NCBI GenBank assembly: GCA_017623115.1
Contig: JAGAPT010000052.1
Coordinates: 1-64,000, forward strand
Origin: Alistipes sp.
GTDB lineage: Bacteria; Bacteroidota; Bacteroidia; Bacteroidales; Rikenellaceae
Direction: 5' to 3'
Length of the DNA stretch: 64,000 bases
Every line of letters begins with the position of its first letter. The first letter of the stretch is position 1. Shown piece after piece: positions 1-64,000 of this stretch. The translations under genes and the position numbers were made by a program. The notes under the pieces were generated by a model, which searched no databases, was not told the DNA's origin, and worked only from the letters and a program-made list of their open reading frames with translations.

Positions 1-195
1 CTTTCAAAAGATTTGTCTACCTTTGTGCTCGTAGTTAGTTGGCTTAATTACGACCTTCATGTAGTCTCCTATGTAGAATTTCGTAATTTTCGTAAAAACT
101 AACACTGAAAATCAGTGAGTTAAAAATAAAGCCTGTCTAACATAGCGGTCGCCCTTTACGAATGGTGTCATTTTGCGCAGGGCGCATGGAAGCGT

Positions 196-1227
196 CTATT
201 CGACCTCCCAGGTAGCCCCCGAGTGGAGCAAATCCTCCATGCAACGAATCTTGCTCGAGGCTTTTACCTCCTCGACCTGCTGTTGTACGCCCTGATCGTA
301 GACGATGGGGTCGTCGACATTGCGGATGACACCGACGGCAACGGGGTATTCGGGGTACTTCATGGCCGCCAACATCGCATGCAGGGTCGTGTCCTGGCGA
401 TGAGCGTCGTGGGTCAAGACATCAGCCTCCGTATAGCCATCCTCGCCGATGGTTACCACCTTGAGGCGCATATCTTCGAAGACCAAACCCTTCTCCTTGT
501 TCGGGCCAAAGAGCATCTTCTCGCCATGGCGCAGGGTGATGGTGTGCTGGGCACGGGTCGCCTTGTCGCCGGCAAAGAGTGCGTGGGTCTTGTCGTTGAA
601 GATGACGCAGTTTTGCAACACCTCGACCACCGACATCCCTTTGTGCTTGGCGGCCTCGACGAGGCACTCCTTCGTCAGCATCACCTCCATATCCACCGAG
701 CGGGCAAAGAACGAGCCCTTGGCACCGATGACCAATTCGCCCGGATTGAAGGGCTTCTCGACCGTACCATAGGGCGAGGTCTTCGTAATTTTACCCAACT
801 TCGAGGTGGGTGAGTATTGTCCCTTCGTCAGACCATAAATCTCGTTATTGAAGAGAATCAGGTTGAGGTCTACGTTGCGACGAATGGCGTGGATGAAGTG
901 GTTGCCACCGATGGCCAACGAGTCACCGTCGCCCGTCGCCACCCACACCGAGAGGTCGGGATTGGCGGTCTTGACACCCGTGGCGATGGCATTGGCACGT
1001 CCGTGTACGGAGTGGAAGCCGAAGGTCTTCATGTAGTAGATGAAGCGCGACGAGCAACCGATACCCGATACAAAGGTAAATTTGTTGTGAGGGGTGTTGG
1101 TTGCATCGGCAATCTCGGGCAGGGCACGTTGCACGGCATTGAGGATGGCGTGGTCGCCACATCCCGGGCACCAACGTACCTCCTGGTCGCTTTTGAAATC
1201 AGCTGCGGTATATTTGTAGTCTGCCAT
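196..1227 (-). CDS. korB: 2-oxoacid:ferredoxin oxidoreductase, beta subunit
   Basis: Cytoplasmic thiamine-diphosphate subunit that decarboxylates 2-oxoglutarate (or a related 2-oxoacid) with CoA and passes electrons through a [4Fe-4S] cluster to ferredoxin. The 343-residue protein has WCPGCGDH (Cys20, Cys23), GIGCSSR (Cys58) and a fourth Cys near 207, the four-cysteine cluster pattern of OFOR beta chains. The ThDP/Mg site is GDGDSLAIGG followed by LFNN (about 98-127). It starts 4 bp after the stop of the alpha chain, so the two are one operon. The exact 2-oxoacid cannot be told from sequence; 2-oxoglutarate is the usual annotation for this two-gene arrangement in anaerobic Bacteroidetes. Confidence 0.93.
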   Translation of the reverse strand: MADYKYTAADFKSDQEVRWCPGCGDHAILNAVQRALPEIADATNTPHNKFTFVSGIGCSSRFIYYMKTFGFHSVHGRANAIATGVKTANPDLSVWVATGDGDSLAIGGNHFIHAIRRNVDLNLILFNNEIYGLTKGQYSPTSKLGKITKTSPYGTVEKPFNPGELVIGAKGSFFARSVDMEVMLTKECLVEAAKHKGMSVVEVLQNCVIFNDKTHALFAGDKATRAQHTITLRHGEKMLFGPNKEKGLVFEDMRLKVVTIGEDGYTEADVLTHDAHRQDTTLHAMLAAMKYPEYPVAVGVIRNVDDPIVYDQGVQQQVEEVKASSKIRCMEDLLHSGATWEVE

Positions 1228-1231
1228 GGCG

Positions 1232-3076
1232 TTAGTCGATTAAGGTGTTGAACTTCTCTTTCAGCTCGACGATGGTGAAGGGCTGACCTTCGCATTTTCC
1301 GAACTGCTCGTAGTGGAACTCCTGGAACTGCTGGCGCAGGTAGCCGGCAAATTGTCCTTCGTTGAGCTCGCAGACCACAATCTTCTTAAACTTCGCAAAG
1401 ATGTCGCGTACACCCTTCGGTAGCGGGTTGATGTAGTTGAAGTGGCAGAGCGAGATACGCTTACCCTCCTTGCGCAGTTCATCCACGGCATTTTGCAGGT
1501 GCCCGCGTGTACCACCCCAGCCGACAACCAGCAGGTCGCCCTCCTCGTCGCCATAGACCTTTTGTGCGGGGATGTAGTCGGCTACCTTGGCCACCTTCTC
1601 AGCACGTAGACGTGTCATCTTCTGGTGGTTGGCCGGATCGTGCGAGATAGAGCCCTTGATGGCATCCTTCTCCAAGCCGCCAACGCGGTGCTCAAGCCCT
1701 GTTTTGCCCGGGAAAGCCCAGCCACGTGCCAACTTCTCGTTGCGGACATAGGGCATGAAACCACCCTCGGGAGCCTCCTCAATGATGGGGGGCACGATGG
1801 TGGGGTAGTCACTCATCGAGGGGATGCGCCACGGCTCCGAGCCGTTGGCAATGAATCCGTCGGTGAGCAGCACCACGGGCGTCATGTGCTCCATGGCCAG
1901 ACGACCCGCCTCGAAGGCGTAGTGGAAGCAGTCGCTGGGCGACGATGCGGCCACAACAATCAGCGGACACTCGCCATTGCGACCGTAGAGTGCCTGTTGC
2001 AGGTCGCTCTGCTCGGTCTTGGTCGGCAGACCCGTCGAGGGACCACCACGCTGTACATCGACTACCACGAGCGGCAACTCAATCATGACGGCCAGACCCA
2101 ACGCTTCGCTTTTGAGCGAGAGACCCGGGCCCGAGGTCGAGGTTACGGCAAAGTTACCGGCAAAGGCGGCACCGATGGCGGTACAGATGCCGGCGATCTC
2201 ATCCTCGGCCTGCACGGTCTTCACGCCGAGGTCCTTGCGCTTGGCCAACTCCTCGAGAATGACCGTGGCCGGTGTGATGGGGTAGGAGCCGCAGAAGAGC
2301 GGAAGCCCTGCCTTCTCGGCCGCAGCCATCAAGCCCCATGCCGTAGCCACGTTACCCGAGATGGTGCGGTAGGTGCCCTTCTCGAGCGAGGCCGATGCCA
2401 CGCGGTAGTGGTTGGCAAATTGGTGGGTGTTGGCCGCATAGTTGTATCCCGCCTTAATGGCGAGTTTGTTTGCCTCGGCTATGATGGGATTCTTCTTGGC
2501 AAATTTGGTGTCGAGGTAGGCAAAGGCGTGCTCCTCGGTGCGATCGAAGAGCCAGAAGCAGATGCCCAGCGCGAACATGTTCTTGCACTTCACGATGGCT
2601 CGGTTGTCGAGCCCTGTTTCGCGCAAAGCCTCGCGTGTCATCGAGGTGATGTCGGGCACCACCACGTTGTATTCCGTAATCTCCAACTCGGCTATCGGGT
2701 CGTCGCTCACGAAGCCTGCCTTGCGCAGGTTCTCTTCGGTGATCGAGTCGCCGTCGAGAATCACCGTAGCCCCCTCCTTGAGCCATTTGCGATTGGCTTT
2801 GAGGGCCGCGGGGTTCATCGCCACAAGCACGTCGCAGTAGTCGCCCGGATTGAGTTCGCGGTGGTCGCCGAAGTGGACCTGAAAACCTGATACACCCGCT
2901 ACAGTTCCCTGCGGGGCGCGAATTTCGGCCGGATAGTCGGGGAAGGTCGAGATGCTGTTTCCCATCAGCGCGGCCGTGTCTGAAAAGAGGGTGCCTGTGA
3001 GCTGCATGCCGTCACCCGAGTCGCCCGAAAAGCGAATCACCACGTCCTGCATCTCCTGCACCTGATTCTGTTCCAT
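1232..3076 (-). CDS. korA: 2-oxoacid:ferredoxin oxidoreductase, fused gamma-alpha subunit
   Basis: Partner of KorB. The 614-residue chain joins the gamma domain (about 1-190, starting VVIRFSGDSGDGMQLTG) to the pyrimidine-binding alpha domain (about 205-600, with GSYPITPATVILEEL and TSTSGPGLSLKSEALGLA), the layout of two-subunit OFORs. The reading frame is open 25 codons further upstream, but the -7 box TACCTTTG on this strand lies inside that extension, so I take the start at 3076 (MEQNQVQEMQ), about 37 nt downstream of the predicted transcription start. The neighbouring korB follows after 4 bp. Together they give the ferredoxin-linked step of an incomplete anaerobic TCA cycle. Confidence 0.93.
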   Translation of the reverse strand: MEQNQVQEMQDVVIRFSGDSGDGMQLTGTLFSDTAALMGNSISTFPDYPAEIRAPQGTVAGVSGFQVHFGDHRELNPGDYCDVLVAMNPAALKANRKWLKEGATVILDGDSITEENLRKAGFVSDDPIAELEITEYNVVVPDITSMTREALRETGLDNRAIVKCKNMFALGICFWLFDRTEEHAFAYLDTKFAKKNPIIAEANKLAIKAGYNYAANTHQFANHYRVASASLEKGTYRTISGNVATAWGLMAAAEKAGLPLFCGSYPITPATVILEELAKRKDLGVKTVQAEDEIAGICTAIGAAFAGNFAVTSTSGPGLSLKSEALGLAVMIELPLVVVDVQRGGPSTGLPTKTEQSDLQQALYGRNGECPLIVVAASSPSDCFHYAFEAGRLAMEHMTPVVLLTDGFIANGSEPWRIPSMSDYPTIVPPIIEEAPEGGFMPYVRNEKLARGWAFPGKTGLEHRVGGLEKDAIKGSISHDPANHQKMTRLRAEKVAKVADYIPAQKVYGDEEGDLLVVGWGGTRGHLQNAVDELRKEGKRISLCHFNYINPLPKGVRDIFAKFKKIVVCELNEGQFAGYLRQQFQEFHYEQFGKCEGQPFTIVELKEKFNTLID

Positions 3077-3119
3077 GATGAATTCAAAAAAAAGTTTGTT
3101 TTGGTTTGAACTGAATAAA

Positions 3120-3127
3120 CAAAGGTA
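3120..3127 (-). promoter_or_regulatory. -7 promoter box of korAB
   Basis: On the minus strand this reads TACCTTTG, a match to the Bacteroidetes -7 consensus TAnnTTTG. No clear TTTG lies 19-20 bp upstream, so the -33 half is weak. The position gives a leader of roughly 37 nt before korA and decides its start. Confidence 0.5.
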
Positions 3128-3177
3128 AAATAAATTCTTGAAATCGTTCACATGGGAATGATTTTTTTTGATTTTTG

Positions 3178-3208
3178 TTTGTTTTGTAGCGCATTTTGGT
3201 TATCTTTG
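3178..3208 (+). promoter_or_regulatory. Promoter of the fimbrillin-like operon
   Basis: TTTG (3178-3181), a 19-bp spacer and TATCTTTG (3201-3208) match the Bacteroidetes -33/-7 pattern. Transcription should start near 3213-3215, leaving about 155 nt of leader before the short peptide gene at 3371. Confidence 0.65.
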
Positions 3209-3212
3209 TAGC

Positions 3213-3254
3213 ATGAGAATTCTGTCAAATACCCCCCCCCATAGCCTCTCGTAG
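3213..3254 (+). other. Possible 13-codon leader ORF containing a C9 tract
   Basis: An ATG sits at or beside the predicted transcription start, opening MRILSNTPPHSLS and a TAG stop. A run of nine C (3232-3240) lies inside the ORF. One C more would stop the frame at once; one C fewer would carry translation through the downstream hairpin to about 3321. Whether it is translated is not known. Confidence 0.3.
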
Positions 3255-3273
3255 CATCTCTACGGGGGTATTT
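3227..3273 (+). promoter_or_regulatory. Leader hairpin upstream of the fimbrillin-like operon
   Basis: AAATACCCCC (3227-3236) can pair with GGGGGTATTT (3264-3273), with the end of the C9 tract and a 23-nt segment in the loop. A second small hairpin, CACGGA/TCCGTG with a 5-nt loop, follows at 3302-3318 ahead of a TGATGCCTTTTT stretch. Either could affect transcript elongation or stability; neither is a textbook terminator. Confidence 0.45.
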
Positions 3274-3370
3274 AGTCGTTGTGAAAATAGGCCTTTGTTC
3301 GCACGGAGTTTTTCCGTGTGATGCCTTTTTGCGTCCTTGTCCGAAAATTAACCCCATAAAATAGATCTCT

Positions 3371-3523
3371 ATGAGCGACTTTTCCGAACAAATCGGAGGT
3401 TATGAGCCTCCTTGTATTGAGGTATTGGAGATGTGCTGTGAACAAGGATTTACAGCCTCGAACCTCTCCTATGATGAAACGCCATCGATGCCTTATGGCG
3501 ACGACGAAGAACAATGGTTTTAA
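3371..3523 (+). CDS. Short acidic peptide upstream of a fimbrillin-like gene
   Basis: A 50-codon ORF, ATG to TAA, ending 19 bp before the lipoprotein gene. The peptide begins MSDFSEQIGGYEPPCIEVLE, then has MCCEQGFTASNLSYDET and an acidic, tryptophan-containing tail (DDEEQWF). The pattern 'P.IEV...EQGFxAS...acidic...W' resembles short peptides I know from Bacteroidales genomes, often beside fimbrillin or surface-lipoprotein genes. It has no signal peptide or recognised domain, and its function is unknown. It follows the promoter and leader hairpins and is probably cotranscribed with the next gene. Confidence 0.7.
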   Translation: MSDFSEQIGGYEPPCIEVLEMCCEQGFTASNLSYDETPSMPYGDDEEQWF

Positions 3524-3542
3524 TCCGGTAAAACAGGCAACA

Positions 3543-6350
3543 ATGAAAAAACAGTATCTATTCCTGATTGCGACCGCATTGGTTGCTATGGCCGCCTGTT
3601 CGAAGAGCGACCTCGAAGAGCCGGCCTTCAAGCCCGAAACGGGCGGCGATGAGCCGCAAACTATTACGATTCACGCCTCGCTTCCGGCCGATGGTCGTGC
3701 TATTCACGGTACGGAGGAGAACGAGACTTCGTTCAGCTGGGTGGCCGGCGAGGATCAAATCGGTGTGAGTATCAAAAACGACGAGTGGTGGGAATATTCG
3801 GGCGATCCGTGTGCCTATCGCTTCACCAATACGACCAGTGGCGACAAGGCAACCTTCGTGTCGGATCCGCTGTTTGATGATGACCTTCCGAATGTGCTGG
3901 TGGGTTCGACCATTGTGTCGTATTACCCGTATGGAACGGCCAATTTCTGCGACTATGTCAATGAGGAGACCATCGGCCAGCCGATGTTGCGCAACTCGCT
4001 GGGCGCCTTGTTGCAGATTGGCGATAATACGACCGATCACCTCTATCGTGGCGACTATATGTTTTCGCGTCCGGTGACGCTCACCGATGAGCATTTCGAC
4101 AGCGAGGGCAATGTGAATGTAGCGTTGGAGTTTGGCCACATCTTTGCCAAGATGCGCTTTACGGTTAAGAACAGCACTTCGCAAACTGTTGATATCAGCA
4201 GCCTGATTTATCGTTCGACGAACGAGGATGACATCATGCAGGGTACGCTCTATTTGAATGCTGCTACGGGTGAGTTTGTGACGCCCGAATACGAAGCGTG
4301 GGGCGATATCCGACCGAGCAACTCCTCGGTGTTGGAGGTGCAGGATGTATCGCTTGCCCCGGGTGAGACGGCTACGCTGTGGATGTGGATGATGCCGCTC
4401 GATTTTACCGAAGGCAATGCTGCAGGGCGTAAGGCCGACATCATGGTCAATACGCAACTCGGTGTCTTCCGTGTGCAGAACACCAATTTCAACACCCGCT
4501 TTGTGGCCGGCAATGTCTATCGTCAGGGCTTTGAACTGACTGAGGAGAAGCTGGTGCCGGATTTTGCGTATATCAGCGACCCGAACTTTGCCAATATCCT
4601 CTATCAGTGCGACCTTGATAATTGCTATGACGAGGAGAGCGGTGAATTTATCGGCAAGAGTATTTGCCCGCTCTACGATCTCGATTTTCAGCCCTATCCC
4701 GATTTGACCGAGGATATTTGGATGGAGGGGAGCGTGCAGATTACCAAAGGCTGTTATTTGAAGATCAGCGAGGCGGCCCAATTGCAAGCACTGCACATCG
4801 CCGTTGCGTCGGGTGTCAATGTGCTGTCGCTCGATGGCTTGCAGTATTTTACGGGGTTACGCTCGTTGGATATCGAGTTGGGTAGCGATATGAATGCCGC
4901 GATGGCGATGCGTGCCTTGAAGTTTTCGACGCTGACCAATTTGGAGGATCTGAATATTATGCAGACCCGCGTCTTCCGCATCGATCTTTCGCACAATACG
5001 AATCTCCGTAATTTCTCGTTGGGGGAGGCTCCGCAACTCGAAGCAATTACGGGTGTGGATAAATTGACGAAACTCGCAACCTTCGCCATCAGTGAGGTTT
5101 CGCCGATGTTTACGCTCGATCTGTCGAAGACCACCTCGTTGAAGAGCCTCTCGTTGTTTTGCACTGCTTCGAGTCTGAATATCTCCAACCTGAAACTGGA
5201 TCAGTTGAGCATCTCTGTGCCAATGGCAAATTTGATTTCGACAAATCTGTCGTGTGTCAAGTTGGATATGCAGTGTTCGGGAAAATTCCCGTCGGGTGCG
5301 CCGTCGGGTGTTAAGGAACTCTCCTATTATTTATGGGAGCCGACTGAACATTCGCTCTTCGAGCAGTTCCAGGATATGACCGAAATCGAAACGATGGAGC
5401 TCGTAATCGGTGCCCCGATGAGCAGCGATCAAATTGCCTTTACGACGGCGCAGGCCAGCGTGAAGAAACTGACCGTCTATCAAGATTCGAGCGAAAATGG
5501 CACCACCTCGCCTTCGGGATGGGCGAATCTGACCGGTTTGGAGGAGTTGATGATTGAGAGTAAATGGAACTTTGACGCGAACAATCCGCTGGATCTTTCG
5601 ATGCTTTCGAAGTTGGCTAAGGTGTCGGTTAAGGCCGGTAAACTGACCTCGTTTGCGCTGCCGAACTCTGCCGCAGTAGTGGATTTGAATGTCTATAACT
5701 ACCGCAATCCGAGTGATATAACCCTTACGCTGAGCGGCGTTGAGGATTTAGAGATTCTCACAAGCGGACGAATCGTGTTGGGCGATGCACCGAAACTGAA
5801 AAAGGCATATCTGGTCGCTTATAACACTTACGATGAAACTTATGGCCTGACCATGGGTGCGGCACCGTTGTTGCAAGAGGCGCAATTCAATGTGTCGAAG
5901 GGCGTGGTGAAATACAATGCCGCGGCCTATCCTGCGCTGGCTAAGTTTACGATTGAGGGGAAGAATATCGCCTCGATACCTGAGGCCGCAACGCTTCCAG
6001 CGTTGCAGGATCTGTCCATTAGCAGCACGACGAACATCTTGAGTATGGATTTGCGCGGTTATACGAAGTTGAATAACCTTTCGCTGCCCACCAATAAGAG
6101 TTTCTCGCAGGGAGCCTTTAAGTTGAGCGCAGGGCAGTTTGCTGCGGCCAAGACGCTCGCCAAAGCGAAGGCGCTTGCTACGGAGAATGCCTATCTGATG
6201 CCTTCGTTTACGGGTATTACCTACACAATAGGCTCACCGGCATTCTATCACGTGAAGCGCTACTATCAAGTGTTTGATGAAGCAGGGAATGAAGTATCTG
6301 TCGCCGATGACGATGCGTCGGATGGCGAGATTACGGAATTGATCTATTAG
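3543..6350 (+). CDS. Surface lipoprotein with fimbrillin-like domain and leucine-rich repeats
   Basis: A 935-residue exported lipoprotein. It begins MKKQYLFLIATALVAMAAC, a type II signal peptide with lipobox MAAC. I start here rather than at 3402, because the upstream codons overlap the short peptide gene in another frame. Residues about 35-340 resemble the fimbrillin-like family of Bacteroidales ('ITIHASLPADGRA', 'FSWVAGEDQIGVSI', then a long beta-rich stretch). From about 415 to 900 it has irregular leucine-rich repeats (LTNLEDLNI, LSHNTNLRNFSL, LDLSKTTSLKSLSL). No C-terminal secretion domain is visible. A role in adhesion or ligand binding at the cell surface is inferred. Its 3' end is closed by the hairpin at 6369. 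Confidence 0.82.
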   Translation: MKKQYLFLIATALVAMAACSKSDLEEPAFKPETGGDEPQTITIHASLPADGRAIHGTEENETSFSWVAGEDQIGVSIKNDEWWEYSGDPCAYRFTNTTSGDKATFVSDPLFDDDLPNVLVGSTIVSYYPYGTANFCDYVNEETIGQPMLRNSLGALLQIGDNTTDHLYRGDYMFSRPVTLTDEHFDSEGNVNVALEFGHIFAKMRFTVKNSTSQTVDISSLIYRSTNEDDIMQGTLYLNAATGEFVTPEYEAWGDIRPSNSSVLEVQDVSLAPGETATLWMWMMPLDFTEGNAAGRKADIMVNTQLGVFRVQNTNFNTRFVAGNVYRQGFELTEEKLVPDFAYISDPNFANILYQCDLDNCYDEESGEFIGKSICPLYDLDFQPYPDLTEDIWMEGSVQITKGCYLKISEAAQLQALHIAVASGVNVLSLDGLQYFTGLRSLDIELGSDMNAAMAMRALKFSTLTNLEDLNIMQTRVFRIDLSHNTNLRNFSLGEAPQLEAITGVDKLTKLATFAISEVSPMFTLDLSKTTSLKSLSLFCTASSLNISNLKLDQLSISVPMANLISTNLSCVKLDMQCSGKFPSGAPSGVKELSYYLWEPTEHSLFEQFQDMTEIETMELVIGAPMSSDQIAFTTAQASVKKLTVYQDSSENGTTSPSGWANLTGLEELMIESKWNFDANNPLDLSMLSKLAKVSVKAGKLTSFALPNSAAVVDLNVYNYRNPSDITLTLSGVEDLEILTSGRIVLGDAPKLKKAYLVAYNTYDETYGLTMGAAPLLQEAQFNVSKGVVKYNAAAYPALAKFTIEGKNIASIPEAATLPALQDLSISSTTNILSMDLRGYTKLNNLSLPTNKSFSQGAFKLSAGQFAAAKTLAKAKALATENAYLMPSFTGITYTIGSPAFYHVKRYYQVFDEAGNEVSVADDDASDGEITELIY

Positions 6351-6368
6351 CCGTCTGTCGGCTGTGTA

Positions 6369-6407
6369 AACAAATAGAGCCGAGTGAAAAACTCGGCTCT
6401 ATTTGTT
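6369..6407. terminator. Bidirectional intrinsic terminator
   Basis: Perfect 17-bp inverted repeat (6369-6385 with 6391-6407) around the loop GAAAA, followed by a T-rich tail on both strands. It lies between the convergent ends of the lipoprotein gene and the antiporter gene and can serve both. Confidence 0.9.
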
Positions 6408-6422
6408 TTGTTGTTCAATATG

Positions 6423-7367
6423 TTACGCCACCAGCAGGTAGATGTAACCTGCGTAGAGGAGGATAAAGAGAACACCTTCGGTGCGGTCGAGTTCGTGGCG
6501 GCGGAAGGTGAAGGCCGAGACGAAGAGTAGCACGGAAGTGGTCATCACCATCAGCAGGTCCCGTGGTGTGATACCTCCCATGGTGAGCGGATTTATCAAA
6601 GCCGAGAGTCCCAGAATGAGCAAGATATTGGCAATGTTCGAGCCGATGACATTGCCTAATGCCATATCGGTCTTGCCCTTGATGAGCGAGACAAGCGAGG
6701 CTGCCAACTCGGGCAGCGAAGTGCCGCCGGCTACGAGCGTGATGGCGATGACCGACTCCGAGACACCCATCGAACGGGCGATGCTCGTTGCGCTGTCGAG
6801 GAATAGCTCGCCACCGAAAATCAAGCCGCAAAGACCACCGATAATCATCACGGCCATCAGCCATACCGCCATCGGTTTTTGTGTCGAGGTCTCCTGCGTA
6901 GGACGCTCGGCTGTGCGAATCGTGTAGGCCATCAGTGTGATGTAGAGCAGGAGCATGAAGGCTCCGTCAAGGCGCGATATCGAGTCTGTGGTACCTGTTC
7001 CGATAAGCGTGTCGAGTGCCAAGATAAAGAGTAACAACGAAGCGGCTACGCCGAACGGAATGTCGAAACGGATGTTACTTTTCGTAAAGGCGATGGGGCG
7101 TACCATAGCGCACATTCCCAAAATGAGCAACACATTAAAGATGTTTGAACCGACCACATTGCCAATGGCCATGTCGGGCTGCCCATTGATTGCCGAGAGT
7201 ACCGAAACCACCATTTCGGGCATCGAGGTGCCGATAGCGACAATCGTCAGACCGATGAGAAATTCGGGCATGCGGAGACGCTGCGCCAATGCCGAGGCGC
7301 CATCCGTAAGGTAATTTGCACCTCCAAGAATGAGCGCAAGACCAAGAATGAGTAGTAGTATATCCAT
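6423..7367 (-). CDS. Sodium/calcium antiporter family protein (CaCA, YrbG type)
   Basis: Inner-membrane cation exchanger of 314 residues, the usual length of bacterial YrbG-like CaCA proteins, with about ten hydrophobic segments. Both alpha repeats are present: GTSMPEMVVS with GNVVGSNIFNVLLILG in the first half, and GGTSLPELAAS with GNVIGSNIANILLILG in the second. These hold the acidic residues that bind the cation. The 43-bp gap from the upstream ZIP gene holds short AT-rich tandem repeats, so the two are likely cotranscribed. The ion used (Ca2+ or another) is not decided by sequence. Confidence 0.92.
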   Translation of the reverse strand: MDILLLILGLALILGGANYLTDGASALAQRLRMPEFLIGLTIVAIGTSMPEMVVSVLSAINGQPDMAIGNVVGSNIFNVLLILGMCAMVRPIAFTKSNIRFDIPFGVAASLLLFILALDTLIGTGTTDSISRLDGAFMLLLYITLMAYTIRTAERPTQETSTQKPMAVWLMAVMIIGGLCGLIFGGELFLDSATSIARSMGVSESVIAITLVAGGTSLPELAASLVSLIKGKTDMALGNVIGSNIANILLILGLSALINPLTMGGITPRDLLMVMTTSVLLFVSAFTFRRHELDRTEGVLFILLYAGYIYLLVA

Positions 7368-7410
7368 CTAATTGCAAATCTTGAATCTTGAATTTTTAAT
7401 TTTTAATTGG
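7368..7410 (-). repeat. Short AT-rich tandem repeats in an intergenic spacer
   Basis: Read on the minus strand, the spacer between the ZIP and antiporter genes is almost all small tandem units: AATTAAAA twice, then TTCAAGA twice. It runs from the stop of one gene nearly to the start of the next. Similar spacers lie at 19958-20100 and 38810-38926. Confidence 0.6.
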
Positions 7411-8217
7411 TTACGCAAGTAACAACAGACTCGCTGCCATCACGGCCATGCCGGTTACGATACCAAAGATTGCCGTATGCGCCTCGCCATATTCACGGGC
7501 AGCAGGCAACAACTCGTCCATCGAGATGAAGACCATGATGCCGGCCACTCCGGCCAGCAGACACCCCATCAGCGTGGGGGGCATCAGCGGGGCGAGCAGC
7601 AGCCACGCCAACAGAGCCCCGGCTGGCTCGGCAACACCCGATAAGAGCGACCACAAAAAGGCTTTCGAACGACTTCCCGTGGCGTAGTAGATAGGTACCG
7701 AGACGGCGATACCCTCGGGAATGTTGTGGATGGCCACGGCAACAGCAATTGCAACACCGAGCGTGGCGTTGTCCATGGCCGAGGCGAAGGTGGCGATGCC
7801 CTCGGGAAAGTTGTGGATGGCGATGGCCAGAGCAGCCATCAGCCCCATGCGCATCAGGCGCGGATTTTTGGGCCGTTCCTGCAACTCTTCCAGCGTATGT
7901 GCTTCGTGTGGGTTTTCGACTTCGGGTACGAGGTGGTCGATGAGTCCGATGAGGAGCATGCCGACAAAGAAGGCAACGACGCTCCACACCTCTCCGAATT
8001 TATCGCCATGCACCGAGGCGAGTTGCTCCATGCCTTGGGGCATGAGCTCCATGAACGATACATAGACCATCACACCGCCCGACAGACCGAGCGAGAAGGA
8101 TAGCAGCCGCTTGTTGGTGTGGCGGGCAAAGAAGGCGATGGCGCTGCCGATACCGGTCGCAAGACCGGCACCCAGCGTCAAGAGCAATGCAAGTGATATA
8201 TTTCCCTCCATGAGCAT
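7411..8217 (-). CDS. zupT: ZIP-family divalent metal transporter
   Basis: Inner-membrane zinc (and related metal) uptake protein of 268 residues. The two metal-binding signatures of the ZupT/ZIP family are [10 protein letters not shown] and [12 protein letters not shown], in the fourth and fifth hydrophobic segments; a His/Glu/Asp-rich loop (about 85-115) lies before them. The start could be the ATG at 8217 or the one at 8211. The -7 box at 8227-8234 leaves only a few nucleotides of leader, so the message may be nearly leaderless. Confidence 0.9.
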
Positions 8218-8226
8218 AAATCACTG

Positions 8227-8234
8227 CAAAGATA
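8227..8234 (-). promoter_or_regulatory. -7 promoter box of the ZIP transporter gene
   Basis: Reads TATCTTTG on the minus strand, a full match to TAnnTTTG, 9 bp before the gene. No good TTTG is found 19-20 bp upstream, so this is a half-supported promoter that overlaps the 34-bp gap after the outer-membrane protein gene. Confidence 0.45.
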
Positions 8235-8251
8235 GTACAAAGTTTTCGATT

Positions 8252-10696
8252 TTAATAGCCCATGGCATTTCCGCCGGTTGCCGCACTGCTTTTGTCGGTA
8301 TCCATCGACTCGGTGTGGGTGTCGGCTTTGCGGTTGGTCTGCTTGACCATGATGCCCTGCTTGCCGAAACGCCACGACAGCGAGAAACGAATCGAGCGCA
8401 TCTGCTGCTCGTAGCGCGTTGTTTGGAGGTAGGAGGGCGATGCGAGGCGTTGCTCGAAGCGCATCGTCTCGGTGAAGGGGTTTTGTGCCGAGATCGAGAA
8501 CTCGAGTTTCTCGTTGAGGAACTTCTGCCCCAGGCGCATGCTCATAAAGCAGATAGGCTTCTCCCAGCGGGTTGTCATCGAGGGTTCGGGCAGTGCGCTA
8601 TACTCCGAGAGGGTCAGGCGAGCCCCCTTCCAAAGCCCTATCAGGATGTTGAACGACTGGTTGTAGGCCCAGCCTTCGGTGCGAATCCCTTGCGATGGCA
8701 GGCGATAACTGCCCCATCCGCCACGTCCGCTCAGCGAAAGGTTGAAGCGGGTCGAAGGCCGCCACGAAAGGGAGAAATCGGCCATGTAAAAAGCCATACG
8801 CCCGTTGTTGGCATAGGTCGAGTTGATAAGCCCCTCGTCGTCGACAAAGGTGTATTGCGAGGCTAAATTGGTAGCAAAATTGGTCGTGGCACCTACGGCT
8901 ACAGTCCATTTGTTCGACATGTAGGAGTAGCGCAGGTTCAGCGAGTGGCTGACACCTGTTTCGAGGTCGGGATTGCCATATTCGCGGGTCGTGAGCGACT
9001 CGTTGACATAGGGCGACATCGCCTCGACACCCGGACGACGCAGACGCTGGGTGTAGGTGAAGGCCCACATGTGCCCCTGTTCGGGCGTGAAGGTCAGCGA
9101 GGCGTAGGGCACCAGATTGACCAAGGTACTCGCGTAGCGACGTTGCTCCTCGTTGGTGTCGTTGTCAAGGGCATACCAGGCTCCCTCCAGGCGGGCGCCT
9201 ACGCGGGTCGAGAACCGCTTGTCGGTGTAGGCATATCCGCCATAAAGACCAACAATGTGCTTGTCGAGGCTCGATGCTCCCTGCGTAGCCGAAGTCTCGT
9301 CGTAGTGATTTTCGGCCTGCTCTTCGCTGCGGTCGAAGGTGTATTTCAGACCCGCCTCGATGGTGTGATGGGCATTGAGCGGATTGTTGTAGTCGACCTG
9401 CAAGGTGTTTTGGATTTGGCGACTGCGGGTGTTGCTGAAGAGCTCCGTGTACCCCGGCGTGCCGATTTCGGGAGTTATCGTTTCGCGCATCGGCTGGCCG
9501 GTGGTCGGTTGCAGCGAGATGTTGTCCGAGAGGGTCAGCGTGTGGTTCTCGCGACCGAAGGTGTGCTGATAGTTCACCCCGAAATCATACCCATACCAGG
9601 CGGGCTCGGTGTAGACCGAGTTGCCGTAGGCGAGTAACGGTGTGTTTGCACGATCCGAATAGGTCAGGTGGGTCAGCTGACGGCTGGTGCTCTCCCCGTC
9701 GTAGACCGAAAATTCGGCTGTCAGCAGGTTGAGCGAGTCGATTTGGTAGCTGGCTTGCAGATTGGCATAGAGCGAGCGGAAATCATAGGCATAGTGGCCG
9801 TCGTTCTGCATGTATTTATAGGTGGCAGCCTCGGTGCGATTCTCCAGGTGGGAGTAGATGCCGTTGCGCAGGTGGTCAAGTCCGTCGCACAACGAGTAGT
9901 AGAGGGCAGACGAGAGGGTCAGTTTGCCGGTTTGCACCGCCATGGTAGCCGAGTTGTTGGTCATCCAGGGGCCTGCCTCGTCGAATTGCCACGAGGTGTT
10001 GAGCGAGCCGTTGTAACCGTCGAAACGAGCCTTCGATGTGATGATGTTCAGTACCCCTCCTGTACCCTCGGCATCGTATTTCATCGAGGGATTGGTGATA
10101 ACCTCGATGCGCTTGATGGAGTTGGCAGGCATCGATTTGATGACCTCGGAGAAGTTTCTCGACATGGCATTCGAGGGGTGGCCGTTGACTAAAATCTTGT
10201 AGTCGCTCTGCCCATTCATGAGGACATTGCCCTCAGCATCAATCGAGAGCTGGGGCACCTTGCGGATAATCTCTTCGAGGGTGCTCGATTGCGCTTCGGG
10301 GTCATCCTCGACCGAGTAGGCCAATTTCTCGGCATCGGCCGTTACGATGGGCTTCTGCACGGTGAGTACCACGGCATCGACCTCAACACCCTCCTGCAGA
10401 CGAATCGTTCCCAGATCGAGCGGCTCTTGGGTGATAGTGACGGGAGCTGTATGGGAGGAGTAGCCGACCGAGGTCACCGAGAGGGTATATTCGCCCCTCT
10501 CACGCACCGTGAGTTGAAATGCCCCTTCGAGGTCGGAGGCTGCTGCTGCAATAGGGGTTGTTCCCCGCAAAAGAGCCACCGTTGCATAGCCGACCGGCTG
10601 TTGGTTCATATCCGTGATGCGACCCGATACGGGGGTTTGGGCCCAAGCGGTGAGCGAAGCCCAGGCAGCAATCATCGTAAACAGTATCTTTTTCAT
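8252..10696 (-). CDS. Outer membrane beta-barrel / TonB-dependent receptor family protein
   Basis: An 814-residue outer-membrane protein. Residues 1-19 form a signal peptide (MKKILFTMIAAWASLTAWA). About 22-105 is a carboxypeptidase-regulatory-like beta domain (VSGRITDMNQQPVGYATVAL). About 125-225 is a plug-like domain (LEEIIRKVPQLSIDAEGNVL, NGHPSNAMSR), and the rest is a large beta barrel ending at FSLSWRFGK. This matches the OMP_b-brl_3 family of Bacteroidetes. The frame is open 45 codons further upstream, but the promoter at 10744-10774 falls inside that stretch, so I start at 10696. No partner SusD gene is next to it, and the substrate is unknown. Confidence 0.88.
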   Translation of the reverse strand: MKKILFTMIAAWASLTAWAQTPVSGRITDMNQQPVGYATVALLRGTTPIAAAASDLEGAFQLTVRERGEYTLSVTSVGYSSHTAPVTITQEPLDLGTIRLQEGVEVDAVVLTVQKPIVTADAEKLAYSVEDDPEAQSSTLEEIIRKVPQLSIDAEGNVLMNGQSDYKILVNGHPSNAMSRNFSEVIKSMPANSIKRIEVITNPSMKYDAEGTGGVLNIITSKARFDGYNGSLNTSWQFDEAGPWMTNNSATMAVQTGKLTLSSALYYSLCDGLDHLRNGIYSHLENRTEAATYKYMQNDGHYAYDFRSLYANLQASYQIDSLNLLTAEFSVYDGESTSRQLTHLTYSDRANTPLLAYGNSVYTEPAWYGYDFGVNYQHTFGRENHTLTLSDNISLQPTTGQPMRETITPEIGTPGYTELFSNTRSRQIQNTLQVDYNNPLNAHHTIEAGLKYTFDRSEEQAENHYDETSATQGASSLDKHIVGLYGGYAYTDKRFSTRVGARLEGAWYALDNDTNEEQRRYASTLVNLVPYASLTFTPEQGHMWAFTYTQRLRRPGVEAMSPYVNESLTTREYGNPDLETGVSHSLNLRYSYMSNKWTVAVGATTNFATNLASQYTFVDDEGLINSTYANNGRMAFYMADFSLSWRPSTRFNLSLSGRGGWGSYRLPSQGIRTEGWAYNQSFNILIGLWKGARLTLSEYSALPEPSMTTRWEKPICFMSMRLGQKFLNEKLEFSISAQNPFTETMRFEQRLASPSYLQTTRYEQQMRSIRFSLSWRFGKQGIMVKQTNRKADTHTESMDTDKSSAATGGNAMGY

Positions 10697-10743
10697 CTGC
10701 TTTTGCAACTTTAAGATTTGTTGTTTTTCTCTTCGTGATGGTG

Positions 10744-10774
10744 CAAACATACAGCAAAACTTTGGAAAAACAAA
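10744..10774 (-). promoter_or_regulatory. Promoter of the outer-membrane beta-barrel gene
   Basis: On the minus strand, TTTG (10774-10771), a 19-bp spacer and TATGTTTG (10751-10744) match the Bacteroidetes consensus. It predicts a leader of about 40 nt and rules out the upstream in-frame start. Confidence 0.7.
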
Positions 10775-10909
10775 AAAAAAATATCGAAATTCAATAAATT
10801 TTTCTTGTGAGTTTGGGCGTTCAGGGGACAACTATCGAGGTGTGGGGAGGCTTGGGAACGATTTTGTTCTTTTTGTTGATTTTTGGTTGAAAATTTTTCG
10901 CGGATTTTT

Positions 10910-10941
10910 TTTGGTTTCCGAGCGAAAAGAAACTACCTTTG
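10910..10941 (+). promoter_or_regulatory. Promoter of the pyrimidine operon
   Basis: TTTG (10910-10913), a 20-bp spacer and TACCTTTG (10934-10941) match the Bacteroidetes pattern. The start would be near 10947, giving a leader of about 165 nt before pyrC. The gap from 10697 to 11112 holds this promoter, the divergent one at 10744, a leader ORF and a terminator-like hairpin. Confidence 0.7.
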
Positions 10942-10966
10942 CCCCAACCTTAATGATTTTCCTCGC

Positions 10967-11062
10967 ATGATGAAGAAACGAGCCATATCCCCGAGCCCAA
11001 AGCAGCAGCGTGGCATGGCGAATTATCCGTCGGAGCGAGGAGTTGTTGTTTTAATGGGATAG
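10967..11062 (+). CDS. Putative leader peptide of the pyr operon
   Basis: A 31-codon ORF (MMKKRAISPSPKQQRG..., with VVVLMG before the TAG) between the pyr promoter and pyrC. The stop codon (11060-11062) lies inside the left arm of the terminator-like hairpin, so a ribosome that reaches the stop would cover that arm. Its last codons, GTT GTT GTT TTA, are U-rich in the RNA. The E. coli pyrBI leader works with a similar overlap, with RNA polymerase pausing on U-rich sequence at low UTP; that the same holds here is inference. Confidence 0.5.
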   Translation: MMKKRAISPSPKQQRGMANYPSERGVVVLMG

Positions 11063-11087
11063 TTGTTTTTCGACTATCCCATTTTTT
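11053..11087 (+). promoter_or_regulatory. Attenuator hairpin before pyrC
   Basis: AATGGGATAGT (11053-11063) pairs perfectly with ACTATCCCATT (11073-11083) over a 9-nt loop, and the right arm runs into TTTTTT. This is an intrinsic terminator sitting 25 bp before the first gene of the operon, so it must be read through for expression. Confidence 0.75.
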
Positions 11088-11112
11088 ATATACCGAGGAG
11101 AAGCATAGAGCC

Positions 11113-12387
11113 ATGAAGAGATACTATACAAATGCGCAAATCTACCGAGACGGGCATTTCGAGACGGGCATGCTGGTCGAGGAATATGGTGTGTTGGTAG
11201 CGGCCGGGACTCCCTCGGAGGGAGATTGTGTGGTCGATTTGGGAGGACGGCATGTGGTCCCCGGATTGATTGATGTGCATGTCCATCTGCGTGAGCCGGG
11301 CTTTGGCTATAAGGAGACCATCGCTACTGGTACGGCTGCCGCTGCACACGGCGGATATACGACTGTCTGCTCGATGCCGAATCTCAATCCGGCACCCGAT
11401 ACGGCTGCGACCCTGGGCGAACAACTGGTGCTCATCGAGCGGGATGCTGTGGTGCATGTCGTGCCTTATGGCTGTATCACGATGGGACAGCGTGGCGGTG
11501 GCGAACGGGCCGATATGGCAGCCATGGCCGAGCATGTGGTGGGTTTCTCGGATGATGGCCGTGGTGTGCAAAACGATGAGGAGATGCGCTTGGCCATGCA
11601 GGAGGCTGCCCGCCTCGGCAAACCGATTGTGGCGCACTGCGAAGTCAACGAACTGCTCAAAGGGGGGTATATCCACGACGGTGACTACTGCCGCCGGCAT
11701 GGCCATCGCGGTATCTGCTCCGAGAGTGAGTGGGCGCAGGTGAAGCGCGACATCGAATTGGTGGAGCAGTGTGGTTGCCAATATCATGTGTGCCACGTCT
11801 CGACCAAGGAGAGTGTCGAATTGGTGCGTGAGGCCAAACGCAAGGGCCTTCCGGTGAGTTGCGAAACAGCTCCGCACTACCTGATTTTTACCGATGCCGA
11901 TTTGCAGGAGGATGGCCGCTGGAAGATGAATCCGCCGATTCGCAGTGCCGAGGACCGTGCTGCGCTGATTGCCGGCATTCAGGATGGTACGGTCGAGGTG
12001 ATTGCTACGGACCATGCACCGCACAGTGCCGAGGAGAAGTCGCGCGGCTTGGAGAAGAGTGCCATGGGTATCGTCGGGTTGGAGTGTGCTTTTGGTGCAC
12101 TTTATACCCATTTGGTCAAGCCGGGTGTGATTACACTCGAACGTCTCATCGACCTCATGGCAACCAACCCCGGACGATTGTTCGGCTTGGGCGGAAAGCT
12201 GACGCAGGGTGCAAAAGCTGATTTTACGGTACTCGACCTCGATGCCTGCTATACGGTGGAGCCGGAGCAGTTCCTCTCGAAGGGACGTGCCACGCCGTTT
12301 GCGGGTATGCCTTTGCAGGGACGCGCCGTGATGACGGTCGTGGAGGGTCGTGTGGCCTATCAGGATGAAATAATGAATACCAAATAG
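11113..12387 (+). CDS. pyrC: Dihydroorotase
   Basis: Closes carbamoyl-aspartate to dihydroorotate, third step of UMP synthesis. The 424-residue length and motifs fit class I (long type) dihydroorotases of the amidohydrolase fold. Visible are the metal pair HVHLREPG near residue 57, FSDDGRGVQN, HCE (about 178), HVS, and ATDHAPH with the catalytic Asp near 304. First structural gene after the attenuator; carA starts 5 bp after its stop. Confidence 0.93.
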   Translation: MKRYYTNAQIYRDGHFETGMLVEEYGVLVAAGTPSEGDCVVDLGGRHVVPGLIDVHVHLREPGFGYKETIATGTAAAAHGGYTTVCSMPNLNPAPDTAATLGEQLVLIERDAVVHVVPYGCITMGQRGGGERADMAAMAEHVVGFSDDGRGVQNDEEMRLAMQEAARLGKPIVAHCEVNELLKGGYIHDGDYCRRHGHRGICSESEWAQVKRDIELVEQCGCQYHVCHVSTKESVELVREAKRKGLPVSCETAPHYLIFTDADLQEDGRWKMNPPIRSAEDRAALIAGIQDGTVEVIATDHAPHSAEEKSRGLEKSAMGIVGLECAFGALYTHLVKPGVITLERLIDLMATNPGRLFGLGGKLTQGAKADFTVLDLDACYTVEPEQFLSKGRATPFAGMPLQGRAVMTVVEGRVAYQDEIMNTK

Positions 12388-12392
12388 ATACG

Positions 12393-13472
12393 ATGAAAGC
12401 ATATACGAAGAAACTGGTCTTGGAGAGTGGCCGTGAATTTTATGGGTACGGCTTTGGTGCCGACCGTGAGGCCATCAACGAAATTGTTTTCAATACGTCG
12501 GTCGTGGGCTATCAGGAGATTATGTCCGACCCGAGTTATACCGATCAGGCGGTGGTGATGACCTATCCGTTGATTGGTAACTACGGTATGGCCGACGAGG
12601 ATTATGAGACGAAGACCCCGACCCTCGGGGCGATGATTGTGCGTGAGTACAACGACTTGCCGTCGAACTTCCGCTATACGCGCACGCTGAACGAGGTGCT
12701 GGAGGAGTATAACATTCCGGCTATCGAGGGCATCGACACCCGTGCTTTGACCCGCATCATTCGTGACGAGGGTACGCAGAAGGCGATTTTGACCGATGCC
12801 TCGACGCCGACCGAGGAGGCGTTGGCACGACTCAACGCTTATGAGTTGCCGAAGGATTCGGTGGCGCGTGTCAGCTGCAAGAAACGCTGGATGTCGCGTG
12901 TGCCGAACCACACCTACGATGTGGTGGCCATCGACTGCGGTATTCGCAACAACATCATCCGTCAACTGAATAAGGTAGGTTGTAACGTGACGGTAGTGCC
13001 TTACAACGCTACGCTCGAGGAGGTGATGGCCTTCCATCCCGATGGCGTGGTGATTTCGAACGGGCCGGGTAATCCTGCCGACGTGGAGTCGGTGGCGGAG
13101 TTGGTCAAGCAGTTGCGTGGCCGCCTGCCTATTTTTGGTGTCGGCCTGGGTATGGAGCTCATAGCCTTGGCCTATGGCGCACAGGTCGATAAGATGAAGG
13201 TCGGCCATCGTGGTAGCAACCATCCGGTGATGAACCATGCTACGGGGTTGCTCGAGATTGCCGTACAGAATCATGGTTATGTGGTCAGCCCCGAGGCGTG
13301 CGGCATGTTGAAGGTGACGCATACGAATTTGCTCGATCGAACCATCGAAGGCGTGGAGTGCCGTTTCGACCGTGTCTTTGCCGTGCAGTTCGATCCGACG
13401 GCTGCCGAGGGCGAGTGCCACGATTTGTTCAAGAAGTTTGTTAAATTAATGGAGGAGGGAAGAGATGCCTAA
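12393..13472 (+). CDS. carA: Carbamoyl-phosphate synthase small chain with inactivated glutaminase
   Basis: By family, CarA splits glutamine and channels ammonia to CarB. The 359-residue chain has the normal N-terminal domain (1-135, ending GIDTRALTR) and class I amidotransferase fold ([29 protein letters not shown]). However, the nucleophile motif GICLGHQ reads GVGLGMEL: the catalytic Cys is Gly251 (codon GGC at 13143). The later HPEA motif reads DPTA: His is Asp334 and Glu is Thr336. All three catalytic residues are replaced, yet the frame is intact. It therefore probably acts only as a structural partner of an ammonia-using CarB, as in ammonia-dependent CPS I of animals. It overlaps carB by 8 bp. 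Confidence 0.93.
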
Positions 13473-16400
13473 GAGAGAAGATATCAAGAAAGTGATGGTC
13501 ATCGGCTCGGGCCCGATTGTGATTGGTCAGGCTGCCGAGTTCGACTATGCCGGTACGCAGGCCTGTCTGGCCCTGCGTGAGGAGGGTTACGAGGTGATTC
13601 TGGTGAACTCGAATCCGGCCACGATTATGACCGATACGAATATTGCCGATAAGGTCTATATGGAGCCGTTGACGCTCGAGTATGTGGCGAAGATTATCCG
13701 CTACGAGCGTCCCGATGCCATTGTGCCGGGTCTGGGTGGTCAGACCGGTCTGAACTTGGCTGTGCAGTTGGCCAAGAAGGGTATCTTGGAGGAGTGTCAG
13801 GTCGAGATTCTCGGCACGAGCTTCTCGTCGATTGAGCGTGCCGAGGACCGTGAGCTCTTCAAGGAGTTGTGTGAGTCGCTGGGCGAGCCGGTGCTCCCTT
13901 CGGAGGTGGCTACGACCATCGATGAGGGTGCCGAGATTGCAACCAAGATTGGCTATCCGGTGGTGTTGCGTCCCGCCTTTACGCTCGGTGGTACGGGTGG
14001 TGGTTTTGTCGATAACGAGCAGGAGTTGCGCGAGATGATGCGTAACGCATTGTTCCTCTCGCCCGTACATCAGGTGCTCATCGAGAAGAGTATCAAGGGC
14101 TATAAGGAGATTGAGTTCGAGGTGATGCGCGATGCGAAGGATACGGCCATCGCTATCTGTTCGATGGAGAATATCGATCCGGTGGGTATCCACACGGGCG
14201 ACTCGATGGTGGTTGCTCCGGCACAGACGCTGACGAACCGCGAGTTCCAGATGCTGCGCAACTCGGCCTTGAAGATTATCCGCGAGTTGAAGATCGAGGG
14301 TGGTTGCAACGTGCAGTTTGCACTCGACCCGCTCTCGTTCAAATATTACCTGATTGAGGTCAACCCGCGCGTGTCGCGCTCGTCGGCCTTGGCATCGAAG
14401 GCTTCGGGCTTCCCGATTGCCCGCGTAAGTGCCAAGATTGCCGTGGGTCTTACGCTCGATGAGATTCGCATCGCTACGACCCCCGCATCGTTCGAGCCGA
14501 CCATCGACTATGTCGTCACGAAGGTGGCTCGATTCCCCTTCGATAAGTTCTCCGATGCCTCGAATACGCTCGGCACGCAGATGAAGGCTACGGGTGAGGT
14601 GATGGCCATCGGTCGCACGATGGAGGAGTCGTTGTTGAAGGCCGTGCGCTCGCTCGAAACGGGTGTCTGCCACATCTATCACAAGAAATTCGATGATTGG
14701 AATCGTGAGCAGCTGCTCGACTACATCAAAGAGGGTACGGATGACCGCCTCTATGCCATTGCTCAGCTGATTCGCCTCGGCGTCGACCTGGTGATGATTT
14801 ACAACAACACGAAGATTGATATGTTCTTCCTCGAGAAGTTCAAGCACATTGTCGAAATGGAGTCGGTGGTGCGCGAGCATAAGGGAGATATCGAGGTGTT
14901 GCGTGATGCCAAGCGCATGGGCTTCGGTGATAAGTATATCGGTCAGTTGTGGGGCATGAGCGAGCACGATATGTATCGTTTGCGCAAGGAGCATGGCATC
15001 TTCCCCGTCTACAAGATGATTGATACCTGTGGCGGTGAGTTTGGAGCCTATGTGCCCTACTTCTACTCGTCGTATGAGGAGGAGAATGAGTCGCGCGTGA
15101 GCGACAAGGAGAAGATTGTGGTGCTCGGTTCGGGCCCGATTCGTATCGGTCAGGGTGTCGAGTTCGACTATTCGACCGTGCATGCCATCTGGTCGATTCG
15201 CAAGGCGGGTTATGAGGCCATCATCATCAATAACAACCCCGAGACGGTTTCGACCGACTATACGACCAGCGACAAACTCTACTTCGAGCCGCTGACGGTT
15301 GAGGATGTGATGAATGTCATCCACCTCGAGCAGCCGAAGGCAATTGTCGTATCGCTGGGTGGTCAGACGGCCATCAATCTGGCCGAGCCGTTGGCTGCAC
15401 TCGATGTGCCCATCATCGGTACGGATTGCGAGGCCATTCGCAATGCCGAGGACCGTGGTTGCTTCGAGCGTATCATGGAGGAGTTGCAGATTCCGCAGCC
15501 CGAGGCCGAGGCCGTTACCGATATCGAGGCCGGTGTGCGTGCCGCTGCCCGCATCGGCTATCCGGTACTGGTGCGTCCGAGCTATGTGCTGGGAGGTCGT
15601 GCCATGCAGATTGTCTCGAACGAGGAGCGTCTGCGCCACTACCTGCAGACGGCCGTCGAGGTGAATGTCGATTCGCCGGTGCTCGTAGACCGCTATATCA
15701 TGGGTAAGGAGTTGGAGGTCGATGCCATCTGCGATGGTAAGGATGTCTTCATCCCGGGTATCATGGAGCACATCGAGCGCACGGGTATCCACTCGGGTGA
15801 CTCGATTAGCGTCTATCCTACGTTCAGCGTGTCGCAGGAGGTGCGTAAGAAGATCATCGACTACACGGTGAAGTTGGGTCTCCGCATCGGTATCGTAGGT
15901 CTGTACAATATCCAGTTCATCGTCGATGAGCAGGGTGAGGTCTATGTCATCGAGGTCAACCCGCGTTCGTCGCGCACGGTACCCTTCCTCTCGAAGTCGA
16001 CCGGTGTGCCGATGGCGCACATCGCTACGCAGGTTATCCTTGGCCACTCACTCCGTGAGCAGGGCATCGAGGAGGTGTATGGCACGGATAAGAGCCGCTG
16101 GTATGTGAAGGCTCCGGCCTTCTCGTTTGCCAAGATTCGCGGCATGGACAGCTACCTCTCGCCCGAGATGAAGTCGACGGGTGAGGCAATCGGTTATGAC
16201 GATAAGTTGACACGTGCCCTCTATAAGGCCTTGCAGGCAACGGGTATGAATGTTTCGAATTACGGTACGATTCTGGTTTCGATTGCCGATGACGATAAGC
16301 CGAAGGCACTGCCGCTTATCCAGCGTTTCTACGACCTCGGTTTCAATATTGAGGCTACGGCCGGCACGGCCGAATATCTGCGTGAGCACGGTATCCGCAC

Positions 16401-16647
16401 CCGCACGCGTCGCAAGTTGCTGGAGGGCTCGTCGGAGATTATCGATGCACTGCGTCAGGGCCACGTAAGTTACGTTATCAATACGATTGATGTCAACCAG
16501 CACAACACCCGCCTGGATGGCTATGAGATTCGTCGCACGGCTGTTGAGAACAACGTGACGGTCTTCACAGCCCTCGAAACAGTACGGGTACTGCTTGATG
16601 TCTTGGAGGAGATTACGTTGCGCGTATCGACCATTGATGCGAAATAA
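13465..16647 (+). CDS. carB: Carbamoyl-phosphate synthase large chain
   Basis: Makes carbamoyl phosphate from bicarbonate, ATP and ammonia. The 1060-residue length is normal. Two homologous ATP-grasp halves are present: the first starts [21 protein letters not shown] and has [14 protein letters not shown]; the second starts [19 protein letters not shown] (about 552) and has [15 protein letters not shown]. The C-terminal MGS-like regulatory domain (about 940-1060) is present and may bind nucleotide effectors. Since the small chain next to it lacks glutaminase residues, this enzyme likely runs on free ammonia. Confidence 0.95.
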
Positions 16648-16659
16648 AATTGACAAGTT

Positions 16660-17400
16660 GTGTATAAAAACGCCATCTATACCATTCGCGAGAACCGTCC
16701 GCTGACCGATGTGGTTTGGCGGATGGTCTTGGAGGGTGATACGCAGTGGATTACCCGCCCGGGACAGTTTGTGAATATCGCCTTGGAGGGGAAATATCTG
16801 CGCCGTCCGATTTCGGTGTCGGACTACGACGACCACACCATCACCCTCATCTATAAAATAGTAGGTGCGGGTACCCGCCAAATGGCCACGATGCAGCAGG
16901 GCGAGCAACTCGACCTGCTGACAGGGCTGGGCAACGGCTTCGATGTGTCGAATGCTGCTGCGCGAAACCTCTTGGTGGGTGGAGGTGTCGGTGTGCCGCC
17001 GCTCTACAATCTGGCCAAGAAACTCTTGGCCGAGGGGCGAGAGGTCGCCGTCGTGCTGGGCTTTAACACCGCTGCGGAGATTTTCTACGAGGAGGAGTTC
17101 CGTGCGTTGGGTTGCGAGGTGGTCGTAACGACCGTCGATGGCTCACACGGTGTGAAGGGCTTTGTGACGACCGCGCTTGCGGAGTGCAACATCGCCTTTG
17201 ACTACTTCTATGCTTGCGGTCCGCTGCCGATGCTCAAAGCACTCTATGACCATACGGAGCAGGATGGTGAATTGTCGTTCGAGGAGCGCATGGGCTGTGG
17301 CTTTGGAGCCTGCATGGGTTGCTCGTGTAAAACCAAATATGGGAATAAGCGTATCTGCAAGGAGGGCCCCGTATTGAAGAAAGGAGAGATTATATGGTAG
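16660..17400 (+). CDS. pyrK: Dihydroorotate dehydrogenase electron-transfer subunit
   Basis: FAD/[2Fe-2S] subunit that links class 1B PyrD to NAD+. The 246-residue protein has the FAD-binding stretch YLRRPISVSD, a nucleotide-binding GGGVGVPPLYNLA, and a C-terminal cluster site ERMGCGFGACMGCSC with Cys213, 218, 221 and 233. The start codon is GTG, 12 bp after carB; no ATG fits the conserved N-terminus. The stop overlaps pyrD by 7 bp, which suggests translational coupling of the two subunits. Confidence 0.92.
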   Translation: MYKNAIYTIRENRPLTDVVWRMVLEGDTQWITRPGQFVNIALEGKYLRRPISVSDYDDHTITLIYKIVGAGTRQMATMQQGEQLDLLTGLGNGFDVSNAAARNLLVGGGVGVPPLYNLAKKLLAEGREVAVVLGFNTAAEIFYEEEFRALGCEVVVTTVDGSHGVKGFVTTALAECNIAFDYFYACGPLPMLKALYDHTEQDGELSFEERMGCGFGACMGCSCKTKYGNKRICKEGPVLKKGEIIW

Positions 17401-18305
17401 ATACCTCGGTTGTGTTGAGTGGCTGGCGACTGGACAATCCGGTCATTCCGGCGAGTGGAACCTTTGGCTTCGGTAACGAGTTTAAGGATTTCTACGATAT
17501 TAACATCCTCGGAACCTTCTCGTTTAAGGGTACGACCAAGGAGCCGCGTTTTGGTAATCCGACTCCGCGCATTGCCGAGTGTACGGCCGGCATGATCAAT
17601 GCCGTCGGCCTGCAAAATCCGGGCATCGACGAGGTGATAGCCAAAGAGCTTCCGCGTATGAAGACGTACTTCAATAAGCCGGTGATTGCCAATATCTCGG
17701 GTTTCTCGATCGAGGAGTATGCCTATTGCTGCGAGCGGATTGACAAGGAGGAGCAGGTGGGTATCATCGAGGTCAACGTCTCGTGTCCCAATGTGCGTCA
17801 TGGAGGTATGTCGTTTGGCACGTCGCCCGAGGCCGCAGCCGAGGTGACGCGAGCCGTGAAGGCGGTGACGACGAAACCCGTCTACATCAAACTCTCACCC
17901 AATGTAACCGACATTGTCGCCATTGCCAAGGCGTGTGAAGCGGCCGGTGCCGATGGCCTGTGCCTGATTAATACGCTGCTCGGCATGCGTATCGATACGA
18001 TGCGTCGCCAGCCCGTTATCGCCAATACGATGGGTGGTTTCTCGGGTGCTGCTATCTTCCCGTTGGCCGTGCGTATGGTCTATCAGGTGGCGAAGGCCTG
18101 CTCGATCCCGGTCATCGGTTGCGGTGGCGTGCACACGGCTTCGGATGTCATCGAGATGATGATGGCCGGTGCTACGGCTGTAGAGGTGGGTGCTGCCAAT
18201 TTGGTCGATCCCTATGCCTCGAAGAAGATTGTTGAGGCTCTTCCCGGCGAGATGGAGCGTTTGGGAATCGAGCGTTTACAAGATATTATCGGAATTGTGA
18301 AATAA
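17394..18305 (+). CDS. pyrD: Dihydroorotate dehydrogenase, class 1B catalytic subunit
   Basis: Oxidises dihydroorotate to orotate with FMN and passes electrons to PyrK. The 303-residue TIM barrel has VIPASGTFGFG near the start, the active-site loop NVSCPNVRHGG with the catalytic Cys of class 1B enzymes, KLSPNVTD, and the phosphate-binding PVIGCGGVHTASD. Presence of PyrK and absence of a membrane anchor both mark the NAD-linked anaerobic type. pyrF follows 15 bp downstream. Confidence 0.94.
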   Translation: MVDTSVVLSGWRLDNPVIPASGTFGFGNEFKDFYDINILGTFSFKGTTKEPRFGNPTPRIAECTAGMINAVGLQNPGIDEVIAKELPRMKTYFNKPVIANISGFSIEEYAYCCERIDKEEQVGIIEVNVSCPNVRHGGMSFGTSPEAAAEVTRAVKAVTTKPVYIKLSPNVTDIVAIAKACEAAGADGLCLINTLLGMRIDTMRRQPVIANTMGGFSGAAIFPLAVRMVYQVAKACSIPVIGCGGVHTASDVIEMMMAGATAVEVGAANLVDPYASKKIVEALPGEMERLGIERLQDIIGIVK

Positions 18306-18320
18306 TCAAATAAAGACGCT

Positions 18321-19031
18321 ATGTTGAAGAGTGATGTAATCATTGCCTGCGACTTTAAGTCGGCCGAGGATACCTTCCGTTTCCTCGATTTGTTCAAGGA
18401 TGAGGAGCGTAAACCCTTCCTCAAAATCGGTATGGAACTCTACTATGCCGAGGGGCCTTCGATTGTGCGCGAGATTAAGCGTCGTGGCCACAAAATCTTT
18501 TTGGACCTGAAATTGCATGATATTCCCAATACGGTGAAGAAGGCGATGGCCGTGCTGTCACGTCTGGATGTCGATATGACCAATGTTCATGCCTCGGGTA
18601 CGATCGACATGATGAAGGCCGCCAAGGAGGGTCTGACGCGCGAGGACGGCTCGTGCCCGCTCCTGATTGCGGTTACGCAACTCACCTCGACGAGCGAGGA
18701 GCGCATGCAGCAGGAGCTGCTGATCGGCGCTTCGATCAACGATACGATCGTGAAGTATGCCGAGAACACCCGCGCTGCGGGTCTCGATGGCGTGGTTTGC
18801 TCGCCGTTGGAGGCCGGCATGGTCAAGGAGGCTTGCGGCAAGGAGTTCCTTACGATCACCCCGGGTGTGCGTTTTGCCGATGGCGAGGTGGGCGACCAGG
18901 TGCGTGTTACGACGCCGGCGCGTGCGCGTGAGATTGGCTCGGACTTCATTGTCGTGGGTCGTCCGATTACGGCAGCGGCCGATCCCGTGGCAGCCTATCG
19001 TCGCTGTGTAAAGGAGTTTTTAGGCGAATAA
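18321..19031 (+). CDS. pyrF: Orotidine-5'-phosphate decarboxylase
   Basis: Last step of UMP synthesis. The 236 residues have the length of the short class I enzymes. The catalytic Asp-Lys-Asp motif is [13 protein letters not shown] (about 61-73), preceded by LKIGMELYY with the substrate Lys. The C-terminal phosphate loop [14 protein letters not shown] is present. It sits between pyrD and the small glutaredoxin-like gene, 6 bp from the latter. Confidence 0.95.
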
Positions 19032-19037
19032 TGAACT

Positions 19038-19301
19038 ATGAAACACATACAACTGTTCTATCTGAAACAATGCCCCTTCTGCAAGAAGGCACTTGCCTAC
19101 ATCGAGGAGGTAAAGCGGGCTCATCCCGAGTTGGCGGCTCTCGACATCGAACTCATCGAGGAGTCGGAGGAGCCGACGGTGGCCGAGCAGTATGATTACT
19201 ACTATGTGCCGACCTTCTATATCGATGGTGTGAAGGTGCATGAAGGGGGTATCTATCCCGAGGAGGTAGAGCCCTTGTTGCGTAAGGCGTTGGATGCATA
19301 A
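19038..19301 (+). CDS. Glutaredoxin-like thioredoxin-fold protein
   Basis: An 87-residue thioredoxin-fold protein with the active site [11 protein letters not shown] (CPFC) near residue 12 and a cis-proline stretch VPTFYIDG. It most resembles small glutaredoxin or thioredoxin-like proteins that reduce disulfides or bind metals. It lies 6 bp after pyrF and 23 bp before pyrE, inside the pyrimidine operon, so it is cotranscribed. Its partner is unknown; a link to PyrK or PyrD redox centres is only a guess. Confidence 0.82.
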
Positions 19302-19324
19302 AGAATAAAAAAATAGCGAAAACC

Positions 19325-19957
19325 ATGGAGAAACTTATTGCAAAAGATTTGCTGTCGATTGGTGCAGTTTTTCTGCGTCCCGACGAGCCGTTTACCTGGG
19401 CCAGCGGTATCAAGAGCCCGATTTATTGCGACAACCGTCTGACGCTGACAGCCGTTGAGGTGCGTAAGCATGTCGAGGCCGGTTTGGCCGAGATTGTCCG
19501 CACGAAGTATCCCGAGGCCGAGGTGCTGATGGGTACCTCGACAGCCGGTATTGCCCATGCTGCCATCACGGCCACGATTCTCGATATGCCGATGGGGTAT
19601 GTGCGTTCGGGACAAAAGGACCATGGCCGTGGCAATCAGATTGAGGGTAAGCTGGAGAAGGGTCAGAAGGTGGTGGTCATCGAGGACCTGATTTCGACCG
19701 GTGGCTCGTGTATCGAGGTGGTCAACGCCCTGCGTGAGGCGGGAGCCGAGGTGCTGGGTGTGGCGTCGATTTTCACCTATGGCATGCAGAAGGGCCTGGA
19801 TCGCATGGCCGAGGCTAATGTCATCAACTACTCGCTCTCGAACCTCGATGCATTGGTGGAGGTTGCTGCCGAGGAGGGTTATATCAAGCCCGAGGATAAG
19901 GCTCGCCTGATACAGTTCCGCAACAACCCGTCGGACGAAAGCTGGATGAATAAATAA
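19325..19957 (+). CDS. pyrE: Orotate phosphoribosyltransferase
   Basis: Joins orotate to PRPP to give OMP, the substrate of PyrF. The 210-residue protein has the type I phosphoribosyltransferase PRPP site [13 protein letters not shown] near residues 117-129. The flexible-loop lysine region [15 protein letters not shown] and the N-terminal [16 protein letters not shown] are also clear. It is followed by a 159-bp spacer of tandem repeats and then pyrB. Confidence 0.95.
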
Positions 19958-20100
19958 GAGGAAAGAGGAGAGAGCAAAGAGGAAAGAGGAGAGAGCAAAG
20001 AGCAAAGTCAAGGCTGCGAAGCAGGATTAAAGAGGAAAGGGCCCGTTTTGGGCGTACTCGTAAAATTCCCAAAATTCCCAAAATTCCAAAACCACCCATA
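19958..20100 (+). repeat. Two-block tandem repeat spacer between pyrE and pyrB
   Basis: Right after the pyrE stop, a 21-bp purine unit beginning GAGGAAAGAGG and ending GAGCAAA occurs twice perfectly (19958-19978, 19979-19999), then a partial copy. At 20062-20087 a second block repeats AAAATTCCC nearly three times, ending 29 bp before pyrB. The same two blocks, in the same order and sense, lie between rlmH and the TonB receptor gene at 38810-38926. Confidence 0.8.
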
Positions 20101-20116
20101 ATACCTAAACCTTTCT

Positions 20117-21202
20117 ATGAGACACTTAATCGATCCAACCGACCTCTCGGTAGCCGAGATTCACGAAATCGTTGCGCTGGCCGAGGATATTATTGCCCAC
20201 CGCGAGAACTACCGCGAGGCATGCAAGGGAAAGAAACTTGCGACGCTCTTTTACGAGCCGTCGACCCGTACTCGTCTGAGTTTCACGGCCGCCATGCTGG
20301 AATTGGGTGGCCAGGTGATCGGTTTCTCGGATGCCAACTCTTCGTCGGTGTCGAAGGGTGAGACGGTAGCCGATACGGTGCGAGTGATTCGTTGCTTTGC
20401 CGACATCATCGCCATGCGCCACCTGAAGGAGGGTGCTCCGCTGGTGGCCTCGCAGTATGCCGGTATTCCGGTGATTAATGCCGGCGACGGCAGCCATGCC
20501 CACCCGACGCAGACCCTCACGGACCTGCTGACCATCAAACGTGAGAAGGGGCGTTTGAACCATCTGACGATAGGCTTCTGCGGTGATTTGAAGTTTGGTC
20601 GCACGGTGCACTCACTCATTAAGGCACTGTCGCGCGAGGAGGGTATCCGCATCTTCCTCATCTCGCCCGAGGAGTTGCGTCTGCCGAGCTATATGCTCAA
20701 GGAGATGCGCGTGAACTCGAAACTCGAATTCCACGAGGTGCGCACCATGGAGGAGGTGATGGGCGAGTTGGACATCCTCTATATGACACGTGTGCAGAAG
20801 GAGCGTTTCCTCGATGAGGAGGAGTTCGACCGTGTGAAGGACAGCTTCGTGCTCGACCCCGAGAAGTTGCAGGCGGCTCGTGAAGATATGATTATTCTGC
20901 ACCCGCTGCCGCGCGTGAATGAGATTACGCGTGCCGTGGATAACGATCCGCGTGCGGTCTACTTCCGTCAGGTCGAGAATGGTAAGTTTGTGCGTATGGC
21001 CCTTATCTACAGGTTGTTGCAGTGGGCCGACGAGAATAAACCGTTTGCGCATACACCGGTCTTCTCGGAGGAGTATGTGACGGGCGACTACACCTGCCCG
21101 AATCGTCGCTGCATCTCTGCTACGGAGGATGTAGACCCGATTTTCCGCTATGCCGAGGATGGTACGTTGCGATGTGCCTATTGCGAGGCCAAAGCCAAGT
21201 AA
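20117..21202 (+). CDS. pyrB: Aspartate carbamoyltransferase with C-terminal PyrI-like zinc ribbon
   Basis: Joins carbamoyl phosphate and aspartate. At 361 residues it is about 50 longer than a usual catalytic chain. Residues about 1-305 are a complete ATCase ([40 protein letters not shown]). The extension has four cysteines in the pattern C-x4-C-x20-C-x2-C (Cys327, 332, 353, 356), within [10 protein letters not shown] and LRCAYCEAK. This closely resembles the zinc domain of the E. coli regulatory chain PyrI (CPNSNCIS...CKYCEK), but the nucleotide-binding PyrI domain is absent and no separate pyrI is in the operon. Probably a catalytic chain stabilised by its own zinc domain and not controlled by CTP/ATP. 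Confidence 0.94.
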
Positions 21203-21251
21203 CGAGCGAGCAATTCTCGCAGGTGATTTTGTCAATAAAATGTCAAAAGAA

Positions 21252-21286
21252 AAGTTTGGACGGAGTGGCCGTCCGAACTTTTTTTT
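21252..21286 (+). terminator. Terminator of the pyr operon
   Basis: AAGTTTGGACGG (21252-21263) pairs with CCGTCCGAACTT (21269-21280), one G-U pair, 5-nt loop, followed by TTTTTT. The gap 21203-21541 holds this terminator, then the purine promoter, leader ORF and attenuator. Confidence 0.88.
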
Positions 21287-21287
21287 G

Positions 21288-21295
21288 TACTTTTG
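21288..21295 (+). promoter_or_regulatory. -7 promoter box of the purine operon
   Basis: TACTTTTG fits TAnnTTTG and begins immediately after the T-run of the pyr terminator. No good -33 TTTG lies 19-20 bp upstream, where the terminator stem is. It predicts a start near 21300 and a leader of about 240 nt before purE. Confidence 0.5.
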
Positions 21296-21314
21296 TTGCG
21301 GTGAAATTTTCGAT

Positions 21315-21461
21315 ATGCTGATGAGCCTCCGCGCACATACCGATTTTCGACAGCGACGTAGCCGAGCGTTGCTCGCCCAAAGTGAGCCTTCGTGCCTCTA
21401 TGCCAAGCAGCGTGCGCAGATTCAACAGCAGAAAATACAAGCATATTGCGCTGATAGATAA
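21315..21461 (+). CDS. Putative leader peptide of the pur operon
   Basis: A 48-codon ORF ([20 protein letters not shown]..., ending [12 protein letters not shown]) between the purine promoter and purE. It is rich in Arg and Gln and matches no domain I know. Its TAA (21459-21461) is 6 nt before the left arm of the terminator-like hairpin, so a ribosome at the stop would block hairpin formation. The last third of the ORF is A-rich (CAACAGCAGAAAATACAAG). Placement mirrors the pyr leader ORF; translation is not proven. Confidence 0.5.
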
Positions 21462-21467
21462 CCTCTT

Positions 21468-21503
21468 GCCGCCATGACTCAATGCGTCGTGGCGGCTCTT
21501 TTT
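21468..21503 (+). promoter_or_regulatory. Attenuator hairpin before purE
   Basis: GCCGCCATGA (21468-21477) pairs with TCGTGGCGGC (21487-21496), one G-U pair, 9-nt loop, followed by TCTTTTT. It is an intrinsic-terminator shape 39 bp before purE and within its transcript, so it probably sets how often the operon is read through. Confidence 0.72.
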
Positions 21504-21541
21504 GGTTGATAGACAAAAGAATAGAATTAAACGATACGATT

Positions 21542-22012
21542 ATGTACAAAGTAGGAATCATCATGGGCTCGAAGAGCGATTACGAAGTAATGGAGGGAGC
21601 CATCAAGACATTGGAGCAATTCGGCATTGCGTGCGAGAAGCGCGTCATCAGTGCACACCGCGCTCCCGACGCCCTGGCCGAGTGGACCAAGGGGGCTCGT
21701 GAACGGGGCTTGAGCGTGATTATTGCCGGTGCCGGTGGTGCTGCGCATCTGCCGGGTGTGATTGCCGCCATGACCACATTGCCCGTTATCGGCATTCCGG
21801 TACGCTCGAAGGCGTTGAACGGCCTCGACTCGTTGCTTTCGATTGTACAGATGCCTTCGGGTATTCCGGTGGCAACGATGGCCATCGACGGGGCGAAGAA
21901 TGCGGCCCTCTATGCTATCTCGATGCTGGCGCTCAAAGATGAGGAACTGACGGCTCGCTTGGAGGCTTTCCGAGCCAAGCAGACGGCTGATGTGTTGGCT
22001 GTGGAACTCTAA
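21542..22012 (+). CDS. purE: N5-carboxyaminoimidazole ribonucleotide mutase
   Basis: Carries out the carboxylation branch step to CAIR in purine synthesis. From the ATG at 21542 the protein has 156 residues, normal for PurE, with [21 protein letters not shown] and [14 protein letters not shown]. These are class I PurE motifs, which normally need PurK, and no purK is in this window. The frame is open 20 codons further upstream but that part overlaps the attenuator, so I use the inner start. Confidence 0.94.
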
Positions 22013-22038
22013 TTTCGAAAGAAAAAGAACGCAAAATA

Positions 22039-25000
22039 ATGAAGAACTTTCGCATTTTTGTTGAGAAGAAAGAGCGATTTCGCGTGGAGGCCGAGAGCCT
22101 GAAACGCGAGTTGAATCAGAATCTGAATTTGGCCATTCGGGAGTTGCGCCTCGTCTGTGTCTACGACCTCTTCGGCTTTACGGAGGAGCTGAAGGAGAAG
22201 TGCCGTTATGGGGTATTCGGTGAGGTGGTAACCGATACGGTGAGCGATGCGTGCGACTACGCCTCGCAACCGCATCTGGCGGTTGAGTTCCTGCCCGGTC
22301 AGTTTGATCAGCGTGCTGCATCGGCCGTCGATTGTGTGCGCTTGGTAGAACCTACGGCCGATGTGCGTATCCGCTCGTCGAAACTGCTCATCTTTGATGA
22401 GGGGGTCACCGAGGAGGCGATGGCCAAGATTCGCCACTACTACATCAATGCCGTGGAGTCGCGCGAGAAGAACCTCGAGGTGCTCTCCGAACAGGAACAG
22501 GCCGAGGTGCGTCCGGTGGAGGTACTGACGGGGCTGCGTGACCTGAAGGAGGAGGAGTTTGCTGCCTACTGCAAGCAGATGGGGTTGGCGATGAATGCCG
22601 ATGACCTGGGCGAGGTGGTGCGCTACTTCCGTGCCGAGGGTCGTGATCCGTTCGAGACCGAGTTGCGTATTCTGGATACCTATTGGAGCGACCACTGCCG
22701 TCACACGACCTTCACCACCGAGTTGGAGGGTATCACGGTCGAGGAGTCGTTCCTCAAAGAGGAGATTGAGGGCTCGCTGGCCCTCTACCTCAATATTCGT
22801 CGTGAGTTGGGGCGTGAGCACAAGCCGTTGTGCCTGATGGATATGGCGACGATTGGTGCGCGCGTGCTGCGCAAGCGTGGCCTGCTCGACGATATGGAGC
22901 AGAGCGAGGAGAACAACGCCTGCTCGATTTTCATCGACATCGAGGTGGATGGAGCACCCGAGCGTTGGCTGTTGCAGTTTAAGAATGAGACGCACAACCA
23001 CCCGACCGAAATCGAACCCTTTGGAGGTGCTTCGACTTGTCTGGGTGGTGCCATTCGTGACCCGCTGTCGGGGCGTAGTTATGTCTACCAGGCGATGCGC
23101 GTAACGGGTGCAGGGGACATCTACCAGAAGGTGGAGGATACGCTCCCCGGTAAGTTGCCGCAGAGCATCATCTCGAAGAAGGCTGCTGCCGGTTATTCGA
23201 GTTATGGCAACCAGATTGGTTTGGCGACGACCCATGTGCGTGAGGTCTACCACGAGGGGTATGTGGCTAAACGTCTGGAGGTTGGTGCCGTGGTCGGTGC
23301 CGTGAAGGCCGAGCATGTGCGCCGTGAGCGACCCGTAGCGGGCGATGTGGTCATCTACCTGGGTGGTCGCACGGGCCGTGACGGTATCGGCGGCGCTACG
23401 GGTTCGTCGAAAGAGCATGATGAGAAGTCGCTCGAGACGTGTGGTTCGGAGGTGCAGAAGGGTAATGCTCCCGAGGAGCGCAAGCTGGAGCGTCTGTTCC
23501 GTCGTCCGGAGGTGACGAAATTGATTAAGAAGTCGAATGACTTTGGTGCCGGAGGTGTCAGCGTCGCCATTGGTGAGCTGACGGATGGTCTGGATATCTA
23601 TCTGGATCGTGTGCCGACGAAATATAGCGGTCTGAACTCGACCGAGTTGGCCATCAGCGAATCGCAGGAGCGTATGTCGGTGGTCATCGAACAGCAAGAT
23701 ATGGAGGCCTTCATGCAGTATTGCCGCGAGGAGAATATCGAGGCGGTGCATGTGGCCGATGTGACCGATACGGCGCGTATGCGCATGTACAACCAGGGTC
23801 GCCTGGTGGCCGATTTGAGCCGTGAGTTCATCGATTCGGCCGGTGCAAAGCACTATGCCGAGGCGCAGATTGGTGCGGTCGAGGAGTGCAACCCCTTCGC
23901 TCGCGAGATGGAGGGTGCGACCGTTGAGGAGCGATTCAAGGCCAATCTTGCCGATTGGAATGTTACCTCGCAGAAGGGCTTGATTGAGATGTTCGACTCG
24001 ACCATCGGTCGCTCGACGGTGCTCATGCCCTTTGGTGGTAAGACGCAACGCAGCGAGACGCAGGTCTCGGTGCAGAAACTGCCTGTGGATGGCTATACGG
24101 ATGCGGCGAGCATCATGGCCTATGGCTATAACCCGAATCTGGCTTCGTGGAGCCCCTATCATGGTGCCGCATATGCCGTGGTAGAGGCTGCGACAAAGGT
24201 AGTGGCTGCCGGTGCCCGCTATGAGAAGATGCGCTACTCGTATCAAGAGTATTTCGAGCGTATGACCAAGCAGCCGACCTCGTGGGGTAAGCCTCTCTCG
24301 GCGTTGCTTGGTGCCTTGAAGATGCAGGTGGAGCTGGGTTTGCCGTCGATTGGTGGCAAGGACTCGATGTCGGGTACGTTCCAGGATATCAACGTGCCGC
24401 CGATGCTGATGGCCTTCGGTATCACGATGGTGGATGCCAAACAGGTCATCTCGACCGATTTGAAGGGGGCAGGACATCACCTCTACCTCATTCGTCATAC
24501 CCCCGATGGTTGCTACATGCCCGACACAGAGCAGTTGAAGCGCAACTTCAACTTCGTAAGCGATGCTATCGAGCAGGGTAAGGTGCTGGCCGGTTGGTCG
24601 GTCGGCATGGGTGGTGTTGCCGAGGCATTGGCCAAGATGGCCTTTGGTAATCAGGTGGGTGTCGAGGTGACGATGCCTGAAGCCTCGCTCTACGACTACG
24701 CTTATGGTTCGATTGTGGTGGAGACGAACGAGCCACTCGATTATGCGGCTGCCGAACTCATCGGTCGCACGATTGCCGAGGAGGTGATCGTGGTCGAGGG
24801 GGTACGTATGCCGTTGGAGGAGCTCTTCGAGGCTAACCGTGCCAAGTTTGCTGCGATTTATCCCGATAAAGGCGAGAATAGAGCCGAGGTGATGACCTCG
24901 GAGCCCGAGGCATGCACGATTACCTACCCGGGCGAGGCGGTGGAGCATCCTGTTGCTTACCTGCCTGTCTTCCCCGGTACGAACTGCGACTACGATACGG

Positions 25001-25746
25001 CCAAAGCCTTCCGTCGTGCCGGTGCCGAGGTGCGTTCGAGTGTGCTGTGTAACCTCGAAGGCGATGACATCCTGCGCTCGATTGAGGAGATGTGCGCACA
25101 TATCCGCGAGGCACATATCTTTGTCTTGAGTGGCGGTTTCTCGGCCGGTGATGAGCCTGATGGTTCGGCGAAACTGATTGTCAATGTCCTGAATAATGAG
25201 GCAGTACGTCAAGAGATTCACGCGCTGCTCGATCGTGGTGGCCTGATTCTGGGTATCTGCAACGGCTTCCAGGCTTTGGTGAAGTCGGGCCTGCTGCCCT
25301 ATGGCCGCTTGGGACTGGTGACGGCCGAGTCGCCGACGTTGTTCCGCAACGATATCAACCGCCACATCTCACAGATGGTGACGACCCGCATCGCTACGAC
25401 CCGTTCGCCGTGGCTCTCGTCGTTCACGCTGGGCGAGGAGCATACGATTGCCGTCAGCCACGGTGAGGGTAAGTTTGTGGTGAGCGAACAGTTGGCCAAG
25501 GAGCTCTTCGAGCGCGGTCAGGTCGCGTTCCAATATGTGGACGAGCAGGGTCAGCCGACGGCAGAGGCTCCGTTCAACCCGAATGGTGCGTCGTATGCCA
25601 TCGAGGGTATCATCTCGCCCGACGGACAGATTTTGGGTAAGATGGGCCACACGGAGCGTTACGAGGAGAACCTCTTCAAGAACATCGCAGGCGAGAAACG
25701 CCAGCCGTTGTTTGAAAATGCCGTGAACTATTTTCGTAAGAAATAA
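22039..25746 (+). CDS. purL: Phosphoribosylformylglycinamidine synthase
   Basis: Converts FGAR to FGAM with glutamine and ATP. It is the long single-chain type (1235 residues): N-terminal PurS-like part (1-150), linker, two AIRS-like halves (ETHNHPTEIEPFGGA near 315; GGKDSMSGTF near 775), and a C-terminal class I glutaminase (about 970-1235). The glutaminase keeps its Cys in ILGICNGFQAL and its His in AVSHGEGKF, so unlike CarA in the neighbouring operon it should use glutamine. It starts 26 bp after purE. Confidence 0.96.
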   Translation: MKNFRIFVEKKERFRVEAESLKRELNQNLNLAIRELRLVCVYDLFGFTEELKEKCRYGVFGEVVTDTVSDACDYASQPHLAVEFLPGQFDQRAASAVDCVRLVEPTADVRIRSSKLLIFDEGVTEEAMAKIRHYYINAVESREKNLEVLSEQEQAEVRPVEVLTGLRDLKEEEFAAYCKQMGLAMNADDLGEVVRYFRAEGRDPFETELRILDTYWSDHCRHTTFTTELEGITVEESFLKEEIEGSLALYLNIRRELGREHKPLCLMDMATIGARVLRKRGLLDDMEQSEENNACSIFIDIEVDGAPERWLLQFKNETHNHPTEIEPFGGASTCLGGAIRDPLSGRSYVYQAMRVTGAGDIYQKVEDTLPGKLPQSIISKKAAAGYSSYGNQIGLATTHVREVYHEGYVAKRLEVGAVVGAVKAEHVRRERPVAGDVVIYLGGRTGRDGIGGATGSSKEHDEKSLETCGSEVQKGNAPEERKLERLFRRPEVTKLIKKSNDFGAGGVSVAIGELTDGLDIYLDRVPTKYSGLNSTELAISESQERMSVVIEQQDMEAFMQYCREENIEAVHVADVTDTARMRMYNQGRLVADLSREFIDSAGAKHYAEAQIGAVEECNPFAREMEGATVEERFKANLADWNVTSQKGLIEMFDSTIGRSTVLMPFGGKTQRSETQVSVQKLPVDGYTDAASIMAYGYNPNLASWSPYHGAAYAVVEAATKVVAAGARYEKMRYSYQEYFERMTKQPTSWGKPLSALLGALKMQVELGLPSIGGKDSMSGTFQDINVPPMLMAFGITMVDAKQVISTDLKGAGHHLYLIRHTPDGCYMPDTEQLKRNFNFVSDAIEQGKVLAGWSVGMGGVAEALAKMAFGNQVGVEVTMPEASLYDYAYGSIVVETNEPLDYAAAELIGRTIAEEVIVVEGVRMPLEELFEANRAKFAAIYPDKGENRAEVMTSEPEACTITYPGEAVEHPVAYLPVFPGTNCDYDTAKAFRRAGAEVRSSVLCNLEGDDILRSIEEMCAHIREAHIFVLSGGFSAGDEPDGSAKLIVNVLNNEAVRQEIHALLDRGGLILGICNGFQALVKSGLLPYGRLGLVTAESPTLFRNDINRHISQMVTTRIATTRSPWLSSFTLGEEHTIAVSHGEGKFVVSEQLAKELFERGQVAFQYVDEQGQPTAEAPFNPNGASYAIEGIISPDGQILGKMGHTERYEENLFKNIAGEKRQPLFENAVNYFRKK

Positions 25747-25775
25747 CGATTAATAAGGGTTAGGTTAAACACGTT

Positions 25776-26492
25776 ATGAAACAGCAAGAACTGCTCTACG
25801 AGGGCAAATCGAAGCAGATATATGCAACCGATGAGGCGGAGCGCATCATCCTTCACTATAAGGATGATGCCACCGCATTCAACAATATTAAACGCGCCAC
25901 GATTCTGAATAAAGGCGTCTTGAGTAATGCCATTTCGACCCTGATTTTTCGGGAGTTGGAGCGAGCCGGTGTGAAGACCCATTATCTCGAAACGCTGAAC
26001 GATCGTGACCAACTCTGCCGTCGGGTATCGATTATCCCGCTGGAGGTGGTTGTGCGCAACATTATTGCAGGGTCGATGGCACAACGTCTTGGCGTTGAGG
26101 AGGGTACCGAGCCAAAGAACACGATTTTCGACATCTGCTTCAAGAACGATGAGTTGGGCGATCCGCTGATGAACGACCACCATGCCGTGGCGTTGGGATT
26201 GGCAACCTACGAGGAGCTGGCAGAGATTTACGCCATGTCGGCACACATCAATCGGGTGTTGCAGGAGCTGTTCAGCAAAATCAATATTCGCTTGGTCGAC
26301 TTCAAAATCGAATTTGGTAAGACGGCCGAGGGCGAATTGGTATTGGCTGATGAACTCTCGCCCGATACGTGCCGCTTGTGGGATGCCACGACGGGCGAAA
26401 AACTCGACCACGACCGATTCCGTCGTGATATGGGGCGTGTGCGAGAGGCTTATGAGGAGATTTTGATGCGTCTCGAGCAGGTGATTGCATAA
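25776..26492 (+). CDS. purC: Phosphoribosylaminoimidazole-succinocarboxamide synthase
   Basis: Joins CAIR to aspartate to form SAICAR. The 238-residue length is normal. Motifs are [13 protein letters not shown] near the start (ATP site), [15 protein letters not shown], and LVDFKIEFG with [12 protein letters not shown], the SAICAR synthetase signatures. It lies between purL and purF, with the purF ATG 29 bp after its stop. Confidence 0.95.
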
Positions 26493-26521
26493 GGTTGGAA
26501 AGGTTTAAGGAGCAGAAAACA

Positions 26522-27928
26522 ATGAAGGAGCGTAAGATACAAGATGAGTGTGGCGTGTTCGGCATCTATGGTGTGGAGCATGCAGCTTCGCTGACCTATT
26601 ATGGGTTACATGCCCTGCAACACCGCGGTCAGGAGGGATGCGGTATCATCAGCGTTGATGAGGAGGGTGCGTTCCACCGCATCAAAGGAAAAGGATTGGT
26701 AACCGAGGTCTTCAAGGGGGATGAATTGTCGGCGATGAGAGGAAATATGGCCATTGGCCACGTGCTCTATACGGCAGCTGAAGGCAATCGCCTCGAGAAT
26801 GTGCAACCGCTGATGTTTCACCATAAGTCGGGCGACTTTGCCATTGCCAACAATGGTTGTTTGGTCAATGCCGAGGAGCTCCGTAGCTATCTGGAGAATC
26901 GGGGCAGTCTCTTCCAATCGACCTCGGATAGTGAGATTCTGGCTCACCTGATTAAGAAGGAGCGCAGTGCTTCACGGCCGCGTATTCACACCATCATCGA
27001 TGCCTTGAATATGATGGAGGGAGCCTTTACCTTCATGGTGATGACCTCGCGTCGTATCTATGCCTGCCGTGATAAGCATGGCCTGCATCCGTTGGCTATC
27101 GGCCGTCTGGGCGAGGGGTATGTCATTGCGAGTGAAACGTGTGCTTTCGATACGTTGGGTGCCGAATATATTCGTGATGTGGAGCCCGGCGAGGTGGTTA
27201 CAATCGACCACCACGGCATCCGTTCGAATCTCTATTCGCAATTCAAACACTACAACATGTGCTCGATGGAGTACATCTATCTGGCACGCCCCGATAGCGA
27301 TATCGAGGGGTGCAACGTACATGCTTATCGCAAGGAGTCGGGTAAGCTGCTCTTCAAGGAGGCTCCGGCCGAGGCGGATATTGTAGTCGGCGTTCCCGAC
27401 TCGAGCCTCAGTGCTGCGATGGGTTACGCCGAGGCGAGTGGTCTGCCGTATGAGATGGGTCTGATCAAGAATAAATACATCGGTCGTACCTTCATCCAGC
27501 CGACCCAGGCCCTGCGTGAGAAGGGTGTGCGCATGAAACTGTCGGCCGTTAGAACCATCGTGAAGGGAAAGCGTGTGGTGCTGGTCGACGACTCGATTGT
27601 GCGTGGTACGACCTCGCGTCGTATCGTCACGATGCTCAAAGAGGCGGGTGCCACGGAGGTGCATGTTCGCATCGCATCGCCCCCGATGACCGAGCCCTGT
27701 TTCTATGGTGTCGATACGACAAGCTACGACGAACTGATTTCGGCTCGTCTGTCGGTACCTGAGGTGCAGGAGGCGATAGGTGCCGATTCGCTGGCCTTCC
27801 TCTCGGAGGAGTCGCTCTATGTGGCCGGTCGTCGCGAGGAGTTGTGCACGGCCTGCTTTACGGGACGCTACCCGACGGCTCTCTATCACAACAGTGCAAT
27901 GGTGAAGAAATGTAAATGTAAAAAATAA
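26522..27928 (+). CDS. purF: Amidophosphoribosyltransferase
   Basis: First committed step of purine synthesis: PRPP plus glutamine to phosphoribosylamine. From the ATG at 26522 the chain begins MKERKIQDE and then Cys-GVFGIYG, so a nine-residue propeptide must be removed to free the N-terminal nucleophile Cys10, as in B. subtilis-type PurF. A TTG 27 bp upstream is a poorer start. The glutaminase domain (HRGQEGCG, NNGCLVN) covers about 10-235. The PRPP site VVLVDDSIVRGTTSRRIV lies near 360. C-terminal cysteines (CTACFTGRYP, CKCK) could hold an Fe-S cluster as in the Bacillus enzyme. Confidence 0.95.
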   Translation: MKERKIQDECGVFGIYGVEHAASLTYYGLHALQHRGQEGCGIISVDEEGAFHRIKGKGLVTEVFKGDELSAMRGNMAIGHVLYTAAEGNRLENVQPLMFHHKSGDFAIANNGCLVNAEELRSYLENRGSLFQSTSDSEILAHLIKKERSASRPRIHTIIDALNMMEGAFTFMVMTSRRIYACRDKHGLHPLAIGRLGEGYVIASETCAFDTLGAEYIRDVEPGEVVTIDHHGIRSNLYSQFKHYNMCSMEYIYLARPDSDIEGCNVHAYRKESGKLLFKEAPAEADIVVGVPDSSLSAAMGYAEASGLPYEMGLIKNKYIGRTFIQPTQALREKGVRMKLSAVRTIVKGKRVVLVDDSIVRGTTSRRIVTMLKEAGATEVHVRIASPPMTEPCFYGVDTTSYDELISARLSVPEVQEAIGADSLAFLSEESLYVAGRREELCTACFTGRYPTALYHNSAMVKKCKCKK

Positions 27929-27934
27929 TAGACT

Positions 27935-28960
27935 ATGGCTCAATCTTATGAAAAGGCCGGCGTGAATCTCGAAGCCGGTTACGAAGTGGTGCGTCGCATC
28001 AAAAAACACGTCGCCTCAACCAATCGACCGGGAGTGATGGGTAACATCGGTGCCTTTGGCGGAATGTTCGACCTCGCCTCGTTGCAGGTCGAGGAGCCCG
28101 TGCTGGTCAGCGGTACGGATGGCGTAGGTACCAAACTGAAGTTGGCCTTTGCCATGGATAAGCACGATACGATCGGTATCGATGCCGTGGCGATGTGTGT
28201 GAACGATGTGCTGGCACAGGGGGCCGAGCCGCTGCTGTTCCTCGACTATGTGGCTGTTGGCAGCAACGAGCCGCAGAAAATCGAGCAGATTGTAGCGGGT
28301 GTGGCTGATGGTTGCCGTCAGGCCGGTTGCGCCCTGGTGGGTGGCGAGACGGCTGAGATGCCGGGCATGTATACCGAGGGCGAATACGACATTGCCGGCT
28401 TTACGGTGGGTGTTGTCGAGCGCAAGAAACTCATCGACGGTTCGAAGGTTAAGGTGGGTGACGTGCTGGTGGGTATTGCCTCGAGCGGTGTGCACTCGAA
28501 TGGATTCAGCCTGGTGCGTAAGGTCGTTTCGGACAATGCATTAGACCTGCATAAGGAGTATGAGGAGCTGCCGGGTGCCAAGTTGGGCGAGGTGTTGCTC
28601 ACCCCGACCCGTATCTACGTAAAGCAGGTGCTGGAGGTGATTCGTAACTGCGATGTCCACGGCATCAGCCACATCACGGGTGGTGGTTTCGATGAGAATA
28701 TTCCGCGTATCCTGCACGAGGGACAGGGTATCGAGGTCGAGGAGGGCTCGTGGGAGATTCTCCCCGTCTTCCGTGCTCTGGAGAAGTGGGGTGGTATCCC
28801 GCATCGTGAGATGTTCAACATCTTCAACATGGGTATCGGCATGGTCATCGCCCTCGATCAGAGCGAGGCGCAAAAGGCTATCGACCTCTTGACAGCCGCC
28901 GGCGAGAAGGCTTCGGTGATTGGTCGTGTAACCGCTACGGAGGGTGTTGTCATCAAATAA
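27935..28960 (+). CDS. purM: Phosphoribosylformylglycinamidine cyclo-ligase (AIR synthetase)
   Basis: Closes FGAM to AIR with ATP. The 341 residues match the family. Visible motifs are [15 protein letters not shown] at the start, [46 protein letters not shown], and [14 protein letters not shown] near the C-terminus. It follows purF after 6 bp. Confidence 0.96.
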
Positions 28961-28986
28961 TCAGTAAAATATAAACACAAGATACA

Positions 28987-30516
28987 ATGCGAGCATTAAT
29001 CAGCGTAAGTGACAAGACGGGTGTCGTGGAGTTTGCACAAGGTCTCCGCGCACTGGGATGGGAGATTATCGCCACGGGTGGTACGATGAAACTCCTCGAG
29101 GAGAAGGGTGTTGAGGTCATCAACATCAGTGATGTAACGGGCTTTCCCGAGATTTGCGACGGTCGAGTGAAGACCCTGCACCCGAAGGTGCATGGCGGTC
29201 TGTTGGCCCGTCGTGACGATGCGAGCCACCTGGCAGCCTTGAAGGAGAATGAGATTGAGTTTATCGATATGGTCTGCGTCAACCTCTATCCCTTCCGCCA
29301 GACGATTCAAAAGGAGGGTGTAACCATTGAGGAGGCGATCGAAAATATCGACATCGGTGGCCCGTCGATGTTGCGTTCGGCTGCCAAAAACTGGGCGGAC
29401 GTGACGGTGGTTTGCAACCCCGAGGATTATGCACAGATTTTGGCCGAAATTCGGGAGTTTGGTGATACGCAGAAGGCTACACGCCTGCAACTCTCGGCCA
29501 AGGCCTATACGCATACGGCACAATACGATGCGATGATTGCCACGTACATGCGTCGTCAGGCAGGGTTGAACGAGAAACTCTTCTTGGAGTTCGATCTGGT
29601 GCAGTCGTTGCGTTATGGCGAGAATCCGCATCAGGAGGCCAAGTTCTATGCCGAGCAGACGGCTGTGCCCTTTTCGCTGGCCTCGGCCAAGCAGCTGCAT
29701 GGCAAGGAACTTTCGTATAACAACATCCAGGATGCCAACGCGGCATTGGCCATTGCCCGTGAATTCGATGCGCCGTTCTGCGTGGGCCTGAAACACATGA
29801 ATCCTTGTGGCGCGGCTATCGGTAAGGATGTCGTGGAGGCGTGGACGAAGGCCTATGAGGCCGATAAGGTGTCGATTTTCGGTGGTATCGTGGCTGTAAA
29901 CCGACCGCTGACGAAGGAGGCTGCCGAACTGATGAAGCCCATCTTCCTGGAGATTATCATGGCTCCGAAATTCGAGGAGGGTGCTTTGGAGGTCTTGACG
30001 ACGAAGAAGAACCTGCGCCTGATTGAGGTCGATATGACCAAGGACGATACGACGAAAAATCAATATGTCAGCGTGCGTGGTGGTCTGTTGATGCAGAACC
30101 TCGACACGGCGACCAAGGAGGTCGTGGCCGAGATGTGCGTTACCGAGAAGCAGCCTACGGCCGAGGAGATTGTGGATATGAACTTCGGCTGGCGCGTGGT
30201 GAAGCACGTGAAGTCGAATGCCATTGTCGTTGTGAAGGATGGTGTTACGCTGGGTGTCGGCGCCGGTCAGATGAACCGTATCGGCTCGGCCGAAATTGCT
30301 TTGAAACAGGCCAAGGCGGCAGGTGTGACGGAGGGTATTGTTCTCGCTTCGGACGCCTTCTTCCCCTTCGATGATTGCGTGACGTTGGCAGCCGAGTATG
30401 GTGTAACGGCTATCGTACAACCCGGTGGCTCGGTGCGTGACGAGGATTCGATTAAGAAGGCCAATGAACTGGGCATCTCGATGGTATTTACCGGCATGCG
30501 CCACTTTAAGCATTAA
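28987..30516 (+). CDS. purH: Bifunctional AICAR transformylase / IMP cyclohydrolase
   Basis: Last two steps to IMP, using 10-formyltetrahydrofolate. Residues about 1-130 are the MGS-fold IMP cyclohydrolase (ALISVSDKTGVVEFA, ATGGTMKLLEEKG, LHPKVHGGLLARRD), and about 195-509 the transformylase (LRYGENPHQEA, LKHMNPCGAAIG, SDAFFPFDD). 509 residues is typical. folD, which makes the formyl donor, lies two genes downstream. purD begins 4 bp after the stop. Confidence 0.96.
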   Translation: MRALISVSDKTGVVEFAQGLRALGWEIIATGGTMKLLEEKGVEVINISDVTGFPEICDGRVKTLHPKVHGGLLARRDDASHLAALKENEIEFIDMVCVNLYPFRQTIQKEGVTIEEAIENIDIGGPSMLRSAAKNWADVTVVCNPEDYAQILAEIREFGDTQKATRLQLSAKAYTHTAQYDAMIATYMRRQAGLNEKLFLEFDLVQSLRYGENPHQEAKFYAEQTAVPFSLASAKQLHGKELSYNNIQDANAALAIAREFDAPFCVGLKHMNPCGAAIGKDVVEAWTKAYEADKVSIFGGIVAVNRPLTKEAAELMKPIFLEIIMAPKFEEGALEVLTTKKNLRLIEVDMTKDDTTKNQYVSVRGGLLMQNLDTATKEVVAEMCVTEKQPTAEEIVDMNFGWRVVKHVKSNAIVVVKDGVTLGVGAGQMNRIGSAEIALKQAKAAGVTEGIVLASDAFFPFDDCVTLAAEYGVTAIVQPGGSVRDEDSIKKANELGISMVFTGMRHFKH

Positions 30517-30520
30517 TCCG

Positions 30521-31771
30521 ATGAAGGTACTTGTGATTGGTTCGGGCGGTCGTGAGCACGCCATTGTCGATGCGTTGACCCGCTCACAGCAGGTCGAGCA
30601 GATTTATGCCGCACCGGGCAATGCCGGTATGGCGGCTGTTGCCGAGTGTGTGGCTATCCGCGAGACAGAAATCGAGCGGTTGGTGGCTTTTGCCAAGGAG
30701 CAGGCTATTGGATTGACCGTTGTTGGTCCCGAGGTGGCGTTGGCTGCCGGTGTGGCCGATGCTTTCAAGGCGGAGGGATTGCGTATCTTCGGCCCGACAA
30801 AGGCTGCTGCGCGCATCGAGTCGAGTAAGGAGTTTGCCAAGTGCCTGATGGCCAAATACAATGTTCCGACGGCCGGATTCAAGGCCTTTACCGATTACGA
30901 GGCGGCCTTGGCCTATGTGGCGGGTCGCTCGTTCCCTGCGGTGCTGAAGTACGATGGACTGGCTGCCGGTAAGGGTGTGGTGATTGCCCAGACGCTTGAG
31001 GAGGCTGATGAGGCGTTGAAAGATATGCTGCTCGACACGAAATTCGGTGCCGGCAAGGTGGTCGTCGAGGACTTCCTGACGGGTCCCGAGTTCTCGTTCA
31101 TGTGCTTTGTTTCGGGCGAGAAGGTGTGGCCGATGCAGTTGGCTCAAGACCATAAACGGGCCTACGATGGCGATAAAGGCCCCAATACGGGTGGTATGGG
31201 TGCCTATTCGCCGCTGCCCTTCATTACGACCGAGGATGAGCAGTATGCCCTTGAGCAGGTATTGAAGCCGGTTGCTCGGGCGATGGTCAAGGAGGGTTGC
31301 CCGTTTGAGGGTGTGCTCTATGGCGGTCTGATGAAGACCCCCGAAGGCGTGAAGGTCATCGAGTTTAATGCACGCTTTGGCGACCCCGAGACGGAGGTGG
31401 TGCTGCCTCGCCTGAAGAGCGATATTGTCGATATCTTCTGTGCGGTGGCTGATGGTACGGATGCCGAGTTGGAGTGGCACGACTTTGCTACGCTGGGCAT
31501 TGTGTTGGCCTCGAAGGGCTACCCGGGCGACTATGCCAAGGGTGTCGAGATTGGTGGCTTGGAGCAGGTCGAGAGCACGGTGTTCCACATGGGTACGAAG
31601 GCTGTGGATGGCAAAATCTACACCAACGGAGGCCGTGTGCTGTTCGTCGTGGGCAAGGGTGCCACGCTGGCCGAGGCTCGCACGAATGCCTTGGCTGATG
31701 TAGCACGTATCGCGTGTGATAACCTCTTCCATCGTACCGATATCGGTCATTATGTGTTGGACGATAAATAG
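30521..31771 (+). CDS. purD: Phosphoribosylamine-glycine ligase
   Basis: Joins phosphoribosylamine to glycine. From the ATG at 30521 the chain (416 residues) begins MKVLVIGSGGREHAI, the family's N-terminal dinucleotide-like motif. The ATP-grasp part includes PAVLKYDGLAAGKGV, DHKRAYDGDKGPNTGGMGAYSP and EFNARFGDPETEVVLPRL. The frame is open 32 codons upstream, but that part lies inside purH. purN and purB are not in this window, so the pathway is completed elsewhere. Confidence 0.95.
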   Translation: MKVLVIGSGGREHAIVDALTRSQQVEQIYAAPGNAGMAAVAECVAIRETEIERLVAFAKEQAIGLTVVGPEVALAAGVADAFKAEGLRIFGPTKAAARIESSKEFAKCLMAKYNVPTAGFKAFTDYEAALAYVAGRSFPAVLKYDGLAAGKGVVIAQTLEEADEALKDMLLDTKFGAGKVVVEDFLTGPEFSFMCFVSGEKVWPMQLAQDHKRAYDGDKGPNTGGMGAYSPLPFITTEDEQYALEQVLKPVARAMVKEGCPFEGVLYGGLMKTPEGVKVIEFNARFGDPETEVVLPRLKSDIVDIFCAVADGTDAELEWHDFATLGIVLASKGYPGDYAKGVEIGGLEQVESTVFHMGTKAVDGKIYTNGGRVLFVVGKGATLAEARTNALADVARIACDNLFHRTDIGHYVLDDK

Positions 31772-31780
31772 TGAAAAGAT

Positions 31781-32629
31781 ATGATTATCAGTGGTAAAGA
31801 GCTTTCGGCCAAGATGAAGGCCGCCATGGCCGAGGAGGTTGCTACGTTCCCCGCAAAATATGGTCGTGTGCCCCATTTGGCGGTGATTCTGGTGGGCGAC
31901 AATCCGGCCAGCGTATCCTATGTGACGGGTAAGGCCAAGGCTTCGGCCGAGGTGGGTATCCACAACTCGACGATTCGTCGTGAGGCAACCATCACCGAGG
32001 AGGAGTTGCTCGCGCTGATTGCCGAGCTCAATGCCGATGAGGGTGTCGATGGCATTTTGGTGCAGTTGCCCTTGCCGAAGCACATCTCGGAGGAGAAGGT
32101 AATTGCGGCTATCGACGTAAGGAAGGATGTTGATGGCTTCCATCCCTCGAATGTGGCCGCCTTGTGGCAGAAACAGCCCTGTACGTTGCCCTGTACCCCG
32201 AAGGGTATTATTCGTATGTTGCAGACGGCCGGTGTGGAGATTGCCGGCAAGGAGGCAGTGGTGATTGGCCGTAGCAATATCGTCGGCTTGCCCGTATCGA
32301 AGTTGCTGCTCGACCAAAATGCGACGGTAACCATCGCACACAGCCGCACGAAGAATCTGGCGGAGGTAACCCGTCGTGCCGAGATTTTGGTCGTGGCCAT
32401 TGGTCGCCCGAAATTTGTGACGGCCGACATGGTTTCGGAGGGCGCTGTCGTGATTGACGTGGGTGTGAATCGGGACCCCGAGACGGGTAAGTTGTGCGGT
32501 GATGTCGATTTTGCCGCCATCGAACCCAAAGCGTCGGTCATTACCCCCGTGCCGGGTGGTGTCGGCCCGATGACCATCACCTGCCTGATGGAGAATACGA
32601 TTGAGTGCTTTAAGGCAAAATTTGAGTAG
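31781..32629 (+). CDS. folD: Methylenetetrahydrofolate dehydrogenase / methenyltetrahydrofolate cyclohydrolase
   Basis: Makes 10-formyltetrahydrofolate for PurH and for GAR transformylase. 282 residues, with SYVTGKAKASAEVGI (catalytic Lys region), DGILVQLPLPKHI, the NADP-binding VVIGRSNIVGLPVSKLL, and the C-terminal ITPVPGGVGPMT. It is the last gene of the purine operon, 9 bp after purD, and is followed by the strong hairpin at 32644. Confidence 0.95.
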   Translation: MIISGKELSAKMKAAMAEEVATFPAKYGRVPHLAVILVGDNPASVSYVTGKAKASAEVGIHNSTIRREATITEEELLALIAELNADEGVDGILVQLPLPKHISEEKVIAAIDVRKDVDGFHPSNVAALWQKQPCTLPCTPKGIIRMLQTAGVEIAGKEAVVIGRSNIVGLPVSKLLLDQNATVTIAHSRTKNLAEVTRRAEILVVAIGRPKFVTADMVSEGAVVIDVGVNRDPETGKLCGDVDFAAIEPKASVITPVPGGVGPMTITCLMENTIECFKAKFE

Positions 32630-32643
32630 TAGAACCTGCTCCT

Positions 32644-32689
32644 ATACGACGAAGAAACCCCACCTTATCGTGGGGTTTCTTCGTCGTAT
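32644..32689. terminator. Bidirectional terminator after folD
   Basis: A perfect 20-bp inverted repeat (32644-32663 with 32670-32689) around the loop CTTATC, between convergent folD and the pectinesterase gene. No long T-run follows either arm, so termination would rely mainly on stem strength and the T-rich part of the arm. Confidence 0.8.
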
Positions 32690-32704
32690 GAGGTGGTCCG
32701 CTCC

Positions 32705-34210
32705 CTATTTCGTCTGGTGGCGGGGATTCCAGCCATACAGGATATTGGCTGGATCGGAGTAGTATCGAATCGTGTCGCGGTCGTGCGCCGGATCCAGACG
32801 GCGAGAGCCAGCTGCACGTTGCGAGGTGTCGATGGCATTATCCTCCGTATCGCGGCTGTTGTACTCCCAGAAACGAACCCGTGAAGTATCCTCGGGAAGT
32901 CCGGCCCATCCCTCGGGGGCGACATTTTCCAATTGGCAGTTAATCAACACTGCTTCGCAGGTGGCCGAGGAGGGATACTTCGGGCTGGTACGAGCCAGCA
33001 ACTGTTTGCCGCCAATGCCTTGGAATCGACAGTGGTAGAAGATGTTGCCGTGGTTAGCCTCGGTATTGCGAATCCACATGAAGGGGCCTCGTGAGACGAT
33101 GCGGCAACGCTCGAAGTAGCAGGGGCCACGCCCCAAGATGGTGTCGCCATCGCCCTTGATGCGACAACGATAGAGATAGATCGAGCCGTTGGCCTGCAGG
33201 GCATCGCCCGAGCCGTTGATGGTTACCTCTTCGAGGAGAATGCGCTCGCCATTGATGAGCAGACCCTCGGCTTGACCACGCAGTGTGGTGGCGATGGTGA
33301 GGTTGCGCAGCGTAATATCCGAGCAGTTATCCACCATGAAGGCGGCACGACGCGAGGGGAATGTGCCGGGTAATTCATTGGTCGAAACATCGTCGGGGTG
33401 AGGGTTGAATACCTCGTTATTGGGGTAGTGGATATAGACCCCCTCGCGACTTTCGCCCTCGATGGTGACGTTCCGTTTGTTGCGGAAGTAGACCAACTCT
33501 TCGTAGTCGCCATCGTGGATGTAGACGGTGTAGTGCTCTGTGCTGTTGTCGGGAATGAAATCCATGGCCCCCTGCACAGTTGTGAAATCGGCCGAACCAT
33601 CGCTGCTGACCGTGAGCACGCGCTTGTGGGCTGCCGGAGCTTCGTGCTTGGTGTGGAAGCACCAGCCATCCGCTTTGGTGATACCATGGAAGTCATCCTG
33701 CTCGGTAGTCAGTACCCCCTCGTCGATGGTAACGTAGTAACTACGGTCGTAATCGAGCAGGTTGTGGTGTGGGTAGATTTCCGCTTTGGTGCCCGTGACG
33801 ATGATGGGATGGAAGTGAAATCCGTCGGTGAATCCACCGATGATGGTGAGCTGATAGGCATCCGACGTGGGCCCTGCAATGCCCGATGGTGTGCCAGGTT
33901 TCGTGTCGGCATTGGTGCGACGTGGTTGGTCGTAGTTGTAGGGCTCCCAGGCATAGGGTGGTTTGGGAAGCGTTGTGCGACGTGTCGGGCCGGCCGGTAT
34001 CGAGAGATCGAGGCTGTCTACGACCTCATCAGTCTCGGCATCCCAGATGCGAATTTTGCCTTGCGTGCCGATCGTTGGCTCCGTGCGGAAATTGATGGCC
34101 AGGCGCGTGTCGGGATTGACATCGCGTGTCCCTTTGGGTGGGAAGAACTCCTGCTTGGGATTGGTGCAGGCTGCCATCCAGATAGTCAGAAGGAGTAGCA
34201 GTCGGTTCAT
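32705..34210 (-). CDS. Pectinesterase-like lipoprotein (CE8) with N-terminal Ig-like domain
   Basis: A 501-residue exported lipoprotein: signal MNRLLLLLTIWMAAC with lipobox MAAC, start chosen for this signal rather than the ORF end at 34417. Residues about 22-150 look like a bacterial Ig-like domain (FPPKGTRDVNPDTRLAINF). About 185-470 form a right-handed beta helix of the pectin methylesterase family (VSSDGSADFTTVQGAMDFIP, NVTIEGESREGVYIHYPN, GSGDALQANGSIYLYRC, KGDGDTILGRGPCYFERC). Asp residues in SGDALQ and GDGDTILG sit where the family has its catalytic pair, though the usual QDTL motif is altered. It would remove methyl esters from pectin at the cell surface. No polysaccharide-utilisation genes surround it. 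Confidence 0.8.
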   Translation of the reverse strand: MNRLLLLLTIWMAACTNPKQEFFPPKGTRDVNPDTRLAINFRTEPTIGTQGKIRIWDAETDEVVDSLDLSIPAGPTRRTTLPKPPYAWEPYNYDQPRRTNADTKPGTPSGIAGPTSDAYQLTIIGGFTDGFHFHPIIVTGTKAEIYPHHNLLDYDRSYYVTIDEGVLTTEQDDFHGITKADGWCFHTKHEAPAAHKRVLTVSSDGSADFTTVQGAMDFIPDNSTEHYTVYIHDGDYEELVYFRNKRNVTIEGESREGVYIHYPNNEVFNPHPDDVSTNELPGTFPSRRAAFMVDNCSDITLRNLTIATTLRGQAEGLLINGERILLEEVTINGSGDALQANGSIYLYRCRIKGDGDTILGRGPCYFERCRIVSRGPFMWIRNTEANHGNIFYHCRFQGIGGKQLLARTSPKYPSSATCEAVLINCQLENVAPEGWAGLPEDTSRVRFWEYNSRDTEDNAIDTSQRAAGSRRLDPAHDRDTIRYYSDPANILYGWNPRHQTK

Positions 34211-34229
34211 GGTTTGGTTTGGTTTTAGG

Positions 34230-35621
34230 TTATTCGTCAAGTATAAGCTGGCAGGGGAGTATCTCGGGTAGGGGTTGCTCCGGCCCGCAGAAGTGCCACA
34301 TAGCGATATCTCGGGTTGTCTCGCCCGTGCCGAAGTCAAATTCGTAAGGTGCAAGCAGGCGAATCGGTAGTTCTCCCACGAAGCCTCGTTTGGCGTAGAA
34401 ATGCCGTAACGATACATCTCCCGGAATCAGCACCACAGCTGCCATGCCCTCCTCGGTGGCTCGGTCAATGGCTTGTTGAATGAGCGTCGTGGCCAACCCT
34501 TTCCCCATGTGCTCGGGGGCAGTCGCTACCCCATAGAGGTAGCCTATCGTTCCCCATTGGCAACGGAAGGGAATGAGGTGCGCCATGGCAACCACCTCCT
34601 GCTCATGGCGGATAGCGAGCATACGGGCCGGAGAGAAGTGGCGGATAAGAAATTTATCGACGAAAGAGGCCTCGTCACTCGGGAAGCAGACCTGCCACAA
34701 GCGACGGCAGGCCACGGCCTCCTCGGAGAGTGCCCGAGCTGCAATCTTCTCGACTAAGTGGGAAGGGTAATAGGAGAGTTTTGCTTTGCGTAGCCCCTCC
34801 AATCCGAGATCCTCCTCGCGGTTTATCCAGCAGTAACGCTCGTCGAGCGCACAAGCAAAAGCATGGTTAATCATGGTGAAAGCCCCTTCGTAGCGTGTGT
34901 CGGCCTTCTCGATGTGGATGACAAAGGTGTCGTGGCTGACGGCCGAGCCATAGGTGAAGGCCGCCAACGCCTCTTCGACATAGAGGCATCCGCCTTGCAA
35001 TCCCAACGCCTCGAAGTGGGCAAAGGCTCGTTGCATCGCCTCGAGCTCGGCCTGCAGGGCTGCTCCTTGGCATCCGTCATGTTGGCGACACCACGCCTGC
35101 ACCAACTCCAGACAAGCCTCGAAATGGTGCTCGGCGAGGGGCTCGTAGCGGTAGTTGGGGTAGGTGTTGCGGAAACGATTAAGGTGGTTGCGCTTGGGCT
35201 GATAATGCTTGCCGCGCAACGAGCAGAGGTCTTCACGACGATAGACGTAATCACACATGGCACGTTCGGAGTCGTAAGCAAACTGCACGGTATCGAGCGT
35301 TTGTAAGGCCTCTTGTGCTGTCGGAGTTAATCCAACCAGCCGAAGCGGTTGCCCCTGTTGGGCGGCATCAGCCTGTAGCAGGGAAATGGCTTGCTCCCAA
35401 TTGACCTCGCCCAAGGGTTGCATATAGGCCAATTGTGAACCTCCATCGATATGAAAACGGATGAAGAGCATCCCCTCCCATTCGGCACATTCACTGCCAT
35501 AGAGTCCCTGCCAACAGTAGATGTTGGCAAAGGCCCAGTCGCAATTTTGCAACTCCGCCGCCATCGTATAGCGTTCGATGGTCGGGCGGTCGTCGAGGGT
35601 AATGGGATGGAAGGGTATCAT
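34230..35621 (-). CDS. DUF2156-GNAT fusion protein
   Basis: A 463-residue cytoplasmic protein in two parts. Residues about 1-295 resemble DUF2156, an acyltransferase fold related to aminoacyl-lipid transferases (HYQPKRNHLNRFRNTYPNY, GSAVSHDTFVIHIEKADTRYEGAF, YCWINREEDLGLEGLRKAKLSYYP). About 300-463 is a GNAT acetyltransferase with the acetyl-CoA loop GVATAPEHMGKGLATTLIQQA and HFYAKRGFVGE. Substrates are unknown. It lies 12 bp after nadC and 19 bp before the pectinesterase gene, so it is likely cotranscribed with both. Confidence 0.8.
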   Translation of the reverse strand: MIPFHPITLDDRPTIERYTMAAELQNCDWAFANIYCWQGLYGSECAEWEGMLFIRFHIDGGSQLAYMQPLGEVNWEQAISLLQADAAQQGQPLRLVGLTPTAQEALQTLDTVQFAYDSERAMCDYVYRREDLCSLRGKHYQPKRNHLNRFRNTYPNYRYEPLAEHHFEACLELVQAWCRQHDGCQGAALQAELEAMQRAFAHFEALGLQGGCLYVEEALAAFTYGSAVSHDTFVIHIEKADTRYEGAFTMINHAFACALDERYCWINREEDLGLEGLRKAKLSYYPSHLVEKIAARALSEEAVACRRLWQVCFPSDEASFVDKFLIRHFSPARMLAIRHEQEVVAMAHLIPFRCQWGTIGYLYGVATAPEHMGKGLATTLIQQAIDRATEEGMAAVVLIPGDVSLRHFYAKRGFVGELPIRLLAPYEFDFGTGETTRDIAMWHFCGPEQPLPEILPCQLILDE

Positions 35622-35633
35622 CTGTTTTACAAC

Positions 35634-36488
35634 CTATTCACACGCTTTGAGCGACATGTCGAGTGAACGAATCTGGTGGGTCAGCGCACCTACCGAGATG
35701 AAGTCGACCCCACACTCGGCATAGGCACGCATCGTCTCCAACGTGATGCCACCACTCGACTCGGTCTCGCAACGACCGGCCACCTTTGCCACCGCCTCGC
35801 GGGTCATCTCGGGCGAGAAGTTGTCGAACATGATGCGGTCGACCCCGCCGGCTGCGAATACCTCGTCGATATCCTCCAAAGAGCGTACCTCACACTCGAT
35901 GGGAATCGATTTTCCGCGATCGGCCAAGTATTTTTTTGCCCCTTCGACTGCCTTGCGAACGCCGCCGGCAAAGTCGATGTGGTTGTCTTTCAGCAGAATC
36001 ATGTCGAAGAGCCCCATGCGGTGGTTACCTCCTCCGCCAATCTTTACAGCCATCTTGTCCAATACGCGCATACCCGGCGTTGTCTTGCGGGTATCGAGTA
36101 CCTGGGTGTGTAATCCCTCGAGGTGCTTGACATAGAAGGCGGTCTGGGTTGCCACACCGCTCATGCGCTGCATGATGTTGAGCAGGATGCGCTCGGCCTG
36201 CAACAGCGAACGCAGACGGCCGGATACATAGAAGGCTACATCCCCGGGCTTGACACGCGCACCATCTTCAAGCAACTGCTCGAATTGCATCTCTGGATCA
36301 AGACGCTCGAGGACGATTTGGGCAATCTCGATGCCGGCAATCACACCCTCCTGCTTACACAAGAGGCGCATGCGACCCTGCTCCTCGGCCGGAATGCAGC
36401 AAAGCGAGGTGTGGTCGCCATCGCCAATATCCTCTTTGATGGCCAACTCAATCAATTCATCGACAAAAGGTTTGTATTCAGCTTTCAT
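35634..36488 (-). CDS. nadC: Nicotinate-nucleotide pyrophosphorylase (quinolinate phosphoribosyltransferase)
   Basis: Converts quinolinate and PRPP to nicotinate mononucleotide in NAD synthesis. The 284-residue protein has EDIGDGDHTS at the N-terminus, LLNIMQRMSGVATQT, the active-site stretch LDTRKTTPGMRVLDKMAVKIGGGGNHRMGL (given by ends: LDTRKTTPG and GGGNHRMGL), and ECEVRSLEDI. The final steps may be served by nadE at 46.6 kb. nadA and nadB are not in the window. Confidence 0.95.
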   Translation of the reverse strand: MKAEYKPFVDELIELAIKEDIGDGDHTSLCCIPAEEQGRMRLLCKQEGVIAGIEIAQIVLERLDPEMQFEQLLEDGARVKPGDVAFYVSGRLRSLLQAERILLNIMQRMSGVATQTAFYVKHLEGLHTQVLDTRKTTPGMRVLDKMAVKIGGGGNHRMGLFDMILLKDNHIDFAGGVRKAVEGAKKYLADRGKSIPIECEVRSLEDIDEVFAAGGVDRIMFDNFSPEMTREAVAKVAGRCETESSGGITLETMRAYAECGVDFISVGALTHQIRSLDMSLKACE

Positions 36489-36502
36489 GGATGTATAGTG
36501 TT

Positions 36503-38809
36503 TTATAAAATATGAATTTGCAGGGTGACGCCAAAAATCTGCGGTCGTCCGCGTTGTACAAAGCGGTTGCCTATCGATTCGAAATAGAATACGTCGTAGT
36601 GTTTATCCCCGAGGTTGCGCCCCCAGAAATCGAGTGAATAACGTGCATGCTCGATGCGTACCGAGGCGTTGAAGAGCGTGTATGCTCCCTGGGACTCTTT
36701 GTTTGCCTCGTCCCAATAGATTTTTCCGGTGTTGTTCAATCCGCCATAGAGCACCACGTCGCCCAACCAACGCACGCCGGTCGGGATGGTCCAGGTGATG
36801 CCGGCCGAGAGGGTATGACGTGGTACATAGGGAACGTAGTTGCCACGGTAGTTGATGGCGTTTCCCTCGTCATCCACTTTGCCGGTCTCGTAGTCGCGGA
36901 AGGTGGCTTCCGTATACCCATAGGCCAGGCTGAACTCGAGATTCGAGGTCGGGCGGATTTGCATGGCTGCCTCACCGCCAATCGAACGAGTGCGACCTGC
37001 ATTGGTCATCATACGCCCCGTAGCATCGGCAGCGGGGAAAACCGTGAGTTGCTGATCTTCGACATCAATCCAGAAGAACGCCATGTCGCCACGAACGATG
37101 CCGTCGGCACACGAAAAGTGGCCTCCCACCTCGTAGTTCCAGCTATACTCGGGGGCATACGATACGATATCCTTCTCCTCCGATGCGCCACCCATGGCTT
37201 GGGTCTGCAACTTCTCTTTCAAGATGTCGGAGAAGAGCTGCGTGTTAAACCCTCCCGCTTTGAAGCCTCGTGAGGCCGAAAGATAGAGGTTGCGCTGCTC
37301 GTCGAAACGATAGATGAGCGAGAATTTGGGCAGCCACTCCGAGTAGTTGTGGCGGTAGGAGCCCTTCTCGTCCAATTCAACGGCGTTGTCTTTCTCCATG
37401 GGGCGCGGCATGCCCGGCATGGCGATACGCTGATGGAACTTCAGCGCACCATAACTATGATATTGCAATTTGGTGTATTCATGCTCGAAACGCAGACCCG
37501 CTTTGGCCTCGAACTTACCGAAACGGAGGCTCGACTCATGGTAGAGGGCTCCGCCGTAATTCGGATTGTCGAAATCTGATCCCAGGGGCATCGGCTCGAG
37601 GGCTGTGAGCTGCACCATGCCATGTGTTGCCTCGTTGGCTGCTGCAAACATCATCTCGTCAATACCGGTCTTGGTAAATTGTACGGGTGCCGAGAGGTTG
37701 TTGTAGCGGTAGAATCCATAAAGGCCGAAGAGATAGTTGTAGGCTCGTTCGCTCCGTGATCGGAAGATGAAATCCTCGGTGATGACCTGTTCGCGGATCG
37801 ATTGCTGCAGGGTGAAGTAGTCGAGTGGCAGGAAGTCGTTGTCCATCTGCATGCAGTCGTCGGTAAACTGATACGAAGTAATCGACGTGAGCGAATGGCG
37901 CGGGGTTTCGTATTGGATGGTCAGACCGTCGCTGAGAGTCGTGCGCTCGTAACCACACGGAGCATTGTAGGCGATTTGTCCCACTTTGACATCCTTGTTG
38001 TCCTCCGAGCGACCTCCGATAAAGGCATAGGGGTAACCGCCCTGCTCGCCCCACGAGAAGGCGAAGGTGTTTTCGATGCGCAACCCTTTGTTGTTGCGAT
38101 ATTGCGTCTTCCAGCGGCCTCCCTGGAACTCCTCCCAATCACATTTGCGGCCCGTGAAGTCGTTGTTGAACAGGCCGTCACTCTGTATGGAGTAGGCTGA
38201 GAGTGCCATGGCCCACTTCTCGCTGAATTTTGTGTAGGCCGAGGCGCGGAATCGAGAGGTGTTGCCACTGCTGTATTCGGCCGAGATGCGGGCTCCCTGA
38301 TAAGTGAAGGGTGAGAGCGTGTAGATATTGACGACACCCCCCATCGTGTTGCGTCCATAGAGGGTCGATTGAGGCCCTCGCAACACCTCGATACGCTCGA
38401 TGTCGGCAAGTTCGGTGTCGAAGGCATTTTTGTTCATGACCGGTACATTGTCGATGTTCATGCCGATGGCCGGGTGGTCGATGCGGGCACCCAAGCCACG
38501 CACATAAATCGACGAGGTCATGCGCGAGCCATAGTCGGGGATATGGAGGTTGGGAACGAGGTCGGTGAGTCGCTTGACGGCATCCACATGCTGACGGGCT
38601 ACGGTACGCTCACCTAAAATGGTCGAGGCCACAGGTTCGGAACGGAGCACCAAACCCTGCTTGACGGCCGATACCTGCACGCGATCAACGACGATAGTCG
38701 TGTCGACGGCCTGTTCGGGAGTGGCGGTCGTTTCGACTCCCGCCACAGCCGTTAGGCTGAAGGTCAATCCGCTGATTAAGAATAAGAAGGGTTTGTAGTA
38801 TTGTTTCAT
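36503..38809 (-). CDS. TonB-dependent outer membrane receptor
   Basis: A 768-residue receptor. Signal peptide about 1-23 (ending TAVAG), a TonB-box-like stretch VVDRVQVSAV near 40, plug domain about 60-165 (SSIYVRGLGARIDHPAIG, VLRGPQSTLYGRNTMGGVVNIYT), then a 22-strand-type barrel ending in the hydrophobic strand FGVTLQIHIL. The plug looks like that of siderophore or vitamin receptors rather than SusC, as it lacks the SusC N-terminal domain. Substrate is not known. It begins after the repeat spacer downstream of rlmH, and nadC starts 14 bp after it. Confidence 0.9.
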   Translation of the reverse strand: MKQYYKPFLFLISGLTFSLTAVAGVETTATPEQAVDTTIVVDRVQVSAVKQGLVLRSEPVASTILGERTVARQHVDAVKRLTDLVPNLHIPDYGSRMTSSIYVRGLGARIDHPAIGMNIDNVPVMNKNAFDTELADIERIEVLRGPQSTLYGRNTMGGVVNIYTLSPFTYQGARISAEYSSGNTSRFRASAYTKFSEKWAMALSAYSIQSDGLFNNDFTGRKCDWEEFQGGRWKTQYRNNKGLRIENTFAFSWGEQGGYPYAFIGGRSEDNKDVKVGQIAYNAPCGYERTTLSDGLTIQYETPRHSLTSITSYQFTDDCMQMDNDFLPLDYFTLQQSIREQVITEDFIFRSRSERAYNYLFGLYGFYRYNNLSAPVQFTKTGIDEMMFAAANEATHGMVQLTALEPMPLGSDFDNPNYGGALYHESSLRFGKFEAKAGLRFEHEYTKLQYHSYGALKFHQRIAMPGMPRPMEKDNAVELDEKGSYRHNYSEWLPKFSLIYRFDEQRNLYLSASRGFKAGGFNTQLFSDILKEKLQTQAMGGASEEKDIVSYAPEYSWNYEVGGHFSCADGIVRGDMAFFWIDVEDQQLTVFPAADATGRMMTNAGRTRSIGGEAAMQIRPTSNLEFSLAYGYTEATFRDYETGKVDDEGNAINYRGNYVPYVPRHTLSAGITWTIPTGVRWLGDVVLYGGLNNTGKIYWDEANKESQGAYTLFNASVRIEHARYSLDFWGRNLGDKHYDVFYFESIGNRFVQRGRPQIFGVTLQIHIL

Positions 38810-38926
38810 GGTGTGTTTGTCTTTTAGTGGGTGTTATGTGAGTTATGTGAATTTTGTGAATTTGGTGATTTTTTTGAATTTTGGAATCTCTTATTTCTTT
38901 CCTCTTTCCTCTTTGCTCTTTGCTCT
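38810..38926 (-). repeat. Two-block tandem repeat spacer between rlmH and the TonB receptor gene
   Basis: Read on the minus strand, purine units of the type GAGCAAAGAG and GAGGAAAGAG begin in the rlmH stop codon (38902-38929). They are followed by AT-rich units such as AAATTCAC (about 38835-38885). The order, the sense and the placement from stop codon to next start match the spacer at 19958-20100. Confidence 0.7.
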
Positions 38927-39400
38927 CTATTCGTGGTGGTAGGGCTCGTTATGGAGGATCGAGAACGCACGGTAAATCTGCTCGGCAAAGATTGCTCGCA
39001 CGATTTGGTGTGAGAAGGTCATGCGCGAAAGCGAAATTTTGTGGTTGGCGCGGGCGTAGACTTCGTCGGAGAATCCATAAGGTCCTCCGATGACAAAGCA
39101 GAGACGACGCAGTCCGCTGCTCATGCGCTTCTCGACCCATTCGGCAAACTGCATCGAGCGATACTCCTCGCCTCGCTCATCGAGCAGTACGACATAATCC
39201 CCTTCGCCAAGCAGGGCCAGGATGCGTTCTCCTTCGCTTTTGTTCTGTTGGCGTGCCGAGAGATGCTTCGTGTTGCGCAGATCGGGGAGGGTCGTGATGG
39301 CAAAACGACAATAGCGATTGATACGCTTGGCGTACATCTCCACCAGCGCAGCCACCTCTTTCGAGTCGGTCTTTCCCACCACAATCAATTCAATCTGCAT
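38927..39400 (-). CDS. rlmH: 23S rRNA pseudouridine-1915 N3-methyltransferase
   Basis: SPOUT-fold methyltransferase acting on 23S rRNA helix 69. From the ATG at 39400 it has 157 residues, typical for RlmH, with IELIVVGKT at the start, VLLDERGEEYRSMQFAEW, the SAM-binding knot FVIGGPYGFSDEV, and LSRMTFSHQIVRAIFAEQIYRA at the end. The open frame upstream overlaps the GH2-like gene and is not used. It begins 10 bp after that gene's stop. Confidence 0.95.
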   Translation of the reverse strand: MQIELIVVGKTDSKEVAALVEMYAKRINRYCRFAITTLPDLRNTKHLSARQQNKSEGERILALLGEGDYVVLLDERGEEYRSMQFAEWVEKRMSSGLRRLCFVIGGPYGFSDEVYARANHKISLSRMTFSHQIVRAIFAEQIYRAFSILHNEPYHHE

Positions 39401-39410
39401 AGTCGATACT

Positions 39411-40757
39411 TTACAGGTCGTTGTTCCACTCGCCCAAGGCATCCTCGTAGACAACGGGACGGTGCTTCTCGACCGATTTGAGCCATTCGTATGCCTTGTA
39501 CATGCAATATCCGTTGCCCGAGGGATTTCCCAGCGCATAGGCGATGACGCAGGTGTAGTTGCGCGAACGGTAGTACATCGCTTTTACTCGCTCGAGATAC
39601 TCCTCGACCAGCGTCGGGTCGTTCGAGGGTGTGCCACCCACCGTGCGGTCGTTGCGCTTCTCGGGGGCAGCGATGGCGGGGCAGTCGATGACATACATTC
39701 CCTGCTCGGTGCAGAGGTCATAGAACCAGGCCGGTTGCGGATAGTTCGGGCAAAGGGTGTTGATGCCTTTGGCTTTGAGTGAACGCATCTCGCTGAGGGT
39801 GGTTTGTCGATCCACAGCGGCATTATACGCCTGTTTCTTCAGGGTCAGTGGCTCGTCGAAACGATAGATGGTGCCCTTATACCACTCCGTGCGACCAAAG
39901 CCGATGAGGAGTGGCATGTACTCCTTGTAGGTGCCGTTGCGACGGGTGAAGAGCATCACTTTGTAGAGCGGTGGCCGCTTCGTGCTGACGGCATTCCAGC
40001 GATTCTCGTTCACATGGTAGATGAAGGGGTCGAAACGAATTGTGTCGACCGAGCGTCCCGGAATGGGAATCGAACGCATGTTGAAATCGAGCAGTTTGCC
40101 TTGCGGGGAGTAGATGTCGTAACCGAGTTCGACCTGCTCGTCATAGTTGTAGGCGTTTTGTGCCACAAAGCGCACACGCAAGATGCCGTCTCGTTGGAGG
40201 GAATCCGGTTCGAGCGAGAGTTCGAAGTCGCGCATCGAACGCTTCTCTTGATAGTAGAGGTAACTATCGGTAAATCGGGGCCGTTCGACCCTCGGTGTGG
40301 GGTTGATGGCCGGTGTACGGCTTGGGCGCAACAACAACTTAAAGGAGTTTGTGCCCTGGTGCATGAGCGGTGTGAGGTGGAACTCGGCCGGCGTGAGCGG
40401 GTCCTCGACCTCGGCGACCAACGCATCGTTGACAAAGAGCGAGTAGGCCGAGCCGACATTCTCGAGGTGGAGATAGACCACACCATCGGTCCAGGCATAG
40501 GGAATTTCGAGCGTCGAGCCGACGATGGAGAGTGCCTCGGAATCGACCAACACCTCGGGGGTAAAGGCAATGCTGTGCCCCGAGCCCTCGCGATTACGGG
40601 CATCGGCATCGTGGCGCGTGTCATAGGGGATGACCTCCGTGCGGTAGATGCGGCCGGCACGCAGGTCTGCCGGTTGCGGGTTGAGTTCCCAAAATCCTTG
40701 TGCCGAGGCGGTAATTGCCAGGAGTAGAGCCGCCACCAACAAACTATATCGTTTCAT
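39411..40757 (-). CDS. GH2-like exported protein lacking catalytic residues
   Basis: A 448-residue exported protein with signal peptide MKRYSLLVAALLLAITASAQ. It resembles the first three parts of a GH2 beta-galactosidase: jelly-roll sugar-binding domain (about 30-185, IPYAWTDGVVYLHLENVGSAY), Ig-like domain (about 190-320), and the start of the TIM barrel (MRSLKAKGINTLCPNYP, EQGMYVIDCPAIA). The acid/base motif GNESG reads GNPSG, so the Glu is Pro. The chain ends a few residues after PVVYED, before the region with the nucleophile Glu. The stop is 10 bp before rlmH, so this is a settled gene end. It is probably a non-catalytic carbohydrate-binding protein. Confidence 0.75.
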   Translation of the reverse strand: MKRYSLLVAALLLAITASAQGFWELNPQPADLRAGRIYRTEVIPYDTRHDADARNREGSGHSIAFTPEVLVDSEALSIVGSTLEIPYAWTDGVVYLHLENVGSAYSLFVNDALVAEVEDPLTPAEFHLTPLMHQGTNSFKLLLRPSRTPAINPTPRVERPRFTDSYLYYQEKRSMRDFELSLEPDSLQRDGILRVRFVAQNAYNYDEQVELGYDIYSPQGKLLDFNMRSIPIPGRSVDTIRFDPFIYHVNENRWNAVSTKRPPLYKVMLFTRRNGTYKEYMPLLIGFGRTEWYKGTIYRFDEPLTLKKQAYNAAVDRQTTLSEMRSLKAKGINTLCPNYPQPAWFYDLCTEQGMYVIDCPAIAAPEKRNDRTVGGTPSNDPTLVEEYLERVKAMYYRSRNYTCVIAYALGNPSGNGYCMYKAYEWLKSVEKHRPVVYEDALGEWNNDL

Positions 40758-40783
40758 CTTGTTTTGCATGTTGTACGAATGTA

Positions 40784-40814
40784 CAAAGGTACTTTTTTTT
40801 TGCCAAATCACAAA
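40784..40814 (-). promoter_or_regulatory. Promoter of the GH2-like/rlmH unit
   Basis: On the minus strand TTTG (40814-40811), a 19-bp spacer and TACCTTTG (40791-40784) fit the Bacteroidetes consensus. It interleaves with the divergent asnS promoter at 40799-40829. Confidence 0.7.
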
Positions 40815-40829
40815 TAATAACTACTTTTG
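40799..40829 (+). promoter_or_regulatory. Promoter of asnS
   Basis: TTTG (40799-40802), a 19-bp spacer and TACTTTTG (40822-40829) fit the consensus. A nine-codon ORF (MNESIQKTK, 40834-40863) starts at about the transcription start and its TAG abuts the asnS ATG directly. Confidence 0.7.
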
Positions 40830-40863
40830 TACGATGAACGAGTCAATTCAAAAAACGAAATAG

Positions 40864-42252
40864 ATGAAAACGCAACGTATTGTTGAAATTCTCAAATCGG
40901 AAGCCGTTGATACCGACGTGGTTGTCAAGGGATGGGTGCGCACGAAGCGCGGGAACAAAAATGTCGCCTTCATTGCTTTGAACGATGGTTCGTGCATGCG
41001 CAACATCCAGGTGGTCGTCGATTTGCAGAAGATATCCGAAGAGGAACTGAAACCCGTTACGACCGGAGCCTGCCTGCGTGTCGATGGTCGCTTGGTGAAG
41101 TCGCTCGGTGCCGGTCAGGGTGTTGAGGTGCAGGCCGAGAAGATTGAGATTTATGGCACGGCCGATCCCGAGAGCTATCCGTTGCAGAAGAAGGGCCACT
41201 CGCTCGAATTCCTGCGCGATATTGCCTACCTGCGCCCGCGTACCAATACCTTTGGTGCGATTTTGCGTATTCGCCACGCCATGGCCTATGCCATCCACGA
41301 ATATTTCAACAAGAAGGGCTTCTACTACCTGAATACACCGCTCATCACCGCTTCGGATTGCGAGGGTGCGGGCGAGATGTTCCAGGTTACGACGCTCGAC
41401 CTGAACAAGGTTCCTAAGACGGAGCAGGGCGAGGTGGATTTCTCGCAGGACTTCTTCGGTCGTTGCTGCAACCTGACCGTGTCGGGTCAGTTGGAGGGTG
41501 AGCTGGGTGCCCTGTCGATGGGTCAGATCTATACCTTTGGTCCTACCTTCCGTGCCGAGAATTCGAACACGCCGCGCCACTTGGCCGAGTTCTGGATGAT
41601 CGAGCCGGAGGCTGCCTTCTACGAGTTGGAGGACAACATGGAGATGGCCGAGGAGTTCTTGAAATACCTGATTAACTACGCCCTCGATAACTGCCGTGAG
41701 GATCTCGAGTTCATGAATAAGATGTGGGATCAGGAACTCATCGAGCGTCTGGAGTTTGTCGTGAAGAATGATTTCAAGCGTCTGGAGTACACCGAGGGTA
41801 TCGAGATTTTGAAGGCTTCGGGCGAGAAGTTCGAGTTCCCCGTCGAGTGGGGTTGCGACTTGCAGTCCGAGCATGAGCGTTACCTGGTGGAGAAACACTT
41901 CAAGCGTCCGGTGATTCTGATTAACTACCCGAAGGATATCAAGGCCTTCTACATGAAGCAGAACGAGGATGGCAAGACGGTACGCGCAATGGACGTTTTG
42001 TTCCCCAAAATCGGCGAGATTATCGGCGGTTCGGAGCGTGAGGCCGACTATGGCAAGCTTTCTGCACGTGTCGCTGAATTGGGTATGAGCGAGAAGAGCC
42101 TGTGGTGGTATCTCGATACACGCCGCTGGGGTTCGGCTCCGCACTCGGGCTTCGGTCTGGGCTTCGAGCGTCTGTTGATGTTCGTAACCGGCATGACGAA
42201 TATCCGCGATGTGATTCCCTTCCCGCGTACCCCGCAACACGCAGATTTTTAA
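40864..42252 (+). CDS. asnS: Asparagine-tRNA ligase
   Basis: Charges tRNA-Asn. 462 residues with the N-terminal OB-fold anticodon domain (about 1-120, [25 protein letters not shown] given by ends VVVKGW and FIALNDGS) and a class II catalytic core: motif 2 [21 protein letters not shown] (ends [15 protein letters not shown]) and motif 3 [15 protein letters not shown]. The residues favour Asn over Asp enzymes by family likeness. A mini-ORF ends one base before the start, so translation may be coupled. Confidence 0.94.
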
Positions 42253-42270
42253 GTTGAAATGATAGAAAAT

Positions 42271-42308
42271 GAACGGGAGTGTTGCGAAATATTCCCGTTC
42301 GTTTTTTT
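42271..42308 (+). terminator. Terminator between asnS and rpoN
   Basis: GAACGGGA (42271-42278) pairs with TCCCGTTC (42293-42300) over a 14-nt loop, followed by G and seven T. It ends 6 bp before the rpoN start, with no promoter box of the usual type between, so some readthrough may feed rpoN. Confidence 0.75.
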
Positions 42309-42314
42309 CAAACT

Positions 42315-43736
42315 ATGGCCATCTCACAAAAACAGGTACTCTCGCTTCAACAAAAGCTCTCTCCGCAGCAGATTCAGATGATTAAGCTGTTGGAGCTTCC
42401 CACTGTGCAACTCGAGCAACGCATCAAGCAGGAGATCGAGGAGAACATCGTGCTGGAGGAAGAGGAGCGTGCGCCCGAGGAGGGTGCCGAGCCGAAGGAG
42501 ATTTCGGTCGAGGAGTATCTGCGTGAAGATGATACGCCGGCCTATAAGATGCGCATGAACAACTTCTCGCGCGACGATAAGCAACGTCCGGTCTACCTGA
42601 CCGAAGGGCGTTCGTTGCAGGAGTATCTGGTCGAACAGCTCGGCTACCGCAACCTCTCGGAGCGGGAGATGCGCCTGGCAACCTATCTGGTGGGGAGCAT
42701 TGACGAGGATGGGTATCTGCGCCGTGAATTGGAGTCAGTAGCGGATGATATCGCCTTTACGCTGGGGGTCGAAACGTCGACTGAGGAGTTGGAACGATTG
42801 CTGGCGGTGATTCACGAATTGGAACCGGCAGGGGTTGGCGCCCGTAATCTGCAAGAGTGCCTGTTGCTGCAAATCAATCAGCTGCCGATGCATAGCAGCG
42901 TGCGTCGCTTGGCGCGTAAAATCCTGACCGTGCATTTCGATGAGTTTGTCAAAAAGCATTACGAACGCCTCATTGCCCGTCTGCAAATCACCGAGGAGGA
43001 GTTTCGGGAGGCGATAGCCGAAATCAAACGTCTTGCTCCCAAGCCCGGTAATCTCTACGCCGAGGGGGGCACGAATACCACCCCCTATATTATTCCCGAT
43101 TTCCTGCTCGATTATCAGGAGGGACGATTTCAACTCTCGCTCAACTCCTACAATGTCCCCGATGTGAAGGTCAATCGTCGCTATGTGGAGATGATTCGCG
43201 ACATGGTGGGTGCCGACGGGAAGGTGCGCGAGGAGGATAAAGAGGCGTTGCAGTTTGTCAAAAGCAAGATTGACTCGGCCAAGTGGTTTATCTCGGCTAT
43301 CAAACAGCGTCACGATACGCTGATGCGCACGATGCAGACCATTCTGGATTATCAGCAGGAGTATTTCCGCACGGGCGACCGAGCCAAGTTGCGGCCGATG
43401 ATTCTCAAGGATATTGCCGACCGCACGGGGCTGGATGTCTCGACCATCTCACGTGTCGTGAACAGCAAATATGTGCAGACGCAATTTGGCATCATCCTGC
43501 TCAAATCGCTCTTCTCGGAGGCGATGCAGACCGCTTCGGGCGAGGAGGTGTCGTCGTATGAGATTAAGACGCTCTTGCAGCGATGCATCGATGAGGAGGA
43601 TAAGCGTCATCCGTTGACCGATGAGACCCTGATGAACATGCTCAACGACCATGGCTACTGCATTGCACGTCGCACGGTGGCCAAATATCGTGAGATGCTG
43701 GATATTCCGGTAGCGCGTCTGCGCAAGCAAATCTAA
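42315..43736 (+). CDS. rpoN: RNA polymerase sigma-54 factor
   Basis: Alternative sigma factor that needs an AAA+ activator. From the ATG at 42315 it has 473 residues. The Gln/Leu-rich region I is SLQQKLSPQQIQMIKLLELP, then an acidic stretch (EEEERAPEEGAEP), the core-binding domain, the helix-turn-helix DRTGLDVSTISRVVNSKYVQT (ends DRTGLDV, SKYVQT), and the RpoN box ARRTVAKYRE near the end. No activator gene lies nearby. The 12 codons of open frame upstream overlap the asnS terminator. Confidence 0.95.
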   Translation: MAISQKQVLSLQQKLSPQQIQMIKLLELPTVQLEQRIKQEIEENIVLEEEERAPEEGAEPKEISVEEYLREDDTPAYKMRMNNFSRDDKQRPVYLTEGRSLQEYLVEQLGYRNLSEREMRLATYLVGSIDEDGYLRRELESVADDIAFTLGVETSTEELERLLAVIHELEPAGVGARNLQECLLLQINQLPMHSSVRRLARKILTVHFDEFVKKHYERLIARLQITEEEFREAIAEIKRLAPKPGNLYAEGGTNTTPYIIPDFLLDYQEGRFQLSLNSYNVPDVKVNRRYVEMIRDMVGADGKVREEDKEALQFVKSKIDSAKWFISAIKQRHDTLMRTMQTILDYQQEYFRTGDRAKLRPMILKDIADRTGLDVSTISRVVNSKYVQTQFGIILLKSLFSEAMQTASGEEVSSYEIKTLLQRCIDEEDKRHPLTDETLMNMLNDHGYCIARRTVAKYREMLDIPVARLRKQI

Positions 43737-43745
43737 TCACTGATA

Positions 43746-44369
43746 CTACTTCAGAAAGAACATCGCCACCCATGTCAGGCCGAATCCGCCTGCGAATCCG
43801 ATGGCGAGCTGCAGCGGTGTGTGCCGTCTCAGCATCAGACGTGCCGAGGCCAAGGCTCCGGCACCAATAATGCACCAGAGCATCGGCAGGAACATGCGCG
43901 GAATGGCGAGGATGTTCATCACCACCAGGAGAGCCACGGCCGATCCCATAGCGGTCAGATGCAGGCTCACCTGCCAACGGGTGGAGGTGGCGGCACAGAA
44001 GAGGCAACAGAGTGCTGCGGCGAGCATGAACTTTCGCAGGAAGAGGGCTGCCTCCACTCGACCAATGGTCGAGGCGGCCAGCAGGTAGCAGGCGGCTCCA
44101 CAAATCAGGGGGATGATGCGCTCCCGACGATCGGCCAGCCGCAGGTCGTGAATCCAGCCTCGCAGCCGCATCACACCGACGCACAAGGCGGGCAGTAATG
44201 TGCCATAGAGGAGCACCGTTCCGCACAGATACCATTTGACGGCCGGCGAAAAGAGTGCAAAGGTGGTTTGCGAGAAGAGCAACAACACGAGGTAGAGCGG
44301 CAGCACCAGCGGGTGCAGGCTCCACGAGAGGATGCGTGAAAGGCGTATGGCGATTGGTGAACGATTCAT
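43746..44369 (-). CDS. PAP2-superfamily-like membrane protein
   Basis: A 207-residue protein with about five membrane segments. The C-terminal SARLMLRRHTPLQLAIGFAGG resembles the last motif of PAP2-type lipid phosphatases (SRxxxxxHxxxD-like), but the first signature (KxxxxxxRP) is not seen. Catalysis is therefore doubtful and the assignment is tentative. Start at 44369 is set by a -7 box at 44375-44382, which leaves almost no leader. It converges on rpoN, with only 9 bp between the two stops. Confidence 0.6.
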   Translation of the reverse strand: MNRSPIAIRLSRILSWSLHPLVLPLYLVLLLFSQTTFALFSPAVKWYLCGTVLLYGTLLPALCVGVMRLRGWIHDLRLADRRERIIPLICGAACYLLAASTIGRVEAALFLRKFMLAAALCCLFCAATSTRWQVSLHLTAMGSAVALLVVMNILAIPRMFLPMLWCIIGAGALASARLMLRRHTPLQLAIGFAGGFGLTWVAMFFLK

Positions 44370-44374
44370 CGTTG

Positions 44375-44382
44375 CAAAGATA
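44375..44382 (-). promoter_or_regulatory. -7 box before the PAP2-like gene
   Basis: Reads TATCTTTG on the minus strand, a full -7 match 5 bp before the ATG. No TTTG is found at the -33 position, where the gdhA terminator lies. A nearly leaderless message is implied. Confidence 0.4.
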
Positions 44383-44387
44383 CAAAG

Positions 44388-44423
44388 AAAAACGAGCAAT
44401 CCATCCGTGGGTTGCTCGTTTTT
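44388..44423. terminator. Terminator after gdhA
   Basis: AAAAACGAGCAATCCA (44388-44403) pairs with TGGGTTGCTCGTTTTT (44408-44423), one G-U pair and a 4-nt loop TCCG. T-runs at both ends make it work in either direction; it lies just after gdhA. Confidence 0.88.
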
Positions 44424-44442
44424 CGGTTTGTGGCGAATGTGG

Positions 44443-45798
44443 CTATACCAAACCTTGTGCCAACATGGCATTGGCGACCTTCATAAAGCCTCCGATGTTG
44501 GCTCCCACCACATAATTGATGTAACCATCCTCCTGACGGCCGTAGCGTACGCAAACCTCGTGGATGTTCTTCATAATCGAATGCAACTTCGCATCGACCT
44601 CTTCGGGAGACCATGTCAGGCGCATCGAGTTCTGGGTCATCTCCAGTCCCGAGGTGGCTACACCACCGGCATTCGAAGCCTTGCCCGGTGCGTAGAGCAG
44701 TTTGTTCTCCTGGAAGATGCGGATGGCATCGGGGGTCGAGGGCATGTTGGCACCCTCGGCAACGCAGATGCAGCCATTGTCCACGAGCATCTGTGCCTCC
44801 TCGCCATTGAGCTCATTCTGTGTGGCGCAAGGCATGGCAATGTCGCACTGCTCGCCCCACGGACGTTTGCCGGCATGGTAGACGGCGTTGGGATATTGCT
44901 CGACATACTCCTTGATACGGCCACGGTAGATGTTTTTGAGTTCCATGACATACTCCCACTTCTCGGCATCGATGCCATCGGGATCGTAGATGTAACCCGA
45001 CGAGTCGGAGAGCGTTACGACCTTGGCACCCAGTTCGGTAGCCTTCTTGCAGGCGTATTGGGCCACGTTACCCGAGCCCGAGATGCAGACCGTCTTTCCC
45101 TCGAACGACTCTCCGCGCGTGGCGAGCATCTCTTGGGCGAAGTAGCAGGCACCGAAACCGGTTGCCTCGGGACGAAGCGGCGAGCCACCCCAGTCACGCC
45201 CTTTACCTGTGAGTGTGCCGGTAAACTCGTCGCGCAGACGCTTGTATTGGCCGAACATGAAGCCCACCTCGCGGCCACCGACACCGATATCTCCGGCCGG
45301 TACATCCGTATCTTGGCCAATGTGCTTTTGCAACTCGGTCATGAACGATTGGCAGAATTTCATCACCTCGTTATCTGATTTTCCCTTGGGGTTGAAGTCC
45401 GAGCCACCCTTGCCACCACCCATCGGGAGCGTGGTAAGCGAGTTCTTGAAGGTTTGCTCGAAAGCCAGGAACTTCAAAATGGAGAGGTTTACCGAGGGGT
45501 GGAAACGAATGCCGCCCTTGTAGGGGCCGATGGCACTGTTCATCTGTACACGGTAACCACGATTGATTTCAATCTCACCCTTGTCGTTGAGCCAGGGCAC
45601 ACGGAAGATGATGACACGTTCGGGCTCGGCGATGCGCTCCAGAATCTTCATCTTCTGCAACACCGGGCTGGCGACAATATGTGGTGCCAACGATTCGGCT
45701 ACCTCGCGTACAGCTTGGTGAAATTCGGGCTCGTTGGGATTCTTCGTGATGAGTTTGGCCATAAACTCCTCGACATACTGTTTTGCTTGTTCGTTCAT
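44443..45798 (-). CDS. gdhA: Glutamate dehydrogenase
   Basis: Interconverts 2-oxoglutarate plus ammonia and glutamate. 451 residues, the length of hexameric bacterial enzymes. Motifs: GPYKGGIRFHPSVN, the catalytic Lys in LPMGGGKGGSDFNPKGKS, DVPAGDIGVGGREVGFM, and the dinucleotide fold VCISGSGNVAQYA. The preference for NADP or NAD is not certain. It is the ammonia-fixing enzyme in this window, relevant to the ammonia-using CarAB proposed upstream. Confidence 0.95.
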   Translation of the reverse strand: MNEQAKQYVEEFMAKLITKNPNEPEFHQAVREVAESLAPHIVASPVLQKMKILERIAEPERVIIFRVPWLNDKGEIEINRGYRVQMNSAIGPYKGGIRFHPSVNLSILKFLAFEQTFKNSLTTLPMGGGKGGSDFNPKGKSDNEVMKFCQSFMTELQKHIGQDTDVPAGDIGVGGREVGFMFGQYKRLRDEFTGTLTGKGRDWGGSPLRPEATGFGACYFAQEMLATRGESFEGKTVCISGSGNVAQYACKKATELGAKVVTLSDSSGYIYDPDGIDAEKWEYVMELKNIYRGRIKEYVEQYPNAVYHAGKRPWGEQCDIAMPCATQNELNGEEAQMLVDNGCICVAEGANMPSTPDAIRIFQENKLLYAPGKASNAGGVATSGLEMTQNSMRLTWSPEEVDAKLHSIMKNIHEVCVRYGRQEDGYINYVVGANIGGFMKVANAMLAQGLV

Positions 45799-45831
45799 AC
45801 GGCAACAATGTTTTTAGCAATTTTTCGGGGC

Positions 45832-45862
45832 TAAAATTACACCTTTCGGATTAATTGTGCAA
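45832..45862 (-). promoter_or_regulatory. Possible gdhA promoter
   Basis: On the minus strand TTG (45862-45860), a 20-bp spacer and TAATTTTA (45839-45832) resemble the consensus, with one mismatch in the -7 box (final G to A). It predicts a leader of about 28 nt. Confidence 0.4.
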
Positions 45863-45945
45863 CTTTTTTAAGAATGCGTTTTCGGCTTTTTTTTACCCGA
45901 TTATTGATTGAAATTTCAGGGCGAAATTTGCTTCCAATCCGAAAG

Positions 45946-45984
45946 AAAAAAGGCCTCTTTGCTGAAAAATCAAGCAAAGAGGCC
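45946..45984 (-). terminator. Terminator after the DUF4923-type gene
   Basis: GGCCTCTTTGCT (45952-45963) pairs perfectly with AGCAAAGAGGCC (45973-45984), 9-nt loop; on the minus strand the stem is followed by TTTTTT. It ends the unit running from the MazG-like gene or OPT gene through nadE. Confidence 0.88.
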
Positions 45985-46020
45985 ACTTCGATGTCAAGCG
46001 GTTTTTGGGGTGGAACAGGA

Positions 46021-46620
46021 TTACTTTGTAAAGCCGAATCCGAGATACACCTCGTCGTAGTTTTCCAATACCTTAAATACCGATTGCAGGGAGGTGATGC
46101 TGCTGCCGACCGATTTAATCAATTTGAGGAGTTTGGTCATGGGGAATACCATTTGCAACTCCTGTCCGTCGATGTAGGCGCGGCCGTTCATCGTACCTAT
46201 CAATTTCGACGAGAAGTCGAGGGTGATGGTATGCGTTGCAGGGTCGAACGTATAGGTGCCTTCCAGCGTCTTTTTGCCCAATATTGCCTGAAAGGTTTTA
46301 TCCTTATGAAAGGTAAAAGAGGCTGCACCCGGCTTGATGCCGACAAACGAAAAGGCCCTCTCCATGCGGCTGGTGATGGTCGATTCAAAGGCTGAACCGC
46401 TGAGTGAACTCAACACGTTGTTGCTCTCGAAGCGGACTGCCGGTTGTTTGTAGCTCCAACTCCCTTGCAGGGCGACTTCGGTCAATTTGCCACCGGTAAG
46501 TTGGTCGATAGCCTCGGTGGCCGTGCTCGATGCCACCTGTTTGAGTAGATCATTCCACGATTGAGCGTGCAATGAGCCGATACCGAGTAAGCATAGAAGG
46601 GTCAGAAAAAGTTGCTTCAT
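46021..46620 (-). CDS. DUF4923-type exported protein
   Basis: A 199-residue protein with signal peptide MKQLFLTLLCLLGIGSLHA. The mature part begins SWNDLLKQVASSTATEAIDQLTGGKL and contains LQGSWSYKQPAVRFESNN and FHKDKTFQAILGKKTLEGTYTF, a lipocalin-like beta-barrel pattern typical of Bacteroidetes DUF4923 proteins. Function unknown; periplasmic or outer-membrane-facing location is inferred. It starts 11 bp after nadE and ends in a strong terminator. Confidence 0.78.
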   Translation of the reverse strand: MKQLFLTLLCLLGIGSLHAQSWNDLLKQVASSTATEAIDQLTGGKLTEVALQGSWSYKQPAVRFESNNVLSSLSGSAFESTITSRMERAFSFVGIKPGAASFTFHKDKTFQAILGKKTLEGTYTFDPATHTITLDFSSKLIGTMNGRAYIDGQELQMVFPMTKLLKLIKSVGSSITSLQSVFKVLENYDEVYLGFGFTK

Positions 46621-46631
46621 CTTTGTCGGGG

Positions 46632-48563
46632 TTATTGAATTTTATCGAGTTCTTTGAGCCAGATACGAGCCGAGGCATCCGAGGGCATGCGCCAGTCGCC
46701 ACGTGGCGAGAGCGATACGAGCCCCACCTTCGGGCCATCGGGCATCGCTGAGCGTTTGAATTGTTGCGAGAAGAATCGACGGAAGAAGACACGCAGCCAG
46801 CCGAGAATCGTCTGACGGTCATAAGCCCCCTCGAAGGCCAATTCGGCTACATGCAACAACTTGCTTGGGCTGTAACCCGAATTGATGAAGTGGTAGAGGA
46901 AGAAGTCGTGTAACTCGTAAGGGCCGACCAAGTCTTCGGTTTTCTGGGCAATTTCTCCCGCATCATCGGTGGGAAGTAGTTCGGGGCTGACAGGGGTAGC
47001 CACTACATCGAACAGGATCTCGCGGATGCGGGCATCTTCGGCATAGTGTGAAGCGGCCCACTCGACCAACTTGCGGACCAATGTCTTGGGTATCGAGCCA
47101 TTGATGCCGTACATCGACATTTGGTCGCCATTGTAGGTTGCCCAGCCCAAGGCCAATTCACTCAAATCGCCTGTACCGATGACCAGTCCGTTCTCCTTGT
47201 TGGCCACATCCATCAAAATCTGGGTGCGCTCACGTGCCTGCGAATTCTCATAGGCTGCCGAGCGGTCTTCCGAACTGATGCCGATGTCGCGGAAGTGCTG
47301 TTCGCAAGCCTCCCGAATCGGAATTTCATGAATCGTAACACCCAGATGCTCCATCAGCTCCAAGGCGTTGCGATAGGTGCGATCGGTTGTTCCGAAGCCC
47401 GGCATCGTGATGCCGAGAATACCGGCACGATCCAATCCTAATTTGTCGAAGGTGCGTACCACAGCCAACAGCGCAAGCGTCGAGTCCAAACCACCCGAGA
47501 TGCCGAGAATGACGCGCTTGCAACCGGTATGTTTCAGACGCTTGGCCAAACCGTGCGATTGAATCTCAAGCACCTCACGATAGAGCTCCTCGCGACGGGT
47601 ATTGTGCTCGGGCAGGAAGGGCAGCGGATTGAATGTGCGATCGAGATGCCCCGTGTGCAACGGCTCGGGAATCTCCATTTCGATGACTGTGTTCTCGGTG
47701 CCCGACTCGTTGATGCGGAACGAGGTGTTGCGCTGGCGTTCGAAGTTGAGCAGCTCGATGTCTACATCGGCCACGATGAGTTTCTCCTCCAGCGAGAAAC
47801 GGTCCGTTTCCGCCAACAGACGCCCGTTTTCGGCGATGAAGGCTTTACCGGCAAAGACCAGGTCGGTCGACGACTCGCCAAATCCGGCCGAGGCATACAC
47901 GTAAGCCGAGAGGGTGCGGGCCGATTGCTGGGTCACCAATTGGCGCAGGTAGGCGTGCTTGCCAACCGCCTCGGGCGAGGCCGAGAGGTTGAAGATGACG
48001 CGTGCACCATCCAACGCCAACTGCGACGAGGGAGGTTGTGGTACCCAGAGATCCTCACAAATCTCAATGCCGAATTCCACACCATTGACCTCGAAGGTGA
48101 GGTCGATACCGAAGTCGGCGGTCTGTCCGGCTACGTCAATCTGCTCCTCGGTGATGCCCGAGCCTGACGTGAAGACACGATTCTCGTAGAACTCCGAGTA
48201 GTCCGGAATATAACTCTTCGGTACGACACCCATTACCTTGCCTTGCGAGAAGACTACGGCGCAGTTGTAAATGGCCGAGCCGTGGCGCAAGGGGGCTCCG
48301 ACAATCAAAACAATAGGCAGACGGCGAGTCTTGCGCAACAATTCGCTCAAGGCCTCATCGGCTGCATCGAGCAGCGTTGGTTGCAATAGCAGGTCGCCAC
48401 ACGTATAGGCCGTAACGGCCAACTCGGGGAAGGCGACAATCTCGACACCGCGACGTACGGCCTCTTCGGTGAGTGCAAGGATGTGCTCGACGTTGAAATC
48501 GCAATCGGCAACCTGCACGTGGGGCACGGCGGCCGCCACCTTCAAAAAACCAAATTTATCCAT
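46632..48563 (-). CDS. nadE: Glutamine-dependent NAD+ synthetase
   Basis: Amidates nicotinate adenine dinucleotide to NAD+. 643 residues in the two-domain form. The N-terminal nitrilase-type glutaminase (about 1-290) keeps its Glu in FPELAVTAYTCGD, Lys in MGVVPKSYIP and Cys in GIEICEDLWVP. The C-terminal synthetase domain has the P-loop ILGISGGLDSTLALL. Unlike CarA, the glutaminase is intact. Downstream of pepT by 12 bp. Confidence 0.95.
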   Translation of the reverse strand: MDKFGFLKVAAAVPHVQVADCDFNVEHILALTEEAVRRGVEIVAFPELAVTAYTCGDLLLQPTLLDAADEALSELLRKTRRLPIVLIVGAPLRHGSAIYNCAVVFSQGKVMGVVPKSYIPDYSEFYENRVFTSGSGITEEQIDVAGQTADFGIDLTFEVNGVEFGIEICEDLWVPQPPSSQLALDGARVIFNLSASPEAVGKHAYLRQLVTQQSARTLSAYVYASAGFGESSTDLVFAGKAFIAENGRLLAETDRFSLEEKLIVADVDIELLNFERQRNTSFRINESGTENTVIEMEIPEPLHTGHLDRTFNPLPFLPEHNTRREELYREVLEIQSHGLAKRLKHTGCKRVILGISGGLDSTLALLAVVRTFDKLGLDRAGILGITMPGFGTTDRTYRNALELMEHLGVTIHEIPIREACEQHFRDIGISSEDRSAAYENSQARERTQILMDVANKENGLVIGTGDLSELALGWATYNGDQMSMYGINGSIPKTLVRKLVEWAASHYAEDARIREILFDVVATPVSPELLPTDDAGEIAQKTEDLVGPYELHDFFLYHFINSGYSPSKLLHVAELAFEGAYDRQTILGWLRVFFRRFFSQQFKRSAMPDGPKVGLVSLSPRGDWRMPSDASARIWLKELDKIQ

Positions 48564-48575
48564 GGGTTGTTCTAC

Positions 48576-49793
48576 TTATTCGGCCCACAGCATGGCGATG
48601 TTCTGAATCACCTGCTGAGCCTTTTTCATGGTTGTAAGCGAGCAATACTCAAATTTTCCGTGGAAGTTCATGCCACCCGTAAAGAGGTTGGGGCAGGGGA
48701 GCCCCATGAACGAGAGGCGGGCACCATCCGTGCCACCACGAATCGGGCGCACGAGCGGTTTTACATCGGCCATCTCCATCGCCTTCAAGGCACGGTCAAT
48801 CACCTCGGGATGGGGCTCGACCATCTTACGCATGTTGTAGTATTGGTCTTTGAGCGTGAGGTTGACTGTGTCGCCACCATACTTGGCACGCAGGAAATCA
48901 ACGGCCGACCACATGAAGCGTTTGCGACGCTCGAAACGCTCGGCGTCGTGGTCTCGAATAATATAGGTAAGCGAAGCCTTCTCGACCGTGCCGCTCACGC
49001 CTACGCAGTGGTAGAAACCTTCGTACCCTTCGGTATGCTCGGGACGCTCCCAGGCAGGCAGCAACTGCATCATCTCGCCGGCCACCTCGATGGCATTAAT
49101 CATCTTGTTCTTGGCGTATCCCGGATGTACGTTGCGACCCTGAATCTCCACCTTGGCACTCGCAGCGTTGAAGTTCTCATACTCCAACTCCCCCTCCATG
49201 CCCCCATCGACCGTGTAGGCGAAGTCGGCACCGAAGGCGGTCACATCGAAGAAGTCGACCCCTCGGCCAATCTCCTCGTCGGGCGTAAAGCCGATGCGAA
49301 TCTTGCCGTGCTTGACCTCGGGATGGGTCATCAGGTACTCCGCAGCGGTCATAATCTCCGCTACGCCCGCTTTGTCGTCAGCACCCAGCAGTGTGTTGCC
49401 GTCGGTGTGAATGAGCGTGTGTCCCTTGAAGAAGGCGAGTTCGGGGAAATCTGCAACACGCATCGTCAGCGCATTGTTGAGCGGAATATCCTCACCGTCG
49501 TACGATTCGATGATGTGCGGGCGGATGTTCGCTCCACTCATGTCGGGTGCGGTATCTACATGGGCAATAAAGCCGATGACGGGAGCCCCCTCGCAACCTG
49601 CCGAGGCGGGAATCGTACCCATGACATAGCCATATTTATCCATCGTGACCTCGGTCATGCCCAAGGTCTCCATCTCCTCTTTGAGGGCTGCGAGCAGCAC
49701 CTTTTGCTTTTCGGTCGAGGGGAATGTTTCGCTCGACTCATCCGACTGGGTGTCAAAAGCAACGTATTTCAGAAAACGATCCAATAATTCCAT
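48576..49793 (-). CDS. pepT: Peptidase T (tripeptide aminopeptidase)
   Basis: Zinc-dependent M20 exopeptidase that removes the N-terminal residue of tripeptides in the cytoplasm. 405 residues, with FDTQSDESSETFPST near the start, the metal motif FIAHVDTAPDMSG, LLGADDKAGVAEIM, and FTPDEEIGRG with the catalytic Glu. The last motif PIRGGTDGARLSFMGLPCPNLFTGG (ends PIRGGTDG, CPNLFTGG) is typical. It follows the OPT transporter gene, which fits peptide uptake and digestion in one unit. Confidence 0.94.
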   Translation of the reverse strand: MELLDRFLKYVAFDTQSDESSETFPSTEKQKVLLAALKEEMETLGMTEVTMDKYGYVMGTIPASAGCEGAPVIGFIAHVDTAPDMSGANIRPHIIESYDGEDIPLNNALTMRVADFPELAFFKGHTLIHTDGNTLLGADDKAGVAEIMTAAEYLMTHPEVKHGKIRIGFTPDEEIGRGVDFFDVTAFGADFAYTVDGGMEGELEYENFNAASAKVEIQGRNVHPGYAKNKMINAIEVAGEMMQLLPAWERPEHTEGYEGFYHCVGVSGTVEKASLTYIIRDHDAERFERRKRFMWSAVDFLRAKYGGDTVNLTLKDQYYNMRKMVEPHPEVIDRALKAMEMADVKPLVRPIRGGTDGARLSFMGLPCPNLFTGGMNFHGKFEYCSLTTMKKAQQVIQNIAMLWAE

Positions 49794-49839
49794 GATCTGC
49801 TAATTTTGAATGCTACATGCTAACATTGTGAATGGAAGA

Positions 49840-51861
49840 TTACTCTTTCTCGGCTTTGGCCTTCAACGAGTGCCATGCGAAATAGATGATAATGGCCAGA
49901 TACATCGCTACGGCAGTCCACTCGGCGCCCTTCGACGAGGCCCAGTCGGCCAGATACCAATCGATGTTGGCGAATTTCAACACGGCACTCACCACGCCCA
50001 TCAAGGCACCTCCGGCAATGAAGCCCGAGGCAATGAGCGTACCACGATCGAAGCGAGCCTTGTTCGTAGCCTCATCCTTCGAGCGTGACGATACGTACCA
50101 GGCCACCAAGCCACCTACGACGAGCGGCGCATTGAGCCCCATCGGGATAAACATACCCAGTGCAAAGGCCAATGCCGGAACACCGATGGCTGTGAGCACA
50201 AGGGCCAACGCAGCCCCGCAGAAGTAGAGCATCCACGGCGTCTGACCACCGGTCATCAGGGGCTGGATTACGGCTGCCATGGCATTCGCCTGCGGAGCAA
50301 CCAGCGCCCCCTCGCCTACGAAGCCATAGGCCTTGTTCAGCACAATCATCACACCGGCCACCGTTGCGGCCGATACCAGCGTGCCGAGGAATTTCCAAGC
50401 CTCCTGCTTGCGAGGTGTCGTGCCGAGCCAATAACCGATTTTGAGGTCGGTGATGAAACCTCCGGCCATCGAGAGGGCAGTGCAGACCACGCCACCGATC
50501 ACCAAGGCGGCCGTCATACCCGTCGTGCCACTCAAGCCAACGCTTACCAGGACGAGTGACGAGAGGATGAGCGTCATCAGCGTCATGCCCGATACGGGGT
50601 TCGAACCGACAATGGCGATGGCATTGGCCGCTACGGTCGTGAAGAGGAAGGCGATGATGAAGACAATCAGGATGGCGACAATCGACTGCATCCAGTTGTC
50701 GAGCAATCCAAATTGGAAGAAGACGAGCACGCAGATGAGCGTGGCCGAGAGAATCGTCAGGATGAGTTTCATCGACAAGTCGTGTTGCGTGCGTTCGGGG
50801 GCTGCTGCAACACCTTTCTTGCCACCCAACTCCGATACGGCGAGTCCTACGGCCTGGCGGATGATGCCGGCCTGACGGCAGATGCCGATGATGCCGGCCA
50901 TGGCAATACCACCGATGCCGAGTGGCTTACCGATGAATTGGAAGAGGTTCTCGGCCGTGAAGAGTTGCTCGGGATTGGCGAGCAGCGTCTCATTCGATAC
51001 ACCGAGCAGTTGTGCCATTACGGCGGGGTCGAGGGCTGTCGAGAACGAGCCCACGAGCGGTACGATGATGAACCAGACGAGGCACGAACCTGCGGTGATG
51101 ATGAGGGCATATTTCAGACCGATGATGTAGCCCAGACCCAGCACAGCGGCCGAGGTGTTGAGCGAAAAGACCACCTTGAATTTGTCGGCAGCCACGGCAC
51201 CCCACTCGGTGATGCGTGTCGAGATGGTATCGACCCACAAGCCGAAGGTGCCGACCACGAAGTCGTACAAACCACCGACCAAACCGGCAATAGCGAGCAA
51301 CTTAGCCTGATTGCCGCCCTTCTCGCCCGAAATCAACACCTCGGTCGTAGCCGTAGCCTCGGGGAAGGGGTATTTGCCGTGCATCTCCTTGACGAAGTAT
51401 TTGCGGAAGGGAATTAAGAGTACGATGCCGAGCAGGCCGCCAAACAGCGAAGAGAGGAAGACCTGCCAGAAGGCGGCCTCCAGCCCCAGAATGTAGAGGG
51501 CGGGGAGGGTGAAGATGGCACCTGCCACAATCACTCCTGATGAGGCGCCGATTGACTGAATGATGACATTCTGTCCGAGCATGTTTTTTTTGCCCATGAC
51601 CGTGCCGACACCTACAGCGATGATGGCAATCGGAATGGCGGCCTCGAAGACCTGGCCCACTTTCAATCCGAGGTAGGCGGCTGCGGCCGAGAAGATGATG
51701 GCCATCACGAGACCCATACCGACCGAATAGGGGGTAATCTCTTTGGGAGCGGATGCCGTCGGCATCACCGGCTCATAGTGTTCGCCCGGTTGAAGTTCGC
51801 GGTAGGCGTTTTCGGGCAACGAAGTTTTCTGCTGTTCCTGCATGGTTTGGAAACGCTTCAT
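49840..51861 (-). CDS. OPT-family oligopeptide transporter
   Basis: Inner-membrane transporter with about 15 hydrophobic segments in 673 residues. It has PYSVGMGLVMAIIFSAAAAYLGLKVGQ (ends PYSVGMG, AYLGLKVGQ), KYPFPEATATTEVL and NPVSGMTLMTLI, signatures of the bacterial OPT/YSL family. Substrate, either small peptides or metal chelates, is not settled by sequence, although pepT directly downstream favours peptides. The start is at 51861 (MKRFQT) or 51843 (MQEQQK); an open frame further upstream overlaps the MazG-like gene. Confidence 0.9.
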   Translation of the reverse strand: MKRFQTMQEQQKTSLPENAYRELQPGEHYEPVMPTASAPKEITPYSVGMGLVMAIIFSAAAAYLGLKVGQVFEAAIPIAIIAVGVGTVMGKKNMLGQNVIIQSIGASSGVIVAGAIFTLPALYILGLEAAFWQVFLSSLFGGLLGIVLLIPFRKYFVKEMHGKYPFPEATATTEVLISGEKGGNQAKLLAIAGLVGGLYDFVVGTFGLWVDTISTRITEWGAVAADKFKVVFSLNTSAAVLGLGYIIGLKYALIITAGSCLVWFIIVPLVGSFSTALDPAVMAQLLGVSNETLLANPEQLFTAENLFQFIGKPLGIGGIAMAGIIGICRQAGIIRQAVGLAVSELGGKKGVAAAPERTQHDLSMKLILTILSATLICVLVFFQFGLLDNWMQSIVAILIVFIIAFLFTTVAANAIAIVGSNPVSGMTLMTLILSSLVLVSVGLSGTTGMTAALVIGGVVCTALSMAGGFITDLKIGYWLGTTPRKQEAWKFLGTLVSAATVAGVMIVLNKAYGFVGEGALVAPQANAMAAVIQPLMTGGQTPWMLYFCGAALALVLTAIGVPALAFALGMFIPMGLNAPLVVGGLVAWYVSSRSKDEATNKARFDRGTLIASGFIAGGALMGVVSAVLKFANIDWYLADWASSKGAEWTAVAMYLAIIIYFAWHSLKAKAEKE

Positions 51862-51905
51862 GTTGAATTGTGAATGGTTGAATGTCGTTGGACGATGGCT
51901 ATCGA

Positions 51906-52232
51906 TTAACGATTGTCGCCGCTGCCTGTCAGCTTGTGGCGGTTCATGCGCGAGCGCAGTTTGTCGACGTTGGTCTGGGCTACCTCGTCGAGCGAATAAC
52001 CCAAATCGTGCGAGAGGGTAGCGCAGTACCACAGCACATCGCCAATCTCCTTCATGATTTCAGCCTTGATTTCGGGCGTAAACTCCTTTTGCGAGTCACG
52101 AATCACCTTTTTCACCTTGTCGGCCACTTCGCCTGCTTCGCCCGTCAGACCGAGCGTTGGGTAGATGATACGGCTATCTTCGGGATAGATGGCCGTTTCG
52201 AGGGCATGTGCCTGATATTCGTTGAGTGTCAT
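51906..52232 (-). CDS. MazG-like nucleotide pyrophosphohydrolase
   Basis: A 108-residue all-helical protein with the metal-binding ExxE and ExxD pairs GEAGEVADK (about 31-39) and IMKEIGDVLWY (about 59-69). This places it in the MazG/phosphoribosyl-ATP-like NTP-pyrophosphohydrolase superfamily. It likely cleans up non-canonical dNTPs; substrate unknown. It is the first gene of the unit leading to the OPT transporter. Confidence 0.85.
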   Translation of the reverse strand: MTLNEYQAHALETAIYPEDSRIIYPTLGLTGEAGEVADKVKKVIRDSQKEFTPEIKAEIMKEIGDVLWYCATLSHDLGYSLDEVAQTNVDKLRSRMNRHKLTGSGDNR

Positions 52233-52270
52233 AGTTTATGAGTGTTTTTTTGTAAAATTCAATAATCGCT

Positions 52271-52302
52271 CAAAAATAAGAATTATTTTTGGAATAGACA
52301 AA
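52271..52302 (-). promoter_or_regulatory. Promoter of the MazG-like gene
   Basis: On the minus strand TTTG (52302-52299), a 20-bp spacer and TATTTTTG (52278-52271) match the consensus, giving a leader of about 33 nt. It overlaps the murF terminator stem. Confidence 0.65.
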
Positions 52303-52331
52303 ACGACCTGCTGTCAGCAAGTCGTTTTGTC
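52297..52331 (-). terminator. Terminator after murF
   Basis: GACAAAACGAC (52297-52307) pairs with GTCGTTTTGTC (52321-52331), and the loop can pair further (TGCTG/CAGCA). The T-tract on the minus strand is short, so termination strength is uncertain. Confidence 0.7.
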
Positions 52332-52343
52332 GGTTTTAGCACC

Positions 52344-53576
52344 TTACAGCAGGGGAATGGTTCGCTCCAACCCAATGGAGTGTGACCCCTTGATTAAAAT
52401 CAGAGCCTCGGTGGGTGGCGTATCGTGCAGCCATTGGCAGAGGACGTCGCAACGATCGAAGCAGACCATCGGGGTGCGGGCGGTCGTGGCTGCGCGTGTG
52501 AACTCTTCGCCGACTAACCACACTTCGGCAGCTGTATCGGTTACCTCGTCAAGGATGGCGCGGTGCTCCTCCTCGGCCCAAGCCCCCAATTCCCGCATGT
52601 CGCCCAAAATCAGGATGCGTCGTTTGTGTGCCCCGAGTGGTTCGTTGAGGAAATTGCGAATCGAGGCCTGCATACTCGACGGGTTGGCATTGTAGCAATC
52701 GACAATGAGCGTATTGCGCTCTGTCTGCATGCGTTGCGAGCGGTTGTTGTCGGGCTGATAGGAGCCGATGGCTTGCTGCATAGCCGTAAGCGGAATGCTG
52801 AAATAGGCACCTACGGCCACGGCAGCCGCTACGTTGTAGCGGTTGAAATCGCCCTCCAAATGGTGCTCGATACCCTCGGCAAGTTGCGCCGCATAGTGGA
52901 TAACGGTGAGGGTAGGGCGTTCCTCGGCCATCGCCTTCAACATGGCGTCATCCTGGCGCACAAAGGCTGTGCCTCCTGTCGAGGCCAGATAATCGTAGAG
53001 TTCGCCTTTGCCCCGACGCACCCCCTCGACTCCGCCAAATCCTTCGAGGTGGGCACGCCCTACGTTGGTCAACAGACCGAAGTCGGGCTCGGCTATTTCG
53101 CATAGGCGGGCAATCTCTTCGCAGGCACTGGCCCCCATCTCCACGATGCCGAACTCCGTTTCGGTGGTCATGGCAAGCAGCGTCAGCGGAACGCCGATGT
53201 GGTTGTTGAGGTTGCCTCGGGTGGCGTAGATGTGATATTTTTGCGCCAACACGCGGCTGACAAGCTCTTTTGTTGTGGTTTTGCCGTTTGAGCCGGCGAT
53301 GGCCAAAATCGGAATCTGCAAGGTGCGACGATGCTCACGAGCCAACTCCTGCAGGGCGGTCAGTACATCTTCGACCACGACATAACGCTCATCCGTAGCC
53401 ACCGTCGGGTCATCCACCACGGCTGCCACAGCCCCCTTTGCGAGTGCGTCGGCGGCAAAGCGATTGCCGTCAAACGAGGCGCCTCGCAGGGCAAAGAAGA
53501 GCGACCCGGGCGTGATGCGACGGGTATCGGTCGAGATGGCTGGATGGGCTTGAAAGAGGTCGTATAACTTCGACAT
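52344..53576 (-). CDS. murF: UDP-N-acetylmuramoyl-tripeptide-D-alanyl-D-alanine ligase
   Basis: Last cytoplasmic step of peptidoglycan precursor synthesis. From MSKLYDL at 53576 the protein has 410 residues. It shows the substrate-binding N-terminal part (STDTRRITPGSLFFALRG), the P-loop IAGSNGKTTTKELV, EMGASACEEIARL, NVGRAHLEGFGG, and the C-terminal DCYNANPSSM and ILGDMRELG. It is apart from the usual dcw cell-wall cluster and is cotranscribed with manC, 4 bp upstream. Confidence 0.93.
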   Translation of the reverse strand: MSKLYDLFQAHPAISTDTRRITPGSLFFALRGASFDGNRFAADALAKGAVAAVVDDPTVATDERYVVVEDVLTALQELAREHRRTLQIPILAIAGSNGKTTTKELVSRVLAQKYHIYATRGNLNNHIGVPLTLLAMTTETEFGIVEMGASACEEIARLCEIAEPDFGLLTNVGRAHLEGFGGVEGVRRGKGELYDYLASTGGTAFVRQDDAMLKAMAEERPTLTVIHYAAQLAEGIEHHLEGDFNRYNVAAAVAVGAYFSIPLTAMQQAIGSYQPDNNRSQRMQTERNTLIVDCYNANPSSMQASIRNFLNEPLGAHKRRILILGDMRELGAWAEEEHRAILDEVTDTAAEVWLVGEEFTRAATTARTPMVCFDRCDVLCQWLHDTPPTEALILIKGSHSIGLERTIPLL

Positions 53577-53580
53577 AGGA

Positions 53581-54657
53581 TTAAATGTGCTTCTCACCCT
53601 TTTGGAACTTCACTTCGTCGATGAATTTTTTGATGCGCTGCTCCTCCGAGCGCGGGCAAATCATCAGCACATCCTCCGTGTCGACAATAATATACTCCTT
53701 CAATCCGCTGATGACGGCAATCTTCTCACCGGGCAACGAGACAATCGACGAGCGGGTGTCGTAAAAGAAACAGTTGTCGCTCGGAGCGGCATTGGCATAG
53801 CGATCTTTGCGTGAATGCTGGTAGACCGAACCCCATGTGCCCACATCGCTCCAGCCGAAGTCGCCACAGCGTACATAGACGTTGTCGGCCTTCTCCATCA
53901 CGCCATAGTCAATCGAGATGGCTCGACACTCCGCAAAGACCCGCTCGACGGCTTGCTCCTCCTCGGGTGTACCCAGCGCCGGCATCAAGTCGTTGAAGAG
54001 CGTATGGTGCTCGGGAAGATATTGCTCAAAGGCCTTGACAATGCTCTTTACGCGCCAGATGAAGATGCCCGAATTCCAGACAAATTCACCGCACTGAAGG
54101 AAGGTTTGCGCCAACTCCAGGTCGGGCTTCTCGGTGAAACATTTCACCTTCGAGAGGGGTTGGTTGTCCGACACCTGAATGTAGCCGTAGCCCGTATCGG
54201 GGCGTGTCGGACGGATACCGATGGTAACTAATGCATCCCGCGCGGCTGCAAACGTGAGCCCCTCGTCGATGATGGCACGGAACTCCTCCTCGTTCAGAAC
54301 CAAATGATCCGACGGGGTGACGACCATCTCGGCCTCCGGGTCGATTTTCAGCAGCGAATAGGCGGCATAGGCGATGCAGGGAGCCGTGTTGCGCCCAATG
54401 GGCTCACACAACACCTGCTCGGGTTTCAGTTCGGGCAGATGCTCCAGGACCAACGCCTTGTAGCGGCGGTTGGTAACCACCAGGAAGTGCTCCGCGGGAA
54501 TCAGCTTTGCAAATCGCTCGAAGGTGTGGCGGATAAACGACTTCCCCGTGCCGAGGATATCGAGAAACTGCTTGGGCATCGCTTGGCGGCTTTTAGGCCA
54601 AAAACGTGCGCCGATGCCACCGGCCATAATGATGCAATATTGGTTGTTCTGTGTCAT
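53581..54657 (-). CDS. manC: Mannose-1-phosphate guanylyltransferase
   Basis: Makes GDP-mannose from mannose-1-phosphate and GTP for glycan synthesis. 358 residues: the nucleotidyltransferase domain only, without a fused phosphomannose isomerase. It has the signature MAGGIGARFWPKSRQAMPKQF (ends MAGGIGARFWP, QAMPKQF), VTPSDHLVLNEEEF, GYGYIQV, FTEKPDLELA, and WNSGIFIWRV. A -7 box TATATTTG lies at 54690-54683 on this strand, with no clear -33 partner. Confidence 0.92.
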   Translation of the reverse strand: MTQNNQYCIIMAGGIGARFWPKSRQAMPKQFLDILGTGKSFIRHTFERFAKLIPAEHFLVVTNRRYKALVLEHLPELKPEQVLCEPIGRNTAPCIAYAAYSLLKIDPEAEMVVTPSDHLVLNEEEFRAIIDEGLTFAAARDALVTIGIRPTRPDTGYGYIQVSDNQPLSKVKCFTEKPDLELAQTFLQCGEFVWNSGIFIWRVKSIVKAFEQYLPEHHTLFNDLMPALGTPEEEQAVERVFAECRAISIDYGVMEKADNVYVRCGDFGWSDVGTWGSVYQHSRKDRYANAAPSDNCFFYDTRSSIVSLPGEKIAVISGLKEYIIVDTEDVLMICPRSEEQRIKKFIDEVKFQKGEKHI

Positions 54658-54725
54658 AGCGGTATCATCCGATTCAACTATACAAATATAACACTATTTT
54701 TTCAAACATTCCTACCAAAATGAAA

Positions 54726-54753
54726 AAAAGAGACCGCTCGAGCAGGCTCTTTT
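54726..54753 (-). terminator. Terminator after pflA
   Basis: AAAAGAG (54726-54732) pairs with CTCTTTT (54747-54753), extended by CC/GG past a one-base bulge, around a GC-rich loop that includes GCTCGAGC. On the minus strand a T-run follows. Confidence 0.7.
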
Positions 54754-54774
54754 ATCCATCGAATAATCGTTCGT

Positions 54775-55503
54775 CTAATTGACAAACACAGTGGCGAAGT
54801 ACTCCTCGAAGAGCGCGCGGGCTGCATCGAGCTGTGCCGGCGTATTCTCTTTGACGCCACGCAGACGATACTCCCATCCCAAGGCATCGTATTTGTGCGC
54901 TCCGAGGGTGTGGTAGGGGAGAATCTCCACCCGCTCCAGCATGCGGTAGGAACCGAAATGGGCTCCCAACGCGCGGATGTCGGCCTCGCGGTCGCTATAC
55001 CCCGGTACCAGCACATAGCGCAACCAGAAGGGGCGATTGTGCGCCTCCAGCCAGGCGGCAGTTTGCAGGGTGTGCTCGTTGCTTCGCTCGGTGATGAGGC
55101 GATGTTGCGCGGCATCGAACTCCTTGACATCCAGCAACACCAAGTCGGTCAACGAGAAGAGTTCCTCGACCGCCTCGTTCCAGATGCTGCCGTTTGTGTC
55201 GAGGCAGATGTGGATGCCCTCCTCTTTCAGGCGACGGAACAAGGGCAGTAACGCTTCAGCCTGCAACGTGGGCTCTCCGCCACTGAAGGTGATGCCGCCC
55301 CGCTTGCCAAAAAAGGGTTTCTGGCTGACCGCCATTGCGAGGATGTGCTCAACCGAGGTCTCGGTGCTCTCCCCGCGCAGGTCAATCGTGTCGGGGTTAG
55401 CGCAATAGGCGCAACGGAAGTTGCACCCTTGCAGGAATACCACCAAACGAATGCCGGGACCATCGAAGGTCCCCAGCGATTCGTAGGAGTGTACGCGAAT
55501 CAT
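54775..55503 (-). CDS. pflA: Pyruvate formate-lyase activating enzyme
   Basis: Radical SAM enzyme that installs the glycyl radical on PflB. 242 residues with the iron-sulfur motif CNFRCAYC (C-x3-C-x2-C, about 30-37), FSGGEPTLQAEAL and LDTNGSIWNEAV, plus LLDVKEFD. Its stop is followed by a hairpin, and it starts 21 bp after pflB, forming the pflBA operon. Confidence 0.95.
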   Translation of the reverse strand: MIRVHSYESLGTFDGPGIRLVVFLQGCNFRCAYCANPDTIDLRGESTETSVEHILAMAVSQKPFFGKRGGITFSGGEPTLQAEALLPLFRRLKEEGIHICLDTNGSIWNEAVEELFSLTDLVLLDVKEFDAAQHRLITERSNEHTLQTAAWLEAHNRPFWLRYVLVPGYSDREADIRALGAHFGSYRMLERVEILPYHTLGAHKYDALGWEYRLRGVKENTPAQLDAARALFEEYFATVFVN

Positions 55504-55524
55504 AGCGATTGCCGTGTTGGGTGA

Positions 55525-57771
55525 TTACATGCGCTCGTGGAAACTACGCGAGATAACCTCCAACTGATGCTCGCGGCTCAGTTTGATGAAGTTCACGGCG
55601 TAGCCCGATACGCGGATGGTCAACTGCGGATACTTCTCGGGGTGCTCCATGGCGTCGAGCAGCATCTCGCGGTTCAGGACATTCACGTTGAGGTGGTGTG
55701 CACCCTTCGTGAAGTAACCATCCATGAGCGTCACGAGGTTCTCGATGCGGGTCGGCTCATCGACACCAAGCGATTTGGGAACAATCGAGAAGGTGTTGCT
55801 GATACCGTCCTGCGAGTCGCGGTAACGCAGCTTGGCCACCGACGACAGCGAAGCAATGGCGCCACTCTTGTCGCGTCCGTGCATCGGGTTGGCACCCGGA
55901 GCAAAGGCAACACCCTTCTGGCGACCATCGGGCGTAGCACCCGTCTTCTTGCCGTACATGACATTCGAAGTAATCGTAAGCAGCGAAAGCGTCGGACGAG
56001 CATTCTTGTAGACGGGGTGCTTCTTGAGCTCCTCGTTGAAGAAGTAGATGAGGTCTACACCGAGGTGGTCGACACGGTCATCGTTGTTACCGAAGCAGGG
56101 GAACTCCTTCTCGATTTCGAACGATTCGGTGAGGCCCATCTCGTTGCGCTTAACCGTTACCTTGCCATATTTGATGGCCGAGAGCGAGTCGAGGGCAATT
56201 GACAGACCGGCAACGCCATAGGCGAGGTTGATGCGCGGGTTGGTGTCGATGAGGGCCATCTGCGCCTTCTCGTAGTAGTATTTGTCGTGCATGTAGTGGA
56301 TGATGTTCATCGCATCGTTGTAGACACGAGCTACCTCCGTGAGTACCTTCTTGTAGTTCGACAGCACCTCCTCATAGTTCAAGAGGTCGCCCATCAAGGT
56401 CGGGATACCCTTCACGATTTGTGTGCCGGTATTCTCGCAACGACCACCGTTGATGGCCAACAGCAACGCCTTGGCGAGGTTACAACGGGCACCGAAGAAC
56501 TGAATCTGCTGACCGATGGCTTGATACGATACACAGCAAGCGATGCCGTAGTCGTCGCAGAAACGCACCTCGCGCATCAGCGTATCGTTCTCGTACTGAA
56601 TCGACGAAGTGTCAATCGAGACCTTGGCGCAGAACTCCTTGAAGCCGTCGGGCAGCTCGGGGCTCCACAGCACGGTCATATTCGGCTCGGGCGAAGGACC
56701 GAGGTTGTAGAGCGTCTGCAGGAAGCGGAACGAGGTCTTCGTCACCTTCGTGCGACCATCGTTGAAGCGGCCACCGATCGCCTCGGTAATCCAGGTCGGG
56801 TCACCGGCAAAGATGTCGTTGTAGGACTGCATGCGCAGGTGACGAATCATGCGCAGTTTGATGACAAACTGGTCGATGAGCTCTTGTGCGAAGTGCTCAT
56901 CGATGTGCCCTTTGTCCAGGTCGTATTGGATGTAGATGTCGAGGAACGACGACACGTTACCGAGCGACATGGCGGCACCATCCTGCTCCTTTACGGCAGC
57001 CAAGTAGGCCATGTAGACCCACTGCACAGCCTCCTGGGCCGAGGTGGCCGGACGGCTCAGGTCGAGCCCGTAGTACTCGCCCATCGTGCGCATATCCTTC
57101 AATGCCTTGATTTGCTCGGCTACCTCCTCGCGCAGACGAATCGTGGCGTCGGACATCGGGCTGGTCAGTTTCTTCAAATCCTGTTGCTTGGCCTCAATCA
57201 GACGATCCGTGCCATAGAGGGCCAGACGGCGATAGTCGCCGATGATGCGACCACGGGCGTAGTTGTCCGGCAGACCGGTCAGGAAGCCCAGCGAGCGGAA
57301 CGTGCGAATCTCTTCGGTGTAGACGTCGAAGACACCGTCGTTGTGCGTCTTGCGATAGTGGGTGAAGATATCCTTGACCTTCTCGTCAACCTCGACACCC
57401 TGCTCGCGGCAGGCACGCGACACGACGTTGATGCCACCGAATGGTTTGATGGCACGTTTGAGCAGTTCGTCGGTCTGCAAGCCGACGATGAGCTCGTTCT
57501 CGCGGTCGATATAGCCGGCACCATGTGAGGTGATGGTCGATACGGTCTTGTTATCCAGCGAACGTACACCACCGCGTGCACGCTCCTCCTCGAGTGCCTC
57601 AAGGCATTTATTCCAAACCTTCTTGGTGCGCTCGGTCGGTCCTACCAAAAACGAGGCATCGCCATAATAGGGAGTGATGTTGGTCTGTACGAAGTTGGCA
57701 ACATTGATTTCGTTGCTCCACAGACCCTCTTTGAAATGGGTGTAGATTTCCATAATATCTATATTTGACAA
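55525..57771 (-). CDS. pflB: Pyruvate formate-lyase (formate C-acetyltransferase)
   Basis: Splits pyruvate with CoA into acetyl-CoA and formate under anaerobic conditions. 748 residues, close to the E. coli enzyme. The two active-site cysteines are in [13 protein letters not shown] (about 412-424), and the glycyl-radical site is RVSGYAVNF near the C-terminus. The start at 57771 ([13 protein letters not shown]) or the inner ATG at 57753 are both possible. Its own promoter is at 57797-57827. Confidence 0.96.
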
Positions 57772-57796
57772 GTAACCTAACTAAAATATTCGGCCA

Positions 57797-57827
57797 CAAA
57801 GATAATATATTTGTATGAAGGTGCAAA
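57797..57827 (-). promoter_or_regulatory. Promoter of pflBA
   Basis: On the minus strand TTTG (57827-57824), a 19-bp spacer and TATCTTTG (57804-57797) match the consensus exactly, giving a leader of about 20 nt. Confidence 0.72.
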
Positions 57828-57962
57828 ATTTGACTACTCTTGTTGCTAAAAATACCAATAAAAAGGGATGGGCTTTTTTCGGGGAGTGGCGTGTGCCGAA
57901 AAATCACCGGTGCCGAGGTGTACTTTTTTCGGGTTCTGTGCAAGATTCTCATAATAATTTTG

Positions 57963-57970
57963 TAAATTTG
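57963..57970 (+). promoter_or_regulatory. -7 promoter box of pssA
   Basis: TAAATTTG matches TAnnTTTG, 33 bp before the pssA ATG. No clear TTTG lies 19-20 bp upstream. The rest of the 232-bp gap between pflB and pssA shows nothing else recognisable. Confidence 0.45.
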
Positions 57971-58003
57971 CAACCTATTGTGTGGCTAAAATTTTGCAAA
58001 ACC

Positions 58004-58711
58004 ATGAAAATACGCCTCTTTACCATACCGAATCTGTTGACACTTTCGAATCTGCTCTGCGGTGCTTTGGCTGTAGTAGCAACCCTTGTACATGGCAACC
58101 TGACGCTCGCTTTCTGGCTCATTGCAGCGGCGGCCGTGTGTGACTTCTTCGATGGTATGGTGGCGCGTGCTTTGGGTATCAGCGGCCCGATGGGTATTCA
58201 ACTCGACTCGCTGGCTGACGATATTTCGTTCGGCCTTGCCCCTGCAACCATCCTGTTTCTCCTCTTTGGACGGGTAAATGGAGGTGTGTTGCCCGAGTGG
58301 ATGGGCTATACGGTCTTCCTCTTCTCGGCCTTTGCTGCTCTGCGTTTGGCAAAATTCAATATCGACGAAGCGCAACACACCGAGTTTCGAGGTCTCCCGA
58401 CCCCTGCTGCCACGCTCTTTGTCGTGAGTTTGGGCTGGTCCATCGAGCATGCCGGCATCTGCGCCAATCTCCAGGCTTGGGGCGTACTGATTGCTGCATG
58501 GGTGTTTGCGTTGCTGATGATTTGCAATGTGCCGATGTTCTCGCTCAAATTTGCCGGTTTTGGCTGGCGAGGAAATGAGGTGCGCTATCTCTTTTTGGTC
58601 GTGTCGGTCGCATTGTTGCTGCTTTTTAGCGTGGAGGCCTTCCTGCTGATTATTCCTGCCTATGTGGTTGTTTCGGGCGTGTTGGCGGTGATAAAAGGCT
58701 CGAAGTCATAA
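58004..58711 (+). CDS. pssA: CDP-diacylglycerol-serine O-phosphatidyltransferase
   Basis: Makes phosphatidylserine, precursor of phosphatidylethanolamine, in the inner membrane. From the ATG at 58004 it has 235 residues and about seven hydrophobic segments. The CDP-alcohol phosphotransferase signature D-G-x2-A-R-x8-G-x3-D-x3-D is present as DGMVAR then GMVARALGISG and IQLDSLADD (about 48-70). Upstream in-frame codons to 57815 lie before the promoter and look non-coding. Confidence 0.93.
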   Translation: MKIRLFTIPNLLTLSNLLCGALAVVATLVHGNLTLAFWLIAAAAVCDFFDGMVARALGISGPMGIQLDSLADDISFGLAPATILFLLFGRVNGGVLPEWMGYTVFLFSAFAALRLAKFNIDEAQHTEFRGLPTPAATLFVVSLGWSIEHAGICANLQAWGVLIAAWVFALLMICNVPMFSLKFAGFGWRGNEVRYLFLVVSVALLLLFSVEAFLLIIPAYVVVSGVLAVIKGSKS

Positions 58712-58714
58712 GTT

Positions 58715-58745
58715 TTTGCATTTTGAAAATTTTTTATTAACTTTG
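58715..58745 (+). promoter_or_regulatory. Promoter of the porin gene
   Basis: TTTG (58715-58718), a 19-bp spacer and TAACTTTG (58738-58745) match the consensus. The start near 58750 leaves about 20 nt before the ATG pair at 58770/58773 and excludes the upstream in-frame start. Confidence 0.7.
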
Positions 58746-58769
58746 CCCCGATTTTTGCCCGATAGTTGC

Positions 58770-60920
58770 ATGATGTTGCGTGGTTTACGATGGATAGGAT
58801 GCTTGCTCTGCTGCCTGTGTTGGATAGGTGGCGGGGAGGTTGTTGCACAGAACATCAGTGCTCGAGATATTATGCGGGCACAACGCAACGGACAAGGTGG
58901 TAACCTCTATGGATCAAATCCTTACGAGGATACCTCGACGGGTGAAGAGGGCGAAGAGGGTGCTACGCAGCAGGATACGACGAAGAAGGAGAAACGCATC
59001 AAAAAGCCGCTCGAATCCTACTTCTTCGATGATTCGATTCGCGCCTTGCCCAACTTCCGTTGGAACGTGAGCGATCGTTTCAATCGTGTCAAACTCATGC
59101 CGATGGATACGACGCTTACGGATTTCCGCATCGACTATCCGTTCAATCGGGAGGATGTGGGCGACATAGCCCAGGGAGCCTTGGGTCAAACCTCGTTGCC
59201 GATTAACTATTTCCGTCGGCCTGCGAACTTTGATTTCACCTTTGCGCAGCCCTACTACGCCTATACCTACGACATGACCAATGTGCCCTTCTACAATGTG
59301 AAGCGGCCCGTGACCCGCCTAACTTACATCGAGTCGGGTCAGAAACGTTTCCGCGAGGAGCAGTTCAACATCACGCATGCCCAGAACATCTCCCCCTCGA
59401 CGGGCTTCAATGTCGATTATAAGGCGCGGGGTACACGAGGCCAATACGACCGTCAGCGCACGAAGAACCACAACCTTTCGGTGGCGGTAAATCATACGGG
59501 ACGTCGCTACTCGGTACACGCAGGCTACTATAACAACCACATCGAGCAGGAGGAGAATGGTGGTGTGGTAGGCGAGTGGGCCATTGCCGATACCACCTTC
59601 CAGATGCCGTCGGGTGTGCCGATGAAGTTGGCGGATGCCGAGGCGGAGAACATCTATCGCAACAACGGATTCTATGTCGTGCAGACCTATGGTATTCCGT
59701 TGCAGCGATTGACCGATACGGACTTCTCGATGGCACCCTTGTCGGCCGTCTATGTGGGACATGCCTTTGAATATACGGCGTGGAGCAAGACCTACTCCGA
59801 TATTCGGGCCGAGTACACCAACGAACGAGACCACCGCGATGAAAATGGCGAATTTGTTTCATCGACCGGTGAATATTATAAAGACTGGTATATCAATCCC
59901 GAGATGACGCGCGACTCGTTGTATGAGCGTCGCATCTCGAACCGACTGTTTGTGCAGGCCCAGCCATGGGATCGCGATGGTGTGGTGGGAACGCTCGATG
60001 CAGGTGTGGGCATCGACATGTACACCTATTCGCAGTTTGGGATAGATGACTATCTCTCGGGCAAATACAGCAAACAGAAGGAGACAGCCTACTATGTCTA
60101 TGGAGCTGTCAGTGGCAAAATTAAGAAGTATGTCGATTGGGATGCGAATTTGAAATTCTTCCCGAGCGGCTACCGAGGCGGAGATTTGCAGGTTGGAGGC
60201 CATGTGGCTCTCAAAGGTAAACTCCGCGGTGAACCCCTGATTCTCGACGGACGCTTCTCGCTGGAGCGTCGCACGCCAAGCTATTGGCAGGAGAATCTCT
60301 ACTCGAACCACTATATGTGGTCCTCTCCTCTCAGTAAGGAGACTGAAACCCGATTTGAGGTATCGTTGCAGGTGCCTGGCTTCGCCTTCGAGGCGGGGTT
60401 GTGGCAGAGTGTTGTGTCGAACCAAATCTATTATGGTCCCGATGCGCACGTTGCCCAGGCAACGGATGAGGTATCGCTTTCGGGGGTGTATCTGCGCAAA
60501 GATTTCCGCCTTGGCGGACTTCATTTGGACAACAGGGTATTGTTGCAGTGGAGCACGGACGAAGAGGTCGTACCGGTTCCTCTTGCCGCGGCTTACCTCT
60601 CGTATTACTACGAATTCTGGGTAACCCGCAATGTACTGCGCGTACAGCTGGGTCTTGATGGGCACTTCAATACGAAGTATTACGCCCCGTCGTATGACCC
60701 TGCGCTCTCGGCGTATTACAACCAGCGAGAGATGGAGGTGGGTGGTTATCCCTACCTCGATGCTTTCCTGATGGCAAAGTGGAAACGCATGCGTATTTTC
60801 ATTAAATACCAACACTTGAACAAGGGTTTGGTCGGCAACGGAGCCTATTTCGGAGCCGCCGGCTATCCGCTCAATCCGGGCATGTTCAAACTCGGTATTT
60901 CGTGGGGCTTCTACGATTAA
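58770..60920 (+). CDS. Putative outer membrane porin (Porin_10-like)
   Basis: A 716-residue outer-membrane protein with signal peptide (MMLRGLRWIGCLLCCLCWIG, cleavage after VVA). An acidic linker (STGEEGEEGATQQDTTKKEKR) is followed by a beta-barrel rich in aromatic, alternating strands (NYFRRPANFDFTFAQPYYAY by ends, YSVHAGYYNNHIEQEENGG, KWKRMRIFIKYQHLNKG) ending GMFKLGISWGFYD. This pattern fits the putative porin family seen in Bacteroidetes. The solute is unknown. A second ATG at 58773 is equally possible. Confidence 0.82.
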   Translation: MMLRGLRWIGCLLCCLCWIGGGEVVAQNISARDIMRAQRNGQGGNLYGSNPYEDTSTGEEGEEGATQQDTTKKEKRIKKPLESYFFDDSIRALPNFRWNVSDRFNRVKLMPMDTTLTDFRIDYPFNREDVGDIAQGALGQTSLPINYFRRPANFDFTFAQPYYAYTYDMTNVPFYNVKRPVTRLTYIESGQKRFREEQFNITHAQNISPSTGFNVDYKARGTRGQYDRQRTKNHNLSVAVNHTGRRYSVHAGYYNNHIEQEENGGVVGEWAIADTTFQMPSGVPMKLADAEAENIYRNNGFYVVQTYGIPLQRLTDTDFSMAPLSAVYVGHAFEYTAWSKTYSDIRAEYTNERDHRDENGEFVSSTGEYYKDWYINPEMTRDSLYERRISNRLFVQAQPWDRDGVVGTLDAGVGIDMYTYSQFGIDDYLSGKYSKQKETAYYVYGAVSGKIKKYVDWDANLKFFPSGYRGGDLQVGGHVALKGKLRGEPLILDGRFSLERRTPSYWQENLYSNHYMWSSPLSKETETRFEVSLQVPGFAFEAGLWQSVVSNQIYYGPDAHVAQATDEVSLSGVYLRKDFRLGGLHLDNRVLLQWSTDEEVVPVPLAAAYLSYYYEFWVTRNVLRVQLGLDGHFNTKYYAPSYDPALSAYYNQREMEVGGYPYLDAFLMAKWKRMRIFIKYQHLNKGLVGNGAYFGAAGYPLNPGMFKLGISWGFYD

Positions 60921-60965
60921 CACGTGCTGTTCGCAACGGGAAAGCTGCCCGCAAATGAACCATGT

Positions 60966-61661
60966 ATGTTAAAAAAGACACTTTTAGTTTTTACGTTCTT
61001 TTCCTTTTTGACGCTTTTTTGCGGTACGCATGACCGCCTCGATGCTACGACACGTCTGTTCGCGCCGATGATGGCTGCTGACTTCGAGGATAACTCGCTG
61101 CTTGCCGAGGGCGAGTACGCGATTTCGGTCTATGACAACCTGTTCCGCAATATCAGTGAGCGTGAGGGCAACGATTGGCGATTGTTGTCGGCCATAGCCT
61201 ATCACGAATCACGTTTTATGCCTGCGCTCCGCTCGAAGAGTGGTGCACGTGGCATCATGCAGATTATGCCGTCGGTGGCACGCCAGTTTCAGATTGACCC
61301 CGATAAATTGGGCGATTTGAAGACCAATATCTGGTTGGCAAACCGACTGCTCAACGAACTCTCGAAGATGATGCGCCTGCCGGCCGAAATCCCTGCCGAG
61401 GATCGTTTGAGCCTGATTTTGGCCGCCTATAACGGAGGTATTGGCCATGTCAGTGATGCGCGTCGTCTGGCGCGTGCACACGGTGCTAATCCCAATGCGT
61501 GGAGCGATGTGGCTCGCTACCTCGAGTTGAAGGCACAGCCCGAATACTATCAGCACGAGGTGGTGCGCAATGGCCGTTTCACGGGCTATAAGCAGACGGC
61601 AGCCTATGTGCAAGATGTGCAAAACCGCTACGCGCGTTATCGCAATCGCGTAGCCCGCTAA
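60966..61661 (+). CDS. Lytic transglycosylase (SLT domain)
   Basis: Cuts peptidoglycan glycan strands with formation of anhydro-muramic ends. From MLKKTLLVF at 60966 it has 231 residues: a hydrophobic export signal (about 1-20), then a family-1 SLT domain with the catalytic Glu in AIAYHESRFMPAL, followed by GARGIMQIMPSVARQF and LILAAYNGGIGHV, as in MltF/Slt-type enzymes. A cysteine follows the signal (LTLFCGTH) but the -1 Phe does not fit a lipobox well. It starts 45 bp after the porin gene. Confidence 0.9.
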   Translation: MLKKTLLVFTFFSFLTLFCGTHDRLDATTRLFAPMMAADFEDNSLLAEGEYAISVYDNLFRNISEREGNDWRLLSAIAYHESRFMPALRSKSGARGIMQIMPSVARQFQIDPDKLGDLKTNIWLANRLLNELSKMMRLPAEIPAEDRLSLILAAYNGGIGHVSDARRLARAHGANPNAWSDVARYLELKAQPEYYQHEVVRNGRFTGYKQTAAYVQDVQNRYARYRNRVAR

Positions 61662-61672
61662 TGGAAATAAGG

Positions 61673-61701
61673 ACAAGGCATCCGATGGAAGGATGCCTTG
61701 T
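61673..61701 (+). terminator. Hairpin between the transglycosylase and UpxY-like genes
   Basis: ACAAGGCATCC (61673-61683) pairs perfectly with GGATGCCTTGT (61691-61701) over a 7-nt loop; only a weak T-rich tail (TGTGTATG) follows. It may be a partial terminator that lowers expression of the next gene. Confidence 0.6.
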
Positions 61702-61717
61702 TGTGTATGATAACGTC

Positions 61718-62266
61718 ATGATACAGACCGATGAACAACCGAAGTGGTTTGCGATGCGAGCCACCTATCGACGCGAACTGATTGCCCAACGGGCATTGGA
61801 GGCCGCTTCGATTGTGAGTTTTGTTCCCATGCGCTACGAACTAAAGATGGAGCGTGGTCGCCGGCGTCGTCGGTTGGTTCCGGCCATCCATAACCTGATT
61901 TTCGTGCAGGCCACACCTTCGGTCTTGCAGGCTGTGAAGGCAAAGATGCCCTACCTGCAATATATGATGCGTCGGGTCGAGGGACAGGCGCAGGGCGAGA
62001 AAATCGTGGTGCCTGATGCCCAGATGGAGGCCTTTATGGCGGCTGCCGGTTCGCTCGATGAGGGAATGACCTACCTCGGGCCACAAGAGGTGTCATTAGA
62101 AAAGGGGTTGCACGTTCGCATCCACGGAGGGCCTTGTGATGGGCGAGAGGGATACCTGGTGAAGGTCCCCGGCTATCGAAACCGACGCGTTGTCGTGGCT
62201 ATCGAAGGGGTTGTGGCGGTGGCATTAGCCGAGGTCAAACCGGAACAAATCGAAGTTCTTTCCTAA
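61718..62266 (+). CDS. UpxY-like NusG-family transcription antiterminator
   Basis: A 182-residue NusG paralogue: N-terminal NGN domain (KWFAMRATYRRELIAQRALEA by ends, FVPMRYELK, RRRRRLVPAIHNLIFV) and C-terminal KOW domain (LEKGLHVRIHGGPCDGREGYLVKVPG by ends). The lack of a secE or ribosomal-protein context and the divergent sequence make it the specialised UpxY/NusG-SP type rather than housekeeping NusG. UpxY proteins normally open capsule operons and act on their own leader, but here a strong terminator follows at once. Start at 61718 places it after the hairpin at 61673. Confidence 0.82.
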   Translation: MIQTDEQPKWFAMRATYRRELIAQRALEAASIVSFVPMRYELKMERGRRRRRLVPAIHNLIFVQATPSVLQAVKAKMPYLQYMMRRVEGQAQGEKIVVPDAQMEAFMAAAGSLDEGMTYLGPQEVSLEKGLHVRIHGGPCDGREGYLVKVPGYRNRRVVVAIEGVVAVALAEVKPEQIEVLS

Positions 62267-62267
62267 G

Positions 62268-62306
62268 AAAAACGAGGTTGCAGGGGATTGCAACCTCGTT
62301 TTTTTT
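62268..62306. terminator. Strong bidirectional terminator after the UpxY-like gene
   Basis: A perfect 15-bp inverted repeat (62268-62282 with 62289-62303) around GGGGAT, followed by eight T on the plus strand (62299-62306) and by TTTTTC on the minus strand. It lies between convergent genes and can serve both. Confidence 0.92.
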
Positions 62307-62322
62307 ATGGTGTCAGATGATT

Positions 62323-64000
62323 CTATTTCACATATTTGTCGAGCCATCCGAAGAACTCACGGTTCCAGACGAGCGAGTTCTGGGGTTTGAAGACCTGATG
62401 AGCTTCGTTCTCGAACGACACGAGGCGCGAGGGAATACCTTTCAGGCGAGCAGCTGTGAAGGCCTCGAGCGACTGCGTGTAGGGGATACGGAAGTCGTAT
62501 TCGCCCGTGATAATCAGCATCGGCGTATCCCAATTGTTGACGAATTTGTGGGGCGAGTTGGCATAAGAGCGTTGAGCTGTCGCATTCTGGGTCTCCCAGT
62601 AAGCCCCTCCGTAGTCGTTGTTGACAAACCACAGCTCCTCGGTGTGGCCGTACATCGACTCGAAGTTGAAGATGCCACAGTGGGCAATGAAGGCCTTGAA
62701 ACGCTTCTCGTGGCAACCGGCCAGGAAGTAGACCGAATAACCGCCATACGAAGCCCCGACACAACCCAGTCGCTCCTCGTCAGCCCACGGCTCTTTGGCC
62801 ACATCGTCGATGGCTGCCAAATAGTCGCGGATGTTCTGACCCGAGTAATCGCCCGAGATTTGGTCGAGCCACTCTTGTCCGAATGAGGGCAAACCTCGGC
62901 GATTGGGGGCTACCACCACATAACCTTGTGCGGCCATCAGCTGGAAGTTCCAGCGGTAGCTCCAGAATTGCGATACGACGCTCTGCGGACCACCTTGGCA
63001 GTAGAGGAGCGTCGGATACTTCTTCGTCGGGTCGAAGTCGGGCGGCAGAATCACCCATGTGAGCATCTGCTTGCCGTCGGTCGTCTTTACCCAGCGTTTC
63101 TCGACCTTGCCCATCGTGATGTGGTCGTAGATGGGTTTGTTGATGGCCGAAATCTGCTCCATGGCACCATTCGTGGGGTCAATCGCGAAGAATTCGGTGG
63201 CCATCGAGATGGTGCAGACCTCGGCCGCCATCTTACCATTGGCGAAGGTAAAGGCGTTGATGTCGTGGTCGCCGGCCGTGAGTACGGCTACGGCAGGGGT
63301 ATTCAGCCCGACACGGCACACTTGGTGCGTTGCCTCAATCGGAGCGATGAAGTAGAGTTGCTCCTCGCCATCCCAGACCACATTGGTGGCGTTGTAGTCG
63401 AAGTCGGCCGTCAGGTCGCGCATCGCACCCGTTGCCACCTCGTAGACGAACAGACGCTCCTTATCCGACTCGTTTCCGGCACGGCGCATCGAGCGGAAGG
63501 CGATGTATGCGTCGTTGGGCGACCATACCGGATATTTGTCGTAGCCGGGCATCACGTCACGAGCCTCTTCGTTGGGTTTGCAGATGTTGGTCGTTTGTCC
63601 GGAGGCTACGTCGTAGAGGTAGATATCCGAGTCGGTCGATACGGCATATGCCGTGCCTGCAAGGGGTTTTCCGGTGTAGGCCAATACCGTTCCGGCATTG
63701 TTCCAACTGATCTCGGCCATATCGAAGTAGGGGGCAAGCGGGGCATCCCAGGCAGCCTCGGCACCGATGATGTCGACACCCTCGGCCAGCGAGCCGTTGG
63801 TGAGGTCGGCTACGAAGATGTGGCGATGGTCGCCCTCTTCCCAATAATCCCAGTGGCGGACCATCAGGTCGTCATAGATGCGGGCCTTCGATTTGTCCAT
63901 ATCCTTGTGAATGTCGGCCGAGCGACGATCGGCAACGTGTACCGTGCGTACATACCAGGCACGCTCACCGGTCGGAGCAATGCCGTAGCCCTCGATGTCG
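62323..64000 (-). CDS. Prolyl oligopeptidase family (S9) serine peptidase, 5' end cut by the window
   Basis: The frame stays open from 63900 to the window edge, so the N-terminus is missing. What is present is a beta-propeller part (TSDSDIYLYDVASGQTT by ends TDSDIYLYDV, YPVWSPNDAYIAFRSMRR) and a C-terminal alpha/beta-hydrolase domain. The catalytic Ser is in GCVGASYGGYSVYF, Asp in ITGEYDFRIPYTQS, and His in ENEAHQVFKP near the end. This matches dipeptidyl-peptidase/acylaminoacyl-peptidase-type S9 enzymes. It would cleave short peptides in the periplasm or outside the cell if a signal is present upstream. Confidence 0.9.
   Translation of the reverse strand, partial: DIEGYGIAPTGERAWYVRTVHVADRRSADIHKDMDKSKARIYDDLMVRHWDYWEEGDHRHIFVADLTNGSLAEGVDIIGAEAAWDAPLAPYFDMAEISWNNAGTVLAYTGKPLAGTAYAVSTDSDIYLYDVASGQTTNICKPNEEARDVMPGYDKYPVWSPNDAYIAFRSMRRAGNESDKERLFVYEVATGAMRDLTADFDYNATNVVWDGEEQLYFIAPIEATHQVCRVGLNTPAVAVLTAGDHDINAFTFANGKMAAEVCTISMATEFFAIDPTNGAMEQISAINKPIYDHITMGKVEKRWVKTTDGKQMLTWVILPPDFDPTKKYPTLLYCQGGPQSVVSQFWSYRWNFQLMAAQGYVVVAPNRRGLPSFGQEWLDQISGDYSGQNIRDYLAAIDDVAKEPWADEERLGCVGASYGGYSVYFLAGCHEKRFKAFIAHCGIFNFESMYGHTEELWFVNNDYGGAYWETQNATAQRSYANSPHKFVNNWDTPMLIITGEYDFRIPYTQSLEAFTAARLKGIPSRLVSFENEAHQVFKPQNSLVWNREFFGWLDKYVK

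Follow-up and report, generated by a model that had tools for sequence, protein, structure and literature searches.

What does a carbamoyl-phosphate synthase (CPS) small subunit do once the catalytic residues of its glutaminase are gone? This question is raised by carA in a 64,000-nucleotide stretch of DNA from Alistipes sp. (contig JAGAPT010000052.1 of assembly GCA_017623115.1; hereafter the window). The first-pass annotation had described the gene as an intact frame in an operon whose product has lost the entire catalytic triad, and both descriptions hold. The frame is unbroken, encodes 359 aa and lies between pyrC and carB, with the gene order pyrC-carA-carB followed by pyrK, pyrD, pyrF, pyrE and pyrB, the pyr names having been assigned by eye (Table 1). 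In the alignment to E. coli CarA, GGC (Gly251), GAT (13392-13394, Asp334) and ACG (13398-13400, Thr336) stand at the positions of C269, H353 and E355, and Glu255 replaces Q273, presumably a glutamine contact. Both the small-chain domain (PF00988, 163.9 bits) and the class I amidotransferase domain (PF00117, 138.8 bits) are present, carB adjoins carA with the two frames overlapping by 8 bases, and the protein scores 390.7 bits against a cut-off of 307.35 in TIGR01368, the 'glutamine-hydrolysing' CarA model, with no Cys-His-Glu triad. That name can thus be wrong for a CarA above the curated cut-off. A side observation in the same operon concerns PyrB, whose C-terminal tail carries four cysteines and by eye resembles the zinc domain of the PyrI regulatory chain, as if fused.

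Table 1. Coordinates of the features discussed, in the window unless another contig is given.
Feature	Position	Strand	Basis
pyrC, dihydroorotase, upstream neighbour of carA	11113..12387	+	named by eye from sequence
carA, CPS small subunit lacking the Cys-His-Glu triad, 359 aa	12393..13472	+	ORF and profile matches
GGC, Gly251, nucleophile site (E. coli C269)	13143..13145	+	codon read and alignment to E. coli K-12 CarA
GAG, Glu255 at E. coli Q273	13155..13157	+	codon read and alignment
GAT CCG ACG, Asp334-Pro-Thr336 at E. coli H353-P-E355	13392..13400	+	codon read and alignment
Loop following the former HPE motif, shortened; E. coli P360-H361 without aligned counterpart	13401..13418	+	alignment
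carB, large subunit, intact frame, 1060 aa	13465..16647	+	ORF and alignment
CarB Gly523-Gly524, E. coli 533-534	15031..15036	+	alignment
pyrK	16660..17400	+	named by eye
pyrD	17394..18305	+	named by eye
pyrF	18321..19031	+	named by eye
pyrE	19325..19957	+	named by eye
pyrB, aspartate carbamoyltransferase, carbamoyl phosphate user	20117..21202	+	named by eye
purL, glutaminase motifs intact (contrast)	22039..25746	+	motifs read
purF, Leu in place of E. coli Arg73 (mature numbering), Cys retained	26495..27928	+	alignment
gdhA, glutamate dehydrogenase	44443..45798	-	named by eye
nadE, nitrilase-type glutaminase domain with intact motifs (contrast)	46632..48563	-	by eye
Short GuaA (GMP synthase), 442 aa, glutaminase part shortened, nucleophile motif missing	G000:C4 (window genome; L153, L181), about 148799-150120		frame and alignment

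The genome that carries the window (2.19 Mb in 60 contigs, 99% complete, 3% contamination) gave one CarA match at E 1e-5, and the PF00117 profile has three matches in it, namely CarA, PyrG and GuaA; the second carA with Cys-His-Glu for which a search had been advised is thus not found, and CarA is single. Relatives were taken from a draw of 151 genomes of the genus, in which CarA was found at E 1e-30 in 136 and read in 70 of these (30 loci and 40 stretches, one of the latter a second copy). The comparison across relatives, likewise advised by the first-pass annotation, showed that the three changes are common to the window genome and nine related genomes, that is, to 10/10 genomes seen of what we call clade 1. 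All ten have Gly at the Cys site, His is replaced by Asp or Glu, and Glu by Thr, Ala or Ser. An assembly error was considered as the source of the triad loss and ruled out, since the changes occur together in all ten genomes at 76-86% protein identity to the window CarA. The eight named members (L002-L009) are metagenome genomes whose record titles give goat rectum or cecum, water-buffalo rectum or cecum and water-deer cecum, three titles naming no site. Elsewhere in the genus the Cys site holds Asp, Ser, Asn or Gly, the Asp mostly going with Gln in place of His and Asp in place of Glu, and four Clostridia rows (L040, L041, L055 and L076) have Asp or Gly there; three of these four come, by their record titles, from goat or water-buffalo cecum or colon. 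Five genomes (G148, G071, G116, G049 and G073) carry a second CarA that is 37-38% identical to the window CarA, and the one in G148 has a normal triad and stands beside a Gly-type CarA in the same genome.

The CarA alignment comprises 125 rows apart from E. coli, including two pairs of identical rows (L027/L107 and L031/L118), of which 86 have Cys-His-Glu and 39 lack the Cys. On a tree of 124 rows, built by a quick method without bootstrap after removal of the triad columns and with L076 and L142 excluded, there are seven changes between Cys and non-Cys, six of them forced by branches with SH-aLRT of at least 95, and they fall in the window genus and in Clostridia. With Cys taken as ancestral, these changes are losses. 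The window clade forms a group of nine rows with support 100.

If the small subunit no longer supplied ammonia from glutamine, the large subunit might be expected to have been altered as well: E. coli CPS binds ammonia weakly, so that a change of affinity would be expected in an ammonia-dependent enzyme. We compared with E. coli 29 CarB positions that belong to the nucleotide sites or the gates: 24 are identical, with C232, A251 and A314 of the gate all kept, and the remaining five (208, 210, 754, 756 and 787) differ identically in the intact relative L011. At 533-534 the window CarB has Gly-Gly, where 59 of 62 intact relatives have Ala-Ser. Set aside from that count is L010, the intact-triad sister of the window clade, whose CarB already has Gly-Gly at 533-534 together with Phe317; E. 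coli CarB, a glutamine user, has Ala-Ala at 533-534 and Phe at 317. Gly-Gly may accordingly have preceded the triad loss, or may be compatible with glutamine use.

Eight lineages with a triad-less CarA were compared with 13 intact control lineages over 630 CarB columns. Position 534 changed in 7/8 against 2/13 lineages, 253 in 6/8 against 1/13, 258 and 266 in 4/8 against 0/13, and 317, 344, 394 and 533 in 3/8 against 0/13; 253 and 317 lie near gate residues in the sequence. The p values of these eight sites range from 0.002 to 0.04 and none survives correction over the 630 columns. An excess of convergent sites was also considered and set aside: nine columns shared by at least three lineages are extreme under plain independence, but the intact controls clump too. 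Measured against 1287 subsets of controls, a reference set that includes L107 (the copy of L027 omitted from the per-site test), the triad-less set has 18 columns with at least three lineages (control mean 9.6, maximum 16) and nine with at least four (mean 4.1, maximum 8), its highest single column reaches 7 against 8 in controls, and its total changes amount to 149 against a control mean of 117. We regard the convergent CarB sites as suggestive, a lead only.

The loss is not confined to CarA, because GuaA, PyrG and PurF are damaged too, and this joint loss across several glutamine enzymes is the more surprising part of the result. The synthase parts of CPS, GMP synthase, PurF and CTP synthase accept free ammonia; GlmS is not known to use it. 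We read these enzymes in 30 genomes of the genus that were chosen, not drawn at random (26 with a CarA lacking Cys, four intact; drafts 83-99% complete), so that related genomes cluster and the counts that follow are non-independent trials. In the window-genome GuaA, the PF00117 match is limited to positions 1-76 of 190. The short form lacks a nucleophile motif of the GVCYGAQ type, and in 24/24 short forms the stretch that runs from the N-terminal LDLGS motif as far as the SGGVDS loop measures 139 residues, versus 212-213 in the eight full ones measured. Among the 30 genomes GuaA was short in 20 and full in nine, and none was found in one. Truncation of the resident gene was ruled out by identities in the ATP-PPase part, which are 89-98% between the window genome and the other short forms of the genus and 91-92% to short forms of two other families, compared with 48-52% to full GuaA of the genus; the pattern resembles replacement by transfer.

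A survey of 393 genomes of the order, in which GuaA was found at E 1e-60 in 371, extends this picture. Of 23 genomes picked for weak GuaA E-values, four had the short type (G433, G282, G434 and G493, all outside the genus, with an ATP-PPase part 93-95% identical to the nearest genus member) and G341 had a form without the glutaminase domain; the remainder comprised 12 full frames, three fragments, one match below the cut-off (G255) and two genomes without GuaA. The short GuaA seems to have passed from one family to another. None of these five genomes gave a CarA match; nor did G151 and G531 with full GuaA, or G373 and G497 with no GuaA match, so that the absence of CarA (9/30 chosen order genomes in all) is not specific to short GuaA. 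Among the 21 order genomes in which CarA was found, the Cys was present in 19/19 read (G363 and G276 stand outside the count, and the reading of His and Glu leaves out G165, G266 and G441), and the family controls G172, G175 and G412 have a CarA with Cys.

The first-pass annotation had taken the glutaminases of PurL, PurF and NadE in the window to be normal. For PurL (motifs GICNGFQ and GHTER) and NadE (motifs read by eye) this was borne out, but PurF, which keeps its Cys, has Leu at the residue aligned to E. coli Arg73. The same replacement occurs in 10 of the 30 chosen genomes (nine of the window clade and G140); four have a PurF without Cys, five have only a paralogue 29-31% identical, of the divergent MSGFFG type found in the genus, and 11 are normal. 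PyrG (TIGR00337) gave no match at E 1e-40 in 10/30 genomes (G008, G027, G020, G034, G024, G100, G001, G149, G030 and G046; completeness is 91-98% for eight and 83-85% for the other two). In the others, three PyrG proteins lack the Cys (in one of them, from G014, a stop interrupts the matched frame), five have a changed glutamine site at F353, R470 or H515, which we take to be glutamine-site residues, and 12 are normal; the window genome itself has a changed glutamine site. PurL shows both motifs in 23 of 24 loci beside PurF, the 24th being seen in its tail only, and is absent beside PurF from 6/30 loci. GlmS (TIGR01135, E 1e-40) was found in eight of the 30 genomes, with MCGIVGY in 8/8, and was not found at this threshold in 22, including G062 and G142 with intact CarA, a pattern that would fit a reversed NagB route. 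In the window genome PurL, NadE and GlmS all look intact.

These lesions go together. PurF is damaged or not found in 19/20 genomes with short GuaA versus 0/9 with full GuaA, and PyrG in 18/20 versus 0/9. The CarA tree, although not a species phylogeny, places the genomes with short GuaA in three separate clades, and the kind of PurF lesion differs from clade to clade. The lesions are not strictly tied, as exceptions show: in clade 2 (five genomes tested, with Asp for Cys, Gly in G040) PurF and PyrG are normal in 5/5 and GuaA is full in 4/5, none being found in G039; G136 combines a triad-less CarA and short GuaA with normal PurF and PyrG; and G104 keeps a normal PyrG.

We read the window CarA, with a probability of roughly 85%, as a retired glutaminase kept as a structural partner of CarB in a predicted ammonia-dependent CPS, one part of a wider drift of the lineage. 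The pattern of substitution bears directly on this. Median dN/dS in clade 1 is 0.112 for the CarA N-domain and 0.238 for the glutaminase domain (36 pairs), against 0.118 and 0.136 in intact Alistipes (45 pairs); CarA without its triad is still under purifying selection. Median identity within clade 1 is 94.3% for CarB and 78.3% for CarA, and in the intact set 93.2% and 89.0%, so that the CarA/CarB difference ratio is 3.81 versus 1.62. Taken together, dN/dS and divergence suggest that CarA seems to be retained for something besides glutamine hydrolysis. The raised dN/dS of the glutaminase domain, as well as the nine order genomes without a CarA match, could also be explained if pyrimidine salvage had made the whole CPS dispensable and the open carA frame were a passing relic of a decaying gene. 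We consider this very improbable, given the constraint on the CarA N-domain and on CarB, the open and adjacent pyr genes and the same state in all ten clade genomes seen.

The residues around the former active site speak to two other explanations. Positions 47, 273 and 311, to which we ascribe glutamine-site roles, and 359-361, which we take to form a wall of the tunnel, have partly gone with the triad: S47 is kept in 86/86 intact rows versus 18/39 rows without Cys, N311 in 86/86 versus 30/39 and P360 in 86/86 versus 10/39, Gly or Ala at 293 occurs in 85/86 versus 21/39 (Ser, Cys or Val in 18), and clades 1 and 2 have a shorter 359-361 loop. The oxyanion-loop glycines (E. coli 241 and 243), on the other hand, are kept in 39/39 rows without Cys, and the window genome has one glutamine synthetase match (PF00120, in a 779-aa frame). 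Both would suit a CPS that still used glutamine through a glutaminase supplied in trans by another protein via the old tunnel. The shortened loop argues against such an arrangement, as do the PF00117 matches, which include no further candidate in the genome, and we give it scarcely any weight. The other explanation would refine our reading of CarA as a structural partner, not replace it: the emptied pocket may have been rebuilt as an ammonium-capture port, with an acidic residue (Asp or Glu) in place of the Cys or the His drawing in NH4+. At least one of positions 269, 353 and 355 is acidic in 39/39 rows without Cys, and wherever the acid at 355 was lost, position 269 or 353 carries one (L076 ends before 353). 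These acids may mark an ammonium site or mere charge balance; Lys202, which we take to lie near the pocket, may merely want a charge partner. As the pattern amounts to only three to four independent events, and lineages that keep E355 gain no acid, we hold a capture port to be rather unlikely.

Under the structural-partner reading, CarA would stay as a subunit for CarB with no glutaminase role, free ammonia would enter CarB from the solvent instead of being released from glutamine, and the carbamoyl phosphate made by CarB would feed the pyrimidine operon. The expectation of an ammonia-dependent CPS convergent with animal CPS I, voiced when the locus was first read, is the best-supported interpretation, given the single CarA, its uniform state in clade 1, the repeated losses, purifying selection, the conserved CarB and the additional losses at the glutamine site and tunnel. 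Where ammonia is plentiful, CarAB, GMP synthase, PurF and CTP synthase could lose or swap out their glutaminases, PurL, NadE and GlmS meanwhile keeping theirs. The GOGAT large-subunit domain (PF00310) gave no match in the window genome, 12 of 14 controls being positive, and the simplest reading of the lesions, this result and gdhA would be a cell bathed in ammonia; a connection with gdhA and an ammonia-rich gut, as first proposed, is plausible. More broadly, we lean slightly towards the view that the lineage repeatedly abandoned glutamine as the nitrogen donor of nucleotide synthesis, in three clades of the CarA tree, owing to a supply of free ammonia in the gut. The four enzymes differ in their route of loss: point loss of the triad in CarA, replacement of GuaA by a glutaminase-deficient form moving between families, loss of Arg73, of the Cys or of the gene in PurF, and loss of the glutamine site or of the gene in PyrG.

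Glutamine amidotransferases are textbook cases of channelled ammonia, and natural, repeated losses in several of them offer ready comparisons, which show, as single engineered mutants cannot, which residues go first and how the synthase changes. Such lineages also allow testing whether free ammonia alone carries nucleotide synthesis in gut bacteria. Ammonia-only CPS is already known in animals. E. coli CarAB shares with the window CPS its two subunits, its domains and the CarB gate residues but has the glutaminase triad. Counterparts of E. coli CarAB without a working glutaminase were reportedly engineered by Rubino in 1986 and 1987, whereas the window state is natural.

Among the titles and abstract openings of the open-licence PubMed Central literature, we recognised no natural bacterial CarA without the triad. 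A review of carbamoyl phosphate sources assigns bacterial CPS to the glutamine-using CPS II class and presents a minimal CPS of the gut archaeon Methanobrevibacter smithii that consists of synthetase domains only (PMC6022934); no glutaminase partner is described for it there, whereas the window CPS keeps a partner that is inactive by sequence. Frog CPS I and Alcolapia CPS III use ammonia through lost glutamine-binding residues, and the CPS of bullfrog, Litoria and Alcolapia keeps the triad (PMC7657897), in contrast to the window CarA with its missing Cys. In human CPS1, Ser294 stands in for the catalytic Cys, and the old tunnel is blocked by Gln318, the residue at the G293 site (PMC4655335). 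On the best reading, the window CPS would be a bacterial counterpart of animal CPS I made of two subunits: in both, a glutaminase-like domain is kept, the catalytic Cys is replaced and the old tunnel is altered at the G293 site (PMC4655335). Animal CPS I, however, is a single fused chain, activated by N-acetylglutamate and serving ureagenesis, whereas the window enzyme is encoded by two genes in a bacterial pyrimidine operon and has all three triad residues replaced.
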